Of a stretch of 64,000 bases of DNA, positions 1 through 64,000 are shown piece after piece. How positions within the stretch are numbered: the first letter of the stretch is position 1; each line of letters begins with the position of its first letter. The position numbers and the translations under genes were made by a program. The notes under the pieces were generated by a model. It was not told the DNA's origin and did no database searches. It worked only from the letters and a program-made list of their open reading frames with translations. Source of the DNA: Nitrospira sp. (GTDB lineage: Bacteria; Nitrospirota; Nitrospiria; Nitrospirales; Nitrospiraceae); the NCBI GenBank assembly GCA_005116955.1, contig SWDI01000001.1:152464-216463 (forward strand), written 5' to 3'.

Positions 1-1
1 C

Positions 2-427
2 CGGATTGTCCAAATTGGATTTCAGCTCAACCTCTATGCTGCCTTTCAAGATCCTGGGCATCTACCGAGCGGTGACGATTCCGAGTTGCGGGAGCTGGTG
101 GGGGATCTTCGTCGTCTCTGCCGCGTGTTCTTTCAATCGTTGGATCTTCTGAAACCTTGCCAATATCCCGAACCTCCGATGCATCGGATCATGTATTCTC
201 CTGAACGCCGGTATCGCGCGGAAGTCAGCCTTCAAGTCCCCATCTTCGATCGCGGACACTATGGTGCGAAACCGGACCGTAGTCTTGAAGAACTGCTCGC
301 GACGGCAGAATGTCTGCTCCGACAGTTGGGGGCCAGGCGCGGGACATGGGAAGATCAGAGGGGTGCGAATGCGCAGCCCGAGGATCGGTGTGAGGACCAT
401 GCTCGAGCAGCCATGGGTGGACTCTGA
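2..427 (+). CDS. 3' end of an unrecognised protein gene (partial)
   Basis: The frame is open from base 2 and ends with TGA at 425-427, so the gene starts before the window; 141 codons are visible. The visible part is soluble-looking, with alternating hydrophobic and charged residues (for example SLEELLATAECLLRQLG) and no membrane segment or cofactor motif. The last 30 or so residues are rich in Arg, Gly and Asp and look like a disordered tail. The stop lies only 23 bases before the efflux lipoprotein gene, so the two are probably cotranscribed. I do not recognise the family. An internal TTG at 86 could be mistaken for a start, but the coding pattern continues upstream of it. Confidence 0.6.
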   Translation, partial: RIVQIGFQLNLYAAFQDPGHLPSGDDSELRELVGDLRRLCRVFFQSLDLLKPCQYPEPPMHRIMYSPERRYRAEVSLQVPIFDRGHYGAKPDRSLEELLATAECLLRQLGARRGTWEDQRGANAQPEDRCEDHARAAMGGL

Positions 428-450
428 GTCCGGAGGGCAACATCGAACAG

Positions 451-1518
451 GTGAAGATCAGATCAGTAATTCGAATGTTTATCGCAGTCCTGCTGTTGGC
501 TGGCTGCGGGTCCAAAGAAGAGCCGACCACCACGGTGGTATCAGCTGCTCCACAGAAGACCATTCAGGCTGCAGTCGTTGAGACGAAATCTACCTCGGTG
601 CCGATCCGTGTTGAAGTGACCGGTCAGGTTGCTCCCATTTTCCAAGCTACTCTCTCTAGTCGCATCCAAGGAACGATCGACAAGCTGCTCGTTCGAGAAG
701 GCTCGCGAGTCTCAAAGGGTCAGCTCCTGATCCAGCTGGACAGCCGAGATCTTCAGGCGGACCTGGCCCGCGCTCACGCGGAGGTCGAGAATGCAAAGGC
801 GCACCTCGACCGGATGAACCAGCTGTATGCCCAAGATGCGGTGTCAAAACAAGAGATGGAGAATGCAACCCGAGCGTATCGAGTGGCCGAGGCCAATCGC
901 AGAGCGGTGGAGGCTCAACTGAGCTATACGATGGTAAGAGCTCCATTTGAAGGAGTCATCACAGAAAAGAAAGTGGAGGCGGGGGAATTGGCCTCGCCGG
1001 GTCAGCCGCTGCTTAAAATGGAAGATCCTCAGCGCCTTAGGCTGGAAGCCACGGTGGCGGAAGGAGATCTGAAGTCGGTTTCTCGCGGGGATAAGATTCC
1101 GGTCGTCATCGATGCCTTGGGAGGCCAAGCCTTGACCGGCCTCGTCAGCCAAATTCTCCCTGCCGGCGACCCGCACACTCACACCTTTATGGTCAAGGTG
1201 GATTTGCCGAAAACACCCGGACTCAAGACCGGCATGTTCGGCCGGTTCCAGCTCGACAAGGGCTTGACTCAAACCATTCTTGTCCCTTCGGCAGCCGTTG
1301 TCGAGCGGGGTGAACTCAGCAGCCTCTATGTTGTTGGATCGGATCAGACCGCCCGCCTCCGTTGGGTCAAACTCGGGCGGCGTTTCGAGCAACAGGTGGA
1401 AATCCTTTCAGGGCTCAATGTAGGCGAACGAGTCTTGGTCGACGGAAGCAGAGGAGTTGATGGGGCCGCCGTGCAGATCGTCGAGATGGTGGCCTCGCCG
1501 GCTGGAAAAACTCCGTGA
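451..1518 (+). CDS. RND efflux membrane-fusion lipoprotein (HlyD/AcrA family)
   Basis: Periplasmic adaptor that links an inner-membrane RND pump to an outer-membrane channel. The 355-residue product starts with a lipoprotein signal ending in LLLAGC (lipidated Cys at about residue 19). A biotinyl-lipoyl half (VAPIFQATLSSRIQGTI) follows, then a coiled-coil hairpin (about 95-160, rich in Ala, Glu and Arg), the second lipoyl half (YTMVRAPFEGVITEK) and beta-barrel and membrane-proximal domains; this is the AcrA/MexA domain order and length. The start is GTG with GGAGG about 15 bases upstream. The partner pump begins 75 bases downstream, beyond a short palindromic repeat. No outer-membrane channel is adjacent. 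Substrate cannot be read from the sequence. Confidence 0.9.
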   Translation: MKIRSVIRMFIAVLLLAGCGSKEEPTTTVVSAAPQKTIQAAVVETKSTSVPIRVEVTGQVAPIFQATLSSRIQGTIDKLLVREGSRVSKGQLLIQLDSRDLQADLARAHAEVENAKAHLDRMNQLYAQDAVSKQEMENATRAYRVAEANRRAVEAQLSYTMVRAPFEGVITEKKVEAGELASPGQPLLKMEDPQRLRLEATVAEGDLKSVSRGDKIPVVIDALGGQALTGLVSQILPAGDPHTHTFMVKVDLPKTPGLKTGMFGRFQLDKGLTQTILVPSAAVVERGELSSLYVVGSDQTARLRWVKLGRRFEQQVEILSGLNVGERVLVDGSRGVDGAAVQIVEMVASPAGKTP

Positions 1519-1527
1519 AGTGTCCCT

Positions 1528-1578
1528 CGTGAAACGTGAAGCGCAGGATGGATTACGAGACACGCTTCACGAGATACG
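1528..1578. repeat. REP-like palindromic element between adaptor and pump genes
   Basis: Arms CGTGAAGCG (1535-1543) and CGCTTCACG (1563-1571) are perfect reverse complements around a 19-base loop. The 17-base right part ACGCTTCACGAGATACG (1562-1578) recurs exactly inside the pump gene at 2501-2517. It fills most of the gap between the two genes. It may act as an mRNA hairpin, but a mobile or amplified short repeat is the more likely origin. Confidence 0.65.
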
Positions 1579-1593
1579 AACGACGGTTGACCA

Positions 1594-4500
1594 ATGACAG
1601 ACTACCGACCAGGCCTTTCAGGCCGCATCGCGGCCCTCTTTATCCATAGCAAGCTCACGCCGCTCATCATCCTTGGCGTGTTGTTGCTGGGCGCATTTGC
1701 CGTGGTTGTCACGCCTCGTGAGGAGGAACCGCAGATCGTGGTTCCGATGGCCGATGTCTGGCTCCCGTTTCCCGGTGCGTCCGCCAAGGTCGTCGAAGAA
1801 CAACTGACGAAACCATTCGAGCGCAAACTCTCCGAGATCAAAGGCGTCGAGTATGTCTACTCGATCTCGCGTCCCGGCGGCGCACTGATTATCGTCCGGT
1901 TCTACGTCGGTCAGCCGATGGAACAGAGCCTGGTCGATCTCTACGACAAGTTGATGTCGAATCAAGACCTCTTGCCGCCCGGCGCCGAACACTTTCTTGT
2001 TAAGCCGAAGGACGTCAACGACGTGCCGATTGTCACGCTGACGCTCTCGAGTGAGCGATACGGGGAATTCGAGCTCCATCGCCTCGCCGAACAGGTGCTA
2101 GAGGAGGCCAAGAAGGTCTCCGGCACGTCGGCCGGTTTCATCGTCGGCGGACGGCCTCGCGAGCTGCGCATCCAGATCGATCCGACCAGGTTGAAAGCCT
2201 ACGGACTGACGCCGTTGCAGGTTGCGGCCGTCGTGCGCGGAGAAAATCGGGCCTTGTCGACCGGCCGCTTCGAGAGCCGCAATCAAAGTTTGCTCGTGGA
2301 GACTGGCCGATTCATCCGGTCACGCGAAGATCTGGAAAGCTTGGTGGTCGGTGTCAGTGAGCAGCGCCCGGTATATCTACGCCAAGTGGCGGATGTGACA
2401 GACGGTCCGGCGGAAGCGACGAGTTATGTCTGGTTCGGCTTGGGCGCCGGAGGCGCCGGTGAAACGTCACACGTCAAACGTGAGGCGGAGCTGACAGACG
2501 ACGCTTCACGAGATACGCCCGCCTCGCTGAGCGCGCGAAGTGGGCTTCACGAATTTCCTGCAGTTACGGTCGCCATCGCCAAGCAGGCCGGCGTGAACGC
2601 CGTGACCGTTGCCGCGGACGTGATCCGCAAAGTCGAGGATATGAAAGGCGTGACTATTCCATCGGACGTGCGGGTAACGGTCACCCGTGATTACGGAGAA
2701 ACGGCACAGGAGAAGGCGAATGAACTCTTGTGGCATTTGCTCATCGCCGTCGTCGCGGTGGTCGTCTTCCTTGGTGTTGCCTTGGGACCGCGACCGGCCC
2801 TTGTCGTGTCCATTGCGATCCCTCTCACGCTCGCCTTGACGTTGTTCACCTCGATGCTGATCGGCTACACGATCAACCGTGTCACGCTGTTTGCTCTCAT
2901 CTTTTCGATCGGCATCCTCGTGGACGATGCCATCGTGGTCGTCGAAAACACGTACCGCCATCTGACGATGCGTCTTGGGTCGCATGACGAAGCCTCCATT
3001 AAGGCGGTCGACGAAGTTGGAAATCCCACGATCCTGGCGACATTTACCGTCATTGCCGCCCTTCTGCCCATGGCCTTTGTCTCCGGGCTGATGGGGCCCT
3101 ATATGAGGCCGATTCCTGTCAACGCATCCATCGCGATGTTTTTTTCGCTGCTGGTCGCGTTCGTCGTGATTCCCTGGTTTTGCCGGACTTGTTATCGTCC
3201 AGGAGTCGCGCTATCAGGGATTGACCATGAAGGTGACGAGAGCGGGCTCACAGCTCGGATCTATCGACGAGTCCTTTCTCCGTTACTAGCCCATCCGATG
3301 CTCGCGTATGCCTTTCTAGGGATTGTTGGACTATTGCTCGTGGCGTCGACCCTGTTGTTCTACACCCGTCATGTCGTGGTGAAAATGCTCCCCTTCGACA
3401 ACAAGAGTGAACTCCAACTGGTGATCGACATGCCGGAAGGGACGACGCTTGAAGAGACCGCACGGGTCACGCAGGCACTGGGACGATACGTGAAGACGAT
3501 ACCGGAAGTGCGGGATTATCAGGCCTATGTCGGCACGGCGTCGCCTTTTAACTTCAGCGGACTGGTCCGTCACTATTATCTACGGGAGCAACCTCATGAG
3601 GCCGACATTCAGCTCAATCTGGTCGCGAAGCATGAGCGAGCCGCACAAAGTCATGAGATCGCTCAACGGATTCGTCCACCGGTGCAACAGATCGCTCGTG
3701 AATACGGAGCGAACGTGAAGATTGTCGAAGTGCCGCCGGGGCCGCCTGTGCAATCAGTTCTGGTGGCGGAAATTTACGGTCCCGATTACGGCAGGCAACT
3801 CGCTGTAGCTCGCGAGATTCGAACGCTGTTCGAATCCACGCCAGGAGTGGTCGATGTGGATGATTATATTGAGGCGGATCAAGTGAAATACGTCTTCGCG
3901 GTCGATCGAGCGAAAGCGGCCCTCGCCGGTATTCCATCCGAGGAAATTGTGAACACACTGCGTATGGCGCTCCAGGGGACAAAGGTTGGGCTGGTCCATA
4001 TTCCTCAAGAAAAGAGTCCAGTTCACATCGTGCTCCGCCTGCCGCTCGCCGAGCGAACCGGCCTGGAGCATCTGGGCGAGATCGGGCTGCGGACGAGTGG
4101 TGGAAGCATCGTCCAACTGTCAGAATTGCTCAAGATTGAGCAAACAGTCCAAGACAAAGCAATTTATCACAAGAACCAAAAGCCGGTCGTCTATGTGGTC
4201 GCGGATGTCGGCGGCCCAGGAGCGGAGCAAGCGGAAAGTCCCGTGTACGGTGTCCTCGGAGTAGGGAAAAAGCTGGAAGAGTTTCGACCGGCGGAAGGAT
4301 ATCAGATCGAGCAGTCTTATGCCTCGCAGCCGTGGTCGGAAGAGAAGATCGCCATGAAGTGGGATGGGGAATGGCACATCACGTATGAAACATTCCGCGA
4401 CATGGGGATCGCGTTCGCCGTGGCTATGTTGCTGATCTATCTCTTGATCGTCGGGCAGTTCCAATCGTTCATGACTCCGTTGATCATCATGGCTCCTATC

Positions 4501-4947
4501 CCGCTCACGCTGATCGGCATTCTGCCCGGGCATTGGCTGACTGGATCGTACTTCACCGCCACGTCCATGATCGGCTTCATCGCGCTGGCCGGCATCATTG
4601 TGAGGAACTCCATCCTCCTGGTCGATTTCATTCAGCTGCAAGAACGGGCGGGTGTTGCCTTGTCAGAAGCCGTCATCAAGGCCGGCGCGATTCGGACGCG
4701 TCCCATCGTACTGACTGCGGCGGCATTGATGGTGGGGGCCTTCGTCATCATTCTCGATCCCATCTTTCAGGGACTGGCCGTCTCGCTGCTCTTTGGTGTC
4801 GGCGCTTCGACATTGTTGACCCTCGTCGTGATTCCAGTCCTGTACTACCATGTGATGGGGAGGCCACGAGGATCAAGTTCCGAGGGTAATCACGCGACGC
4901 TAGGAAACGGAGAGGTGCCATCCCTCGCCGCGAACGGTCACGGGTAG
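1594..4947 (+). CDS. RND family efflux permease (AcrB-like)
   Basis: Proton-driven inner-membrane efflux pump of 1117 residues, slightly longer than AcrB (about 1050). Twelve membrane segments fall in two repeats, each preceded by a large periplasmic loop. The proton-relay Asp pair is present in TM4 (GILVDDAIVVVEN, residues 444-445). In TM10 the usual Lys of the relay is Arg (GIIVRNSILLVDF), as in several AcrB-like subfamilies. The segment from about residue 288 to 315 is low-complexity and charged and corresponds to a palindromic repeat inserted in frame (2471-2517), which explains part of the extra length. The adaptor gene lies upstream; export substrate is unknown, and a drug/solvent (HAE) pump is more likely than a metal pump because no Met-rich CusA signature is visible. 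Confidence 0.92.
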   Translation: MTDYRPGLSGRIAALFIHSKLTPLIILGVLLLGAFAVVVTPREEEPQIVVPMADVWLPFPGASAKVVEEQLTKPFERKLSEIKGVEYVYSISRPGGALIIVRFYVGQPMEQSLVDLYDKLMSNQDLLPPGAEHFLVKPKDVNDVPIVTLTLSSERYGEFELHRLAEQVLEEAKKVSGTSAGFIVGGRPRELRIQIDPTRLKAYGLTPLQVAAVVRGENRALSTGRFESRNQSLLVETGRFIRSREDLESLVVGVSEQRPVYLRQVADVTDGPAEATSYVWFGLGAGGAGETSHVKREAELTDDASRDTPASLSARSGLHEFPAVTVAIAKQAGVNAVTVAADVIRKVEDMKGVTIPSDVRVTVTRDYGETAQEKANELLWHLLIAVVAVVVFLGVALGPRPALVVSIAIPLTLALTLFTSMLIGYTINRVTLFALIFSIGILVDDAIVVVENTYRHLTMRLGSHDEASIKAVDEVGNPTILATFTVIAALLPMAFVSGLMGPYMRPIPVNASIAMFFSLLVAFVVIPWFCRTCYRPGVALSGIDHEGDESGLTARIYRRVLSPLLAHPMLAYAFLGIVGLLLVASTLLFYTRHVVVKMLPFDNKSELQLVIDMPEGTTLEETARVTQALGRYVKTIPEVRDYQAYVGTASPFNFSGLVRHYYLREQPHEADIQLNLVAKHERAAQSHEIAQRIRPPVQQIAREYGANVKIVEVPPGPPVQSVLVAEIYGPDYGRQLAVAREIRTLFESTPGVVDVDDYIEADQVKYVFAVDRAKAALAGIPSEEIVNTLRMALQGTKVGLVHIPQEKSPVHIVLRLPLAERTGLEHLGEIGLRTSGGSIVQLSELLKIEQTVQDKAIYHKNQKPVVYVVADVGGPGAEQAESPVYGVLGVGKKLEEFRPAEGYQIEQSYASQPWSEEKIAMKWDGEWHITYETFRDMGIAFAVAMLLIYLLIVGQFQSFMTPLIIMAPIPLTLIGILPGHWLTGSYFTATSMIGFIALAGIIVRNSILLVDFIQLQERAGVALSEAVIKAGAIRTRPIVLTAAALMVGAFVIILDPIFQGLAVSLLFGVGASTLLTLVVIPVLYYHVMGRPRGSSSEGNHATLGNGEVPSLAANGHG
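2471..2517. repeat. REP-like element embedded in the RND coding sequence
   Basis: This copy resembles the intergenic element at 1528-1578: the 17 bases ACGCTTCACGAGATACG are identical and the left part (CGTCAAACGTGAGGCG) differs by two bases from the intergenic CGTGAAACGTGAAGCG. Arms at 2479-2487 and 2502-2510 pair with one mismatch. It is read through in frame as a charged stretch beginning SHVKREAEL, in a porter-domain loop where related pumps are shorter. Confidence 0.6.
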
Positions 4948-5132
4948 TTCTACCTTCGTGTAGCGGTTAGAATTTTGAAAGAGGCAGCTGCGATCGGGAC
5001 GCGACTGCGGAGAAGCTAGGGATTGGCCTTGGTTTGGTCGATTCCCTTACTAGGAACGAGAGTTGTTTTTCATGATGAGCGTCCACGCTCTTGTTCGGCC
5101 GTGACTCCAGGCCTAGAATTGGAGGCTGGCCT

Positions 5133-6710
5133 ATGCCCTCCAAATCCACAAAGAACAGTCCGAGCCGACGAGCTGTGCGTGGTCGAACCAGCACGCGCCC
5201 GCACTCCGGCAAGATCAAGCCGAAGGAAGACCTCTTCGACAAGGCTTTTCGTTTAAGTCCCCACCCGATCGGCATCACGGATCTGGACACCGGGCGCTGT
5301 CTCGATATCAACGACGCCTGCCTCCAGATCTATGGATTTCAGCGACGCGAGGTGATTGGGAAGACGACGCTGATGTTGGGGATCTGGCCTGATCCTCAAG
5401 AACGGGCCAAGTTGATCGCTCGACTTCGATCGGAAGGTTCGGTCAGGAATGCCGAAGTGTCGATGCGGATGAAGAATAAAGACCTGCGTCACTTCCTCAT
5501 CTCAACCGATCTGATCACCCTCAACGGAAAACGATGTTTGCTGACGATCGGCAGCGACATCACCGAACGCAAACAAGCCGAGGGAGCACTGCGCGAGCTC
5601 AACGAGCTGCTCGAACAGCGAGTCGCCGAACGCACGGCGGCCTTGTGCACCGTGCAGGCGAGACAACAGCTACTATTACAATCCACCCCGATGGTACTCT
5701 ATGCACGCCGAACCACCGGTGACTTCAGCACGACGTTCATCAGCGAGAACATCGTCGATCAACTCGGCTACAGCCCACATGATTTTGTGGAACATTCTGA
5801 CTTTTGGGTCACCCGTCTTCATCCCGATGATCGTGCTCAGGTGCTTGCCAATCTTTCAACCGCGCTTGAGCAGGAGCGGCATGTCTATGAATACCGATTT
5901 CGCCATCGGGACGGGAGGTATCGCTGGTTGCACGATGAGGTGCGCATCCTTCACGATCAGGCTGGCGCACCGATTGAGCTCATCGGTTTCCAGATCGACA
6001 TCAGCAGGCGCAAGCGAGCCGAGGAGGAATTGCGTCGGCATCAGACGAAACTGGAGAAGCTGACCTCGAAACTGCTCATGGCGCAAGAACTCGAACGACA
6101 ACGCATTGCGCGCGACCTGCATGACGATGTCACGCAACGTCTTGCGAGTCTGGCGGTCGATGCCGGCTCGCTCGAACGATTGTGTCAGTCGAAGCCGGAC
6201 CTGTTGCCGTACTGTCGGAGTCTTCGAGAAGCAGCCGAACGGCTTGCGGATGACGTCCACAACTTCTCCTATCGGCTCCACCCCTCCAGCCTGGAACATT
6301 TGGGCCTCGAAGCGGCAATTCAGGATCATACCCACGAGTTCGCACAGCGCACGGCGCTTGCCGTTCGGTATGTCGCGCGAAACGTGCCGAAAGCGATCCC
6401 CATCGAGATGGCTAACTGTCTCTATCGCGTGACGCAGGAATCTCTCCAAAACGTGCTGAAGCATGCCGAAGCCTCGATCGTCGTGGTGCGACTGCTTGGG
6501 ACCTCTAACGGAGTCGGGGTCTGCATCCTTGACGATGGGAAAGGATTTGAGGGGAAGGAAGCCTCCAGTCGGGGGCTGGGACTTCTCAGCATGGAGGAAC
6601 GGATTCGTTTGGCGGAGGGCACGTTCTGCATACGCACGCGGCGAGGCGATGGGACAGAAGTGCACGCATGGGTGCCGCTTCCCGATGTCCGACAGAAGGT
6701 GGCTCCATGA
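5133..6710 (+). CDS. Soluble PAS-PAS sensor histidine kinase (NarX/DegS-type HisKA_3)
   Basis: Two-component kinase of 525 residues without membrane segments, so it senses a cytoplasmic signal. Domains in order: basic disordered N-terminus (1-35); PAS 1 (about 40-150, ending TIGSDITERKQAE); short coiled coil; PAS 2 of the PAS_3 type (about 190-305, with HPDD and FRHRDGRYRWLHDE); HisKA_3 dimerisation helix with the phospho-acceptor His in RDLHDDVTQRL (about residue 330); HATPase domain with DDGKGF and RGLGLLSMEERI. ATG 5133 is chosen because GGAGG lies 7 bases upstream and the sequence before it is not conserved in character. A LuxR-type regulator follows 45 bases downstream, its likely partner. 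Confidence 0.9.
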   Translation: MPSKSTKNSPSRRAVRGRTSTRPHSGKIKPKEDLFDKAFRLSPHPIGITDLDTGRCLDINDACLQIYGFQRREVIGKTTLMLGIWPDPQERAKLIARLRSEGSVRNAEVSMRMKNKDLRHFLISTDLITLNGKRCLLTIGSDITERKQAEGALRELNELLEQRVAERTAALCTVQARQQLLLQSTPMVLYARRTTGDFSTTFISENIVDQLGYSPHDFVEHSDFWVTRLHPDDRAQVLANLSTALEQERHVYEYRFRHRDGRYRWLHDEVRILHDQAGAPIELIGFQIDISRRKRAEEELRRHQTKLEKLTSKLLMAQELERQRIARDLHDDVTQRLASLAVDAGSLERLCQSKPDLLPYCRSLREAAERLADDVHNFSYRLHPSSLEHLGLEAAIQDHTHEFAQRTALAVRYVARNVPKAIPIEMANCLYRVTQESLQNVLKHAEASIVVVRLLGTSNGVGVCILDDGKGFEGKEASSRGLGLLSMEERIRLAEGTFCIRTRRGDGTEVHAWVPLPDVRQKVAP

Positions 6711-6755
6711 CGCAAGGACCCCGAGCGAGCAACCGATGCTGATCCAGATCCAGAT

Positions 6756-7433
6756 GTGAGCACAACAATGAATGGAGTGACGCCGAGGCCGCGGGTACTC
6801 TTAGCCGACGACCACAGCTTGATGCTCGCCGGTCTGCGACGGCTTGTTGAAGAGACCTGCGAGGTCGTCGGCGCGGTAGAAGACGGCCGGGCACTGGTAG
6901 AGGCGGCTCAGCGCTTGGAGCCCGACCTGATCCTTCTGGATATCAGCATGCCGTTGCTCAACGGTATTGACGCCGCGCGTCAGATCCAGAAGCTCCATCA
7001 CTCGGCCAAGCTTATTTTTCTGACTATGCATACGAGCCCGAGCTATGTGACGGAGGCATTCCACGTCGGTGCGAGCGGCTATCTCCTGAAGCGGTCAGCC
7101 CCCATGGAGCTGCCGCTGGCGATTGAGGCCGTGCTGAAGGGGCAGCAATATTTGACGCCCTCGATCACCAAGCCGGTGCTTGCGCAGACGATGGAGCGGG
7201 AAGAGGCACCGGCGCTCAAAGGTTCCGCAGTAGCACTCACTCCGAGGCAGCGTGAAGTCTTACAGCTAATCGGCGAAGGCAAGGGGACTAAAGCGATCGC
7301 CTCACTGCTCCATGTGTCCGTGAAAACCATCGAATTTCACAAGACCTGCCTCATGAAGCAACTGAACCTGCACACGACGGCGGAATTGATGCGCTACGCC
7401 ATTACGCAGGGCCTCGCGAGTGACCAACTGTAA
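6756..7433 (+). CDS. NarL/FixJ-family response regulator
   Basis: DNA-binding response regulator of 225 residues. The receiver domain (about 12-130) has the acidic pair in VLLADDHSLM, the phosphorylated Asp in LILLDISMP (about residue 62), and Lys in GYLLKRSAP. A linker leads to a LuxR-type helix-turn-helix (about 160-220: LTPRQREVLQLIGEGKGTKA and VSVKTIEFHKTCLM). The start is GTG 6756; ATG 6768 is an alternative four codons in. It directly follows the PAS histidine kinase gene and is most simply its cognate output protein. Target genes cannot be read from the window. Confidence 0.9.
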   Translation: MSTTMNGVTPRPRVLLADDHSLMLAGLRRLVEETCEVVGAVEDGRALVEAAQRLEPDLILLDISMPLLNGIDAARQIQKLHHSAKLIFLTMHTSPSYVTEAFHVGASGYLLKRSAPMELPLAIEAVLKGQQYLTPSITKPVLAQTMEREEAPALKGSAVALTPRQREVLQLIGEGKGTKAIASLLHVSVKTIEFHKTCLMKQLNLHTTAELMRYAITQGLASDQL

Positions 7434-7750
7434 CCTCTCCCGTAGTCCTATAGACTATCGCGATAGAAGATCGTCGACATGGTTGCGTCCAGTGGCTGGA
7501 CGGATCTTGATTCCTGGACGGCGCGGGAATGTTTCCCTGCGGCCACACACACCTCGTTGAGGCTCCAAAAGAGCCGTTCGGCCATCCTCTTCTGTCCCGG
7601 TGTACACGGGAGATGAACTCTTAAGTAGCCGATAGGTTCTCTCCGACTACAGACCCGGCAAGAATCTCATCGAAAACTAGGTCACTTACTAGTTCATAAG
7701 GAGTCCTATTTGTTCTAGGGTGTCAAGTCGAAACACAAGGAGGAGACTCC
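7434..7750. other. 317-base non-coding stretch with a perfect 12-base palindrome
   Basis: No convincing gene is visible. CTATCGCGATAG at 7455-7466 is a perfect palindrome shortly after the regulator's stop codon and could be an operator or a chance site. The distal part leads into a strong ribosome-binding sequence (GGAGGAG, 7739-7745) for the following small gene. Confidence 0.4.
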
Positions 7751-7966
7751 ATGGACACGACAACACTCATTGGTCGAGTCAAGACCACCTTGGAGCAAGT
7801 GGGTACGGACTGTTCGCTGGAAGAAATGATGGACCTCTGTCCTGATTTGACTTGGAATTAGATGTTTCTCGCCATCGATGACTTGAGTAGAAGGGGAGAA
7901 ATGCAGGTGACGATGGAAGCCGACAGGACTTACAGGGTACAGGTCCGTCGTGCTGAGGCGAGCTAG
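7751..7966 (+). pseudogene. Small gene interrupted by an in-frame amber codon
   Basis: ATG 7751 follows a strong GGAGGAG ribosome-binding site. The frame runs 36 codons (ending CPDLTWN), meets TAG at 7859-7861, then continues in the same frame for 34 codons (starting MFLAIDDLSRRGEMQVTM) to TAG 7964-7966. Coding character is the same on both sides of the stop: helical, with a winged-helix-like ending (helix, then QVTMEADRTYRVQV as a beta hairpin). One change, CAG to TAG, would explain the break, giving TWNQMFLAID. Either a point-mutated pseudogene or two short peptides; TAG is a normal stop elsewhere in the window, so recoding is not supported. The intact form would be a 71-residue possible DNA-binding protein. 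Confidence 0.6.
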
Positions 7967-8044
7967 AGCCTGAGTATGCGCGTACAGGAGGAGTCCGCTC
8001 ATCTACAGGAGTTGAGATAATTCCCGGTGGGAACGGAGGTGTCC

Positions 8045-8224
8045 ATGTACATCCAGGTGCTTCAGAACACTGAGGAAGAAAGCGGCACGACCACCCCCAA
8101 CAGGGTATGCGCTCATCAGCGTCTTATTGATGATATTTTGACCAGAGGTGGAAAACGCACGGGCAAGGTTCGTTGTCTTGAATGTGGCACTGAGATCGAC
8201 GACCCATATCGCGATCAGAGATAA
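8045..8224 (+). CDS. 59-residue mini-protein with CxH and CxxC (putative zinc ribbon), copy 1
   Basis: Small cytoplasmic protein of unknown role. It shares RLIDD, GKRTG, VRCLECG and DPY with the product at 9254-9433, which is exactly the same length. The conserved CAH near residue 22 and CLEC near residue 44 could bind a zinc ion as a split ribbon. ATG 8045 is chosen because the leader ACGGAGGTGTCCATG is almost identical to the leader of copy 2, with GGAGGT five bases before the start; a GTG at 8027 is therefore unlikely. A stand-alone receiver protein gene follows 108 bases downstream, and copy 2 is likewise followed by a response regulator, which suggests a functional pairing with phosphorelay proteins. 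Confidence 0.75.
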   Translation: MYIQVLQNTEEESGTTTPNRVCAHQRLIDDILTRGGKRTGKVRCLECGTEIDDPYRDQR

Positions 8225-8332
8225 CTGCTTGTTTGAAGGAAGCGATCCTATTCCAATGTCGTATCACCTTCTTCAAGAATAGGTTGATGATTCTTCTGAG
8301 GAAAGCACCAGATGAACCAATAGGAGTGCCGT

Positions 8333-8797
8333 ATGTCGATAGGTTCAGTCTCTCATGCGCCGAGTTCCGTCGCTGACCGGACGAAGCTGAGATCTATTCG
8401 CGTGCTTCTGGTGGATGACCACTTCCTCGTCCGTCAAGGATTACGGAAGTATCTGAGCCATCATCTCGATATTGAATTGGTGGGTGAGGCCACGGATGGG
8501 GAAGAGGCGGTGAAGCTGACAGACCTGCTCAAGCCCGATGTCGTCGTGATGGACATTCACATGCCGAGAATGAACGGTATCGAAGCGACAGAATCCATCA
8601 TGCGAAAGTATCCTCACATGCCGGTCATTGGCCTCTCATTTTACATCGGAAATGGAAATCGAGAAGCGTTCTTGGATGCCGGTGCCTGCCTCTTGCTCGA
8701 AAAGGGAACGGCGCATAAACATCTGCCTCATGCGATTTATCGGGCGGTCGACAAGAACCTCGATGTCGGCTCGCCCGGTCATTGTTCCCGCGCATAG
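8333..8797 (+). CDS. Single-domain response regulator (receiver only)
   Basis: Receiver protein of 154 residues with no output domain. All phosphorylation residues are in place: DD at 28-29 (VLLVDDHFLVRQGLR), Asp 74 (VVVMDIHMP), Ser in VIGLSFY and Lys 124 (LLEKGTA). The sequence is NarL-like, and the C-terminus (VDKNLDVGSPGHCSRA) stops where the linker to a LuxR helix-turn-helix would begin. It may be a natural single-domain relay protein or a regulator that lost its DNA-binding half. TAGGAG lies 6 bases before the ATG. It follows the first CxH/CxxC mini-protein gene. Confidence 0.85.
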   Translation: MSIGSVSHAPSSVADRTKLRSIRVLLVDDHFLVRQGLRKYLSHHLDIELVGEATDGEEAVKLTDLLKPDVVVMDIHMPRMNGIEATESIMRKYPHMPVIGLSFYIGNGNREAFLDAGACLLLEKGTAHKHLPHAIYRAVDKNLDVGSPGHCSRA

Positions 8798-9253
8798 CGG
8801 AAGAGCCGCCAAAAGGGCGCGCGGACTTCTCCTCAAACTCCACACATCTATCCCCTGACCTGTTGCCTTTGTGACAGTGTGGATTTTCACTCTGTCGCCA
8901 ATTGCCCCCTGGATGCCAGGCATCGTTTGCCTCATGGCCCAGGTCAATGGCGAGTTCACATGATGAAGTCGGCTGGTAGTGGGTCAGTTGGGATTCAGTT
9001 ACGTTACCGCATGTAAAATTTGCAATTGATGTTTTATTGAGGCCGGGCTCGATGGCGAGATGTTCACTATTGACCAGTCCTTCTTTGACGAACATGCGAT
9101 CATGTTGTTCTAAAATTGCCCACTGTCGGGAGCGGGTCCTGACCGCCCCATAGCAAGCAGGGAGGCGCTGTTCAGCGGACGAGGTCGTGGGCTCTTCGAT
9201 TAGCCTCTCAGAAGCTGAAGATGATTATGAAACGACAACAGACGGAGGTGCCC
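8798..9253. other. 456-base stretch without a recognisable gene
   Basis: No frame here has convincing coding character. An imperfect hairpin (GACAGTGTG / CACTCTGTC) lies about 8873-8897. An AT-richer patch around 9000-9040 (ATGTAAAATTTGCAATTGATG) could hold a promoter for the following mini-protein/regulator pair, but no clear -35/-10 pair is visible. The part just before 9254 carries the duplicated leader with GGAGGT. Confidence 0.35.
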
Positions 9254-9433
9254 ATGGAACCTCATATTGAAAGCCAGACACTTGAGCTTCCAGGGGATAC
9301 AGCGCCGACAACGAATTGCACACACGGGCGGCTCATCGATGATGTCCTGACAAAGATGGGGAAGCGAACCGGCCAGGTTCGTTGTCTGGAATGTGGCGCG
9401 ATCTTTGCTGACCCCTATCAGGGAAATAAGTAA
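9254..9433 (+). CDS. 59-residue mini-protein with CxH and CxxC (putative zinc ribbon), copy 2
   Basis: Paralogue of the product at 8045-8224, same length, with CTHGRLIDD, GKRTG, VRCLECG and DPY aligned without gaps; the N-terminal 20 residues differ. The four candidate metal ligands (Cys and His of CxH, both Cys of CxxC) are conserved. The start is ATG 9254 because the leader ACGGAGGTGCCCATG matches copy 1; the in-frame ATG 9221 has no such site. The next gene, 25 bases downstream, encodes a LuxR-type regulator with a degenerate receiver, so this is the second mini-protein/regulator pair within 1.4 kb. No function is assigned. Confidence 0.75.
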   Translation: MEPHIESQTLELPGDTAPTTNCTHGRLIDDVLTKMGKRTGQVRCLECGAIFADPYQGNK

Positions 9434-9458
9434 TGAAGCTGGTTAGGCGAGAACCTGA

Positions 9459-10268
9459 TTGACTACGCTCCATAACATACCCAGTCGTCGGCTTGATGAA
9501 GGAGCTTTCATACGTGACACCAGCATGACGGTTGTGCCGCTTACTATAGCGGTGATCAGCCGTCAGTATCTCATATGGCTCGGATTACAGAGCATATTCG
9601 AGCGCGCAGAGACCCCCCGGATTCTGATGCACCTGCACCCACGGATGATGCCTGACGCGCTACGGGTAGAGCAGCAGCCAGACGTGTTCCTCCTCGATCT
9701 GGAGACCCAACGGGACGCTGTCGGCCTGATCAAACAGATTCGGGAGTCGGCCCCGAACAGCAAGATTGTGTTGTTGGGCGGATTCGAGGAGCAGGAAGGT
9801 ATGTGTGAAGCCTTTGCCTACGGCGTCGATGGCGTGATCCTGACGGTTCAACCGCCGGAGGTTGTGTTGGCCACAATCGAGGCCTTGTATCCTCCCGGGA
9901 AGACCCGTGGGCAGGCCGAACGCCAAGAGACGGAGTGTGGAGGAGATCGGGGAAAAAGGTCCGTGCAGAAGGTTGCTTTGGAAACACAGCTGCCTTCGTG
10001 GCCAGATGACGTGACTGTGCGCGAACACGAGGTGATCCGATTGCTCTGTCAGGGCCTCTCCAATAAAGAGATCGCCTTCCGGTTGTCGATTGCCCACAGT
10101 ACGGTGCGGCACCATCTGACGAACATTTTCGAGAAGGTCGGCGTGTCCAATCGGCAGAAGCTCCTGATCCACACGCATCAGTTCCGCGCCACCCAAGGGC
10201 GATCGCCAGTGCGAAGTCTAACTGTGCACCCAGTAATCTTTGATGACCCTTCCCGGGGCGTCAAGTGA
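9459..10268 (+). CDS. LuxR-type response regulator with degenerate receiver
   Basis: Transcription factor of 269 residues from TTG 9459; ATG 9525 (starting MTVVPLTIAVISRQYL) is an equally good start. The receiver fold is recognisable and keeps an Asp at the phosphorylation position (VFLLDLE, residue 80 of the long form), but the acidic pair is Ser-Arg (AVISRQY) and the conserved Lys position is Thr (GVILTVQPPE). Such receivers usually cannot be phosphorylated normally and respond to another signal or are constitutive. The helix-turn-helix is intact (VREHEVIRLLCQGLSNKEIA, then STVRHHLTNIFEKVGV). It follows mini-protein copy 2. Confidence 0.85.
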   Translation: MTTLHNIPSRRLDEGAFIRDTSMTVVPLTIAVISRQYLIWLGLQSIFERAETPRILMHLHPRMMPDALRVEQQPDVFLLDLETQRDAVGLIKQIRESAPNSKIVLLGGFEEQEGMCEAFAYGVDGVILTVQPPEVVLATIEALYPPGKTRGQAERQETECGGDRGKRSVQKVALETQLPSWPDDVTVREHEVIRLLCQGLSNKEIAFRLSIAHSTVRHHLTNIFEKVGVSNRQKLLIHTHQFRATQGRSPVRSLTVHPVIFDDPSRGVK

Positions 10269-10354
10269 TCATCCCCAGGCTGGCGCCTTTTGCGACAAGG
10301 GTGTTTCTGGTGCTGTCGCAACTTGCCCCTCAGCGCCGTCAGCTTCTCTCGTGA

Positions 10355-10380
10355 CAGAACGCCTGTAAGTTCTGATTTTT
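10355..10380 (+). terminator. Weak rho-independent terminator candidate
   Basis: CAGAAC (10355-10360) and GTTCTG (10369-10374) pair around an 8-base loop and are followed by ATTTTTC. The stem is only six base pairs. It lies 87 bases after the stop of the LuxR regulator and before the decayed TolC copy. Confidence 0.35.
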
Positions 10381-10460
10381 CTAGTGCCTCCAGGAGGTTG
10401 CCGCGAGACCTTTCTGTGGCAGTCCCTTTGCAATCTCCCCAAGAGTTTGAAAGTAACAAC

Positions 10461-10675
10461 ATGTCGTTCCGATTCGGCATAGATTATCGCAGCATTGCGA
10501 GGGGATGGCTTCTGCCACCCGCCAGGACGGTTTTCCTCGTGGGGACGATCACGGGTCTGTGGATGCCCAGGAGTCAAGGAACAACCTTCCTGAGTTGGAG
10601 CTCAGCCTACACGACGCCATTGAAGCCAGCAACCTCAACGTGCGGCTGTTGAAAGAGCGTATCGCAGCGGCGTAA
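10461..10675 (+). pseudogene. Frameshifted, truncated copy of a TolC-type outer-membrane efflux protein
   Basis: From ATG 10461 one frame encodes a basic start and hydrophobic segment like a signal peptide (LLPPARTVFLVGTITGL). Coding then continues, after a shift near 10555-10562, in another frame as ELELSLHDAIEASNLNVRLL and KERIAAA, ending at TAA 10673-10675. This matches the start of the intact TolC gene downstream (ELRLSLHDAIQAAIDHNVNV, then RERIAAAQSA), at both protein and DNA level, and breaks exactly where that protein continues. It is a remnant of a duplication; the remaining 400 or so codons are absent. Confidence 0.75.
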
Positions 10676-10801
10676 GCGACATTGAATACGAGATATGGTC
10701 AATCCGATACATCGTGCGGAGTGACAAACCTGGTACCGGTTGGATTTACAAGGATGAATCCAGACTTGTTGCGGATGATTCAGGATTGAGGATCGAGTCA
10801 A

Positions 10802-12193
10802 ATGACTAAGTTGGGTCCATGTCGAGTGATTCACATGAGCGCAAGGTCGATCCTCATGCCGTTCCTGATCGGAGCAATTGTGCTTGCTGTTCTTGGCCCG
10901 GAGCCGTCGCGTGCAGCAGGGCAGGGGCTACCTCCTCCTGAACTTCGCCTCAGTCTCCACGATGCGATTCAAGCCGCCATCGACCATAATGTGAACGTAC
11001 GGTTGTTGAGAGAACGGATCGCAGCGGCGCAGTCGGCAGCGAACACGAGTTTGGGGGTCTTGTTGCCGAATGTCTCGGGCCATGCGAGCTGGCGCAACCA
11101 AACGATCAACCTCGCCGCATTCGGCCTCCCTCAAGACAGACTCGGGGCTCTTGGACTATCGGGAAGCGTGACACAACCCTTCGATGTCTACGATGCGCGG
11201 GCCAGCCTGGTTCAGAACATCTTCAGCTTGAGTCTCATTCAACGATGGCGTGCGGCGAAGTCGGGCGTGGAGGTGGCAAATCTGGAAGCCGAAGTGACGA
11301 AACGTGATGTGATGGCCACGGTGGGCTTGTTGTACATGGAGGCAACCAGAGGGGCGGCGGCCGTGAAGGCGCGTCAGGCGGATATGGAGCTTAGTCTGCA
11401 ACTGCTGAAGTTGGCCCAAGATCGAAGGAAAGCCGGCGTGGCAACCGGGCTCGATGTCACCCGCGAAGAAGTCCAGCTCGAAAATACCCGCCAACGACTT
11501 CTCGTTGCGGACAATGACCATGAAAGTGCGAAGCTGAACCTGATTCGGGCGTTGGGGATTGATTTCGATGTGCGATTGACGTTGACCGATGAGCTGGCGT
11601 TCGTCGAGGTGGCTTCTCAGACTCCTATCGATGCACTCTTGGCCGCCCAAGAGAAGCGCACCGAACTGAAAGCACAGATCACGCGCCAGAAATTGGCGGC
11701 TCTCAGCCTCAGCTCCATCACGAGTGAACGGATCCCCTCGTTGTCCCTGAACGGCGATTATGGCTGGATCGGGCTGAAGCCGGACGAGGCGCTCGCGACA
11801 CGCTCAATTGGCCTTATGCTGTCGGTGCCGATTTTCGACGGAGGTCAGAGGGAAGGACGCATCTCGGAGACCCGCAGCCGTGTGAGGCAGGAGTCGATCC
11901 GGATGGAGGATCTGTCCGATCAGATCACCCTCGAAGTCCGCCATGCGCTGCTCACGCTCGACTCGTCCACCCAACAGGTCTCGGTCGCCGAGAAAGGGAT
12001 CGAGCTGGCGCTGAAGGAACTGACCTTCGCACGAGACCGATTCGCCGCCGGCCTCGCCACCAATATCGAGGTGACGAATGCCCAGACCTCAGTGGCGCGT
12101 GCTCGTGACAATCTGATCGAAGCCCTCTTCCGATTCAATGCCTCTCGCATCAACTTGGCTCGGGCGAAAGGAGAGCTGGAGCAGATCTTTTGA
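10802..12193 (+). CDS. TolC-family outer-membrane efflux protein
   Basis: Outer-membrane channel of 463 residues for a type I or ABC-2 export complex. A signal peptide ends near PSRAAG (about residue 38). Two TolC repeats follow, each of long alpha-helices with alternating hydrophobic residues (for example LSLHDAIQAAIDHNVNVRLL near 50 and LTFARDRFAAGLATNIEVTN near 410), the family hallmark being G(L/V)ATxxDV/EV found twice (GVATGLDVTREEV and GLATNIEVTNAQT). ATG 10835 (MSARSIL) is an alternative start that gives a more usual signal peptide length. It opens an operon with an adaptor, a double ATPase and two permeases. Confidence 0.9.
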   Translation: MTKLGPCRVIHMSARSILMPFLIGAIVLAVLGPEPSRAAGQGLPPPELRLSLHDAIQAAIDHNVNVRLLRERIAAAQSAANTSLGVLLPNVSGHASWRNQTINLAAFGLPQDRLGALGLSGSVTQPFDVYDARASLVQNIFSLSLIQRWRAAKSGVEVANLEAEVTKRDVMATVGLLYMEATRGAAAVKARQADMELSLQLLKLAQDRRKAGVATGLDVTREEVQLENTRQRLLVADNDHESAKLNLIRALGIDFDVRLTLTDELAFVEVASQTPIDALLAAQEKRTELKAQITRQKLAALSLSSITSERIPSLSLNGDYGWIGLKPDEALATRSIGLMLSVPIFDGGQREGRISETRSRVRQESIRMEDLSDQITLEVRHALLTLDSSTQQVSVAEKGIELALKELTFARDRFAAGLATNIEVTNAQTSVARARDNLIEALFRFNASRINLARAKGELEQIF

Positions 12194-12227
12194 GTGGAAT
12201 CATGTCCGGATCAGTCACCTGCTCATC

Positions 12228-13337
12228 ATGAAAGCCTCTCGTACGTATCTCATCACTGCCGTTGTCGTAGCCCTGCTGGCTATTGCCGCGTTCGTTCTGC
12301 TTGACCGGTTCGTCTGGAACCCAGGGTTGCCAGAGGGATTGATCCAAGCAAATGGACGGATCGAAGGCGATCACGTGACGGTGTCCAGCAAATTTCCTGG
12401 ACGCATTCAGCAGTTGCTGGTGCGAGAGGGCGCTACGGTGACGGTAGGCCAGGTGCTGATTCGACTTGATGACAGTCAGATACAGGCACGGGCCGATCAG
12501 GCCAGACACGCGGCAGAGGCGCATCAGGCACAGGTGGAGGCGGCACACATGACACTGGCCGTCCTCAATCTTGAGGTACCGCTGGCGATTGAACGAGCCG
12601 ATGCGCAAGTGGCCAAAGCGAAGGACGCAGTGAGCAAGGCTGTATCGGTGGAACGAGAGGCGCGCAGCGACGCCCGACGGTTCCGGGAGCTCTCGGAGAA
12701 AGACGAGGCTTCGCTCCAGCAGCGGGATCAAGCCACCATGCGATGGGAAGTCGCCCAGAAAGACATTGCCTCAGCACGGTCTGCGCTGATCCAAGCAACC
12801 AAAGAACTGGCCCAGGCGGAACTCGGATGGAAGCGGATTCTCGCGAAAGAGTTGGATGTCAACGCGCTCGAACGGCAACGCGATCAAGCGGACGCGGTGC
12901 TCAACGAGGCCGAAAGCGTACTGAAGGACCTAACGATCACGGCTCCCACGAGTGGGACAGTCACCACCCGCATGGTCGATGAGGGTGAAGTGGTTGCAGC
13001 CGGGGCGCCGTTGCTCGAACTCGTTGATCTCGACCGTCTGTATCTCAAAGTCTACGTGCCCGAAGTACAAATTGGGAAGTTACGACTCGACCTGCCGGCC
13101 CGCATCTTTACCGATGCTTTCCCGGATCAGCCGTTCGATGCGACCGTGCGCTACATCGCCTCCAAAGCAGAGTTCACCCCGAAGGAAGTGCAAACGCCGG
13201 ATGAACGGGTGAAGCTCATCTATGCAGTGAAGCTCTACCTGACCGCAAACCCAGATCACCGACTGACGCCGGGGTTGCCGGCCGATGCGATCGTGCGCTG
13301 GAAAGAAGATGTGGTGTGGGCGAAGCCGAGAGGCTAG
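12228..13337 (+). CDS. Membrane-fusion protein of an ABC-2 exporter (HlyD/YbhG family)
   Basis: Periplasmic adaptor of 369 residues anchored by one N-terminal membrane helix (YLITAVVVALLAIAAFVLL). A biotinyl-lipoyl half (IEGDHVTVSSKFPGRIQQLL) leads into a long coiled coil (about 85-220), the second lipoyl half (LTITAPTSGTVTTRMV) and a beta-barrel domain. ATG 12228 is chosen because the longer frame would put non-conserved sequence before the anchor. It sits 34 bases after the TolC gene and before the ABC ATPase. Its stop codon TAG is the first three bases of a palindromic repeat, so the last residues may have changed when that element arrived. Confidence 0.88.
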   Translation: MKASRTYLITAVVVALLAIAAFVLLDRFVWNPGLPEGLIQANGRIEGDHVTVSSKFPGRIQQLLVREGATVTVGQVLIRLDDSQIQARADQARHAAEAHQAQVEAAHMTLAVLNLEVPLAIERADAQVAKAKDAVSKAVSVEREARSDARRFRELSEKDEASLQQRDQATMRWEVAQKDIASARSALIQATKELAQAELGWKRILAKELDVNALERQRDQADAVLNEAESVLKDLTITAPTSGTVTTRMVDEGEVVAAGAPLLELVDLDRLYLKVYVPEVQIGKLRLDLPARIFTDAFPDQPFDATVRYIASKAEFTPKEVQTPDERVKLIYAVKLYLTANPDHRLTPGLPADAIVRWKEDVVWAKPRG

Positions 13338-13427
13338 GACGAGCAGGGAGCCTTTGTGCTCGCTGAGCGCGCACGATCAGAATGTGCTCGCTCAATGCGC
13401 GCAGTAAAAGGTCCCCCGCTCGTCCTA
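13335..13427. repeat. Inverted-repeat element between adaptor and ATPase genes
   Basis: Termini TAGGACGAGC (13335-13344) and GCTCGTCCTA (13418-13427) are perfect reverse complements, and pairing extends inward with interruptions (GGGAGCCTTT against AAAGGTCCCCC). Inner halves both contain TGTGCTCGCT followed by an imperfect GCGCGCA, an internal duplication. The 93-base element contains no gene and lies inside an operon. Its first three bases are the stop codon of the upstream adaptor gene. Confidence 0.65.
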
Positions 13428-13447
13428 CCCGGAAGAGAGTGAAAGAA

Positions 13448-15445
13448 ATGAGAACCGGAGCTTCATCTCAGTACTCAGCGCTCAATTCTCAGCACTTTGA
13501 CACCGTCGTCAGTGTGTCCGGATTTGTGAAGCGCTACAAGAAGCATGTGGCGGTGCAAGGCGTCGATATGGAAATCCTCAAGGGTGAGATCTATGGCTTG
13601 ATCGGTCCAGACGGAGCTGGCAAGAGCAGCTTGATGAAAGCGATTGCCGGTGTGCTGACCTATGACGAGGGAACGGTCGAGGTCTTTGGTACGCTGGTCG
13701 ATTCGGAACGAGCTGCGGAGCGAGTGAAGCAACGAATCGGCTTCCTGCCGCAAGGGTTGGGGTTGAACTTATACCCTGACCTCTCGGTCGAGGAGAATAT
13801 CGACTTCTTTGCGCGACTGCGATTGGTACCGGAGCGTGATCTCATTGAGCGAAAGACGAGGCTGCTGGCTATGACTCGACTCGATAAGTTCCGCGATCGG
13901 GCGATGAAGAATCTGTCGGGCGGCATGAAACAGAAGCTCGGTCTGATCTGTACTCTTATCCACGAGCCGGAGCTGGCGATTTTGGATGAACCGACCACCG
14001 GCGTGGACCCTGTCTCGCGCCGGGACTTTTGGTCAATTCTTGCCGAACTACTTCAAGAAAAAGGTATGACGGCGTTGGTCTCCACGGCTTACATGGACGA
14101 GGCCTCACGGTTTCATCGGTTGTCGTTTTTGTCGAGCGGCAAGGTGGTGGCATCAGGAAGCCCGACAGAAGTTCAGGCGCTGGTCCCTGGCTCGATGGTG
14201 ACCTTTGAAGCGACGCCGCAACTGGATGCGATTGCCCGGGTCAAGACAGGGTCCAGGCAGGTCGAGGCGTTGGGCCCCCTGCTTCGTGTCTTCAGGGAGG
14301 AGACGGTTCCCGCTGCCGCAGCCCAAGCGATCACATTGAGTCTGGGTGATATCACGCCCCTGCACCTACGCGTGGATGAGCCAGAACTTGAGGACGTCTT
14401 CGTCGCGCTCTTGCTTCGGCAGGCCGGCCAACTACTGTCCACTGAGTGGCCTCCCGTCACAGTCCTGCCGGCAAATCACGGGTTGGCCATCGAAGCCAAA
14501 GGGCTGGTCCGCGATTTCGGAACCTTCCGCGCGGTGGACCGCGTCAGCTTTCAGGTGAAGCCAGGAGAGATTTTCGGTCTGCTCGGGGCCAACGGTGCAG
14601 GAAAGACGACCGTCATTAAGATGCTGACCGGCATCACGCCGCCGACCGGGGGAGAAGGCTGGGTGGCGGGGGCGGAGATGAAGACCGCGGGCGGGGCCAT
14701 CAAGGAGCGAATCGGTTACATGTCTCAAGCCTTCTCGCTCTATCTCGATCTGACGGTCGTGGAAAACATTCGTCTGTTTGCCGGGATCTACGGACTGGAC
14801 GCGAACGCAACAGACCAGCGGCTCAAATGGATCGTGTCGATGGCAGGCTTGAAGGGATATGAGTCAAGCTTGACGAGCCGATTGCCGATGGGGGTGCGCC
14901 AGAGGCTGGCGCTTGGCTGCGCCCTCGTCCATCAACCACGCGTCCTGTTTCTGGACGAACCAACCTCCGGTGTCGATCCGATTGGCCGGCGGCATTTCTG
15001 GGACATCCTGTCGAGGCTTGCTCGGGAAGAAGGGGTCGGAATTCTGATCACTACCCATTATATGAGCGAAGCTGAACATTGCGACCACCTTGCGCTGATG
15101 TATGCAGGCCGGATCGTGGCGGAAGGGTCTCCGGGCGACATGAAGCGCCAGGTTGAGAAAGAAGCCGGACAACTCCTCGAAGTGGCGACGGATCAACCAG
15201 GGCAGGCCTTGCGTCGAGCGACGCAGGCAGGATTCTCCGGTGCCGCGCTTTTTGGAACGAAAATCCACTTGCTTTCACTCGATCCCCCTCAGGATGAAGC
15301 GCGGCTTCGCACGGTCCTGTCATCCGACGGCGTGCATGTCCAAGATGTACTTATCCGTCCCCTCAGCCTCGAGGACGTGTTCGTGTACCGAGTGATGCTG
15401 GTGGAACGGCAGGAACAAGCGACGGTGAAAGGGGCGGCGGCATGA
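13448..15445 (+). CDS. ABC transporter ATPase with two fused nucleotide-binding domains
   Basis: Cytoplasmic ATPase that powers the two ABC-2 permeases encoded next (YbhF/RbbA-like arrangement). NBD 1: Walker A GPDGAGKSS, signature LSGGMKQKL, Walker B LAILDEPTTGVDP. NBD 2: Walker A GANGAGKTT, Walker B VLFLDEPTSGVDP, but the signature is LPMGVRQRL instead of LSGGQ. The start ATG 13448 has GGAAGAGAG upstream; an earlier ATG at 13382 lies inside the palindromic element and is unlikely. The first residues (SSQYSALNSQHF) come from a CTCAG-rich degenerate repeat and may be untranslated. The stop overlaps the next start as ATGA. Confidence 0.9.
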   Translation: MRTGASSQYSALNSQHFDTVVSVSGFVKRYKKHVAVQGVDMEILKGEIYGLIGPDGAGKSSLMKAIAGVLTYDEGTVEVFGTLVDSERAAERVKQRIGFLPQGLGLNLYPDLSVEENIDFFARLRLVPERDLIERKTRLLAMTRLDKFRDRAMKNLSGGMKQKLGLICTLIHEPELAILDEPTTGVDPVSRRDFWSILAELLQEKGMTALVSTAYMDEASRFHRLSFLSSGKVVASGSPTEVQALVPGSMVTFEATPQLDAIARVKTGSRQVEALGPLLRVFREETVPAAAAQAITLSLGDITPLHLRVDEPELEDVFVALLLRQAGQLLSTEWPPVTVLPANHGLAIEAKGLVRDFGTFRAVDRVSFQVKPGEIFGLLGANGAGKTTVIKMLTGITPPTGGEGWVAGAEMKTAGGAIKERIGYMSQAFSLYLDLTVVENIRLFAGIYGLDANATDQRLKWIVSMAGLKGYESSLTSRLPMGVRQRLALGCALVHQPRVLFLDEPTSGVDPIGRRHFWDILSRLAREEGVGILITTHYMSEAEHCDHLALMYAGRIVAEGSPGDMKRQVEKEAGQLLEVATDQPGQALRRATQAGFSGAALFGTKIHLLSLDPPQDEARLRTVLSSDGVHVQDVLIRPLSLEDVFVYRVMLVERQEQATVKGAAA

Positions 15446-16596
15446 ATGTTCGCCGTGTCGCAGCCGTGGCCTTCAAAGAGTGGCGCGAGGTGACTCGCGA
15501 CCGGATATTTCTGCTTCTGGCCTTCTGCATGCCGGCAGTCTGGATGTTTGTGTTCGGCTATGGCCTTGTCCTGGACGTGGAAAACATCTCCTTCGTGGTG
15601 GTGGATCGGGATCACAGTTCACTGAGCCGGGACTATCTGTACCGCTTTTACCAGTCGCGGTATTTTAGCTTTCAAGGAGAACTCGCAGGCGAAGGGGAAG
15701 CCGATGCCTGGTTGAAAAGCGGGACAGCCAGAGCTGTGATTATTGTGCCGGAGAAATTCCAGGAGCGTCTCCTGTCGGGACAGCCAGCCGATGTCCAGAC
15801 CCTCATCGACGGTACATTCCCCCTTCGCGCGGATATTACGAAGGGCTATACCATTGCGATCAACAACGCCTACAACGTGGACCTGCTGGCAGATCACCTG
15901 GCGCGGACCCGAGGTCTGTCACGCGATGAGGCGCTCCGGCGTACGCATCCGCTTGGGCTCGAAGTGCGGTATCTATACAATGAAGAGGTCCGCAGCACTT
16001 GGTCGACTGTGCCCGCGCTCATCATGTTTTCGCTCATGGTATCCTCTCCTCTTTTGACTGCGCTCGGCGTGGTTCGCGAGAAAGAAACCGGCTCGATCTA
16101 CAACATCTATAGCGCCACGGTCAGCCGGATGGAGTTTCTGGTCGGTAAGCTCGTCCCGTACGTCATGATCTCCTTGATTAATGTCGTGGTCTTGTGGCTG
16201 ATGGCTGTTCTCCTGTTTGCCGTGCCGTTTAAGGGTAGCCTGCTGTTGTTTCTCGCGTCGTCTATCCTGTTCATACTCACGAGTACCGGGATCGGCCTCA
16301 CCGTGTCTTTACTGGTGAGTACGCAGCAGGCCGCACTGATCATCACGGTGGTGGTGAGTACGGTCCCCACGATCCTCTTCTCCGGGCTGATCGTGCCGGT
16401 ATCCTCCCTCAGTCAAGCCGCGCAGTTCCAGGCACATCTGTTTCCCGGCATGTACTACACCAACATCGTCAGAGGAACGTTCCTCAAGAATGTCGGTCCC
16501 GCGGTCTTGTGGCCGGATGTTCTGGCTCTCGCCGTCTACGCGGCGGTGCTTGGAACCATCGGTTATCGATTGTTCACCAAGAGACCGAGCGTATGA
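15442..16596 (+). CDS. ABC-2 type permease, first subunit
   Basis: Inner-membrane exporter subunit of 384 residues. One N-terminal helix (DRIFLLLAFCMPAVWMFVFG), a large periplasmic domain (about 45-190), then five helices in the C-terminal half with the ABC2 motif VVREKETGSIYNIYSATVSR, the YbhS/YbhR and YhiI-associated architecture. It overlaps both the ATPase gene and the second permease gene by four bases (ATGA junctions), which implies translational coupling and a heterodimeric channel. Substrate unknown; relatives export drugs or act in envelope stress. Confidence 0.9.
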   Translation: MNVRRVAAVAFKEWREVTRDRIFLLLAFCMPAVWMFVFGYGLVLDVENISFVVVDRDHSSLSRDYLYRFYQSRYFSFQGELAGEGEADAWLKSGTARAVIIVPEKFQERLLSGQPADVQTLIDGTFPLRADITKGYTIAINNAYNVDLLADHLARTRGLSRDEALRRTHPLGLEVRYLYNEEVRSTWSTVPALIMFSLMVSSPLLTALGVVREKETGSIYNIYSATVSRMEFLVGKLVPYVMISLINVVVLWLMAVLLFAVPFKGSLLLFLASSILFILTSTGIGLTVSLLVSTQQAALIITVVVSTVPTILFSGLIVPVSSLSQAAQFQAHLFPGMYYTNIVRGTFLKNVGPAVLWPDVLALAVYAAVLGTIGYRLFTKRPSV

Positions 16597-17750
16597 GAGT
16601 GTCCGATCGCCTCACGGTCTGGTGTCGACGGATCGCAGTCATGACCCGCAAAGAACTGCTGCAGTTGTTCCGTGATATCCCACTCATGGCATTTCTCATT
16701 TATTCGTTCACGTTGTCTGTGTACGTCACCGGAAATGGCATTCAGACGCAATTGAAGAATGCCGGGCTGCTGGTATCCGATGCCGATCGAAGCGTTTCAT
16801 CGCGCGAATTGATCTCTCGATTTCATTCCCCGTATTTCCGTTTCGACGGCGAACTGACCCACCCGAACGAAGGATTTGTGAGGCTGGACCGAGGTGGGTC
16901 CATGATGGTGTTGGATATTCCCACCCGCTTTCATGAGGCGTTGGTATCGGGCGAGTCGACCGCGGTGCAATTGTTCGTCGACACGACAAACTCGCCGCAA
17001 GGGCTTTCGGCCGCCGGCTATGCCGCTCGTATCGTGGGACAGTTCAGCCAAGAACTGATCATGACACGAAATGGCCAGACGGGTTCGTCTTCGACGACTG
17101 TGCCGATGATCCTGAGCGACCATCGCGTCTGGTTCAATCAAGACCAGAACGAAACATGGTTCGAATCCATCTCGCACCTGTTGCGGATGATCACGATTTT
17201 TGCGGTGTTGCTGCCGGCGGCGGCGTTGGTACGAGAGAAGGAGCGCGGCACGGTGGAGCAACTTCTGGTGTCGCCGCTGACACCGGCGCAAATTATGTTA
17301 CCTAAAGTCGTGGCAATGACATTGGTGATTCTTGGCGCAACAGCGGTGGCCTTGTTCGGAGTCATGCTTCCCGTATTCAGTGTGCCGATCAGAGGAAGCG
17401 TCGCACTGCTGTTCCTCTTGACGGCTCTCTTCATCGTGGCCACAGCGGGGATAGGGGTGTTTGCATCGACCGTCACGAAAAATCAGGCGCAGGTGGGGAT
17501 GATGACGTTGCTCGTGGTTGCCCCCATGCTGTTACTGTCCGGGATTTTCACACCGCTGGAGACGATGCCCGTCTGGGTGCGCTATCTGATGGCACTGTCC
17601 CCGCTTCGATATTTCATCGAAATCGCGACCGGCATTCTGTTGAAAGGTATAGGGCTCGAGATGTTATGGAGTCAGGCCCTGTCGATGCTGGCGTTGGGTG
17701 TATCGCTGTTCGGCTTCGGCATGTGGCGGTTTCGGAGACAGTTTCAGTAA
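16593..17750 (+). CDS. ABC-2 type permease, second subunit
   Basis: Homologue of the preceding permease, 385 residues from ATG 16593, which overlaps the upstream stop as ATGA; longer upstream in-frame starts lie inside the other permease and are unlikely. N-terminal helix (IPLMAFLIYSFTLSVYV), periplasmic domain with STAVQLFVDTT, then a membrane half with LVREKERGTVEQLLVSPLTP and a terminal helix group ending FGMWRFRRQFQ. It closes the TolC/adaptor/ATPase/permease/permease operon. The N-ATPase operon starts 48 bases later, but no clear terminator separates them. Confidence 0.9.
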   Translation: MRVSDRLTVWCRRIAVMTRKELLQLFRDIPLMAFLIYSFTLSVYVTGNGIQTQLKNAGLLVSDADRSVSSRELISRFHSPYFRFDGELTHPNEGFVRLDRGGSMMVLDIPTRFHEALVSGESTAVQLFVDTTNSPQGLSAAGYAARIVGQFSQELIMTRNGQTGSSSTTVPMILSDHRVWFNQDQNETWFESISHLLRMITIFAVLLPAAALVREKERGTVEQLLVSPLTPAQIMLPKVVAMTLVILGATAVALFGVMLPVFSVPIRGSVALLFLLTALFIVATAGIGVFASTVTKNQAQVGMMTLLVVAPMLLLSGIFTPLETMPVWVRYLMALSPLRYFIEIATGILLKGIGLEMLWSQALSMLALGVSLFGFGMWRFRRQFQ

Positions 17751-19605
<1,855 letters not shown>

Positions 19606-19609
<4 letters not shown>

Positions 19610-19875
19610 AAAGCGAGAATCAATTGAAGGAGGAGGTGACCAAGCAGATCCGCCGCATGAAGCAAGCGGAAGAAGACAGACCTACTCTGCTGAGACAGAC
19701 CGTGTATCTGGGGACCTTGGGGTTGCTGTTTGTCGTGCCCGTGATCGTCGGTGCCTATGTCGGCCAATGGCTGGACAGTTTGGTCCCCGGGTATTCGATG
19801 CGCTGGACGCTGAGTCTGATTGTTCTCGGTGTGGGTATCGGCGCCATGAGCGTTTATTTGAACGTGAGGGAATAA
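19606..19875 (+). CDS. atpQ: N-ATPase accessory membrane protein AtpQ (ATPase gene-1 family)
   Basis: Small protein of 89 residues: a charged N-terminal helix (EEVTKQIRRMKQAEED), then two membrane segments (TLGLLFVVPVIVGAYVGQWL and LSLIVLGVGIGAMSVYL), the pattern of the AtpI/AtpZ-like gene-1 family found in N-ATPase operons as AtpQ. Related proteins help assemble the c-ring or bind Mg2+; the exact role is not proven. In typical N-ATPase operons a second small protein, AtpR (three helices with a conserved Arg), follows, but here atpB starts three bases after this stop, so AtpR is missing from the operon. Confidence 0.82.
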
Positions 19876-19878
19876 CGG

Positions 19879-20568
19879 ATGGGATCGTCCGATCTGTTGA
19901 CAGAGGCGGGGGTGCGGCTTGGACCGGTCGTGTTAGCGGAACCGGTCCTCACGACATGGGGCATCATGTTCGCTCTCATCGTGGGGTCTTGGATCGGAAC
20001 GAGGCGGCTGAGCCTCGATCCTGGGCCGGTCCAAGTTGTCTTGGAAGGGTTGCTCGGTGCGGCGGATGAGGCGATTCGAGGCGTGCTGCCCGCACAGACG
20101 GCGCGGCTGCTGCCTTTCATTGCCACGCTCTGGCTGTTCATCATGGTGGCTAATCTGTCCGGTCTGATCCCCGGTGTCCACGCTCCGACCGGTGACCTGT
20201 CGACGACTGCGGCGCTGGCCGTCATCGTGTTTCTTTCGGTGCACTGGTTCGGCATCCGCTCAGAGGGCATCCGAGCGTATCTGCGTCACTATTTGGTTCC
20301 CATGCCGATCATGCTCCCGTTCCACCTCATGAGTGAACTCACCCGTACCCTCGCCCTTGCCATCCGGCTGTTCGGCAATATCATGAGTCTCGAAATGGCG
20401 GCACTGTTGGTGCTGCTCGTGGCAGGCTTTTTGGTGCCGATTCCATTGTTGATCTTGCACATCATCGAAGCGCTGATCCAGGCCTATATCTTCGGTATGC
20501 TCGCCTTGATCTATATCGCAGGTGCAATTCACTCACAAGAATCTAGAAAACCTCAAGCACAGGAGTGA
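19879..20568 (+). CDS. atpB: N-type F-ATPase subunit a
   Basis: Stator channel subunit of Fo, 229 residues, five to six membrane helices. The essential Arg is present in the signature helix ELTRTLALAIRLFGNIMSLE, followed by the last helix pair ending AYIFGMLALIYIAGAI, where subunit a forms the ion half-channels against the c-ring. The start ATG follows atpQ by three bases. The stop TGA lies two bases before the atpE start, with CAGGAG shared as its ribosome-binding site. The C-terminus (HSQESRKPQAQE) is a short hydrophilic tail. Confidence 0.93.
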   Translation: MGSSDLLTEAGVRLGPVVLAEPVLTTWGIMFALIVGSWIGTRRLSLDPGPVQVVLEGLLGAADEAIRGVLPAQTARLLPFIATLWLFIMVANLSGLIPGVHAPTGDLSTTAALAVIVFLSVHWFGIRSEGIRAYLRHYLVPMPIMLPFHLMSELTRTLALAIRLFGNIMSLEMAALLVLLVAGFLVPIPLLILHIIEALIQAYIFGMLALIYIAGAIHSQESRKPQAQE

Positions 20569-20570
20569 TC

Positions 20571-20840
20571 ATGCGTGACATCAGCTGGTTTGCCCTTGCC
20601 TCGACAGTCGTTGCCGCGTTGGCTATTGCGATCGGAACCATGATTCCGGCGATGGCAATGGGGCGCGCCATCAGCCAGGCATTGGAAGCGCTGGCGAGGC
20701 AGCCTGAAGCAGAACGCTCGATAACCCGAGCGCTGTTTATCGGCCTCGCCATGATTGAGTCGCTGGCGATTTACTGTCTGGTGATCGTCTTGATCATTCT
20801 CTTTAGAAATCCGTTGCTCGAATACATGCTGAAGCCATGA
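20571..20840 (+). CDS. atpE: N-type F-ATPase subunit c
   Basis: Rotor-ring subunit of 89 residues with two membrane helices joined by the conserved polar loop ARQPEAERS. The ion-binding carboxylate is Glu 63 in GLAMIESLAIYCLVIVL. Compared with the sodium-binding c subunit of Ilyobacter tartaricus, Glu, Ser and Tyr of the site are kept (E63, S64, Y68), but the helix-1 Gln position is Met 30 and the Thr position is Leu 65. So the full sodium-ligand set is not present and the coupling ion is uncertain; a proton is plausible. CAGGAG precedes the ATG by six bases. Confidence 0.93.
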   Translation: MRDISWFALASTVVAALAIAIGTMIPAMAMGRAISQALEALARQPEAERSITRALFIGLAMIESLAIYCLVIVLIILFRNPLLEYMLKP

Positions 20841-20899
20841 CCGATGGTTGGCGTACGCGTTCTACCGCTGTCCACGCGGGGAACTGAGGAGGGTGACCC

Positions 20900-21646
20900 G
20901 TGGAACTGGATTGGACGACGTTCATACTCGAACTGGTCAACTTTCTGGTCCTGATCTGGCTCCTTAACCGATTTCTGTATAAACCCGTACTGAAAGTCAT
21001 CGCCCAGCGCAAGACTGCCATTCAAAAGACGCAGGCGGATGCAGAACAGATGTGGAGCGATGCGGAGACGTTACGGGGCCAATACGAGAATCGTCTCGCA
21101 GACTGGGAGCAGGAAAAAGACAAGGCTCGCGCAAAGCTGCGTGACGAAATCAGCGCCGAACGGAATCGGCAGCTGGACGCGCTTCGTACAGAACTCGATC
21201 AGGAGCGACAAAAAGCCGCTGCGGTCGAACAACGGCGGTTGAAAGATTTCACGCAACAGACCGAGATTTCCGCCATCGCACAAGGGGCAACATTCGCGAG
21301 TCGACTCCTGTCACGCCTGGGGGGGGTGGAGTTGGAACGAAGGATTATTGACTTGGTGGTGGAGGATCTTGCCGGTCTATCCCAGGACAAGATTCGAGCC
21401 ATCCGGTCTGTGCCGGTCACGACAGGGCTTGCGATGAGGATTACGAGCGGGTATCCACTCGACACGACCCAGCGGAAGGTCCTCGGAGACGCCTGCCGAA
21501 CGCTGATGGGACGCGAGGTGTCCTGCGAATTTCTCGAAGACAGGAATCTTATCGCCGGCTTACGGATCAGTTTTGGATCCTGGGTCCTTCGCGCCAATGT
21601 GCAAGACGAAATGAGCTTTTTTGCCGAATCGTCGCGCCATGCTTAG
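20900..21646 (+). CDS. atpF: N-type F-ATPase subunit b fused to a delta-like domain
   Basis: Peripheral stalk of 248 residues, much longer than a normal b subunit (about 160). One N-terminal membrane helix ([19 protein letters not shown]), a long Ala/Glu/Arg/Gln coiled coil (about 35-130), then from about residue 145 a domain resembling the C-terminal part of subunit delta ([20 protein letters not shown], then [20 protein letters not shown]). This explains why no separate delta gene (atpH) is in the operon. GTG 20900 has GAGGAGGGTG upstream. It overlaps atpA by eight bases. Confidence 0.9.
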
Positions 21647-23126
21647 TCAATCAATCGCATCGAATCAGGTGCTGGCAGGTCAGGCCGTGTGGCTCCGTGA
21701 CTATCGGTTCAGCCTGCGGGTCTCCGAACAAGGGATTGTCGTGTCGGTCGGGGATGGCATCGCTTGGATCGAGGGTTTGCCATCGGCAGCGATGGATGAA
21801 ATCCTTGATCTCGAAGATGGCAGCCGCGCCATGGTGTTTCAGCTGGAAGCGCACATCGTCGGCGCCATTCTGCTCGAACAGACCGACCGACTGACTGCCG
21901 GTACGATCGCGCATCTGTCCGGCCGGCGCATGGGCATCCCGACCGGGGAGGCTCTGATTGGTCGAGTCATCGACCCCTTGGGAAATCCACTCGATGGATT
22001 AGACCATCCGGAATGTTCAGCCACTCGCCAGCTGGACATTCTTTCGCCACCGATTACAGCACGCGACTTCGTCCATAAACCGCTGTATACGGGAAACAAG
22101 ATCGTGGATACGCTGATTCCCATCGGCAAGGGCCAGCGCCAATTGATCATCGGGGACAATGGGCTCGGGAAAAGCTCCTTAGCCATCGACGCAGTCATCA
22201 ATCAACGAAACCAAGGGGTGCGCTGTGTCTATGTCCTGGTTGGTCAGAAGCGATCGAGCGTTGTTGACACGATCGAAACCCTTCGGCAGTCCGGTTCATT
22301 GATGTATACCGTGCTTGTTGTCGCAGAGGCGACGTCGCTGCCTGGCCTCAAATTCATGGCTCCGTTTGCGGGATGTGCTGTGGCGGAATCCTGGATGTGG
22401 GAGGGGCACGACACGCTGGTGGTGTACGACGATCTGACGATGCACGCGGAAGCCTATCGTGAGCTCTCGTTGCTCCTTCGGCGCCCACCAGGCCGAGAGG
22501 CCTATCCCGGCGATATCTTTTTTCTTCACTCTCGTCTGCTTGAACGATCGACCTGTCTTGCTCCGGCGCATGGGGGCGGCAGTATGACGGCCTTGCCGAT
22601 CGTCGAGACGAAGGAGGGAGAAATCGCAGCCTATATTCCCACGAATCTGATCTCGATCACCGATGGACAGATCTATCTCGATAAACGACTCTTCGCGTCA
22701 AGCATTCTTCCCGCCATCGATGTGACGAGATCCGTGTCACGTGTCGGGGGGAAGGGGCAGCATCAGCGAATCAAAGAAAAGGCCGGGCGCATGAAGTTGG
22801 ATTATCTCCAATTCCTCGAGTTGGAGGTCTTCACCAGATTCGGATCGCGTCTTGAGGCGTCGATGGAAGCGAAGATTGCACGGGGCCGTGTCCTGCGGGA
22901 ATTGCTGAAGCAGGATAGGCTGGCTCCCCTGCCGATAGAGTTTCATCTGGCCTGGTTGACAGGATTTCAGCATGGTCTCTTCGATAAGGTTCCTGTGGCA
23001 TCGATTCCTGCCTTGCTTGACTCTCTCGCGATGCGTGTGAGGGAGAGCGATCTCACGTTGGAAAGTCGTGAAGAAGAATGGATAGAAGCTGTGAGTCATT
23101 GGCTCGACCAGCACATGGCGCCATGA
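21639..23126 (+). CDS. atpA: N-type F-ATPase subunit alpha
   Basis: Non-catalytic nucleotide-binding subunit of F1, 495 residues, the usual length. Beta-barrel start ([19 protein letters not shown]), P-loop GDNGLGKSS in place of the common [28 protein letters not shown] in the Walker B region, and the Arg-finger region ([16 protein letters not shown]). The start ATG 21639 overlaps the end of atpF; a longer frame from 21621 lies within atpF. The stop overlaps the atpG start as ATGA. The substituted P-loop is common in N-ATPase alpha chains, whose sites exchange nucleotide slowly or not at all. Confidence 0.93.
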
Positions 23127-23974
23127 GCAAACGACGCGACATCGAGGATCAGATCCGCTCGCTCGGTGAGATCAGCGCTATCATGAGCGCCATGAAAAAC
23201 CTCGCGCTGATGGAGATACAGAAGCTGACCCGGCTGTTGTCTGCGCAGGAACGCGTGGTGGCAAGCATGCAGGAGGCTGGTGCCGATTTTCTCATGTTTT
23301 ACCCCGACGCGCTGCCGCCCACGGAGGGCGGCAGGCCACTCTATGTCGTGATCGGTTCAGAACGAGGGTTTTGCGGTGATTTCAATGAACAGTTGCTTGC
23401 ACATACTCAAGGAGCGCTGCAGCTCATGGGAGGTAGAGGTCCAGTCCTCTTGACGGTGGGTCAAAAGCTGACAGCGCGGATTTCGGACGGTCAGTATGTA
23501 CCGATATCCGTCGAGGGAGCGTCTGTTGCGGAAGAAGTCCAGTCGGTATTGATTCGGGTGATGGATCACATCCATGAGTCGCAGAGACAAGAACCATCAG
23601 CCCGACCTTTAACAATCACGGTCGTTTCGCATGCCTTAGAAACAGACGGTGCGTTTAGTCAAACCCTCCGACCATTCGAGCTGCTTCCTGGCAAGACAGC
23701 TCGTTTCGCGGATCCGCCGTTCCTGAATCTGCCCCCGCCTGTATTCCTAGCTGAGTTGATTGATCTCTACTTCTATTCCTTCTTACATAAGATCTTTTAT
23801 AGCGCCCTTTTGGCGGAGAACCGTGCTCGGGTATCCCATCTGGAAGGCGCGATACAGCGGCTTGAAAAAGAAATATCAGGATTAGAATTGAAACGTAATA
23901 TTCTTCGGCAAGAAGAGATTACGGAAGAAATCGAACTACTTATGCTGAGTGCGGAACAGCGCCGTGAACAATAA
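23123..23974 (+). CDS. atpG: N-type F-ATPase subunit gamma
   Basis: Central rotor shaft, 283 residues. N-terminal coiled-coil helix [20 protein letters not shown] with [13 protein letters not shown], a Rossmann-like middle domain beginning [20 protein letters not shown] (the gamma signature GSDRGLCG variant), and a C-terminal helix ([20 protein letters not shown] and [20 protein letters not shown]) that runs up into the alpha/beta head. It is the last gene of the operon; about 230 bases without a gene follow before the glycogen-related genes. Confidence 0.93.
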
Positions 23975-24203
23975 TCCAGAATTCTGTAGTTGCAATAGGC
24001 GGTATGCCGAAATGTTACGATCCAGCCGAAAGAATCCCTGCCCAACCAGCAAAACAGGTTTTCACCAGGTTGAACTGCGGCGCAGTTCAGAATTGGCAAC
24101 TCAAGGCTTTGAATGGCCGACCACGCATACTTCTCACATCCCAATCTTGACCTGTCGGAGTGGAACGTGCACAGATACTGAACTGTAAGAAGGAGATCCT
24201 GAG

Positions 24204-24626
24204 GTGATGGAATCAAAGTCCATGTTGCCTAAAGTGGGAATCGGGCGACGCTGCGGCGCGATCCAAGCCAATGTCGATCGGTACCGTGCGCTGATGAATG
24301 ATGAATTGTATGAGGAACTCGTTGCGCTTGGGAAAGAGCTCGCGGGGGTCAAGATCTGCCATCTGAATTCCACGGCGGCGGGTAGCGTGGCGGCGTTATT
24401 AGCCCGGTACGTGCCCATGCTGCAGGCGCTGGGCATTCAAGCGGACTGGCGTCTGATTCACGGTGAGCTCGAATTCTTTGCCAGCACCAAGGCGTTTCAC
24501 AATGCCCTGCAAGGTGGACATGACGAACTGCGAAAGCCCGAGCAGGAACTCAATCTATGTGTGAACAAACGCAGCACGAAGGCTTTGGGGAATGCTTACA
24601 AGAAGCACGTGGTGCAAACCATATGA
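24204..24626 (+). CDS. N-terminal fragment of a trehalose synthase (TreT)-type glycosyltransferase
   Basis: Product of about 140 residues that matches only the start of GT4-family trehalose synthases: KICHLNSTA corresponds to [28 protein letters not shown] to the family's LG-D-W-VI-G--EFF-VT, and [10 protein letters not shown] is the family signature. The substrate-loop motif GGGVAE is changed (AAGSVAALL). The remaining two thirds, including the nucleotide-sugar-binding domain, is missing, and the tail (about residues 112-140) is unrelated. It is therefore unlikely to transfer sugar. It overlaps the phosphorylase start as ATGA and has AAGGAG upstream, so it is translated. Start may be GTG 24204 or ATG 24207. 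Confidence 0.7.
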
Positions 24627-26356
24627 CAGACCGGCCCGATAACGTGCTGGTCGCCTATTTCTCGATGGAGATCGGCTTAGAATCCGGGATGCCGACCTAT
24701 GCGGGAGGGCTTGGGGTGCTCGCCGGCGACACGATTCGTTCGGCCGCTGACCTCGAAGTGCCGATGGCGGCAGTGTCGCTGATCCACCGTCGCGGATACT
24801 TTTTCCAGCGGTTGGATGCGCAGGGGCATCAAAGTGAGGAAGCCGTCGCCTGGCCGGTCAATGATTTTGCGGAACGGATCGATGCGCAGGCCACGGTTGA
24901 GATCGAAGGTCGCACAGTCCATGTCAGGGCCTGGAGATACCGCGTCACCGGCGAGTCCGGCCATGTGGTTCCGGTGTATCTGCTCGATACCGATGTGAGC
25001 GACAACCAGCCCTGGGATCGAACGCTGACGGATGTGCTCTATGGAGGCGATGATCATTATCGCTTCTGTCAGGAAGTGGTCCTGGGGGTTGGAGGTTTCC
25101 GACTCTTGCGGGCTCTCGGGTACAAAAACATCCGCCGATTTCATATGAATGAAGGGCACGCCGCCTTGCTCGTCCTTGCGCTTGGCGAGGAGAAACTCGT
25201 CGCGCAGAACCAGGCGGATTCACTTTCCAACGAGTTGATCGAGACCATCCGTGAACAATGCGTCTTCACGACCCATACCCCGGTGCCGGCGGGGCACGAT
25301 AAGTTTCCCGGGACGCTCGCGCGCCAGGTGCTCGGCGATCGGTGGTGGCAGCTGCTGAAGTCCTGTGGCGCTGGGGAGACACTCAATCTGACGCAAGTGG
25401 CGCTGCGGGGGTCTCGCTATGTCAATGGGGTGGCGATGAAGCATGGGGAAGTGTCGCACAGCATGTTCCCCGGCTACCCGATCCATTCCATTACCAACGG
25501 AGTGCACGCGATCACGTGGACCGCTCCATCGTTCCAGAAGCTCTTCGATGCCCATCTACCGGACTGGCGGCGCGATCAACTTTCACTGCGCTATGCCGTG
25601 AGTATTCCCGCTTCGGAGATCTGGGCGGCCCATGCGGAAGCCAAGCGCACGTTGGTCGAGCATGTGAATCGGGAAGCGAACGCGGGTTTTGATCGCGATG
25701 TGTTGACGATCGGATTTGCCCGCCGGTTTGCGGCCTACAAACGGGCCGGCCTGATCTTTCAGGATCTCGCACGGCTCCAGCAGATTGTCCGAGCCGCAGG
25801 ACCGATCCAGATCGTCTTTGCCGGAAAGGCGCATCCGCACGACCGTGAGGGCAAGGACCTGATCGCGCATATTCATGCAATGCGGGATGCGCTGCATGGC
25901 AGCATCAACATGGCCTACCTGGCTAACTATGACATGGAGGTAGCCAAGATGTTCTGTGCCGGTGTGGATGTCTGGCTCAATACACCATTGCCGCCACTTG
26001 AGGCCTCAGGAACCAGTGGGATGAAAGCGGCCGTGAACGGAGTGCCAAGCCTGAGCGTGCTGGATGGCTGGTGGATCGAGGGTCACCTCGAAGGTGTGAC
26101 TGGTTGGGCGATCGGCGATCGGGTGGAATCTTGCATGGAGCCGAGTGGGAATATGGACGCCTGCCATGCCGCGGCGCTATACGACAAACTGGAGCAAAAA
26201 GTCTTGCCCTGTTTCTACAAGGACCGTGAACGTTTTATCGAGATCATGCGGCAGGCCATTGCATTGAACGGTGGGTTCTTCAATACTCAGAGAATGATGG
26301 CCCAATATCTTCACAATGCCTACAGACTGGTTGGAGAATATGTTCGTCGGGGCTGA
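24623..26356 (+). CDS. glgP: Alpha-glucan (glycogen) phosphorylase, short form
   Basis: Releases glucose 1-phosphate from glycogen or other alpha-glucans. 577 residues, the short GT35 type that lacks the N-terminal extension of E. coli GlgP (about 800). Visible landmarks: [20 protein letters not shown] and GGLGVLAGD at the N-terminus; [23 protein letters not shown]; the pyridoxal-phosphate loop [20 protein letters not shown], whose Lys binds the cofactor. ATG 24623 overlaps the upstream fragment as ATGA. It is followed by acetate kinase and phosphoketolase, so glycogen can feed a substrate-level phosphorylation route. Confidence 0.92.
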
Positions 26357-26383
26357 GGGTAGATCCATTGAGATGGAACCATC

Positions 26384-27595
26384 ATGACAGAGTCTGCCTC
26401 GGCTTCTCATGCCGGCTCAATTTTGGTGATCAATGGAGGATCGTCGACGCTCAAGTTTGCCCTCTTTCGGGACGGGGCGATACCCGTCCGTGAGCTGTCC
26501 GGTTCGATCGACCGCATCGGGGCACCGGAAGCGACGCTTACGTGGACGAAGGATAGAGCCGCTACTGTCGAGCGCCAGCCGATCAAGGCATCCAACCACG
26601 TTGCCTGTATCGAACCGCTGTTATCCGCCCTCGGGAACAAAGCCGTGCAGAATCCACTGGTGGCGATAGGACATCGGGTCGTCCATGGCGGTCGGCATTA
26701 TCGTGAACCGCACATGGTGACACCGGTTGTCATGGAGGAGCTGCAACGATTGAGCGCATATGATCCGGAACATCTTCCCGCTGAGATCGAATTGATCAAG
26801 GGCTTTGCGCAACGATATCCTCATCTGCCGCAAGTCGCCTGCTTCGACACCGCATTTCACCGCGACATGCCCAGGGTGGCATGTCTCCTCACAATTCCAC
26901 GACGGTATGAAAAGCTAGGCCTCCAACGATACGGGTTTCATGGGTTGTCCTATGCTTTTCTGATGAGAGAACTGGAGCGGGTTGGGGCTCCCTATGAGGT
27001 CAAAGGCCGCATCATCCTCGCTCATCTTGGAAACGGAGCCAGTATGGCGGCGGTAAAGGCCGGAAAGGCGGTCGATACGAGCATGGGTTTTTCTCCCGCT
27101 TCCGGCCTGCCGATGAGCCGCCGATCGGGGGATCTCGACCCGGGGCTCGTTGCCTATCTGGCTCGGACAGAGGGCATGAGGGCGGAGCAGTTTCACAAGA
27201 TGGTGAATACGGAATCAGGCTTGCTCGGGATCTCGGAAACGAGTTCCGACATGCGCGATCTCCTCAAGCAAGAGCAGGATGATCAACGAGCCGCCGAAGC
27301 GGTCGCGCTGTTTTGCTATCAGGCGAAAAAATGGATCGGGGCACTCACGGCGACGCTAGGAGGATTGGACACCCTGGTCTTCACAGCAGGCATCGGCGAA
27401 CACTCACCAGTCATCCGCGCCCGCATCTGCGACGGCTTGGAATTTCTCGGCGTCGCGCTCGATACAGTGCGCAACGAGGCCGGTGAGGCCGTGATTTCTA
27501 GCGAAGGCAGTAGGGTGACCGTGCGAGTCATTCATACGGATGAAGAAAGTGAGATTGCCCGGTCCGTGCTGGAGATGATCGGAGCAAAGTCGTGA
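26384..27595 (+). CDS. ackA: Acetate kinase
   Basis: Converts acetyl phosphate and ADP to acetate and ATP. 403 residues, the normal length. Family motifs: [11 protein letters not shown] near the N-terminus (usual NxGSSS), [58 protein letters not shown] and [10 protein letters not shown]. It lies 27 bases after the phosphorylase gene and overlaps the phosphoketolase start by four bases (GTGA), so the enzyme that makes acetyl phosphate and the one that uses it are translated together. The N-terminus carries a ten-residue Ser/Ala extension. Confidence 0.96.
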
Positions 27596-30006
27596 CGAAG
27601 CAGTATGAGGGGACTATGCAACGAACAAAGCCGAAGATGTTGAATCAGGACCAACTAAAGAAAGTGGATGCCTATTGGCGAGCGGCCAATTATCTGTCGG
27701 TCGGACAGATCTATCTCTACGACAACCCGTTACTAAAGAAACCGCTCGCGCGGACTCAAATCAAGCCGCGCCTGCTCGGTCATTGGGGCACGACCCCGGG
27801 CCTGAATTTTATCTACGTGCATCTGAACCGGATCATCACACAACACGATCTCACTATGATCTATATCGCCGGTCCCGGCCACGGCGGACCAGGGCTTGTT
27901 GCCAATGCCTATCTCGAAGGCACGTACAGCGAAGTCTATCCGGACGTCTCGCAGGACGAGCAGGGCATGAAGCGGTTGTTCAAGCAGTTTTCGTTTCCCG
28001 GTGGCATTCCCAGCCACGTCGCGCCGGAAACGCCGGGCTCTATTCATGAGGGCGGTGAATTAGGCTACTCACTGTCACATGCTTATGGTGCGGTGTTCGA
28101 TAATCCGGATCTCATCGCAACCTGCGTGGTCGGCGACGGGGAAGCGGAAACCGGCCCGCTCGCCACGAGCTGGCATTCCAACAAGTTTCTGAATCCGGTC
28201 ATCGACGGGGTCGTCCTGCCGATTCTCCATTTGAACGGTTACAAGATTGCCAATCCCACGGTTCTGGCCAGGATCAGTCATGGTGAGCTGGAGCAACTGT
28301 TTCGCGGCTACGGCTACCGCCCCTACTTCGTCGAGGGCCGCGATCCGTCGAAGATGCACCAACTCATGGCCGCGACGCTCGACGCTGTCATGCAAGACAT
28401 CCAACGAATCAAAACTGCCTCGCGCAAAGAGGGCACCCCAAAGCGCCCACTCTGGCCCATGATTGTGCTCCGAACACCCAAAGGCTGGACCTGTCCTCCA
28501 CAGATCGACGGGAAGCGGACTGAGGATTACTGGCGTTCGCACCAGGTTCCCATGAGCGACATGGACAAGCCGGCACATGTGAAGATTCTTGAACAGTGGA
28601 TGAAAAGCTACAAGCCTCAGGAACTGTTTGACAAGTCCGGGCGATTCAAGCCCGAACTCGCCGAACTGGCGCCCAAGGGTGATCGGCGCATGAGCGCAAA
28701 TCCTCACGCAAACGGTGGGCTGCTGTTGAAAGATTTGCGGCTGCCGGATTTTCGTCGGTACGCTGTCGCGGTGAAAAGGCCTGGTGCCGTTGAAGCCGAG
28801 GCGACCCGCATCATGGGAGCGTTTCTACGGGACACGATGAAGATCAATATGGAGCACCGGAACTTTCGCCTCTTCAGTCCGGATGAGAACAATTCCAACC
28901 GTTGGCAAGACGTCTTGGACATCACCAACCGTGCCTGGATGGCAGAACGCCAGCCCTACGACGACCACCTGGCACCGGACGGCCGGGTGATGGAGATGCT
29001 CAGTGAGCACCAGTGCCAGGGGTGGCTGGAAGGCTATCTGTTGACGGGCCGGCACGGATTCTTTTCCTGCTATGAGGCCTTCATCCACATCATCGACTCG
29101 ATGTTCAATCAACATGCCAAATGGCTCAAGGTCTGCAACCACATCCCGTGGCGACGACCGATTGCCTCGCTGAATTATTTGTTGTCCTCCCATGTCTGGC
29201 GGCAGGATCACAATGGTTTCAGCCATCAAGATCCTGGGTTTATCGATCACGTGGTCAACAAGAAAGCCGAGGTGATCCGGGTCTATCTGCCACCCGATGC
29301 CAATACGTTGCTGTCTGTCACCGACCACTGTCTGCGCAGTCGCAACCATGTGAACGTGATTGTGGCGGGCAAGCAGTCGGCGCCGCAATGGCTCGACATG
29401 GATGCTGCGGTGAAGCATTGCACAGCCGGCATCGGCATTTGGGAATGGGCGAGTAACGATCGGAATAGTGAACCGGACGTGGTCATGGCCTGTTGCGGCG
29501 ATGTGCCCACGCTGGAAACGCTGGCGGCCGTCTCCTTGTTGCGGCGGTACTTGCCGGATGTGAAAGTGCGAGTGGTCAACGTGGTGGATCTCATGAAGCT
29601 GCAACCATCCGCAGAACATCCGAACGGATTGTCCGACAAGGATTTCGATGCCTTGTTCACGACGGACAAGCCGGTCATCTTCGCGTTCCACGGCTACCCG
29701 TGGCTGATCCACCGGCTCACCTACCGACGGACGAATCACAAGAACCTGCACGTGCGCGGGTACAAAGAAGAAGGGACCACGTCGACCCCGTTCGATATGG
29801 TGGTGATGAATGATCTCGACCGGTTTCATCTGGTCGCCGATGTCATCGACCGGATCCCACTACGCGGCTCGCGGGCCGACTATGCCAAGCAGGCTCTTCG
29901 TGACAAACGCATCGAACACAAGCAGTACATCGCTGAGCATGGTGAAGACATGTCGGAGATCCGTGAATGGAAGTGGAGTGGGAGCAGGAAGTCTGTCAGA
30001 AAGTAG
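27592..30006 (+). CDS. xfp: Xylulose 5-phosphate/fructose 6-phosphate phosphoketolase
   Basis: Thiamine-diphosphate enzyme that splits xylulose 5-phosphate (and often fructose 6-phosphate) to acetyl phosphate plus an aldose phosphate. 804 residues, typical. Motifs: [59 protein letters not shown], the ThDP-binding [20 protein letters not shown], and HSHQ-like [18 protein letters not shown] near the C-terminus. Start is GTG 27592, overlapping the ackA stop, or ATG 27616, which has GAGGGG upstream. With glgP and ackA it forms a glycogen-to-acetate route that yields ATP without respiration. Confidence 0.95.
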
Positions 30007-30178
30007 CTTGATAAACACAAAAGGGGTCTGTCTCGTACAACAGCTTTTGAGAAAGCCTTGTGAGCCCAGCTAACCACCCACCAAAACACATGAATTTCCT
30101 CACTAAATATGCTATCGAAAGGGGCTGTGAACAGCGTACAGTGTGCCTCTTTCAAGAACATCACAGTGGAGGAAAGGA

Positions 30179-31144
30179 ATGGGTCAGACTGTGCTGTGCG
30201 ATCGATGGATTATCGGAGCATTTTCTCTTATGGTTCTGCTGGCAGGACAAGCCCATGCTGGCCATACAAATCACAAGGAGCCGGGTGACTCGGGGCCGAA
30301 GGAGTTGCTCGATTGTCGGTACGGACAAACCTACGAGAAAATCGACGGCGAAGCAGTCGGTGAAGCCTTTCCTTCCGACGACGTCTTCCGTCCCCTGTTG
30401 GCGGACCCCAAGCAGCCGCAGTTCTTTGCGACCTGGCGAGCGACCCGGTCACGTACCGACCGCACCACCTCCAACATCGGGTCGGTGGCGATCGGAGAAA
30501 ACTTCGGCTTTTATACAAGGCGGGAAGGATGCAATGGATGGCAGATCAGCCTGCTCACCGGCATTTTTGCTCAATTCGACTTGGATGAAAAGAATGCCCA
30601 ACTGATCAACACGGACTTCAATGTCGGCATCCCAATTACGTGGCGCTCAGGAAATTGGTCCGCACGATTGCGCTATTACCATCAAAGCAGCCACATCGGC
30701 GACGAGTTTTTGGCGGCCAACCCAGGGTTCAAGTCGATCACGTTTATTCTTGAGGAGGTGGACGCAATTCTCTCCTATGAGTACAAATGGGCGCGCCTGT
30801 ACGGAGGGGCCGCGTATCTGGTGCATCGTGAGCCAGCTACGATCGACCGTGCCCGACTCCAATGGGGATTCGAACTACGGGCGCCATCGAGGCGTACGCA
30901 GATCTTGGCTCCCTTCCTCGACCGGCTGATCGTCACGCCCGTGCTGTCCGCGGACTTCAAGTCAGCGGAAGAGCACAGCTGGATCATCGACACCAATGTG
31001 CTCGGCGGTTTTGAATGGTCTCGAACGGGAACGCGCCGGCATTTTCGGATCATGGCGACCTATTTCCACGGCTATAATCCCTATGGACAATTTTTCAACC
31101 AGAAGATCGAATCGATAGGTCTTGGGGCCTACTTCACGTTTTAG
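30179..31144 (+). CDS. DUF1207 family exported protein
   Basis: Product of 321 residues with a signal peptide (IIGAFSLMVLLAGQAHA). The mature part is rich in aromatic residues and alternating strands (GFYTRREGCNGWQISLLTGI, SARLRYYHQSSHIGDEFL, VTPVLSADFKSAEEH) and ends in a Phe-terminated strand, the look of an outer-membrane beta-barrel. Family membership (DUF1207) is recognised from the IGSVAIGENFGFYT and HQSSHIGDE segments; the function is unknown. ATG 30179 is chosen over 30143 because AGTGGAGGAA precedes it and the signal peptide starts properly there. FtsH follows 47 bases downstream. Confidence 0.75.
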   Translation: MGQTVLCDRWIIGAFSLMVLLAGQAHAGHTNHKEPGDSGPKELLDCRYGQTYEKIDGEAVGEAFPSDDVFRPLLADPKQPQFFATWRATRSRTDRTTSNIGSVAIGENFGFYTRREGCNGWQISLLTGIFAQFDLDEKNAQLINTDFNVGIPITWRSGNWSARLRYYHQSSHIGDEFLAANPGFKSITFILEEVDAILSYEYKWARLYGGAAYLVHREPATIDRARLQWGFELRAPSRRTQILAPFLDRLIVTPVLSADFKSAEEHSWIIDTNVLGGFEWSRTGTRRHFRIMATYFHGYNPYGQFFNQKIESIGLGAYFTF

Positions 31145-31191
31145 GGACTCTCTGGTCGCGACCCTCGTATTCTTGAAAAGGAGCGAGAACG

Positions 31192-32994
31192 ATGAATAAA
31201 ACAACCTCCTTTTCCATTTGGTACGTGCTCCTCGCCATCATGGCCGTGGTGCTCGTACATGATTTCATCCTAGCCCTGAATAAGGTCGAAGAGCTCCCCT
31301 ACAGTCAGTTTAAGAGTTTGGTGGTCACCGGGAAAGTGGCGGAAGTCTCCGTGACCAGCCACATCCTGACCGGCAAGTTGAAGGCCGAAGGCGAATCCAA
31401 GGAGCAGAAAGCCTTTACGACCGTGCGCGTCGACGATCCGGACCTGGTCCGCGAACTCAACCAACACGGGGTTACGTTCACCGGTGTCATTGAATCCACG
31501 TTTTGGCGCGATGTCCTCTCATGGGTGATCCCGGTTGCATTGTTCGGTGGCATCTGGTTCTTCATCTTTCGCCGGTTTGGCCAGGCCCAAGGCGGCTTCA
31601 TGCAGGTGGGGCAATCCAAAGCGAAGATCTACGTGGAGAAGGACATTAAGGTCACGTTCGCGGATGTCGCCGGGGTGGACGAAGCCAAAGAAGAACTGGG
31701 TGAGGTGATCGAGTTCCTGAAGACGCCGGAAAAGTTCACCAAACTTGGCGGCAAGATTCCCAAGGGCATACTCCTGGTCGGTCCACCCGGGACCGGCAAG
31801 ACGTTGCTGGCTCGTGCGGTGGCCGGTGAGGCTGGGGTGACGTTCTTCAGCATCAGCGGCTCGGAGTTCGTCGAAATGTTCGTCGGGGTCGGGGCGGCCC
31901 GGGTCCGTGATCTCTTCGATCAGGCCAAGCTGAAAGCCCCCTGCATTATTTTCATCGATGAGTTGGATGCGCTCGGAAAAGCCCGTGGCGCGGGGCCCAT
32001 GGGGCATGAGGAGCGGGAGCAAACGCTCAATCAGCTGCTGGTCGAGATGGACGGCTTTGATCCTCGCATCGGCGTCATTCTCATGGCCGCGACCAATCGC
32101 CCTGAGATTCTGGATCCCGCGTTGCTGCGGGCCGGCCGATTCGATCGTCATGTGGTGGTGGACCGTCCGGACAAGATCGGTCGCCTTGCCATTCTTCGCG
32201 TGCATGCCAAACAGGTGACACTGGGCCCCGACGCGGATCTGGAAAACATCGCTGCGATGACGCCCGGGTTCTCCGGAGCAGATTTGGCCAACATCATCAA
32301 TGAGGCGGCGTTGCTGGCGGTGCGGCGCGGCAAGGATCAGGTCGGTTTTTCTGAATTGCAGGAGGCGGTCGAGCGAGTCATTGCCGGCTTGGAGAAGAAG
32401 AATCGCGTCTTGAATAAGATGGAGAAGGAGCGGGTGGCCTACCATGAGACGGGCCATGCCCTCGTCGCCATGTCTTTGCCGGGGATGGATCAGGTACAGA
32501 AGATCTCGATCATTCCGCGCGGCGTGGCGGCTCTCGGCTATACCTTGCAACTTCCGACAGAAGACCGGTTTCTGATGACGAAATCGGAATTGGAGAATAA
32601 AGTTGCCGTGCTACTCGGCGGGCGGATCGCCGAAGAAACGATCTTTGGGGAAGCCTCCACGGGGGCGCAGAATGATCTGGTCAAGGCCACCGACATTGCA
32701 AAAAGCATGGTAAAGGCTTACGGAATGAGCGCAAAAATGGGCACCATCACGTTGGAACGAGAACGACAGCCCCAGTTCCTCCAACTTCCGGTTGCGTCGG
32801 AGAGAGGGGATTATTCAGAAGAGACAGCTCGTGAAATCGATTGCGAAGTTCGGCGGATCATTGACGAGCAGTACGAACGGGTGAAGCGAATGCTGGAAGA
32901 GAGGAAAGCGGCATTGCAGCAAGGAGCAATGCTCTTGTTGGAACGCGAGGTGATTACGGGGGCTGAGCTGAAAACTATTATGGGGAAGCCGTGA
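31192..32994 (+). CDS. ftsH: ATP-dependent zinc metalloprotease FtsH
   Basis: Membrane-anchored AAA+ protease that degrades misfolded membrane and some soluble regulatory proteins. 600 residues: TM1 (about 7-25), periplasmic domain (about 26-105), TM2 ([19 protein letters not shown]), AAA domain with Walker A GPPGTGKT, Walker [14 protein letters not shown] and second region of homology [20 protein letters not shown], then protease domain with zinc site HETGH. The order and length are standard. AAGGAG lies 9 bases before the start. Its place between stress and envelope genes suggests a second, accessory FtsH; a housekeeping copy may be elsewhere. Confidence 0.95.
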
Positions 32995-33084
32995 GCGGAA
33001 GTGAGGGCTTTCTTGTGGTCTTCAGGCGACGGCCCTCATGACGCGTGATGTGTGACGGCGTGACGAGTCGAAGCAATTGATGGA

Positions 33085-34206
33085 GTGAAGCTGGTGGAAC
33101 AACAGGCAACTATCTCTGTCGAGGACAATGTGATTCGCTGCCGAGGATCTTGGACTCTTCCAAATTTGTCCCGGCTGGAGCAGCGAGGCCGAGCGCTTCG
33201 ATGGCCTGAGACCCCTACCGTCCTCTACGACGTCGGCGAAGTGACGGCCATGGATACGGGCGGCGCGCTCATACTGCAGCGCTGCATCGACGGCGTGCGG
33301 CACAAGGGGCAGCAGACTGCACTCCAAGGGTTGAAACCTGAATTCGACGAGTTGCTCAGGAAAGTAGAAGTCGAGTGGTCTCGACCCGAGGGAAGCGGTG
33401 CGGGTCGCGGGATGAGCTGGGTGGAACGTCTCACGCGTGCTGTGCAGTCCCGGCAGGTGTCCACGATTCGTGCGCTCGCATTCGTCGGAGAAAGCACCAT
33501 CGCATTCGGTCGAGCACTGATACGGCCACGCTCCATTCGGTGGCGGGCGCTCTTGCGGATCGTGGAAGTGGATGGTGTGCGGGCCTTGCCGATCACCGGC
33601 CTACTGACGTTTCTGGTCGGTGTCGTGATTGCCTATCAGGGCGCAGAACAACTCCGTAAGTTCGGCACGAACATTTTCATCGTGGATCTGGTCGGTATCT
33701 CCCTGTTGCGAGAAATCGCGCCGTTGATTGTGGCGATCCTCATTGCCGGGAGGTCGGGATCGGCCTATGCTGCCGAGATCGGCACGATGAAGGTCACGGA
33801 AGAATTGGACGCGGTGCGGACGCTGGGTATTTCGCCCATGAACTTGCTCGTGCTGCCGCGAGCGTTTGGCTTGGTCATCGCCCTCCCGCTGTTGACGGTG
33901 TATGCGGATGTCGTGGGCGTATTCGGCGGCATGTTGATCGCGTTGGGGGAACTCAATGTGAGTTTCGTCGAGTTTGTCGCTCGATTCGAGGAAGCGGTTC
34001 CTGTGCGACACTTGCTGATCGGATTAGGGAAGGCGCCATTCTTTGCGGCGATCATCGCCTTGGTGGGCTGTTATCAAGGATTTCAGATCAGAGGTGGTGT
34101 CGACGACGTTGGCCGACACACCACCATCAGTGTCGTGCAGGGGATTTTTCTCGTAATCGTCTTCGACGCACTCTGCAGTATCTTGCTCAATTGGTGGGAT
34201 CTCTAG
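33085..34206 (+). CDS. MlaE-family lipid ABC transporter permease with N-terminal STAS domain
   Basis: Inner-membrane permease of a phospholipid (Mla-like) transporter, 373 residues. The first 105 or so residues form a STAS domain (VIRCRGSWTLPNLSRLEQRG, GALILQRCIDGVRHKGQQTA), normally the separate MlaB. The MlaE half has five to six helices with the family motifs LVGVVIAYQGAEQLRKFGTN, REIAPLIVAILIAGRSGSAY, AEIGTMKVTEELDAVRTLGI and GCYQGFQIRGG. The start is GTG with GATGGAGT just upstream. An inverted-repeat element separates it from the ATPase gene, but the gene order permease/ATPase/MCE/lipoprotein is that of a complete transporter. Confidence 0.92.
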   Translation: MKLVEQQATISVEDNVIRCRGSWTLPNLSRLEQRGRALRWPETPTVLYDVGEVTAMDTGGALILQRCIDGVRHKGQQTALQGLKPEFDELLRKVEVEWSRPEGSGAGRGMSWVERLTRAVQSRQVSTIRALAFVGESTIAFGRALIRPRSIRWRALLRIVEVDGVRALPITGLLTFLVGVVIAYQGAEQLRKFGTNIFIVDLVGISLLREIAPLIVAILIAGRSGSAYAAEIGTMKVTEELDAVRTLGISPMNLLVLPRAFGLVIALPLLTVYADVVGVFGGMLIALGELNVSFVEFVARFEEAVPVRHLLIGLGKAPFFAAIIALVGCYQGFQIRGGVDDVGRHTTISVVQGIFLVIVFDALCSILLNWWDL

Positions 34207-34207
34207 C

Positions 34208-34327
34208 AGGATGTTAAAAAAGTCCGCCAGCGGCGTTCTCGCCTTGCTCAGAGGCTCAACGTACCGAAGCGTACGCCTCGCCTCTTTGCTCGCTGCGGCC
34301 TTGCTGAACGGTCTTTTTGAACATCCT
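34208..34327. repeat. 120-base inverted-repeat element inside the Mla operon
   Basis: Both ends read AGGATGTTnAAAAAGnCCG on opposite strands (34208-34226 and the complement of 34309-34327). Toward the middle a second palindrome occurs, CGTAC/GTACG around CGAAGC (about 34260-34275). No protein is encoded. The structure is that of a small non-autonomous or amplified palindromic repeat; in RNA it would fold into a long hairpin between the permease and ATPase genes and could lower downstream expression. Confidence 0.7.
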
Positions 34328-34380
34328 GGGTCTCTAAGTTTTCAGCGATCTGCGAGCAACGTGATAAGAGGTAGTTTCTG

Positions 34381-35190
34381 ATGCCGTCGGTTACGAACAT
34401 TGAGATACCGGTGATCGACGTGAGCCACGTCGCGACGAAGTTCGGACAGGCCGTCGTGCATGAAGATGTCACTCTCTCTATTCACCGGGGAGAAATTTTC
34501 GCAATTGCTGGTGGCAATGGGTGCGGCAAGACCACGTTATTACGAGAGATCATCGGTCTGATCACGCCCTCGGCCGGAACGATTCGAATTCTTGGGGTAG
34601 ACAGTCGGCAGCTCGAAGAGGGCAACGGCCGACCGATTCACCGGCGGTTCGGTGTGATGTTCCAGCATGGCGCGTTGTTCAGCTCGTTCACGCTGGCGGA
34701 AAATGTTGCCGTGCCCCTGCGCGAGCATACGACGCTGAGTGAGGCACTAATCCGTGCTATTGTCGCTGCCAAGATTGCCATGGTGGGATTACCGTCGGAG
34801 AGTGCCGTGAAGTATCCCAACGAACTCAGCGGAGGGATGCGAAGAAGAGCTGCGCTGGCCCGAGCGATTGTGATGGATCCGGAATTGTTGTTTCTGGACG
34901 AGCCGACCGCTGGGCTCGATCCGATCATCGCTGCAGGATTTGATGACCTCGTACTCTCATTGAAAAGTCTCTTGGGGCTGACGGTGGTGATGGTGACACA
35001 TGATCTGGATTCACTGTGGCGGATCGCCAATCGTGTGGCAGTGCTCGGTCGCGGAACGGTCCTGGGTATCGGAACCATGCAGGAGTTGTCCCGATCAGAC
35101 GATCCCATTATCCGTGAATACTTCCGTGGCCCACGGGGAAGGGCTGCAAGCGAACAGGCGGCGTGGAACCACAATGGGCCGCACACGTGA
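34381..35190 (+). CDS. MlaF-like lipid ABC transporter ATPase
   Basis: Cytoplasmic ATPase of the Mla-type transporter, 269 residues. Walker A GGNGCGKTTL, Q-loop in MFQHGALFSSFTLAENVAVP (the MlaF-type sequence), signature LSGGMRRRAALARA, Walker B LLFLDEPTAGLDP and switch His in VMVTHDLDSL. The C-terminal tail (YFRGPRGRAASEQAAWNHN) fits the short extension by which MlaF contacts its partner. AGAGGT lies before the ATG. It follows the inverted-repeat element and precedes the MCE-domain gene by 75 bases. Confidence 0.93.
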   Translation: MPSVTNIEIPVIDVSHVATKFGQAVVHEDVTLSIHRGEIFAIAGGNGCGKTTLLREIIGLITPSAGTIRILGVDSRQLEEGNGRPIHRRFGVMFQHGALFSSFTLAENVAVPLREHTTLSEALIRAIVAAKIAMVGLPSESAVKYPNELSGGMRRRAALARAIVMDPELLFLDEPTAGLDPIIAAGFDDLVLSLKSLLGLTVVMVTHDLDSLWRIANRVAVLGRGTVLGIGTMQELSRSDDPIIREYFRGPRGRAASEQAAWNHNGPHT

Positions 35191-35265
35191 GGCCCATTGT
35201 CAGAGGAACACGGTTCGTCTCTGAAATTCGAGCGGCGAGATAGGGACGAATAAAGGCGCAAAGAG

Positions 35266-36228
35266 ATGGAACCAAAAGTCAACTATATCTTGGTCGGGTC
35301 GTTCGTCGCGTTTCTTGGAGCGGCTGTCCTAGTCGGCATTTTATGGCTAGGGAAGACCGACTACCGTGGTACATACGACCGATACGAGGCCCATATGAAG
35401 GAATCGGTCGCAGGATTGAGTGTCGACTCCACCGTCAAATATCGTGGTGTTGATGTGGGCCGGGTCAAGGCTATTGCCTTGAATCCTAATAATCCGGAGG
35501 AAGTTCTGCTGACGATGGACATTGTGCGCGGGACGCCGATCAAGAACGACACAATCGCCGTACTGGAAACCCAGGGGCTGACCGGGCTAGCCACCATCAA
35601 TTTGACCGGAGGGAGTCGGGATGCGCCTTCGTTGCAGGCCCAGGAGGGACAAGCCTATCCGGTCATCAAGACCGGTCCCTCACTCTTTTTCCGCTTGGAT
35701 GAAGCAGTTTCCCGCTTACTCTCGGAAGAAGGCCTGGCTCAACTGTTGGTTGATCTTGATTCCGCGGCGAAAGGAGCAGCAAAAGTTCTCGATGAAGACA
35801 ATCGCATACTGCTGAAGCGGACGATCAAGGATCTTTCGGATGTAGCCCAGACGGTTGCGACCCACAAAACTCAAATTGAGCAAAGCTTGAACGGTGCGGC
35901 CAGAAGTGCCGACAACCTAGTCAAACTCACGACATCACTGAACGAGCAAGTTCCAACTCTGCTCGCCGGCCTCAACAAGAGCGTCGCTGCGTTGGGTACA
36001 GCGACAGATGAACTGGCTCGGACCAGCAAGACCATTGGAACCGTTGTCAATGAAGCCAGACCAGAGCTGCAGCAGTTCACGCGGCGGACTTTGCCTGAAG
36101 TCGGGCAGCTGGTCACGGAACTTAGACAGCTCACTGGTACGCTAAATCGGGTGGCCAGAGAATTGGAACGAGAGCCGAGTTCGCTCGTGTTTGGACGAAA
36201 ATCGCTAGCGCGCGGACCAGGAGAATAG
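35266..36228 (+). CDS. MlaD-like MCE-domain lipid-binding protein
   Basis: Periplasmic lipid-binding subunit anchored by one N-terminal helix (YILVGSFVAFLGAAVLVGIL). The MCE domain (about 40-120) contains VAGLSVDSTVKYRGVDVGRV and the central-pore loop ETQGLTGLATINLTGG. From about residue 150 the chain is a long helical region rich in Ser, Thr, Leu and Ala that can form a tube or coiled coil across the periplasm, longer than in E. coli MlaD (183 residues in total). 320 residues. It probably hands phospholipid between the permease and the downstream lipoprotein or outer membrane. Confidence 0.92.
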   Translation: MEPKVNYILVGSFVAFLGAAVLVGILWLGKTDYRGTYDRYEAHMKESVAGLSVDSTVKYRGVDVGRVKAIALNPNNPEEVLLTMDIVRGTPIKNDTIAVLETQGLTGLATINLTGGSRDAPSLQAQEGQAYPVIKTGPSLFFRLDEAVSRLLSEEGLAQLLVDLDSAAKGAAKVLDEDNRILLKRTIKDLSDVAQTVATHKTQIEQSLNGAARSADNLVKLTTSLNEQVPTLLAGLNKSVAALGTATDELARTSKTIGTVVNEARPELQQFTRRTLPEVGQLVTELRQLTGTLNRVARELEREPSSLVFGRKSLARGPGE

Positions 36229-36298
36229 TCTCAAGAGGTGTGACGAAGCGTTTCGGCTGTTTTATTTCTGAAAGGCTTACGGCCGTGAGAGATTACAG

Positions 36299-36931
36299 AT
36301 GAGATATTGGTTGGTCCATGCAGCCTGCGCGCTGATGATGATGACTGGGACCGGCTGCCCGTCGTTCCGCAGTGGCTCTGAAGCGGTTCACACCTATCAG
36401 CTGAGTCTCGATGGGTCGCACAACGAGGCTCGTCCTGCCGGCGGGAACGGTCCGGTTCTTCTGGTCAGCACTCCGCAAGCCGAGCCCGGATTTGAGACGC
36501 CTCGGATGGTGTATGTCAAGCGACCCTATGAGTTGGAATATTTCGCAGCGAATCAATGGGCCGACACACCGGCACGAATGTTCACACCGCTGCTGTTCCA
36601 GGCATTGAGTCAGAGCGGAGCATGGCGCGACGTCGTTCTCTTGCCAAGCTCGGTGACTGGCGACCTCCGACTCGATTCCTATGGGTTTGCCTTACAGCAG
36701 GAATTTCTTCAACAGCCTAGCCGCGTCAGGGTGACATCACGAGCACAATTAGTGGATCTCAAACAATCGACCATTGTAGGAATTCAGACTTTTGAAGCGA
36801 TAGAGCTTGCACCGAGCGAGAATGCCTATGGCGGCGTGCTGGCTGCCAATCGAGCGGTCGCGGCGCTGCTCGATCAGATGGCCTCGTGGCTTCGGGAATG
36901 TGTTCGGCACTCGCCGGAATGCGGTCGTTAG
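36299..36931 (+). CDS. ABC-type transport auxiliary lipoprotein (PqiC/MlaB-operon type)
   Basis: Lipoprotein of 210 residues; the signal ends at TGTGC with the lipidated Cys at about residue 20. The mature part shows the YxLSLDG and RMVYVKRPYELEYFAANQWA pattern of the auxiliary lipoprotein family (DUF330/PqiC), followed by a helix and the LRLDSYGFALQQEFLQQPSR segment. Related proteins form a ring at the outer membrane that docks to MCE tubes. It is the last gene of the Mla-type operon; the following cytochrome gene starts 37 bases later. Confidence 0.82.
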   Translation: MRYWLVHAACALMMMTGTGCPSFRSGSEAVHTYQLSLDGSHNEARPAGGNGPVLLVSTPQAEPGFETPRMVYVKRPYELEYFAANQWADTPARMFTPLLFQALSQSGAWRDVVLLPSSVTGDLRLDSYGFALQQEFLQQPSRVRVTSRAQLVDLKQSTIVGIQTFEAIELAPSENAYGGVLAANRAVAALLDQMASWLRECVRHSPECGR

Positions 36932-36968
36932 CGGGGTGCTTGCAAGACCAAAAGAGAAAGGGAATGTC

Positions 36969-37319
36969 GTGAAAGGCCCTGGCCTCTCTGTCCTTTGCGT
37001 GTTGACGACGGCCTGTTGGCTTGTGGCTTCGACATCCGACCCCGCCGCGGGTGAGCGCAATCTCGCGAGAGGCAAAAAGCTCTATGAGAACTATTGCTTC
37101 GCCTGTCACGGTTCGCAGGGAAAAGGGGATGGGGTTGTCCAGTTTGATCCCCCGGTGGCGGATCTGACATCGAGCGACGTGCTCGTGAAGCCGGATTCCC
37201 GCCTCTTGAAGAGCATCCATGATGGACGACCGAACACAGCCATGGATGCCTGGAAATCTAAATTATCAGACGAGGCCATCCGCGATGTTCTGGCCTATGT
37301 TCTGACCTTCCCTCGCTGA
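36969..37319 (+). CDS. Small monohaem cytochrome c
   Basis: Exported electron carrier of 116 residues. Signal peptide (LSVLCVLTTACWLVAS); haem-binding CFACH near residue 40; distal Met probably in RPNTAMDAWKSKL; ends with the class I helix DVLAYVLTF. It is very similar in layout to the cytochrome at 51014-51403 (CIRCH, KPNTAMGAWKHAL, DVLAYVRTF). The start GTG 36969 follows GAGAAAGGGA; longer frames upstream overlap the lipoprotein gene. Partners are not identifiable. Confidence 0.88.
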   Translation: MKGPGLSVLCVLTTACWLVASTSDPAAGERNLARGKKLYENYCFACHGSQGKGDGVVQFDPPVADLTSSDVLVKPDSRLLKSIHDGRPNTAMDAWKSKLSDEAIRDVLAYVLTFPR

Positions 37320-37337
37320 TTGAGCCGATGAACCAAC

Positions 37338-37820
37338 ATGAAAACCTCCTGGAAAACGGGGATCAGTTTCGGGTTGACGTCGGGGGTCATTACCACGCTT
37401 GGGCTGATGGTGGGACTGCACTCGGGAACGCATTCGCGCGCCATTGTGATCGGTGGAATCCTGACGATAGCCATCGCCGATGCCATGTCAGATGCACTCG
37501 GTATCCATGTGTCCGAAGAGTCGAAGAACAGCGTCCCAGTGAGCCAGGTCTGGGAAGCCACGCTCGCCACATTCGCTGCGAAATTTGTGGTCTCGGCCAC
37601 CTTCGTCGTCCCGGTCCTAATCAGTCCGCTTGATCAGGCGATTGTCATCAGCATAGTCTGGGGACTATTCTTACTCACAGTTCTGAGTTTCTTCATCGCA
37701 CGGGCGCAGGCCATTGCGCCCTGGAAGGTGATTGGTGAACATCTCCTCATCGCCCTGTGTGTCGTAGCGATGACGCATGTGGTCGGCGATTGGGTGAACG
37801 GCTTTGTGGAAACGGAGTGA
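37338..37820 (+). CDS. VIT1/CCC1-family membrane protein
   Basis: Membrane protein of 160 residues with four to five helices. The N-terminal part carries the VIT signature SFGLTSGVITTLGLMVGL and the second-helix motif IADAMSDALGIHVSEESKN, in which Asp and Glu line the metal path. Relatives import iron or manganese into storage compartments or export them from the cytoplasm; the bacterial substrate here is unknown. It lacks the cytoplasmic metal-binding domain of larger members. It sits between a cytochrome gene and a DsrE-like gene. Confidence 0.72.
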   Translation: MKTSWKTGISFGLTSGVITTLGLMVGLHSGTHSRAIVIGGILTIAIADAMSDALGIHVSEESKNSVPVSQVWEATLATFAAKFVVSATFVVPVLISPLDQAIVISIVWGLFLLTVLSFFIARAQAIAPWKVIGEHLLIALCVVAMTHVVGDWVNGFVETE

Positions 37821-37847
37821 TGGGATAAAGCGGTCGGGGACGAAACG

Positions 37848-38315
37848 ATGAGAAGACGACACGTAGGGTGGACACGGAGCCTACTCTGGATCACAGTCGG
37901 TGCATTTCTCATGTGTCAGCCACCGACTTGGGGAGCGGACCTTGGCGAGGTTGTTCCGATAAATCGAACGCACCGTGTCGTCATGCATCTCAACGCTAGT
38001 GACGAAAAGGTCCAGCGTGGCACCCTCAACAACATCAAACATCTCTATCAGGAACTCGGGCCGCAGAACCTCACGGTTGAACTGGTTGTGCATGGAGCCG
38101 GTCTTCCTCTTCTTGTAAAGAAAGGTACGACATTCGCTGACGAGCTGACTGACTTGAAACGCACCTACGGTGTGAACTACACGGCCTGTTCCAACACCAT
38201 GAAGACTATGCAGGTGACGAGGGAGGATTTGATCAGTGAAGTAGGTGATACGGTACCGGCGATGGTCCGGCTCATGGAGCGACAGGAACAAGGTTGGGTA
38301 TACATAAAGCCGTAA
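37848..38315 (+). CDS. Exported DsrE-family protein
   Basis: Product of 155 residues with an N-terminal signal peptide (SLLWITVGAFLMCQPPTWGA). The mature part is a DsrE/DsrF-like fold: THRVVMHLNASDEKVQRGTL, NIKHLYQELGPQNLTVELVV and HGAGLPLL, then a single Cys in YTACSNTM at the position of the active-site Cys of periplasmic DsrE-like proteins. These often take part in sulfur or thiol handling; the exact substrate is not known. An OsmC gene follows, another thiol-linked function. Confidence 0.75.
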   Translation: MRRRHVGWTRSLLWITVGAFLMCQPPTWGADLGEVVPINRTHRVVMHLNASDEKVQRGTLNNIKHLYQELGPQNLTVELVVHGAGLPLLVKKGTTFADELTDLKRTYGVNYTACSNTMKTMQVTREDLISEVGDTVPAMVRLMERQEQGWVYIKP

Positions 38316-38355
38316 CCGATGGCTATTGACTCAAAGCTAGAGCCTTGGAGGAGGA

Positions 38356-38790
38356 ATGGAACAAAAAAGCAAAGTGTATCTGTATCAGACCGCAGTGAAG
38401 TGGACGGAACAGCGCAAGGGCGTGATCACTTGTGCGGGGAAGCCTGATGTGCAGGTGGCAACACCGCCAGAATTCAAGGGGCATGACGGCATCTGGTCTC
38501 CCGAGGATCTCTTCGTGGCCTCCGCTAACGTCTGTTTGATGACGACGTTTCTCGCAGTGGCGGAACGAGCCGGACTCGCCTTCTCCTCCTATGAGAGCAC
38601 GGCGGAAGGTCGATTGGAGTTGGTGGAGGGGAAATTTCAATTCACCACCATCACGATCAGGCCTTCCATCACGTTGAAATCTGGGGAGGATGCGGGCAAA
38701 GCCAAGGAGCTGATCGAAAAAGCCGAGGGGAATTGTCTGATTTCCAACTCGATGAAAGCCACGGTCACCTTAGAGCCGGTCATTCACTAG
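38356..38790 (+). CDS. OsmC-family peroxiredoxin-like protein, copy 1
   Basis: Cytoplasmic protein of 144 residues of the OsmC/Ohr superfamily, which reduces organic hydroperoxides with two Cys. The two Cys are present in SANVCLMTTFLAVAERAG and KAEGNCLISNSMKA, and the dimer strand begins VYLYQTAVKWTEQRKGVITC. GGAGGAA precedes the ATG by four bases. It is the last + strand gene before the convergent NRPS operon. A second OsmC gene, not closely similar, lies at 52592-53008. Confidence 0.88.
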   Translation: MEQKSKVYLYQTAVKWTEQRKGVITCAGKPDVQVATPPEFKGHDGIWSPEDLFVASANVCLMTTFLAVAERAGLAFSSYESTAEGRLELVEGKFQFTTITIRPSITLKSGEDAGKAKELIEKAEGNCLISNSMKATVTLEPVIH

Positions 38791-38873
38791 CACCGCAGAA
38801 CTACTTGCCACTGAGTCTTGTGTTTGTAAGCAGGAAGGTAGAGTTGTGAGGTCACAGTCAACGGAGAGAGAGA

Positions 38874-39659
38874 TTACTGCTGCTCGAGATCAAACTGTAT
38901 AACCGAGTCTACGCTCTGGGCAGCCACCGCTGCTTCCCATCCCTTTTCGCAAGGGAGAAAGCGAACCTGTAACGTATCCGTGAACTGCGCACCCAATCGG
39001 GGACGAACCTCCATATCGACCCCGTCCCCCTCAATGCAGACCTCGCAGTCGGACAGTCCTCGGAGACCGATACCTTGTGCCTTGAGCAGCGACTCTTTCG
39101 CAACCCAGTAACAGAAGAATCTCGCGGCACGCTGTTCTTCAGGAACCTGCATGATCGCCGTGTATTCAGAACGAGTAAAATAGCGCTTGGATAATTTCAC
39201 AACTTCGACTTCTGAACGAACGCATTCGAGATCCACTCCGACTTCCTGCGCATATGAGACTGCGATGAGCGCACGGCCATGGGCATGAGACAAATTGAAC
39301 GTGATCGCTGGCCGATCTCGTCGCTCCCTCGTTAGGAAGGGCTTGCCTGTTGCACTGCGCTCTAGCGCGACCACATCCGGAGTAACTCCAAGGTACCTAC
39401 TCAGCACTGCTCTCAAGCCTCCGTGAGCCAGCACGTAACGCTGCCGGATATCCTCCCGAACAAGGCGCGCCGCTCGGTGCCGCTCGCTTTCATCCAACCA
39501 GCTGGTGCATTGCTCCAGGCAGCGCTGCGATCCGTCGAGCTCGATCCCCCACAGATGAACGGTGTTCGATGGAAGGTAGATATGATTTCGCCGAGATGTA
39601 TCGGCTAGGCGCTCAAGTGATTGGAACGCGATCAGCATCTTGCAGTTCCAAATGTACAC
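38874..39659 (-). CDS. Sfp-type 4'-phosphopantetheinyl transferase
   Basis: Transfers the phosphopantetheine arm of coenzyme A to the carrier-domain Ser residues of the neighbouring NRPS. 261 residues, typical for the Sfp/HetI type. Mg2+-binding and catalytic motifs: VGVDLECVRSE and FCYWVAKESLLKAQGIGL; the N-terminal half has RAARLVREDIRQRYVLAHGG and TGKPFL. It is the last gene of a three-gene - strand operon, nine bases after the ABC transporter gene. The N-terminus may start at a second Met seven residues in (MLIAFQ). Its presence makes the operon self-sufficient for carrier activation. Confidence 0.92.
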   Translation of the reverse strand: MYIWNCKMLIAFQSLERLADTSRRNHIYLPSNTVHLWGIELDGSQRCLEQCTSWLDESERHRAARLVREDIRQRYVLAHGGLRAVLSRYLGVTPDVVALERSATGKPFLTRERRDRPAITFNLSHAHGRALIAVSYAQEVGVDLECVRSEVEVVKLSKRYFTRSEYTAIMQVPEEQRAARFFCYWVAKESLLKAQGIGLRGLSDCEVCIEGDGVDMEVRPRLGAQFTDTLQVRFLPCEKGWEAAVAAQSVDSVIQFDLEQQ

Positions 39660-39668
39660 GTCCCGACA

Positions 39669-41330
39669 TCATGTCGTCATCCTTGCGTCGCTGTCCTTCA
39701 CATGCTCCACAATCTTCCCGTCATCCAATTTAATGACCTGGTTGCCGAGATGGAAATACCGATCATCGTGAGTAATCACGATAACCGTTTTCCCTCGCGC
39801 GCGTAGGTCCGGAAGCAATGTCTTGTAAAACACCTCCTTGTACTGCGGATCTTGATCCGCCGCCCATTCATCAAACACGTAGATTGAGCGATCCTCCAGG
39901 TAGGCCGTAATAAGCGCCAACCGTTTGCGTTGCCCTTGAGAGAGATCAAGGGTTGAGAAGGTGCGATCGAGTACAGTGACTTTGTGATCCAAATGCAGCA
40001 ATCGCAAGTATTGAGGCGCGAGGCTATGGACCTGAGAATCCGAATGACCAAGGAGTTTCTTGAAGAGGTAAAAGTCTGAAAATATGACTGAGAAGTGTTC
40101 GCGGTACCACTCTCGATTGGCATCAGTGATCATCGTACCAGCCAGTCTCACGTCTCCTCGTAGCGGCTGATACAACCCCGAAAGAACTTTTACGAGTGTG
40201 GATTTCCCGCTTCCATTCCCTCCGATGATGAACACCAATTCGCCTGGACATAACTCGAGGCTGATGGGACCCAGCGTGAAGGGCGTTTCGGCATCATTAT
40301 CTTGCCCGTAAGAAAACACGACATCGGTCCATTGCACGATGGGAGAGCTCTCAGGCTCGAGACCTATCAGGTCTCTCGTCTGGACGTCCTCTGGACAGAC
40401 ATCCAGCGATATGCCCAATCGTTCAATATTTTCCAATGCCACTTGACCTCGTTCGAGAGTTGGCGTCGTACTGATGATGCTCGAAATGGGGCCCATCATA
40501 TAGATCATGGCGACAATGTATCCAGTCAGTGCCTCTGAAGAGATAAGCCCAAAAGATGGAAATAGGAAAATGATGAAACCGATGAGGGAGTAGAGGGAGA
40601 CCGCATTCCAGGCTCCAAGCAGCGCTTGTATCCGCGTTGCTTCCAGATTCGTCTTTCTATAGAGTTCCGCCGCTCCTCGCACTTCCTCATCGACAAACTC
40701 CTGTCGCCGCGCCCGATGCATCAACAGCTCCTTTAGCCCGTCGGTGAGTGAGCGAAATCGCTGAAACAACTCAGCTCTGGCATCACGGGATGCGGCAATG
40801 ATGTCGCGGACACTGGTGTGTAACCACTGATGTACGACGACACTCACGACAGCAACTCCGAGCACTGCTAGAAATACGCTCCATGACAACCAAGCAAGGA
40901 AGATTCCGCAGCCCAACACAAGTGCGCCATTCATGAGAAAACTAGGGAAACATTGGATTGCCCAGGTAACCCAACTCACGTCATCCGTTAAGGTGACTAG
41001 AATATGGTTGGCCCCTCGTTGCTCGGAACGAAGTAACGGAGCCCGTAGGATTTTTGCGCAGAGAGACAACGAGAGGTCCAGGATGGTGTCTTGCGAGAAG
41101 CTGACGAGCAGAACCTGGGATCCAAGGTTTGCCAGAATCTTGCCGACGACAAGGCCGACAAACCCTAGCAGTACAAGAAGGGAATGGTCAGAGGGATGAT
41201 GAACCACATAATTGATGAGTGCTAAGACTCCGGCGCTCAAGAGCCCAGACAGGATGCCGACACAGAGCATGAGCCAGGCCATGGAGCTCGACCGTTGCAC
41301 GATAAAGCGGAAAAATCGTCCAAAGGGCAT
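39669..41330 (-). CDS. Peptide-export ABC transporter (SyrD/PvdE type)
   Basis: Inner-membrane exporter of 553 residues with membrane and ATPase domains fused, as in the cyclic-peptide and siderophore-precursor exporters SyrD and PvdE. Six helices in the first 300 residues, then Walker A GGNGSGKST, signature LSQGQRKRLALI and Walker B IYVFDEWAADQDP, all in the diverged form typical of this subfamily. It lies between the NRPS gene (48 bases) and the phosphopantetheinyl transferase gene (nine bases) on the same strand, so it most likely carries the NRPS product to the periplasm. Confidence 0.92.
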   Translation of the reverse strand: MPFGRFFRFIVQRSSSMAWLMLCVGILSGLLSAGVLALINYVVHHPSDHSLLVLLGFVGLVVGKILANLGSQVLLVSFSQDTILDLSLSLCAKILRAPLLRSEQRGANHILVTLTDDVSWVTWAIQCFPSFLMNGALVLGCGIFLAWLSWSVFLAVLGVAVVSVVVHQWLHTSVRDIIAASRDARAELFQRFRSLTDGLKELLMHRARRQEFVDEEVRGAAELYRKTNLEATRIQALLGAWNAVSLYSLIGFIIFLFPSFGLISSEALTGYIVAMIYMMGPISSIISTTPTLERGQVALENIERLGISLDVCPEDVQTRDLIGLEPESSPIVQWTDVVFSYGQDNDAETPFTLGPISLELCPGELVFIIGGNGSGKSTLVKVLSGLYQPLRGDVRLAGTMITDANREWYREHFSVIFSDFYLFKKLLGHSDSQVHSLAPQYLRLLHLDHKVTVLDRTFSTLDLSQGQRKRLALITAYLEDRSIYVFDEWAADQDPQYKEVFYKTLLPDLRARGKTVIVITHDDRYFHLGNQVIKLDDGKIVEHVKDSDARMTT

Positions 41331-41378
41331 CGTAGACTAGCCTCACTTTCACCAGGAAAGGAGAGTGGATGTGTACAC

Positions 41379-44300
41379 CTAAATGACGTTGGCCAAAGGG
41401 GTTGGCTTGTTTTGAGTATTCTTGCCAAGGAAAGCCTGGAGATGCTTCGTCACTTCTTCCACATGTGGTGTGACAAGAAGATGTCCTGCAGCGACGGCGG
41501 CAACCTGCACAGACTTGCTCCCTTCGCCCCCAAAGTCTGGCCAGACATGGCGCGTATCAGTCACCGTCCTCGCAATATTCCGTTTAGACGCCACGATATT
41601 GAGAATACGACCAGGATATTTGCAAATGGCGTAACGAGCCACAGCTTGGAGCGTGGCTCGGGTTACATGTTCGACTTGGAAATTGGCAACCAGCTCATCG
41701 TTACCGGTTTCGGTTCGCGATAACGACATGAGTCTCTTGCGTCTATGCTGGATAAAATGACTCCAGTCTTTGACGGGTAAACGGAAGAGCGTGCCAATAT
41801 TGCTTATTGTCCTCCACAACATGAACAGGGGCAACCCAAACCTCGTCGGCCACCTGTAACGATGTCGGCGATGTGAGGACGGATGCCAGGTCTCCATCAT
41901 CACGAGTGTGGTGGTTTGCCCCTGTACGAGCAGTTGCTGAGCCATTTCATACGCAATCAGTCCACCGGTACAGTTACCAAGGATGGTATAGGGCCCGTTC
42001 GGGTGAATGTGACGGATCTGTGTAATGTAATGGCTCGCCATCTCCGGCACTGATGTAAACGGTGCGTCTTTTCCGTCCAGTCCTCGTGCCTGTAACCCGT
42101 AGGAGGGTTGATTGGGACCTAGCAGCTTGGCTAACTGAGCAAAGAACAATACATTGCCTCCTACTCCTGGCACCATGAATATCGGTGTCGCGTTCCCGCT
42201 CGGCTGAATAGCTACAAGCGACTGCCATGGCGGCGTCCAGTGTTCATGCGAGAGCACCGCCGCTAACTCGGCAATGGTCGGTGCCTGAAACAGCGTCGCG
42301 AGCGGAAGGCGTCTTCCATACACCTGTTCGAGAAGAAAGAAGAGGTGAGCGGCTTTGAGTGAGTGGCCGCCGAGATCGAAGAAGTTGTCGTGGATCCCGA
42401 TTTTGGGGACTTCCAGTACTTGCCGCCACAAGGCTGTGAGTTGAACTTCCGTTCGATCACGGGGACGACTGTGAACCAATTCATCTGAGACCGAGGAGAC
42501 TGCAGCTGGTAGTGCTTTCCTGTCGACCTTGTTATTGGCCGTCAAGGGCATGGCCTTCAGAAAGACGAAGAGGGAGGGGACCATATACTCAGGAATCTCG
42601 GACCGAAGAAATAAGCGAAGTTCCTGCTGGCTTGGAGCAGGGCCCTCTTGGCAAACCAGATACGCCACCAACTGCTTTGTACCTTGCCGGTCCTCCCGCG
42701 CGATGACTGCTGCCTGACGGACAGCTTGATGACGGCTCAGCGCTGTCTCGATCTCACCCAATTCGATCCGGCACCCTCTGATCTTGACCTGATGATCCAA
42801 TCGACCGAGATGTACGATGCGTCCATCTCGGCGATACCGTGCCAAGTCTCCCGTTCTATAGAGTCTTGCGAGGGGCTCCAGAGAAAATGGATGAGGGATG
42901 AACCGCTCCGCTGTTAAGTCTGGCTGCCCTCGATAGCCTCGGGCTAACCCATGGCCGCCGATATAGAGCTCGCCGGAAACTCCGACTGGGGCTGGCTGCA
43001 GGAATTGATCCAAGATGTACACGTCTGTATTGGCGATTGGTCTCCCAATGGTGATCTCCCGATCAGTCCGTTCGATTCGTTCGATCGTAGACCAAATCGT
43101 GGTTTCAGTCGGACCATACATGTTCCACAAGGCGACGCAACGCTCCAGCAGTGACGCCGCAAGATCCGGAGGAAGGGCCTCCCCTCCACAGAGTACCGTC
43201 AGTCTGCTACTACCGCGCCATCCCACCTCAATCAGCATGCGCCATGTGGCAGGGGTTGCTTGCATGATCGTCGGCTGAACGGTTTCACAGAGATCACGTA
43301 ATTGTCGTCCGTCCATCGCGACCGCTCGACTGGCGATCTCGACACGGGCTCCGGCCAGTAACGGCACATACAATTCCAAGCCAAAAATATCAAAGGAGAT
43401 TGTCGTCACCGAGAGCATGACATCGTGATCGGTACATCCCGGAGCTTGCCGTATCGAACTCGCGAAGTTCACAAGGGCGCGGTGCGGAATTTCCACGCCC
43501 TTCGGCTGTCCTGTGGAACCAGACGTATACAGAATATACGCCAGATCTTGAGGCGTGGCGATCGGGCCTAGATTGTGGTCTGCTTGCTGAGCGATGCGTT
43601 CCTCCTCACGGTCCAGACATAGCAAGCAGCAGGCCTGCGCATCAAATCGATCGGCGAGTGATGCGGATGTGAGCACGACGGCGAGGGATGCGTTCTCGGC
43701 CATATACCGGAGTCGATCTCGTGGAAACTCAGGATCGAGAGGGACATAGGCCGCACCGGTTTTCAGCACGGCCAGCAACGCAATGACCATCTCCAGGGAT
43801 CGATCGAGACTAATACCCACCGTGACACCAGGCTTGGCGCCCAGGGTTCGCAGGTAGCCTGCCAGCTGATTGGCCCTGGCATTAAGCTCACCGTATCGCA
43901 GTGCCTTCGGTCCCATCGACAACGCAACGGCATCAGGCGTCCGCTTGACCTGAGCTTCAAACAACTGAGGAAAACATTCAGACTGTGGATACTTTCTTTG
44001 CGTGTGGTTCCAATCCTGCAACATCTGTTGCCGCTCGGGCGCCGTCAGTGTTGGAAGTTCGGACAGCTTACGCTGGGGATTTGCCAATGCGCTCTGGAGT
44101 AGGAGCTTATACTGTCCGAGCATCCGCTCAGCAGTCTGAGGCTCGAAGAGATTGGTATTGAACGTCAAATACGCTCTCCGGGAGAACTCTGTCTCGATCG
44201 TCAAACTGAGGTCGAATTGCGCGGCTTGCGTCTCCACCTCGAACGGCACCCAACTCAACCCTTGGACGTTGATCTCCCCTATTGGAGCATTCGGGACATT

Positions 44301-47300
44301 GAAGAGGACCTGCACCAGGGGGGCAGAGCTTTGGTCACGAGAGGAGTGCATCATCTCGACTAATTTGTCGAACGGGAAGTCCTGATTGGCATAGGCCTCT
44401 AACGCCGTGTCACGCACCCGTGCCATCAACTCGATGAACGTCGGATCGTCAGAGAGATCGGTACGGAGCACGAGTGTATTGACAAACGAGCCGATGATCG
44501 ACTCGACCGCGGATTGAGTTCGGTTGGCGATGGGAGAGCCGATAGCCACATCAGTTTGGCCGGAATAGCGACGCAAGAGAATCTGGAAGCACGCCAACAG
44601 GGTCATGAACACCGTCGCATTATGTTCCGCGCTGAATTGTTTCAGGCGTTCAATCAACGAGGTGGGCAATTCCACCATGCGATGTGAGCCGTTAAACGTT
44701 TGGACGACGGGCCGTGGATAATCGGTCGGCAGCGAAAGCTTTGACAGCCCGGCCAGCTTCTTTTGCCAATAGTCCGATTGTGTGCTCAGCCAGTCGTCGG
44801 TCAGACAACGTCGTTGCCACACGGCATAGTCGGCATACTGAAGAGGGATCGGTTTTGCCGATGGAACGTCTCCTCGGCAAAACGCGTTGTAGAAGAAGGC
44901 AAACTCATGGCCGATGACTCCGAATGACCACTGGTCTCCGATGATATGGTGCATCGTGAGCACCAACACATGGTCCTCAGGCTCGACTTCGATCAAGAGG
45001 AATCGTGCCAGCGGGCCTTGCTCAAGATCGAACCGCTGGTTTGCTTCCTGCTCCACAAGCTGGGCCGCTTGCTGTTGTCGCTCCTCGCGAGGCCGGCTGG
45101 TAAGGTCAACCTCGACCCAATGGGGAGGGCGAAAGGGATGGATCGTTTGGACTGGTCCCTCACCCTTCATCCTGAACGTCGTTCGAAATGCCTCATGGCG
45201 GTGACAGATGGCATCGACCGTCCTCCGGAGAGCTGATTTGTTGAGCCGTCCCATTTGCCGTGATGCAAATGGCATGTTATACGCCGTGCTCTCAGGGGCC
45301 AGCTGATACATCAGCCACATACGTTGCTGAGAATAGGACAAGGGGAGTGGCTGATCTCTAGGCACCGGAGTGATCGGTGGCATCACGAAAGCCGGCTGGC
45401 GCTTCTGGCGCAACCGCGCCACCTCTTCGGCCAATGCCGCAATCGTTGGTCGCTCAAACAGTGCCGGGAGTGAGATATCAATTTCAAAGAGTTCACGTAT
45501 TCGAGAGACGAGTTGGGTCGCTAAGAGCGAGTGGCCTCCCTGCTCAAAGAAATGGTCGTGGACACCGGCCTCTGGGACGTGAAGCACGGATTTCCACAAC
45601 TCAGCCAGAGATTCTTCGACCTGATTTCTGGGAGCCATTCTGGCTGCCGCTTGACCGGCTCTGTGTTCCGGGGCGGGAAGCGCCTGTCGATTCACTTTTC
45701 CGGTGGCACTGAGCGGCATCGTGTCGAGCGATAGAATGACGGATGGCACCATATAGTGTGGGAGTCGAGTGGCCAGATCACTGCGAATCTGTTCGAGCCT
45801 GTCTTTGAGCGACGACTCACCGGCGACATAACCGACCAACCGGTGTTGGTCCGGTTTATCTTCCCGAAGCAGCACCGCCGCGTGATGCACACCCGGAACG
45901 TTACTCAGCACATATTCAATTTCCCCTAGTTCGATCCGATAGCCACGCAGTTTGACTTGCTGGTCCATCCGTCCAAGAAATTCCACATTACCGTCGGCGC
46001 GATACCGAGCCAGGTCACCGGTCCGATACAGCCTGGTGCCAGCCACGTAGGGATTCGCAAGAAACCGTTCTTGGGTCAACTGCGGCTGGTTGACATAGCC
46101 GCGGGCCAGACATGCTCCCCCAATATAGAGTTCACCCGGTACGCCGATAGGCGTCGGCTGCAGACTGGCATCTAGCACATAGAGCTGCATATGGCCGATG
46201 GGTTTTCCGATCGGTATGCGGGCTCCGGCTTCCTCGCGAGTCGTGCGATACACGCTGCACCAGACCGTGGCTTCCGTCGGTCCATATTCGTTGTACAGCG
46301 TGGCATGAGGCAGGAGCTGGTAATGCCGTCGCACGAGTTCAAGGGGTAGACTTTCGCCGGCCGTAATGACGACTCGAAGCGAGTCGAGCTGAGTACTCAA
46401 CGCCTCACCGAGCACGGCGTGGTACAAAGAAGGAACCCACACGATGTGCGAGATGCGATGGTGCTTGATGAGCGCAGCAAGCTCCGTTGGGTCGCGATGG
46501 GCGGTCTCTGATGGGATGACCAGTTCCCCTCCCTGCAGCAACGTCCAAAATATACCGGTCACCGATCCATCAAAAGCCAGAGAGAAGGTCAGCAGGAATT
46601 GGGATATCGGGTCCGGATAGTACTGAAGTCTGGCATGCAGCGAGGTCACCAGACTGCGGTGTGTCACGGCCACACCCTTGGGCCTCCCCGTCGAACCTGA
46701 GGTGTAGATGATATAGGCGAGCTGATCCGGGGAGACCAAAAGCGCGAGGTTCTCCTCCTCCGCTCCCCCCACGGTGGGTGCAGACAGGGTTTCCACATCA
46801 CAGATCTGGCCGCTATAGCTCTGTATATGGTTACGGAGATGTGCCTGTGTGACAACGATGGAAACGTGCGAGTCCTCCAGCATGAGCTGGAGGCGGTGAC
46901 CGGGGAAGGACGGATCCAGGGGAACATAACCGCCCCCTGCTTTGAGAATACCCAAGAGGCCCACGAGGGCATCTACTGAGCGTTCGACACAGAGCCCCAC
47001 CGGGAGATCTGCACCAACCCCCAATTTCCGTAGAGCGTGAGCGACTCGATTCGCTCGTTGGTTCAGTTCTTGGTAACTGATGGACTGGTCTCCGCACGTG
47101 ACGGCGAGAGCCAGGGGAGTCCGTTCCACCTGCGCCTCGATGAGTGTATGGATACTGGAGTTCTGGATGGACGGTTCGTCCCACGTCAACTGAATGTTTC
47201 GTCGCTCCTCGGCGGTTAGTAATGACAGTTGATCAAGGCGGGCCTCAGGTTTCTTGAGAAATTCCTCAAGCAAGATCTCCAGCTGTCCCAGCATCCGGTC

Positions 47301-50300
47301 CACCGTCGAGTCGTCAAAAATCGTTGAGTCATGGAGAAACGCCAGTTCCAGGCCATGAGCCTTATTCACGACCATCAACACGAGGTCGAACTCCGATGCA
47401 GTCGGCTCCCAAGGGAGATGAGTGACCGCAAGATCCCTGACGGAGAAAGTGGACAAGGGGTCGTCCTCACACACGATCATCACATTGAAGAGTGGAGACA
47501 GGGACCGCTCACGTTGTAACGACAGTGCCTCGATGACCTCCTCAAACGGGAGTTCTTGGTGGTCATAGGCCTGCACCACGATACGGCGTATCTGTTTCAA
47601 CAATTCGTGTCCTGTCAGCCCATCCGACACCTCAGATCGCAGCGCCACCGTATTGACGCAATACCCCATCACGTCTTCGAGCTCTCTCCGACGCCTGCCG
47701 GCCACGATCGATCCAATGACGATATCCGACTCGTGGGTGTAACGATGGAGCCACGTCGCAAAGACGGCGTACAGCACCATGAACGTCGTGAGACTCTGGC
47801 GTTGGCAGAAATGATCGAGACTGGCTGAAAGCTCTGGAGGAAGTGATCGGGACCGCACGCCTCCCTCGAACGTGCGCACCCGAGGCCGCTGACGATCGAC
47901 CGGTAGTTCAGTGGGCGGGCGGGCGCCACTCAATTGCTGGATCCAGTAGGCTCGATGGACTTCACGAAGGCCTTGATCCAGCCTGGTTCTCTGCCAATCG
48001 GCATAGTCCGCGTACTGAACGGTCAGCGTGGGCAGTAGAGCCTTTTGAACATCACCACCGGCTTCCCAAAGAATAGTCAATTCCTTCCAGAAGATACGGA
48101 GAGACCACCCGTCAGCGACGAGGCGGTGGAATGTCACTGACAGGACATGCACGCCTTGCTCAAGCGCCAGTAGAGTCAGTCTACATAGCGGTCCCTGTCG
48201 TAAGTCGAATGGCCGGCTCCTCTCCGCTCGTAGGAATTGTTGCACCTGAATATCTTGCGCCGCAGGGTCCAATCCTTGGAAATCTTGCCGTCCTATCGTG
48301 ACAATCGCCTCAGAAGACACTTCCGCGAATCCTTCACCTCGCTCCGATCCAAACCGAGTTCGAAGAATCTCATGGCGACTGGCGATTTCCCGCACCGACC
48401 GCCCCAATACCTCGGGGTTAACCGGTCCACGGATGCGTACGCTCATGGAAATATGGTTGATCGCGCTCCCAGGATGAACTTGCTCCAAGAACCAGAGTCG
48501 CTGCTGAGAAGGGCTGAGAGGAATTCTGCCCTCCCTTGTGGATGTCGAGCGAGGCGGAATGAGCGGAATCCGCGCCCTGCCGCCTTCTGCGTCATCCGGA
48601 CTCGTGCTCAGTTCATCGATCCGAGCGGCGAGTGCCGACAATGTCGGACATTCGAACAGCACGCTGAGGGGGAGTTCGACGTGGAAGACGTCGAGGATAC
48701 GCGCCACAACCTGTGCGGCGAGGAGCGAATTGCCGCCGAGTGAGAAGAAGTTCGCGTGACGGTGCGGAAGGGGTCCTCCAAGCACCTCTTGCCAGATATC
48801 GGCCAGCCCTGTTTCGAGAGCGGTTTGCGGACTCTCGTTCGAAACTCCGTCGGTATCAGCGTTCCGATCAGACTCCAGCGTACTCGATCCGACGACAGTG
48901 AGCTGGCCGGCCTCAAAGGCGGCTTTACAGGCGCCTCGTTGAATTTTCCCGCTGGAGGTTCGTGGGATTGTGCCGGACTTGATCAGCACCACTGTGTGGA
49001 GTTCAAGTTCATACTCATCCGCCAGCGCACGACGGATGCAGTTCACTACGTTCATCAAATCGGATTCAGACACCTGCTTCTCGATCTCATGGACCAGCGC
49101 CACATGTTCTCCGGTCTTGTCCTCAATCGAGAAGGCCGCTCCATAACCTCGTCGCAAGCCGGGGTGCGCGTGCTGGGCCGACCACTCCAGATCGTGGGGA
49201 TAATAGTTCCGTCCACGGAGGATGATCAGATCCTTGAGGCGTCCGGTCAGGAACAGCTCTCCGCTGTGGATAAATCCCAGATCGCCGGTCCGTAAATAGG
49301 AACCCTCACCTGACCCAGCAAGAGCGGCGTTAAATGTGGCATCCGTTTCTTCTGGTTTGCCCCAGTATCCAGCGCCGATCCCGGTTCCGGCCAGCCACAC
49401 TTCTCCTACCACGCCAGGCTGGCACTCGACGTGCGTCGTGGGATTCACGATCCGGACATGAGTGTCTTCGAGGGGCTCTCCGCATCCGACCAATGTCCGC
49501 GTTCCCTGTTCCGAGGCGGGAGCCTCTTTGATGATCGAGTCGGCCAACGCCTCGGCTTCAACACGCAAGAAGCTCGGCTCTGCAGCGACCCGCTTCACTG
49601 TCACCAAGAGTGTCGCTTCCGCAAGTCCATACGCTGGGGCAAACGTCGTTCGCCGGAATCCCCGTGGACCAAAAGTCTCGATAAACTGCTCTACCGTCTC
49701 CGAACGGATGGGTTCGGCGCCGCAACTGGCGACCAGCCACGTGCTCAAGTCAGCCTGCCATCCTGGCTGTTGCCGCACAGCCCTGAGACAAGCCTCATAG
49801 GAAAAATTTGGTCCCCCGCTGTGGGTAATCTCAAATCGAGACACCGCATCAAGCCAGCGCAATGGCCGCCGGAGGAACGTGACGGGTGACATCAGATAGG
49901 CAGGAATGCCGGCGTAGAACGGGGCGAGGATTCCGTGCAGTAATCCATAGTCATGAAAATACGGCAACCAGCAGAGCGACCGGCTGCTGTCCGATACGTC
50001 TCCGGCCAGACTCAAGGCCCTGCAGTGAGCGAGTACATTTCCCTGGCTGATCATGACACCGCGAGGCGTGGCCGTCGATCCAGAGGTGTATTGCAGGTAG
50101 GCGAGGGCGTTGTCGTGTGGCTGTGGCCACTCAATCGAGTCGATTGAATCGTAGGGTTGATCGGTCGTCACCCACGTGATCGGACCCGTCTCATTGGCGA
50201 GTGAAAGTTCCGAAGACAAAGCCGTGATATTTGAAGTCGTGAGGACCAGCGATACCCGGGCATCCTCGATAATACTGCGCAGTCTGGGCAGAGCATGTTT

Positions 50301-50609
50301 CCGCCTGATGGGGTCGGGAGCCGGAGCAGGAACTGGTACAAGCCCGGCACAGATACATGCCCAAAAAGCGCATGCGACATCGAGTCCCTGAGGGTAGAGC
50401 AGAAGGGCTCTGGTTCCCGGTCGAGCCACGTGTGTGAGATGGCCGGCGAGCGAACGTACGGTCCCTTCGAGTTGCGCATAGGTCAGCTGATGCTCAATCT
50501 CGAGGTTGTCACGAAGCAGCGCATAGGCCAGTGCCGCTGGCTGGTGGCGGCATCGATGCTCGAAGAGATCAGGGAGGTTGTGGATCGTCCGAGGTGGAAG
50601 TTTAGACAT
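41379..50609 (-). CDS. NRPS: FAAL-PCP-C-A-PCP-C-A-PCP-TE (acyl-dipeptide synthetase)
   Basis: Single 3076-residue assembly line. Domains: fatty acyl-AMP ligase 1-585 (LQYTSGSTATPRGVMISQGN); PCP1 with Ser 628 (LGGNSLL); C1 695-1130, motif HRLVADG at 828-834 with Arg 829 for the catalytic His; A1 1150-1650; PCP2 Ser 1694 (QGGHSLL); C2 1755-2190, HHIIGDQ at 1887; A2 2215-2700; PCP3 Ser 2750; thioesterase 2795-3065 with Cys 2880 (GNCTGG) where Ser is usual, Glu 2906 at the acid position, and His 3043. By hand alignment to GrsA, A2 reads DILQLGMIWK, nearly the glycine code, and A1 reads DGTVIAEVWK, closest to tyrosine-type codes (weak). Expected product: fatty acyl-X-Gly. No epimerase or tailoring domain is present. 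Confidence 0.95.
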   Translation of the reverse strand: MSKLPPRTIHNLPDLFEHRCRHQPAALAYALLRDNLEIEHQLTYAQLEGTVRSLAGHLTHVARPGTRALLLYPQGLDVACAFWACICAGLVPVPAPAPDPIRRKHALPRLRSIIEDARVSLVLTTSNITALSSELSLANETGPITWVTTDQPYDSIDSIEWPQPHDNALAYLQYTSGSTATPRGVMISQGNVLAHCRALSLAGDVSDSSRSLCWLPYFHDYGLLHGILAPFYAGIPAYLMSPVTFLRRPLRWLDAVSRFEITHSGGPNFSYEACLRAVRQQPGWQADLSTWLVASCGAEPIRSETVEQFIETFGPRGFRRTTFAPAYGLAEATLLVTVKRVAAEPSFLRVEAEALADSIIKEAPASEQGTRTLVGCGEPLEDTHVRIVNPTTHVECQPGVVGEVWLAGTGIGAGYWGKPEETDATFNAALAGSGEGSYLRTGDLGFIHSGELFLTGRLKDLIILRGRNYYPHDLEWSAQHAHPGLRRGYGAAFSIEDKTGEHVALVHEIEKQVSESDLMNVVNCIRRALADEYELELHTVVLIKSGTIPRTSSGKIQRGACKAAFEAGQLTVVGSSTLESDRNADTDGVSNESPQTALETGLADIWQEVLGGPLPHRHANFFSLGGNSLLAAQVVARILDVFHVELPLSVLFECPTLSALAARIDELSTSPDDAEGGRARIPLIPPRSTSTREGRIPLSPSQQRLWFLEQVHPGSAINHISMSVRIRGPVNPEVLGRSVREIASRHEILRTRFGSERGEGFAEVSSEAIVTIGRQDFQGLDPAAQDIQVQQFLRAERSRPFDLRQGPLCRLTLLALEQGVHVLSVTFHRLVADGWSLRIFWKELTILWEAGGDVQKALLPTLTVQYADYADWQRTRLDQGLREVHRAYWIQQLSGARPPTELPVDRQRPRVRTFEGGVRSRSLPPELSASLDHFCQRQSLTTFMVLYAVFATWLHRYTHESDIVIGSIVAGRRRRELEDVMGYCVNTVALRSEVSDGLTGHELLKQIRRIVVQAYDHQELPFEEVIEALSLQRERSLSPLFNVMIVCEDDPLSTFSVRDLAVTHLPWEPTASEFDLVLMVVNKAHGLELAFLHDSTIFDDSTVDRMLGQLEILLEEFLKKPEARLDQLSLLTAEERRNIQLTWDEPSIQNSSIHTLIEAQVERTPLALAVTCGDQSISYQELNQRANRVAHALRKLGVGADLPVGLCVERSVDALVGLLGILKAGGGYVPLDPSFPGHRLQLMLEDSHVSIVVTQAHLRNHIQSYSGQICDVETLSAPTVGGAEEENLALLVSPDQLAYIIYTSGSTGRPKGVAVTHRSLVTSLHARLQYYPDPISQFLLTFSLAFDGSVTGIFWTLLQGGELVIPSETAHRDPTELAALIKHHRISHIVWVPSLYHAVLGEALSTQLDSLRVVITAGESLPLELVRRHYQLLPHATLYNEYGPTEATVWCSVYRTTREEAGARIPIGKPIGHMQLYVLDASLQPTPIGVPGELYIGGACLARGYVNQPQLTQERFLANPYVAGTRLYRTGDLARYRADGNVEFLGRMDQQVKLRGYRIELGEIEYVLSNVPGVHHAAVLLREDKPDQHRLVGYVAGESSLKDRLEQIRSDLATRLPHYMVPSVILSLDTMPLSATGKVNRQALPAPEHRAGQAAARMAPRNQVEESLAELWKSVLHVPEAGVHDHFFEQGGHSLLATQLVSRIRELFEIDISLPALFERPTIAALAEEVARLRQKRQPAFVMPPITPVPRDQPLPLSYSQQRMWLMYQLAPESTAYNMPFASRQMGRLNKSALRRTVDAICHRHEAFRTTFRMKGEGPVQTIHPFRPPHWVEVDLTSRPREERQQQAAQLVEQEANQRFDLEQGPLARFLLIEVEPEDHVLVLTMHHIIGDQWSFGVIGHEFAFFYNAFCRGDVPSAKPIPLQYADYAVWQRRCLTDDWLSTQSDYWQKKLAGLSKLSLPTDYPRPVVQTFNGSHRMVELPTSLIERLKQFSAEHNATVFMTLLACFQILLRRYSGQTDVAIGSPIANRTQSAVESIIGSFVNTLVLRTDLSDDPTFIELMARVRDTALEAYANQDFPFDKLVEMMHSSRDQSSAPLVQVLFNVPNAPIGEINVQGLSWVPFEVETQAAQFDLSLTIETEFSRRAYLTFNTNLFEPQTAERMLGQYKLLLQSALANPQRKLSELPTLTAPERQQMLQDWNHTQRKYPQSECFPQLFEAQVKRTPDAVALSMGPKALRYGELNARANQLAGYLRTLGAKPGVTVGISLDRSLEMVIALLAVLKTGAAYVPLDPEFPRDRLRYMAENASLAVVLTSASLADRFDAQACCLLCLDREEERIAQQADHNLGPIATPQDLAYILYTSGSTGQPKGVEIPHRALVNFASSIRQAPGCTDHDVMLSVTTISFDIFGLELYVPLLAGARVEIASRAVAMDGRQLRDLCETVQPTIMQATPATWRMLIEVGWRGSSRLTVLCGGEALPPDLAASLLERCVALWNMYGPTETTIWSTIERIERTDREITIGRPIANTDVYILDQFLQPAPVGVSGELYIGGHGLARGYRGQPDLTAERFIPHPFSLEPLARLYRTGDLARYRRDGRIVHLGRLDHQVKIRGCRIELGEIETALSRHQAVRQAAVIAREDRQGTKQLVAYLVCQEGPAPSQQELRLFLRSEIPEYMVPSLFVFLKAMPLTANNKVDRKALPAAVSSVSDELVHSRPRDRTEVQLTALWRQVLEVPKIGIHDNFFDLGGHSLKAAHLFFLLEQVYGRRLPLATLFQAPTIAELAAVLSHEHWTPPWQSLVAIQPSGNATPIFMVPGVGGNVLFFAQLAKLLGPNQPSYGLQARGLDGKDAPFTSVPEMASHYITQIRHIHPNGPYTILGNCTGGLIAYEMAQQLLVQGQTTTLVMMETWHPSSHRRHRYRWPTRFGLPLFMLWRTISNIGTLFRLPVKDWSHFIQHRRKRLMSLSRTETGNDELVANFQVEHVTRATLQAVARYAICKYPGRILNIVASKRNIARTVTDTRHVWPDFGGEGSKSVQVAAVAAGHLLVTPHVEEVTKHLQAFLGKNTQNKPTPLANVI

Positions 50610-51013
50610 GGATGCGAGACACAGGCTTCCCTTGAATCGCTAAGAATAGCCGCTATCAACTATCCGTCTATCGACGAGTACAAACGTAGAATGGTTGATG
50701 ATAAATGAAAAGAATTTCTCGTTTTTCAACCGGTCCAGAAATTGACCACCGTGTAGTGTGGCAGTCCTCATGTCTGAATGAAGAACGCTGTTTGCAAACT
50801 GACGTGCAGGTCATGCTCCGCAGTGAAGGCTGTGGCATCTTGCGACAGTAGGCGAGGAGGCACCGGGGTATTTGTCACCAGCTCAGTTCCTTATGTCCCG
50901 CACCATCCTAGCAAAGCGATCTAACTATTTGATGAATAAAGGGTAACCTCTCTGGATTCGTTACGAGACAATGGCACATTGATCGCAAGGTTTGGCCCTC
51001 GAAGGGAGCACAC
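50610..51013. other. Divergent intergenic region, 404 bases
   Basis: This separates the NRPS operon (- strand) from the cytochrome island (+ strand) and must hold promoters for both. The 100 bases next to the NRPS start are AT-rich (about 50640-50740), and AAGGGAAG on the - strand precedes the NRPS ATG at a long distance. No gene is visible. A sigma-54-like site lies at 50972-50987 on the + strand. Confidence 0.5.
50972..50987 (+). promoter_or_regulatory. Sigma-54-like -24/-12 promoter candidate
   Basis: TGGCAC, five bases, then TCGCA matches the sigma-54 consensus TGGCACN5TTGCA with one mismatch and exact spacing. It lies 26 bases before the ATG of the cytochrome at 51014, with GAAGGGAG as ribosome-binding site in between. 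A single match of this length can occur by chance, and no enhancer-binding activator gene is next to it. Confidence 0.35.
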
Positions 51014-51403
51014 ATGCAGACTACTGGACGACTGGTGGCGTGTTGCGCAGTGTTAGCCGGTATGTCGGGGCTGGGGTTCAGCAATCTTGGGGTGAAGGAG
51101 TTTGCTGTCACGGCCAAGGGCGGTGATCCAGTCAGTGGACGCGAAATCTACGTGAACACATGCATCCGCTGCCACGGAATCGACGGGAAAGGCGCACTAG
51201 GAATCAAACTTGTTCCACCTCCGGCGGATCTGACCTCGCTCACCGTTCAAAGTCGGCTCGATGGGACCTTATTTCGACGGATTCACGAAGGCAAACCGAA
51301 TACCGCCATGGGTGCGTGGAAACATGCGCTCTCCGATGAGGAAATTTGGGATGTCCTGGCCTATGTGCGCACATTCGGGGTGGAGTCTGGTGGGCAACCA
51401 TAA
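51014..51403 (+). CDS. Small monohaem cytochrome c
   Basis: Exported class I cytochrome of 129 residues. N-terminal signal (RLVACCAVLAGMSGLGFS), haem motif CIRCH near residue 54, proline-rich VPPPADLTSL, probable Met ligand in KPNTAMGAWKHALSDEEIWD, and the terminal helix VLAYVRTF. It is close in layout to the cytochrome at 36969-37319, on the other side of the NRPS operon. It heads a + strand run of redox genes and may use the sigma-54-like site just upstream. Confidence 0.9.
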   Translation: MQTTGRLVACCAVLAGMSGLGFSNLGVKEFAVTAKGGDPVSGREIYVNTCIRCHGIDGKGALGIKLVPPPADLTSLTVQSRLDGTLFRRIHEGKPNTAMGAWKHALSDEEIWDVLAYVRTFGVESGGQP

Positions 51404-51489
51404 AGTTGAATCTAATGGGTAGGAGTTGTCTCATACGAGGGTGTCAGGGAAATACGATCAACTTCATTGTTTGATGAGGAGGTAATGCC

Positions 51490-51708
51490 ATGACGTGTAA
51501 TGTTGGAGGGATTGAGAGACCTATACGAATTGGAGCAGGGCTAGTGGCAATCATCATCGGCATTTTTGCAGGGCTCTCGACTGCGATGTCGGGGGCTGCT
51601 CTTGCGGTTGGGGTCATCCTCCTGCTCACCGGGGCAATGAGATTTTGCCCGTTGTTTACCTTACTTGGGATTAATACCTGCGCTCCGGCATCCGGCATGA
51701 AGAAATGA
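51490..51708 (+). CDS. DUF2892 (YgaP-like) membrane protein
   Basis: Protein of 72 residues with two membrane helices (AGLVAIIIGIFAGL and ALAVGVILLLTGAMRF). The family pattern is clear: N-terminal NVGGIERPIRIGAG, and C-terminal RFCPLFTLLGINTC. In YgaP a similar pair of helices is fused to a rhodanese; here it stands alone. GAGGAGG precedes the start. It lies between two cytochrome genes. Role unknown, possibly linked to sulfane-sulfur handling. Confidence 0.82.
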   Translation: MTCNVGGIERPIRIGAGLVAIIIGIFAGLSTAMSGAALAVGVILLLTGAMRFCPLFTLLGINTCAPASGMKK

Positions 51709-51718
51709 GGCGAACGCT

Positions 51719-52573
51719 ATGAGTCGACCGGTCATTGCAGGCGTCGTGTTGGTGAGTATGCTGGTGGGGACGATTGGTTGTGTCCCACCTCCACGAGTGA
51801 CAGAGAGTGAGGAGGGGGCTGTACGTCGGAGCACGGGGTCGCCAGTCGATGCGCTGTTTGTCCCGCCATCGCCTGAAACAATTCCAGGTGATCTGAGGGG
51901 CGAGCAGATTCGCCTGGGCTACAAGATGATTGTCGACACGCAGGAATATGGGAAACGGTATGTTGGAAACGCGCTCAACTGCACCAATTGTCACTTAGAT
52001 GCGGGGCTCAACCCGAATTCCGCATCCTTCGTCGGTATCGCCACTCTATATCCACAGTATCGTGAACGAGCGGGCCGACAGATGACACTGGTCGATCGAA
52101 TCAACGAGTGTTTCGAACGCAGTATGAACGGAAAACCTCTGCCGCCCGACAGCGTGAAGCTCACGGCCATTGTTGCGTACGTCACGTGGTTATCACAGAA
52201 TATGCCACCCGGCGTTGAGGTCCCGTGGCGAGGAATCCCACGCCTGATCTCGACCCATCAGCCTGACCCTCTCAACGGCAAAAAGGTCTATGAGAAAAAG
52301 TGTGTCTTCTGCCACGGTTCCGATGGCCAAGGCACCATGACGGCACCGCCTGTGTGGGGCCCCCGTTCGTACAACATCGGTGCAGGCATGGCACGAATCA
52401 GCGTAGCCGCTGCATTTATCAAGGCCAACATGCCACGAGGCTGGGGCTGGACAGTGACCGATGACGAAGCCATCGATGCTGCAGCCTATATCAACACACA
52501 GCCTCGACCGGACTTTTCCGACAAGATTCACGATTGGCCGAAGGGTGGCAAGCCGGCGGATGCACCCTATTGA
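51719..52573 (+). CDS. TsdA-like dihaem cytochrome c lipoprotein
   Basis: Product of 284 residues with a lipoprotein signal ending TIGC. Two haem motifs: CTNCH in GNALNCTNCHLDAGLNPNSA and CVFCH in YEKKCVFCHGSDGQG. The first domain follows the thiosulfate dehydrogenase TsdA pattern, including RINECFERSMNGKPL, whose Cys corresponds to the unusual haem-ligating Cys of TsdA. TsdA joins two thiosulfates to tetrathionate or runs in reverse. Thiosulfate activity is therefore plausible but unproven, since this subfamily also includes other dihaem cytochromes. It begins 10 bases after the DUF2892 gene. Confidence 0.78.
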   Translation: MSRPVIAGVVLVSMLVGTIGCVPPPRVTESEEGAVRRSTGSPVDALFVPPSPETIPGDLRGEQIRLGYKMIVDTQEYGKRYVGNALNCTNCHLDAGLNPNSASFVGIATLYPQYRERAGRQMTLVDRINECFERSMNGKPLPPDSVKLTAIVAYVTWLSQNMPPGVEVPWRGIPRLISTHQPDPLNGKKVYEKKCVFCHGSDGQGTMTAPPVWGPRSYNIGAGMARISVAAAFIKANMPRGWGWTVTDDEAIDAAAYINTQPRPDFSDKIHDWPKGGKPADAPY

Positions 52574-52591
52574 GCGGTCGACAGGAGCGAC

Positions 52592-53008
52592 ATGAAACTC
52601 ACGGCCACCTTTCACAGCGGGACACGTTACGATATTGTGAGCGGTCAGCATCGAGTCATCACCGATCAGCCGGTGGAGGATGGAGGGCAGGATGCCGGAA
52701 TGGGTCCGGTTGAACTCTTTGTCGGGTCTGTCGCGAGTTGTGTCGCGTACTTCGTCGGGCAATTCTGTGGTCGGCACGGCATTTCCCGAGACGGCTTGAC
52801 GGTCGATGCAGAATGGACGATGGCCGAAGTTCCACACCGTGTCGGTCGCATCGACATCGGGATTCATCTACCCCATCGCATCAGCGCAGAACAAAAAGAA
52901 CGCCTGTTGAAGGTCGCGCATGGCTGCACCGTGCATCAATCCCTCGCGGTGCCTGCCGGCGTGGCGATCGAACTTAATCCCCATCCTCGTGGTGAGAAAT
53001 CTTCGTGA
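52592..53008 (+). CDS. OsmC-family protein, copy 2
   Basis: OsmC/Ohr superfamily protein of 138 residues. The N-terminal strand region (YDIVSGQHRVITDQP) is followed by GMGPVELFVGSVASCVAYFV with the first Cys; the second is in KVAHGCTVHQSL. The spacing fits the peroxidatic and resolving Cys of OsmC. ACAGGAGC lies before the ATG. The gene lies between the TsdA-like cytochrome and a tetrahaem cytochrome and slightly overlaps the extended frame of the latter. Confidence 0.87.
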   Translation: MKLTATFHSGTRYDIVSGQHRVITDQPVEDGGQDAGMGPVELFVGSVASCVAYFVGQFCGRHGISRDGLTVDAEWTMAEVPHRVGRIDIGIHLPHRISAEQKERLLKVAHGCTVHQSLAVPAGVAIELNPHPRGEKSS

Positions 53009-53019
53009 AAGGAGCCGCG

Positions 53020-54429
53020 ATGTTGAATGTGAGAATCCGAGTGGTTATTGGAAGCGCTGCGCTCATGTTGGTGGGACTCATGTCGTCCCCGCAATTGTCG
53101 TTTGGGAGCGATCACGCGCGCGCGAAGGAGCTGATCCAACAGACCTGTGTGCAATGTCACCGGCTGGAAGGTCAGCCGGATTCGCGCTTCAAGCTTCACG
53201 CGCCTGACTTGATGTGGGCCGGCAGCAAGTACCAACGGTCGTGGCTCATTCGTTGGTTGACGGGTAAGGAAGCTCCGCTCTATGCGAAGGGATACATGTG
53301 GGACCTGACCACCGTTTCGTCCAAGCACCCGATGGTCACGGAGTCGGAGGCGAACGCACTCGCGGATTACTTTGCCGAACACAATAAAGATCCGCGCGTC
53401 ACCATCGGCGCGTTCGATCTCTCGAAAGTCACCAAGTTCGACGTGAAGTTTGGTGCGGTGGCTTTTAAAGCCCACGCCTGCCTTGGCTGCCACACGATCG
53501 AGGAAAACGGTCGATTGATCGGGGGGCCGCAGAGCGCGGCCCTGCAGAATGCCGGCCAACGGTACAACATGGACTGGCTCTTCCGATTCGGACAGAATCC
53601 GCAAGACTTCACGCCGCACAGCGGCGAGTTCTTGGCCGATGCAACGGAGCCACAACTCCGCGCGGTGATCGGGTTCCTGATGGTGCAGGGCGTGAAGGAC
53701 TTCACGTATTACGAGCCCTGGACGAGCTATGAATTCGAGATGGCGAGCGTGGATCGAGGGAAGGTGGTTTATAAAGAGTATTGTTCGCAGTGTCACGGTG
53801 CGACGGGCAAAGGCGACGGACCGGCAGCTTCCGGCCTGGAACCCAAACCGGCGATACATGCCAACATTCCATTCGAAAAGCTTCCGATCGAATACCTCTA
53901 CAACGTCATCAATCATGGCGGACCGGCCGTCGGTAAATCGCCGAACATGCCTTATTGGAATTTGACGATCGGTCAACAGGGCGTGGCGGATGTGATTGCC
54001 TATTTGAAAGTGACATTCAAGGGTGTGCCGGATATCGCTGCTGCACCAGGAGGTGGTCAGGGTAGTGCGTGCGTGCAACCGAGAAAGACAGCCAAGGCGC
54101 CGGGCGACTCTCTGAACAAAACGAATCCAGTTCCAGCTTCTGGCGGTTCAATCCAGGCGGGTAAAGAGCTCTTCCTGAGAACCGCGCAGCCCGTCGCCTG
54201 TGTCATGTGCCATGGTGAGCAAGGCGATGGCAAAGGGGTGATGGGTGCGGCCTTAGTGCCGCCACCCCGGAATTTCACCTGTGGCGCAATGATGCGCGAG
54301 ATTCCGGATGGTCAGCTGTTTTGGATCATCAAAAATGGGTCTCAGGGGACTGGGATGATGTCGTTTGCCACGTTGCCGGATGAGCAGGTCTGGCAACTGA
54401 TCCACTACATTAGGAGTTTGGCCAAGTAG
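53020..54429 (+). CDS. Tetrahaem cytochrome c
   Basis: Exported protein of 469 residues with four haem motifs: CVQCH, CLGCH, CSQCH and CVMCH, in roughly four class I-like units of about 100 residues. Signal peptide IGSAALMLVGLMSSPQLSFG. The third and fourth units (CSQCHGATGKGDG; CVMCHGEQGDGKG) resemble the small cytochromes in this island, so the protein looks built by fusion of such domains. ATG 53020 has AAAGGAG; GTG 53005 would overlap the OsmC gene. No oxidase or reductase subunit is adjacent, so it is probably an electron relay or a sensor partner. Confidence 0.88.
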   Translation: MLNVRIRVVIGSAALMLVGLMSSPQLSFGSDHARAKELIQQTCVQCHRLEGQPDSRFKLHAPDLMWAGSKYQRSWLIRWLTGKEAPLYAKGYMWDLTTVSSKHPMVTESEANALADYFAEHNKDPRVTIGAFDLSKVTKFDVKFGAVAFKAHACLGCHTIEENGRLIGGPQSAALQNAGQRYNMDWLFRFGQNPQDFTPHSGEFLADATEPQLRAVIGFLMVQGVKDFTYYEPWTSYEFEMASVDRGKVVYKEYCSQCHGATGKGDGPAASGLEPKPAIHANIPFEKLPIEYLYNVINHGGPAVGKSPNMPYWNLTIGQQGVADVIAYLKVTFKGVPDIAAAPGGGQGSACVQPRKTAKAPGDSLNKTNPVPASGGSIQAGKELFLRTAQPVACVMCHGEQGDGKGVMGAALVPPPRNFTCGAMMREIPDGQLFWIIKNGSQGTGMMSFATLPDEQVWQLIHYIRSLAK

Positions 54430-54473
54430 AAGTGAGAAGGGTGCATGTGTACATATCAACAAGGAGGCAGATT

Positions 54474-54968
54474 ATGAGAGTGAGTCGATTTGGAGCGGTG
54501 AAGTCAACCGTTCTATTTGCTATCGCTGCGTGGGCGGTATTGGCCGGTGGCCATGATATTGCCTATGCACAGGCTGCGGGGATGGGAGCGCCGCCCTCCA
54601 AGGTGGAGATCATTATCAAGGACCGCCAGCACGGCTATGAGACCGCCGGATTCACGATGCCATCGCAGGAGACGATCATCGTCATCCGCAACCAGGATTC
54701 TGTCACGCACGGGTTTGCGTCGAAGTTGTTCAAAGACATCGCAGTGAAGGTGGAGGGAGGAACTGAGGTACGAGGGAAACAGTTCAAGTCGTTCCATGTT
54801 GACGCGGGAAAGACGATGACGCTCCGTTTTGCCACGGCGCCTACGAACTTCGATCCGATGACAGGTGGAGCCGAAAGTGTGCGACACGCCCTATGGTGCG
54901 ACATCCATCCTGAAGTGAAAGGAGAACTGTTTGTCATTGAAACCCGAGGGGATGTCGGAGGGGGCTGA
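54474..54968 (+). CDS. Exported cupredoxin-like protein
   Basis: Product of 164 residues with a signal peptide (STVLFAIAAWAVLAG). The mature beta-sandwich has the type I copper candidates His in NQDSVTHGFASKLF, and Cys and His in HALWCDIHPEVKGELFV; the usual axial Met position is Val. Copper binding is therefore possible but not certain. AAGGAGG precedes ATG 54474; the longer frame from 54432 has no such site. It lies after the tetrahaem cytochrome and before a strong terminator, so it probably ends that transcript. Confidence 0.78.
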   Translation: MRVSRFGAVKSTVLFAIAAWAVLAGGHDIAYAQAAGMGAPPSKVEIIIKDRQHGYETAGFTMPSQETIIVIRNQDSVTHGFASKLFKDIAVKVEGGTEVRGKQFKSFHVDAGKTMTLRFATAPTNFDPMTGGAESVRHALWCDIHPEVKGELFVIETRGDVGGG

Positions 54969-55040
54969 GTCGTATCCCTGTCCCGCTCTGACACGCGCTC
55001 CCTGCGCGTGTGGAAGCGGGCATCTCCCCTGTGAGAGGGC

Positions 55041-55104
55041 ACAGCTCCAGTCCTGGCCGGCGAAGATCTGCCGAAGTGGGCCAGGACTGGCGGAGCTGTT
55101 TTTG
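55041..55104 (+). terminator. Strong rho-independent terminator
   Basis: Stem arms ACAGCTCC-AGTCCTGGCC (55041-55058) and their complement at 55079-55099 pair over 18 bases with one three-base bulge and are followed by TTTTTG. It closes the transcript ending with the cupredoxin-like gene. Confidence 0.85.
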
Positions 55105-55165
55105 CGATAGGTAACGCCGGGGTGAGCGGCTGTGCCGGTCCTGAAGTGGATGAAGGAGACCCCAC

Positions 55166-55633
55166 ATGAACTGGGTCAGGAGAAGCTCCGCTCATCTCGT
55201 GGTCATATATCTTGGACTGGCGGTCAGTACAGGTTCGCCTGTCATGGCGCTCACCGGATGGGCGAAGGAGATTGCCTTTGTGGCACGGGATGTGGAAGAT
55301 CAGCAAGCGGTGTGGCTTCCCGGTGAAATCATCATTCACCGCAGCACGGATTTCAGGGAGCCGTTGATTTTTCGGTTTGATAATCCAACTGTACGAACCC
55401 ATGTGTTCGAAGCCCCGGGGTTGTTTGAGTCTGTAGAAGAGAACGGTCTTCAGATCGCCAGGCCGGTTCGGATTACCATTCCGCCTGAGGGGACCGAGCA
55501 GAGCGTGATCGACAGGAATCGAATGGCGAGCGATGCGATCGCTGTCGGGGGAGGGACGGTGACCTATCGATTCTACTGTCCCCTCCATCGAGCCGATGCG
55601 GATCTGGGTGGTAGAATCGTCGTGGGGCAATAG
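55166..55633 (+). CDS. Exported cupredoxin-like protein, second copy
   Basis: Product of 155 residues with a signal peptide (AHLVVIYLGLAVSTGSPVMA). Beta-rich mature part: REPLIFRFDNPTVRTHVFEA carries a His at the first copper position, and VTYRFYCPLHRADADLGGRI carries Cys and His, again without a clear axial Met. The pattern parallels the protein at 54474-54968, but sequence identity is low. AAGGAG lies before the ATG. It starts its own transcript after the terminator. Role unknown; copper binding is an inference. Confidence 0.7.
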   Translation: MNWVRRSSAHLVVIYLGLAVSTGSPVMALTGWAKEIAFVARDVEDQQAVWLPGEIIIHRSTDFREPLIFRFDNPTVRTHVFEAPGLFESVEENGLQIARPVRITIPPEGTEQSVIDRNRMASDAIAVGGGTVTYRFYCPLHRADADLGGRIVVGQ

Positions 55634-55704
55634 CCAGAGCGCAGCACCGTTTCGTGGGAAAGATCTACGTTGTGTAGAATCTACAGCTATTCAAGGAGTC
55701 ATTC

Positions 55705-56064
55705 ATGGCAACGTTCATTATTTCAGGTAGTCGAGGAACGGACGATCCCACAATGGCAACGTTGCCGTTCATGGCGGCGAAGACGGCGAAAGAGCAGGGA
55801 CATGATATCGTGCTTTGGCTTTGGAACGAAGCAGTCACCTTGGGGCGGAAAGGTGTCGCTGATCATGTCACCGGTGTAAACCTGACTCCGTTGAAAGAAC
55901 TGCTTGCCGCCATCCAGGCGGCAGGTGTGCCGGTCTGGGTCTGTGGTGCCTGTGCCGTGGCCAGACAGGTTAGTGCGACCGATCTCGTGGCCGGCGCATC
56001 TATCAAGGGGATGCCGGACTATATCAAGGCTGTGGCCGAGCGCGATCGAAACGTGATGTTCTGA
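55705..56064 (+). CDS. Cytoplasmic DsrE-family protein
   Basis: Product of 119 residues without a signal peptide. DsrE/TusD-like fold: TFIISGSRGTDDPTMATLPF, AKTAKEQGHDIVLWLWNEAV, then paired Cys in VPVWVCGACAVARQV. Such proteins relay sulfur as a persulfide or act in thiol signalling. It differs from the exported DsrE protein at 37848-38315. AAGGAG precedes the ATG. PPK2 follows 27 bases later. Confidence 0.8.
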   Translation: MATFIISGSRGTDDPTMATLPFMAAKTAKEQGHDIVLWLWNEAVTLGRKGVADHVTGVNLTPLKELLAAIQAAGVPVWVCGACAVARQVSATDLVAGASIKGMPDYIKAVAERDRNVMF

Positions 56065-56091
56065 TCGAAGACGCAATGAAGGAGGCCTCGC

Positions 56092-57147
56092 ATGGCAGCT
56101 GATGGCGAATCGGCCGGGAAGTCTAAAGAACGGAAAGAGCGGAAAGATCCGGCAAATGTCGACGAAGGGAAGCAGGTTGACGAAGGTATGAATGGGCTGG
56201 AGGCAATTCCCACGAGGGTGCCGCGGGAGGGGGACGGGTACCAGGTCCCGCGCAGCACCTTGATCGCCCAGGGGCTCGGACGTATTGGCGAGCCAGGCTA
56301 CGCCTTGACTGCGGATGATCTCCGAAGGGTCAACACAAGGAAAGGGTTTCTGAAGCTCCTCGCAAACAAAGCCGTCGATGTCGAAGAAGTGCGCAAGACC
56401 CTGTTGTACGAACAAGAGTTGCGGCAACTACAAGTGGAACTTGTCAGGCTGCAACGGTGGGTGCAGAGCAGTGGCGAGCGTATCGCCATTTTGGTGGAAG
56501 GACGGGATGCGGCTGGGAAGGGCGGTACGATCCGCCGGTTCACCGAGCATCTGAATCCTCGCGCGATGCGCGTCGTGGCGCTGCCGAAGCCGACCGACGC
56601 AGAACGGGGCCAATGGTATTTCCAGCGCTATATTCACCAACTCCCCAACAGGGGTGAAATCGTCTTCTTCGACCGGAGTTGGTACAACCGTGCCGTGGTC
56701 GAACCGGTGATGGGATTCTGTACAAAAAAGGAACACCAGCGATTTCTCCAGCAGGTTCCCGAATTCGAACACATGCTCTATGAAGACGGTGTGACCATCA
56801 TCAAGTTCTGGTTCTCCATCTCCAAGGATGAACAAGCCAAGCGATTCGAAGCGAGGCGGCAGAATCCGCTCAAGCAGTGGAAGCTGAGTCCGGTCGATGA
56901 GAAGGCGCAGGAGCTGTGGGACGCGTATACCCGCTGCAAAGAGGAAATGTTCAGCAAAACGCACTCGACCTTTAGCCCCTGGATCATCGTGCAGGCGAAC
57001 GACAAGCAGGCGGCGCGACTGGAAAGCTTGCGCTATGTCCTGAACCTTCTCCCCTACAAAGGAAAGGACGAAGCGCAGGTCAGGCTGACGCCAGATCCGA
57101 ATGTGATCGTCCGATTCCACCGCAAGATGGTGGAACTGGACCTGTAA
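56092..57147 (+). CDS. ppk2: Polyphosphate kinase 2
   Basis: Transfers phosphate between polyphosphate and nucleotides, usually regenerating NTP or NDP from polyphosphate. 351 residues. The N-terminal 75 residues are charged and disordered. The catalytic domain (about 90-340) has Walker A EGRDAAGKGGTIRRF, lid RSWYNRAVVEPVMGF, WYFQRYIHQLPNRGEIVFFD and the C-terminal DPNVIVRFHRKMVEL. AAGGAGG precedes the ATG. With acetate kinase and the N-ATPase in the same window this adds another source of ATP or GTP independent of respiration. Confidence 0.93.
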   Translation: MAADGESAGKSKERKERKDPANVDEGKQVDEGMNGLEAIPTRVPREGDGYQVPRSTLIAQGLGRIGEPGYALTADDLRRVNTRKGFLKLLANKAVDVEEVRKTLLYEQELRQLQVELVRLQRWVQSSGERIAILVEGRDAAGKGGTIRRFTEHLNPRAMRVVALPKPTDAERGQWYFQRYIHQLPNRGEIVFFDRSWYNRAVVEPVMGFCTKKEHQRFLQQVPEFEHMLYEDGVTIIKFWFSISKDEQAKRFEARRQNPLKQWKLSPVDEKAQELWDAYTRCKEEMFSKTHSTFSPWIIVQANDKQAARLESLRYVLNLLPYKGKDEAQVRLTPDPNVIVRFHRKMVELDL

Positions 57148-57189
57148 TATCGGAAGGCTGTTAGCGCCACCGACGAAAGGAACACAAGA

Positions 57190-57723
57190 ATGAAGACGAG
57201 GTTGTTGACGTTACTGGTCGCCGCGATGTGCTCCGCGGCCCCTGCCGGTGCCGCGGAGCGCCACATAATGCAACAAGTCGTGCCTGCCGATAAGTTGGCT
57301 GAAGCGAGGGCGCTTAAGAACCCCTTGTCCAATTCGCCCGAGGTCATTGCGCAGGGCAAGACGGTGTATAACGGCAAGGGCGGCTGCGTCACCTGTCATG
57401 GAATAGATGGCGACGGCAAGGGGCCGGCGGCGGCGAGCATGAATCCCTCGCCCCGCAACTTCCAGCACCACGGTTTCTGGCGGCATCGCACCGAGGGAGA
57501 AGTCTTCTGGGCCATCAAGCATGGGTCGCCCGGGACAGCCATGATCGCATTTGGTTCGGTCTTGTCCGACAACGACATTTGGGCCCTCATCCAGTATGAG
57601 CGTACATTCGCTGGGAGCCATGGACCGGGCATGATGGGGCATCGAGAAGGTATGGGACCAGGAAATATGGGTGGAAGAGAAGGAATGGGGCATCGCGGGC
57701 GAAGGGGTGGGAAAGATGAGTGA
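57190..57723 (+). CDS. Monohaem cytochrome c with Met/Gly/His-rich tail
   Basis: Exported cytochrome of 177 residues. Signal peptide LLTLLVAAMCSAAPAGA, haem motif CVTCH in GGCVTCHGIDGDGKG, probable Met ligand in SPGTAMIAFGSVLSDNDIWA. After the class I domain a tail of about 35 residues repeats the pattern GMGHREGMG / GNMGGREGMG, rich in Met, Gly and His, as found in proteins that bind copper or other soft metals. The next gene encodes a Spy-like protein with a similar Met/Gly tail. Confidence 0.87.
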   Translation: MKTRLLTLLVAAMCSAAPAGAAERHIMQQVVPADKLAEARALKNPLSNSPEVIAQGKTVYNGKGGCVTCHGIDGDGKGPAAASMNPSPRNFQHHGFWRHRTEGEVFWAIKHGSPGTAMIAFGSVLSDNDIWALIQYERTFAGSHGPGMMGHREGMGPGNMGGREGMGHRGRRGGKDE

Positions 57724-57786
57724 GGGTCTTGAGGTTGAGAACCGCTCTATAGAAAAAACACCAACATTTAGCATGAGGTCTTGAAT

Positions 57787-58413
57787 ATGACGAAGTTGAG
57801 GAAATGCTGGATGGATGCAGTTGGAGGAGCCGTAGTGATTGTCGCGATGACAGTGCTCCCTGTCTTTGCCGATGAAGGCCATGGGCAGATGGGCCATGGT
57901 GGCCACGATCAGAATGATCAGGGCGATCATAGTGGGCATTATCTGAAGCATTTGCTGAAACATGCCAAAGAGATCGGGCTGACGCCGGAACAAATCACCA
58001 AGCTTAAATCCATGCAGCTGGACTTTCAACGAACCGAGGCCAGGTTGGAAGCCGACACTAAAGTGGCAGAACTCGAACTGCATGCGCTGTTGGACGATGA
58101 GCAGGCCGACCTCACTGCGATACAGGCGAAAGTCGATCAACTGAAAAAAACGGAAGCGGCCTGTCTGTTCACAGCCATCAAAAGTAAGCGTAACGCCATG
58201 GCCTTGTTGACTCCCGACCAACGGGAAAAGGACCGTGCCGTCGATGAACACATGAAGAGTGGGGCACAGCACGGAGCTGGAATGGGAGGGATGATGGGAA
58301 GCAGAGGCGGCATGGGAGGCATGATGGGGGGTATGGGAGGTGGAATGATGGGAGGCAGCGGGCATGGACAGAGCAGTGGCGCTGCCAGTGGGGGACAGCA
58401 ACACCAGCATTGA
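57787..58413 (+). CDS. Spy/CpxP-like periplasmic protein with Met/Gly-rich tail
   Basis: Exported helical protein of 208 residues. After the signal peptide comes a His/Gly-rich stretch (about 30-50, with GHGQMGHGGHD). The helical core has two LTxxQ motifs (LTPEQITKLKSMQL and LTPDQREKDRAVDE), the mark of the Spy/CpxP/CnrX chaperone and metal-sensor family. The last 55 residues are Met/Gly repeats (GMGGMMG), then GQQHQH. His at one end and Met at the other suggest metal binding. ATG 57787 is preferred over TTG 57781. Confidence 0.83.
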   Translation: MTKLRKCWMDAVGGAVVIVAMTVLPVFADEGHGQMGHGGHDQNDQGDHSGHYLKHLLKHAKEIGLTPEQITKLKSMQLDFQRTEARLEADTKVAELELHALLDDEQADLTAIQAKVDQLKKTEAACLFTAIKSKRNAMALLTPDQREKDRAVDEHMKSGAQHGAGMGGMMGSRGGMGGMMGGMGGGMMGGSGHGQSSGAASGGQQHQH

Positions 58414-58456
58414 GCATCGAGAGTCATCGTCCGTCCTTGAAAGAAGGGGAGCGCGC

Positions 58457-58816
58457 ATGTCCTTACGCATTGTGGTTAGCCTCGTCGTGGTGGCGTTGAC
58501 TGCTTCGTGGGCTCTGGCTCAAAGCCATTCTGGCAATCCAAAGAACGGGGAGAGGATTTTCCAACAATACTGTGTTGGCTGTCACGGAACGACCGGTGAT
58601 GGGTTGGGACCTGAGATCAAGGAGTTGATCGTCCCGCCCGCCAATTTTCGCGCGGCGAGGTCGCGCACAAAGACCGACATGGAACTGTATCTTGCAGTCA
58701 AGCAGGGAGTCCTCTTCAGTCCAATGCATGGCTGGGCGGATCGGCTCTCTAATCAGGACATGTGGGACGTCTTGAGCTACATCCGTACGTTGGCTCCGTT
58801 CAACCCACTCGGCTAG
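58457..58816 (+). CDS. Small monohaem cytochrome c
   Basis: Exported cytochrome of 119 residues: signal peptide VVSLVVVALTASWALA, haem motif CVGCH in YCVGCHGTTGDGLGPEIKEL, probable Met ligand in GVLFSPMHGWADRLSNQDMW, terminal helix DVLSYIRTL. ATG 58457 has AGGGGAGC upstream; the longer frame overlaps the Spy-like gene. It probably ends the transcript, with a hairpin 22 bases after the stop. Confidence 0.9.
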   Translation: MSLRIVVSLVVVALTASWALAQSHSGNPKNGERIFQQYCVGCHGTTGDGLGPEIKELIVPPANFRAARSRTKTDMELYLAVKQGVLFSPMHGWADRLSNQDMWDVLSYIRTLAPFNPLG

Positions 58817-58837
58817 CTCCGCTTCACTACGACTCAT

Positions 58838-58866
58838 CCCTGTCGCATTCTGCGACAGGGGTATTT
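58838..58866 (+). terminator. Terminator-like hairpin
   Basis: CCCTGTCGCA (58838-58847), loop TTC, and TGCGACAGGG (58851-58860) form a perfect ten-base stem. Only GTATTTC follows, so the T-run is weak. It lies just after the cytochrome stop and may end transcription or protect the 3' end. Confidence 0.6.
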
Positions 58867-59026
58867 CATGGTGAGACCTAGAACGCCACAGGCGAGAGGT
58901 CTCCCATTCGAATCGTTCAGCAAGCTCTCGTCATATCACAATAATTCTTGCCACACGTGTAACTTCCGTGGCACGGACTTGGCTCTCTCAACGAACAGAA
59001 CGTTCCTAATCTACGGAGGATTTGTT

Positions 59027-59338
59027 ATGCCAAACCAGGACGCCAAGTGTTCACCGGAAACCGTTGTCCTTGCATTTCTCGGCGGAGCAATCGGAGGGAT
59101 GATCGCCGGCATCCTCCTCGCTCCGAAGGCGGGTGAGGAAACACGGCGTGAGCTCAAGGGGTATGCCAGAAAGACAGAAGAAGAAGTGATTGAGAAGGCC
59201 AAAGAAGCGCGAGCCGCGCTTGATGAGCTCATCGAGCAGGGCAAGCATTTCGTGGCTGAGAAACGCGCGGATGTTGAAGCCGCGGTCACGGCAGGCAAAG
59301 AGGCTATGAAAGACAAGATGGACAAATGCTGTAGCTGA
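59027..59338 (+). CDS. YtxH-domain protein
   Basis: Product of 103 residues. One Gly-rich membrane helix (VVLAFLGGAIGGMIAGILLA) directly followed by PKAGEETRRELKG, the YtxH signature, then a charged amphipathic helix (VIEKAKEARAALDELIEQGK) and a CC near the C-terminus. Family members are stress-induced membrane proteins of unclear role. GGAGGA lies six bases before ATG 59027, which is why the longer frame from 58868 is rejected. Confidence 0.85.
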   Translation: MPNQDAKCSPETVVLAFLGGAIGGMIAGILLAPKAGEETRRELKGYARKTEEEVIEKAKEARAALDELIEQGKHFVAEKRADVEAAVTAGKEAMKDKMDKCCS

Positions 59339-59367
59339 CGCGGCCATCTTCAGCAAGGAGTAGAACG

Positions 59368-59724
59368 ATGCTACTGGTCGATGATATTCGAAAGAAGCTG
59401 ATCACCCAACGGCGTGAGCTGTTTCGGGAAGTGGCTAAGACGGAAGAAGATCTGCGCTGGCTCCAAAGCGATATCGAAAGCGAAGCGGAGGAGCGGGGGC
59501 AGGAGGAGACTATGGTTCGGCTGCTCGATCGTCTGGATGGGCGAGCGAAGGCCGAGATCGAGGCGATCGACCGAGCGCTCTTCAAGCTGGGGTCTGAACA
59601 GTACGGTCGATGTGAGCAATGCGGAAAGGCCATCCCTCAGTCCAGGCTGGAGGCGGTCCCTGCGGCAGCCATGTGTATGGTTTGCGAGCAGGCAGAGGAG
59701 AACCAGGCGGCGCTGAGGAAATAG
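59368..59724 (+). CDS. DksA/TraR-family zinc-finger protein
   Basis: Product of 118 residues. A coiled coil (about 5-75, Glu/Arg/Leu-rich) leads into a four-Cys zinc finger: YGRCEQCGKAIPQSRLEAVP then AAMCMVCEQAEE. This is the DksA/TraR C4 pattern. The coiled-coil tip lacks the exact DxxDxA of E. coli DksA, so action in the RNA polymerase secondary channel is plausible but not certain. CAAGGAG precedes the start. It lies among stress genes (YtxH, CbpA, TrxC). Confidence 0.87.
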   Translation: MLLVDDIRKKLITQRRELFREVAKTEEDLRWLQSDIESEAEERGQEETMVRLLDRLDGRAKAEIEAIDRALFKLGSEQYGRCEQCGKAIPQSRLEAVPAAAMCMVCEQAEENQAALRK

Positions 59725-59815
59725 GCGAGTAAGCCGTCAGCGTTCATATCAGGAGCGCGAGTCGCTGCCTGTTGGAAGCCGGTCAGCGGATATCTTTTGT
59801 GAAAGGAGACCGCCG

Positions 59816-60205
59816 ATGGAAATCAAAGTGCTGTTGTGTAACTGCAAGGGGCTCTGCGATTCATTCAAAGACTCCGATATGAATAAACTCCCTTTCGAGG
59901 TCGAATCAGACCTGGACGTCAAGTACACGGTTCTCAGTCCGCAGTTGTGCGGCCAGGGCGGGAATGCCATTTTGGAAGAGGCGATGAAGACCGCCGGCCC
60001 GGACAGCTACCTGCTCGTGGGAGCCTGTGCTCCGAAGGCTCAGGAGAAGCTGTTCAAGAAACTTATTCGGACGACCGGTTTCAACGACAAACATTTCGTG
60101 CCGGTCGATATCCGAGGCACCGACAACGCGGGAATTCTGGATCGTCTGCGGGAAGCCGTCGAAGGTATCCTGAAACCAAGAGACACCACACCGGCTACGA
60201 CCTGA
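59816..60205 (+). CDS. Stand-alone HdrA N-terminal-like domain protein
   Basis: Cytoplasmic protein of 129 residues. The start IKVLLCNCKGLCDSF and the middle segment SYLLVGACAPKAQEKLFKKL resemble the first domain of heterodisulfide reductase subunit HdrA (there VxxCxCG and ACSPRxHExxF), but the flavin and FeS domains are absent. It has four Cys (two in NCKGLC with the preceding Cys, one in QLCGQGG, one in GACAP) that could hold a cluster. GAAAGGAG precedes the ATG. Function unknown; a redox or electron-relay role is an inference from the fold and the neighbours. Confidence 0.6.
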   Translation: MEIKVLLCNCKGLCDSFKDSDMNKLPFEVESDLDVKYTVLSPQLCGQGGNAILEEAMKTAGPDSYLLVGACAPKAQEKLFKKLIRTTGFNDKHFVPVDIRGTDNAGILDRLREAVEGILKPRDTTPATT

Positions 60206-60321
60206 GAGACCCGCATCGGGCCTACCAGCGGAGACGAGACATCGTTATGTAGGATTGTCACTCAACGGCCCTGCCGGGATCATTCATCAGGAGCGTGACG
60301 AACAGCCGGGGACAACGCGAG

Positions 60322-61416
60322 ATGGAATTTAAGGATTACTATAAGCTCCTCGAGATTGACCGCACAGCGACCGCCGACGACATCAAAAGCGCCTACCGCA
60401 AGTTGGCGCGAAAATATCATCCAGATGTAAGCAAAGAGCCTCAAGCGGAAGCGCGTTTTAAGGAAATCGGCGAAGCCTACGAAGTGCTCCAGGATCCGGA
60501 GAAGCGCGCCGCTTATGACCAACTCGGCAATCGCTGGCGGGAGGGGCAGGAGTTCACACCGCTGCCCGACTGGGGTGCCGGGTTCGAGTTCACCCAGGGC
60601 AGAGCGTCGAGGGGGGAAGCCCACGACTTCAGCGACTTCTTTTCGAGCCTGTTCGGCAATTTTGCTCGTCAGGCCGATGCGAGCCGGGCTCGCGGCGAGG
60701 ATCATCATGCGAAGATCGTCATCCCGCTCGAAGACGCGTTTCAGGGGGCGACCCGTACCATTACGCTGCGCGCGCCGCAACTGGATGCGCAGGGCCGCGT
60801 GGCGCTGCGCGAACACACGCTCAACGTCCGGATTCCCAAAGGCATTCGCGACGGCCAACTGATCCGTCTGGCCGTCCAGGGTGCACCAGGAGCGGGTGGA
60901 GCGCCCGGAGGTGATCTGTATCTGGAAGTTCATTTCGACCCCCATGCGTTGTATCGTGTGGAGGGTCATGATCTCTCGCTGACCCTGCCGCTTGCTCCGT
61001 GGGAGGCGGCGCTTGGCGCGACGGTCAAAACGCCGACTCCGACCGGCGTCGTTGAAGTCAAAATCCCTCCGGGCTCACAGAGCGGGCGGAAGCTTCGACT
61101 CAAAGGCCGAGGCATACCTGGCGAACCGGCTGGAGATCTCTACATCGCTCTGGAGGTGGTTCTGCCGAAAGCGGACACGGAACAAGCGCAACAGATCTAT
61201 CAGACCATGGCGCGAGAACTGGCCTTCAATCCGCGCGAAGCCTGGCGATTCCGCGCGGCGGATCTCACCTGTGCCCGCCGAGTATTCCGTCTGCAACGGG
61301 ATTTTGATGCCAGTCTCGATGCGGCCGCAGTGATGCTCGATTTGCTCGATCAGATCGAACAGTTGCGCGCGCGCCTGAAACTGGCAGGGCTGGATGTGGA
61401 CTTGGATGTGGAATAG
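60322..61416 (+). CDS. cbpA: DnaJ-like co-chaperone CbpA
   Basis: Hsp40 co-chaperone of 364 residues without the zinc-finger domain, as in CbpA. J domain (1-68) with the HPD motif in ARKYHPDVSKEPQAEARFK; Gly/Phe-rich linker (about 70-125, EFTQGRASRGEAHDFSDFF); two client-binding beta domains (about 130-300, with GDLYLEVHFDPHALYRVEG and PGEPAGDLYIALEVVLP). The C-terminal extension (about 295-364) ends in LLDQIEQLRARLKLAG, which is longer than in E. coli CbpA. ATG 60322 gives the usual start (MEFKDYYKLLEI); a GTG at 60295 has a Shine-Dalgarno too close. Confidence 0.9.
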   Translation: MEFKDYYKLLEIDRTATADDIKSAYRKLARKYHPDVSKEPQAEARFKEIGEAYEVLQDPEKRAAYDQLGNRWREGQEFTPLPDWGAGFEFTQGRASRGEAHDFSDFFSSLFGNFARQADASRARGEDHHAKIVIPLEDAFQGATRTITLRAPQLDAQGRVALREHTLNVRIPKGIRDGQLIRLAVQGAPGAGGAPGGDLYLEVHFDPHALYRVEGHDLSLTLPLAPWEAALGATVKTPTPTGVVEVKIPPGSQSGRKLRLKGRGIPGEPAGDLYIALEVVLPKADTEQAQQIYQTMARELAFNPREAWRFRAADLTCARRVFRLQRDFDASLDAAAVMLDLLDQIEQLRARLKLAGLDVDLDVE

Positions 61417-61474
61417 GCTGTCGCACAAGGGCTGCGGGGGACCCGACTCGTCGGGCCGCTGATGGATGTGAACC

Positions 61475-61909
61475 ATGAGTGACATGATGCGGATCCTCTG
61501 CCCCCGGTGCCACACCATCAATCGCGTTCCAGCAGCACGCCTCGCGGATGGCCCTAAATGTGGCCAGTGTCACGAGCCGCTGTTCACCGGACATCCGATC
61601 GCACTGACCGCGTCGGATTTCGATGTGCACGCCACCCGAAACGATATCGCGTTGGTCGTAGATTTCTGGGCGCCGTGGTGCGGTCCCTGCCGAATGATGG
61701 CTCCAGCGTATGAGCAGGCAGCGAAGGCGCTTGAGCCATTAGCCCGCCTGGGCAAAGTGAATACCGTGGACGAGCCAACGCTGGCAGCCCGGTTTGGGAT
61801 TGCCAGCATTCCAACCATGATCATCTTTCGCAGTGGGCGTGAGGTGGCGCGGCAGCCGGGAGCGCTGGGTCTGCAAGACATCGTGCGATGGGTCCGTACC
61901 CATCTGTGA
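61475..61909 (+). CDS. trxC: Thioredoxin 2 (zinc-binding N-terminus)
   Basis: Thiol-disulfide reductase of 144 residues. Two CxxC pairs in the N-terminal extension (LCPRCHTINRVPAAR and GPKCGQCHEPLF) bind zinc, which marks TrxC. The thioredoxin domain has the active site FWAPWCGPCRMMAP and the cis-Pro loop ASIPTMIIF. TrxC is usually part of the oxidative stress response; here it follows cbpA by 58 bases. About 270 bases without a gene follow, with a short GGAGC/GCTCC hairpin near 62120-62133. Confidence 0.94.
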   Translation: MSDMMRILCPRCHTINRVPAARLADGPKCGQCHEPLFTGHPIALTASDFDVHATRNDIALVVDFWAPWCGPCRMMAPAYEQAAKALEPLARLGKVNTVDEPTLAARFGIASIPTMIIFRSGREVARQPGALGLQDIVRWVRTHL

Positions 61910-62183
61910 GACGCGGATCTGGTTCATGTTGGGCTACATCTGGTCAAAAGGAGCATGTGACACATGCTGTCTGCTTTCTCTTCACAACAAGCCATGGAAT
62001 CTTTGTCTCTGCGAGTCAGCCATCGTACTCCTGGCATGCCGAGCAGAGGTATGCGTATTGCTCCCGGTATTAAATAGGAGTCCTCTGACCCTTCATGTGG
62101 GAACAAAGGATTGGTATAAGGAGCAAAGCTCCGAGGGGGTTGAGTGCGTTTAACGGCTTGAGTAACTGGAGAGGTTCCATGTG

Positions 62184-62690
62184 ATGTGGACTATTCCTAG
62201 TTTCTCCGTGCATTGTAGAGGGACACTTATTCTCCTTGGAGGTCTGCTTTGCGCCGCAGTAGCCGCCGGTTGTGGTGACGTCGGGCAGGTACAGAGAGCG
62301 ACGCGACCGAATCCGTATCTGACCCCGGATACGAGGCACTCCATTCCCCTGTCATCATCCGCCGGGAAGGAACATCGCGCCGTGATGTTGCAGCACCTGG
62401 AAACGATTCAGGTGATCGTGAACGCGTTGGTGGAAGAGGATTATGAGTTGGCACAGGGTCTGACCGACATGCATCTGGGCTTCTTTCAACATCGGCAGGC
62501 TATGGCCCACCAGGAGCCGGAGAAGTTTCCTGCCGCCTACCATGATCTGGCCATGGCTCATCATCAGGCGGCGGAAAAATTGGAGCGAATTATTCCCACC
62601 AAGGACTTGAAGCAGATCCTGCCGTCGTTGAATAATGTTTTGAAGGCTTGTGTGAGCTGTCATCTGGAGTACAAAGTCAGGGACAATTGA
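62184..62690 (+). CDS. Cytochrome c'-like helical haem lipoprotein
   Basis: Product of 168 residues. Lipoprotein signal ending CAAVAAGC. The mature part is a four-helix bundle (about 55-165; KEHRAVMLQHLETIQVIVNA, LKQILPSLNNVLKACVSCH) with a single haem motif CVSCH at the very C-terminus, the layout of cytochrome c' (haem on the last helix). Cytochromes c' bind NO or oxygen. The N-terminus may start at GTG 62181 or ATG 62184, both after GGAGAGG. A hemerythrin gene, another gas-binding protein, follows directly. Confidence 0.8.
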   Translation: MWTIPSFSVHCRGTLILLGGLLCAAVAAGCGDVGQVQRATRPNPYLTPDTRHSIPLSSSAGKEHRAVMLQHLETIQVIVNALVEEDYELAQGLTDMHLGFFQHRQAMAHQEPEKFPAAYHDLAMAHHQAAEKLERIIPTKDLKQILPSLNNVLKACVSCHLEYKVRDN

Positions 62691-62710
62691 TAAATCATGG
62701 GAGGATACAA

Positions 62711-63190
62711 TTGAGTGAGCAGAAGACAATCACGGCGTTTTATGAAGAGGATCACGATCGGCTGGATGAATTGTTCAAGACCTTTCAAATGTCGAAACGG
62801 TCGGACTTTGCCAAGGCCAAGGAAGCCTTCAAGGAATTCAAGGTTGGCCTCCAGCGGCATATTGTGTGGGAAGAGGAGTTGCTCTTTCCAATCTGGGAAG
62901 AGAAAACCGGCATGGTCGAGGATGGGCCGACGCCCATGATGCGACATGAGCATAGCCAGATCAAACAGCTGCTTGACACGATTCACAAAAAGGTGGAAGG
63001 GAACAATCTCGAGTCCGACCAGGACGAACAGGCATTGTTAACTCTCTTGGGCTCTCATAATCGGAAAGAAGAGCGGGCGCTCTATCCCGCAATCGATAAC
63101 GTGACCAACGCAGAAGAACGCGCAACCGTCTTCAGCAACATGAATACTATTCCGGAAGATCGCTACAACGCCTGTTGCAACGGGCACTGA
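62711..63190 (+). CDS. Hemerythrin HHE-domain protein
   Basis: Di-iron protein of 159 residues with a four-helix hemerythrin bundle. Candidate iron ligands: His in YEEDHDRLDEL, His and Glu in LQRHIVWEEELLFPIWEEK, His in MMRHEHSQIKQLLD, His and Glu in SHNRKEERALYPAIDN. The C-terminus adds a Cys pair (NACCNGH). TTG 62711 is chosen because GGAGG lies seven bases before it. Such proteins bind oxygen or NO or store iron. A broken copy of this gene starts at 63739. Confidence 0.88.
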   Translation: MSEQKTITAFYEEDHDRLDELFKTFQMSKRSDFAKAKEAFKEFKVGLQRHIVWEEELLFPIWEEKTGMVEDGPTPMMRHEHSQIKQLLDTIHKKVEGNNLESDQDEQALLTLLGSHNRKEERALYPAIDNVTNAEERATVFSNMNTIPEDRYNACCNGH

Positions 63191-63200
63191 GGTAAGCCAA

Positions 63201-63719
63201 ATGGAACAACGCGATGTAGTCATAGGACAGACTGAGGTCAAGGTTAAGGGAAGACATCTCGCGGTGCCTCCAAAAATTAGCCTCAACCTGGGCCTGATTC
63301 TCCTCGTGGGCTGCTTGGGGGTAGTATGTGCACCGGGCTTCGACCGAAATGTCTGGGCCGAGTCGGCCGTCTCACAACCGGGTGTGAAGCGCAAGGCTAG
63401 TGTTGAACGAGGCCGGAACATCTTCCACGGCAACGGGGCCTGCTCCTACTGCCATGGAATGGACGGCTATCTCGATCGATTGCCACAAATGGAAGAGAAG
63501 GTCGCTGCGCAAATTGCCCGGCTGAATCCGCCTCCGACGGATCTGCGTGATCCCGGCGTGCTTCGCCTGAAGACGAACAAGGAACGAGCCCGGGCCATCC
63601 GGGAAGGCCATCCTAGCACCGGCAGGTTTCGAGATTTCACCATGACCGATCGGGACATGGCCGATACCTTGTTCTATCTGGCGTTCATCAGAAAAGATCC
63701 CAACCCGGAAAAGGATTGA
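63201..63719 (+). CDS. Monohaem cytochrome c
   Basis: Exported or membrane-anchored cytochrome of 172 residues. An N-terminal 28-residue polar stretch precedes a hydrophobic signal or anchor (NLGLILLVGCLGVVCAPGF). Haem motif CSYCH in GACSYCHGMDGYLDRLPQME; probable Met ligand in RFRDFTMTDRDMADTLFYLA. The spacer between haem and Met is longer than in the other small cytochromes here. It starts 10 bases after the hemerythrin stop, so the two are cotranscribed. A start at a later codon near the hydrophobic segment is possible. Confidence 0.85.
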   Translation: MEQRDVVIGQTEVKVKGRHLAVPPKISLNLGLILLVGCLGVVCAPGFDRNVWAESAVSQPGVKRKASVERGRNIFHGNGACSYCHGMDGYLDRLPQMEEKVAAQIARLNPPPTDLRDPGVLRLKTNKERARAIREGHPSTGRFRDFTMTDRDMADTLFYLAFIRKDPNPEKD

Positions 63720-63738
63720 TCGTCAAGGAAAGCGGCAG

Positions 63739-64000
63739 ATGAAACTCCGTATTGATTCCAAGGAAGCGTTCAAGGAGTTTAAGATAGGCCTCCAGTAGCA
63801 TATTGTGTGTGAAGAGGAGCTGTTGTTCCCAATGTGGGAAGAGAAAACCGGCATGGTCGAGGACGGGCCGACGCCCGTCATGCGGTTTGAGCACAGCCAG
63901 ATCAGGCAGTACCTGGACGCGATTTATCAAAAAGTCGAGGGCCGGAATCCTGATACCGACCGGGAAGAGCAGGCGCTGGGCTCTCATAATCGGAAAGAAG
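63739..64000 (+). pseudogene. Broken copy of the hemerythrin gene (runs off the window)
   Basis: From ATG 63739 the frame matches the hemerythrin gene at 62711-63190 with high DNA identity (for example GAAGAGAAAACCGGCATGGT is shared). The Arg codon in LQRHIV is TAG here (63796-63798), four residues are deleted (QALLTLLGS reads QALGS), and MRHEH reads MRFEH. The copy begins in the second helix, so the first His ligand is absent. The sequence continues past base 64000. It is a decaying partial tandem duplication. Confidence 0.8.

Follow-up and report, generated by a model that had tools for sequence, protein, structure and literature searches.

Two genes of equal length, each encoding a very small protein, lie close together in the stretch of Nitrospira DNA analyzed here (64,000 nucleotides in all, referred to as the window) and raise the question of what these proteins are and with which genes they work. 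The genes, MINI1 (8045–8224, from ATG 8045 to TAA 8224) and MINI2 (9254–9433, from ATG 9254 to TAA 9433), are both on the forward strand, and each encodes a protein of 59 residues with a predicted zinc ribbon of the CxH/CxxC type; the original prediction was confirmed on their length and position. The two proteins are 51% identical without gaps; their alignment scored 154, whereas none of 5000 shuffles scored above 56, and C22-x-H24 and C44-x-x-C47 are present in each of them. When the genome was searched with the pattern of the CLECG motif, the places of MINI1 and MINI2 were matched and no others. The dN/dS values against the nearest relative were 0.17 for MINI1 and 0.16 for MINI2; therefore, both are coding genes under purifying selection. 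Their leaders (forward strand, ACGGAGGTGTCC at 8033–8044 and ACGGAGGTGCCC at 9242–9253) have in common the ribosome-binding site ACGGAGGTG[T/C]CC-ATG, that is, the Shine-Dalgarno sequence ACGGAGGTGyCC-ATG. The leaders had been described as nearly identical, which is true of the Shine-Dalgarno part but not of the part upstream, as 14 of 23 positions agree when the ATG is included and no match was found beyond the ribosome-binding site.

Among the genomes searched, MINI was found solely in the order Nitrospirales. Of 98 related genomes covered by a protein search, 53 gave matches; these carry one to five copies and belong to 2 of 15 genera. When 295 genomes of the phylum were searched with a profile, 58 gave matches, all from one order. 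Two conserved peptides of MINI were used to scan the species collection of GTDB and gave 75 loci, the titles of which were all Nitrospira, Nitrospirae, or Nitrospiraceae. A viral origin was rejected, since there was no match in viral contigs and nothing convincing in PHROGs. In the alignment of 80 relatives, in which the numbering is that of the 59-residue protein minus one, C21, H23, R25, C43, and C46 were the sole invariant columns, with G35, G39, E45, D52, and P53 being nearly invariant. The C, H, C, and C suspected from the window to be zinc ligands are, hence, retained by all 80 relatives, and such a set of four invariant residues of the metal-ligand type is what would be expected of a zinc-binding protein. 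Comparison with Pfam and NCBIfam gave no family above the cut-off, with the window proteins producing sub-threshold zinc-ribbon matches alone, and no description of the cassette was found in the open PMC literature. Membership in Zn_ribbon_4 (PF13717) and Zn_ribbon_5 (PF13719) was rejected: MINI2 scored 15.7 bits against a cut-off of 30.3 for the former and 14.1 bits against 29.3 for the latter, and these families have the ligands CxxC…CxxC, whereas MINI has an invariant CxH…CxxC. Ribosomal protein eS27 was also rejected as the family of MINI, the similarity being confined to about 15 residues around the CxxC (E 0.11) and not extending over the full length. The AlphaFold model of MINI is of modest confidence, with a pLDDT of 68 overall and about 80 in the core, and its three strands are arranged in the manner of a zinc ribbon. 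It matched no solved structure, but the model is so small that this absence proves nothing and is no evidence for a new fold.

To define the neighborhood, genes were called around 103 distinct MINI and around 326 random Nitrospira genes as controls, with the counts being lower bounds owing to contig ends and the genome-wide statistics being taken from searches and sampled stretches. A receiver-domain gene was present within 400 nt downstream of 10 of the 103 MINI, compared with 9 of the 326 controls. The pairing of each mini-protein with the regulator that follows it, as originally proposed, is therefore a minority arrangement and was rejected as the conserved unit. The conserved partners are upstream: a HisKA_3 kinase together with a NarL-type regulator was present within 2.5 kb upstream of 42 of the 103 MINI and 1 of the 326 controls, and an ORF for a winged-helix mini-protein (WH, described below) within 600 nt upstream of 55 of the 103 MINI and none of the 326 controls. 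The neighbors of MINI are, as had been expected, clearly nonrandom and have links to the phosphorelay. In the window, all on the forward strand, the kinase gene (5091–6710; PAS-PAS-HisKA_3-HATPase by Pfam) is followed by the gene of the NarL-type regulator (6756–7433; receiver and GerE by Pfam, with the recognition helix SVKTIEFHK), and a HisKA_3 and HATPase_c kinase beside a receiver-GerE regulator is what defines a HisKA_3/NarL two-component system. All of the 30 kinases of MINI loci that were scanned had HisKA_3 and HATPase_c, and about 27 had PAS. This comparison of neighborhoods has shown the conserved unit to be a HisKA_3 kinase, a NarL regulator, WH, and MINI, to which a CheY-like receiver is sometimes added.

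A response regulator had also been assigned to the position after each mini-protein. For MINI1, the assignment stands, as the next gene (8333–8797, forward strand) encodes a genuine single-domain CheY-like receiver with the phospho-acceptor Asp and the Lys (Response_reg, 85 bits). The gene after MINI2 (9525–10268, forward strand, open from TTG 9459 with ATG 9525 as the likely start) encodes a protein of the LuxR/GerE type (GerE, 57 bits), the receiver of which is degenerate, scoring 19.4 bits against a cut-off of 30.2 and missing the acidic pair and the lysine. Inspection of gene orders revealed a LuxR-type protein after a few more MINI. The helix IAHSTVRHHLTNIF of the window protein is common to other LuxR proteins of MINI loci, and the recognition helix STVRHHLTNIF, or a similar one, recurs in about ten such loci (for example, L049, L103, L110, L126, L141, and L178).

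The explanation that we consider the best, and to which we give about an even chance of being correct as a whole, is that MINI and WH, induced together, act as accessory regulators of the two-component cassette, driven by the NarL regulator via a palindrome, with MINI being a Nitrospirales-specific microprotein that has a predicted zinc-ribbon core and serves as an accessory part of a cassette that has been multiplied. The idea first put forward was a different one, namely that MINI could depend on zinc and bind the response regulators directly, as their partner or anti-regulator. MINI is often near NarL and sometimes near CheY-like receivers, and binding to other proteins is common among small zinc-ribbon proteins, but many MINI have no kinase or regulator and many WH–NarL cassettes have no MINI. 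Furthermore, the distances within the cassette correlated between NarL and WH (r = 0.61) and between WH and MINI (r = 0.43), whereas those of MINI did not track NarL significantly (r = 0.19, p = 0.09), although the last point is weak because MINI gives just about 40 aligned residues. Direct binding is, hence, regarded as unlikely, and the original interpretation as a whole as supported in part.

The partner in the preferred reading of accessory co-regulators is WH, the gene of which lies at 7751–7966 on the forward strand of the window and was recognized by family search, alignment, and the model of an intact homologue (L162). The first reading of the window missed it because an in-frame TAG (7859–7861) hid the gene. 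This TAG is CAG in relatives, and both halves of WH are recognizable; it may be due to decay, to variation between strains, or to the assembly. WH is a stand-alone protein of about 70–90 residues, and it is intact in the relative L091, 73 nt before MINI. The model of the intact L162 homologue has a pLDDT of 87 and the order H-b-H-H-b-b, that is, a predicted winged-helix fold with the H1-(B1)-H2-H3-wing topology that defines the winged helix-turn-helix. Pfam gave no convincing match for WH, DUF2582 (PF10771) being rejected with a best E of 0.033 and matches in 5 of 35 members, and nothing convincing was found in NCBIfam. WH is more widespread than MINI: among 96 WH genes rated strong, 46 have MINI within the next 900 nt, and in a sample of 20 that have no MINI, about 12 nevertheless come after a kinase–NarL pair. 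About half of all MINI are without an intact WH upstream. At 100–470 nt after MINI, there is often a further, shorter paralogue of the winged-helix protein (MEVIIRSPG...LECPDLTWNQVFCELDRMSRTGQVRLT), as in L040, L096, L098, L105, and others.

A de novo motif search of the leaders of WH revealed a 20-bp palindrome, AACTAGG-A--T-CCTAGTT, in 40 of 45, with a log-likelihood of 149 compared with 37 after shuffling, and mostly at 75–130 nt ahead of the start codon of WH. The leave-one-out score was at least 10 in 32 of the 45 leaders, compared with 2.4% of random windows, and 18 of 20 held-out WH loci, which were not used in training, scored 13.8–23. A control with the reversed pattern was discarded, as bacterial DNA contains few CTAG and this sequence becomes GATC when read backwards, and controls scanned with the position weight matrix (PWM) were used instead. 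Sites scoring at least 12 within 200 nt were found for 16 of 43 kinases, 9 of 29 CheY-like receivers, and 18 of 101 MINI, all being gene classes outside the PWM training set, compared with 0 of 260 controls. The corresponding counts were 2 of 50 for NarL genes, which follow the kinase in the operon, and 33 of 75 for WH genes, with training data included. Among main-subfamily MINI with WH upstream, 43 of 53 had a site of at least 11 before WH or MINI; in the diverged MINI subfamily, operator-like sites are absent and most of the neighbors are different. The palindrome pattern also occurs five to six times per genome in the Nitrospira genomes G053 and G007, neither of which has MINI, and therefore the regulon may exceed the MINI cassettes.

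The window as a whole contains three PWM sites of at least 10: one of 12.8 before the kinase gene (5014–5033), the best one, AACTAGGTCACTTACTAGTT, of 16.7 at about 76 nt before WH (7675–7694), and a weak one of 11.5 before the single-domain receiver gene (8294–8313). The locus of the best site is itself in the PWM training set, and an exact-pattern search of its own genome was also performed. In this genome, another strong palindrome (AACTAGAGATTTCACTAGTT, L236:1501–1520) has no WH or MINI nearby, and the long ORF that comes next on that side codes for a 336-residue protein of unknown kind. MINI2 has no WH and no good palindrome site ahead by the PWM scan; it is positioned between the MINI1 cassette and an efflux operon, beside the LuxR protein with the degenerate receiver. 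It could be argued that the locus is mostly a relic, a multiplied and decaying cassette with little function here, in view of the in-frame TAG and of the dN/dS of 0.85 between the window WH and L091, a value based on few changes. The purifying selection on MINI1 and MINI2, the intact WH in relatives, and the operator-like site kept in the window argue against this, and we regard it as very improbable.

As for what binds the palindrome, the strongest and best-placed sites are those ahead of WH, and the site is also present before WH genes without an adjacent kinase, which would fit a site bound by WH itself, with WH and MINI forming a self-regulating pair and the two-component genes being mere neighbors. 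However, high-scoring sites are present beside NarL genes in the genus g11, in genomes without a WH match, and such a pair is, hence, rather doubtful. Because of these g11 sites and because the recognition helix SVKTVEFHK is common to most cassette NarL proteins, being absent from four control GerE proteins, the protein that binds the palindrome is likely to be NarL and not WH. That the palindrome is shared points to WH, together with MINI, as targets of the NarL regulator, which would be compatible with feedback on the regulator. In the co-regulator reading, the phosphorylated NarL regulator would bind the 20-bp palindrome, autoregulate its own operon, and switch on WH. MINI would be mostly read from the WH promoter, through which most of the control would run, with a minority being read from their own sites. 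Less certainly, WH through DNA binding and MINI through the contact of its zinc ribbon with a protein or a nucleic acid may work together, after their joint induction, in co-regulating transcription and adjusting the response locally. A more far-reaching version, which we put forward as speculation that probably does not hold, is that each of many paralogous two-component systems in Nitrospira is insulated by its own split co-regulator, in which WH and the zinc-ribbon microprotein, both induced by the regulator via the common palindrome, would assemble on DNA into a complex for feedback or feed-forward control.

The genes after MINI vary and include those for TreT, glycogen phosphorylase, acetate kinase, and phosphoketolase, for Hsp20, for Usp, and for AMP-binding enzymes; in the window, TolC, HlyD, and ABC efflux genes come after MINI2 and the LuxR protein. 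As noted at L102:5604–8548 and L034, some cassettes precede a Fer4/Oxidored_q6/FNR-like, NiFe-hydrogenase-like cluster, and others an operon of TreT, glycogen phosphorylase, acetate kinase, and phosphoketolase; such neighbors suggest a stress or fermentation regulon. We do not claim these output genes as a regulon, because few of the other genes in MINI loci have the palindrome ahead (11 of 373). MINI and WH could also be stress effectors, ordinary NarL targets that act, for example, on RNA polymerase, the ribosome, or the nucleoid and lie merely beside the regulator. The variable neighbors of the stress or fermentation type, the many MINI loci without a kinase or NarL, the operator-like sites before WH and, in a minority, MINI, and the weak similarity of the CxxC knuckle to eS27 are consistent with this, but for a general effector, a separate copy in every cassette would be superfluous, and the distance correlation between NarL and WH is strong (r = 0.61). 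It may thus be possible that they are effectors, but we consider this somewhat unlikely.

If MINI and WH are accessory regulators of the cassette, the known accessory components of two-component systems gain two microprotein families that had no annotation. Nitrospira are major nitrite oxidizers and include the comammox bacteria, and little was found in the literature on their signaling. A lineage-specific cassette with several copies per genome and a predicted operator could, hence, offer a direct route to regulon prediction in these hard-to-grow organisms.

Among known proteins, the Zn_ribbon_4/5 families (MJ0042-type) are similar to MINI in the CxxC knuckle in a b-hairpin, with weak matches for about half of the MINI members, but the window MINI are far below the curated cut-offs and have CxH as the first ligand pair. 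The WH model superposes on many winged-helix structures in the PDB (MarR, Fur/Zur, and Zalpha) with Z of 10–11 over 61–71 residues, whereas the sequence identity is 6–19%, and WH stands alone outside any named family. SafA, PmrD, and IraM are small connectors of two-component systems, which link two systems or block proteolysis. They are likewise very small proteins tied to two-component regulation, but no above-chance similarity was seen in Pfam, and MINI and WH, a predicted zinc ribbon and a predicted winged helix, are encoded inside the cassette. The closest regulatory logic is that of DosS/DosR of mycobacteria, in which a HisKA_3 kinase and a NarL-type regulator act with a 20-bp palindromic operator before the regulon and their own genes, the regulator binding this box and responding to hypoxia. 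The Nitrospira cassette also has a HisKA_3 kinase, a NarL-type regulator, a 20-bp inverted repeat, and neighbors of the Usp/Hsp20 type. By analogy, its predicted logic resembles that of DosR-type regulons in the general layout, to which the likeness is limited, whereas the half-site (CTAGGGA) differs, the operator is predicted from sequence, and WH and MINI are built into the Nitrospira cassette.
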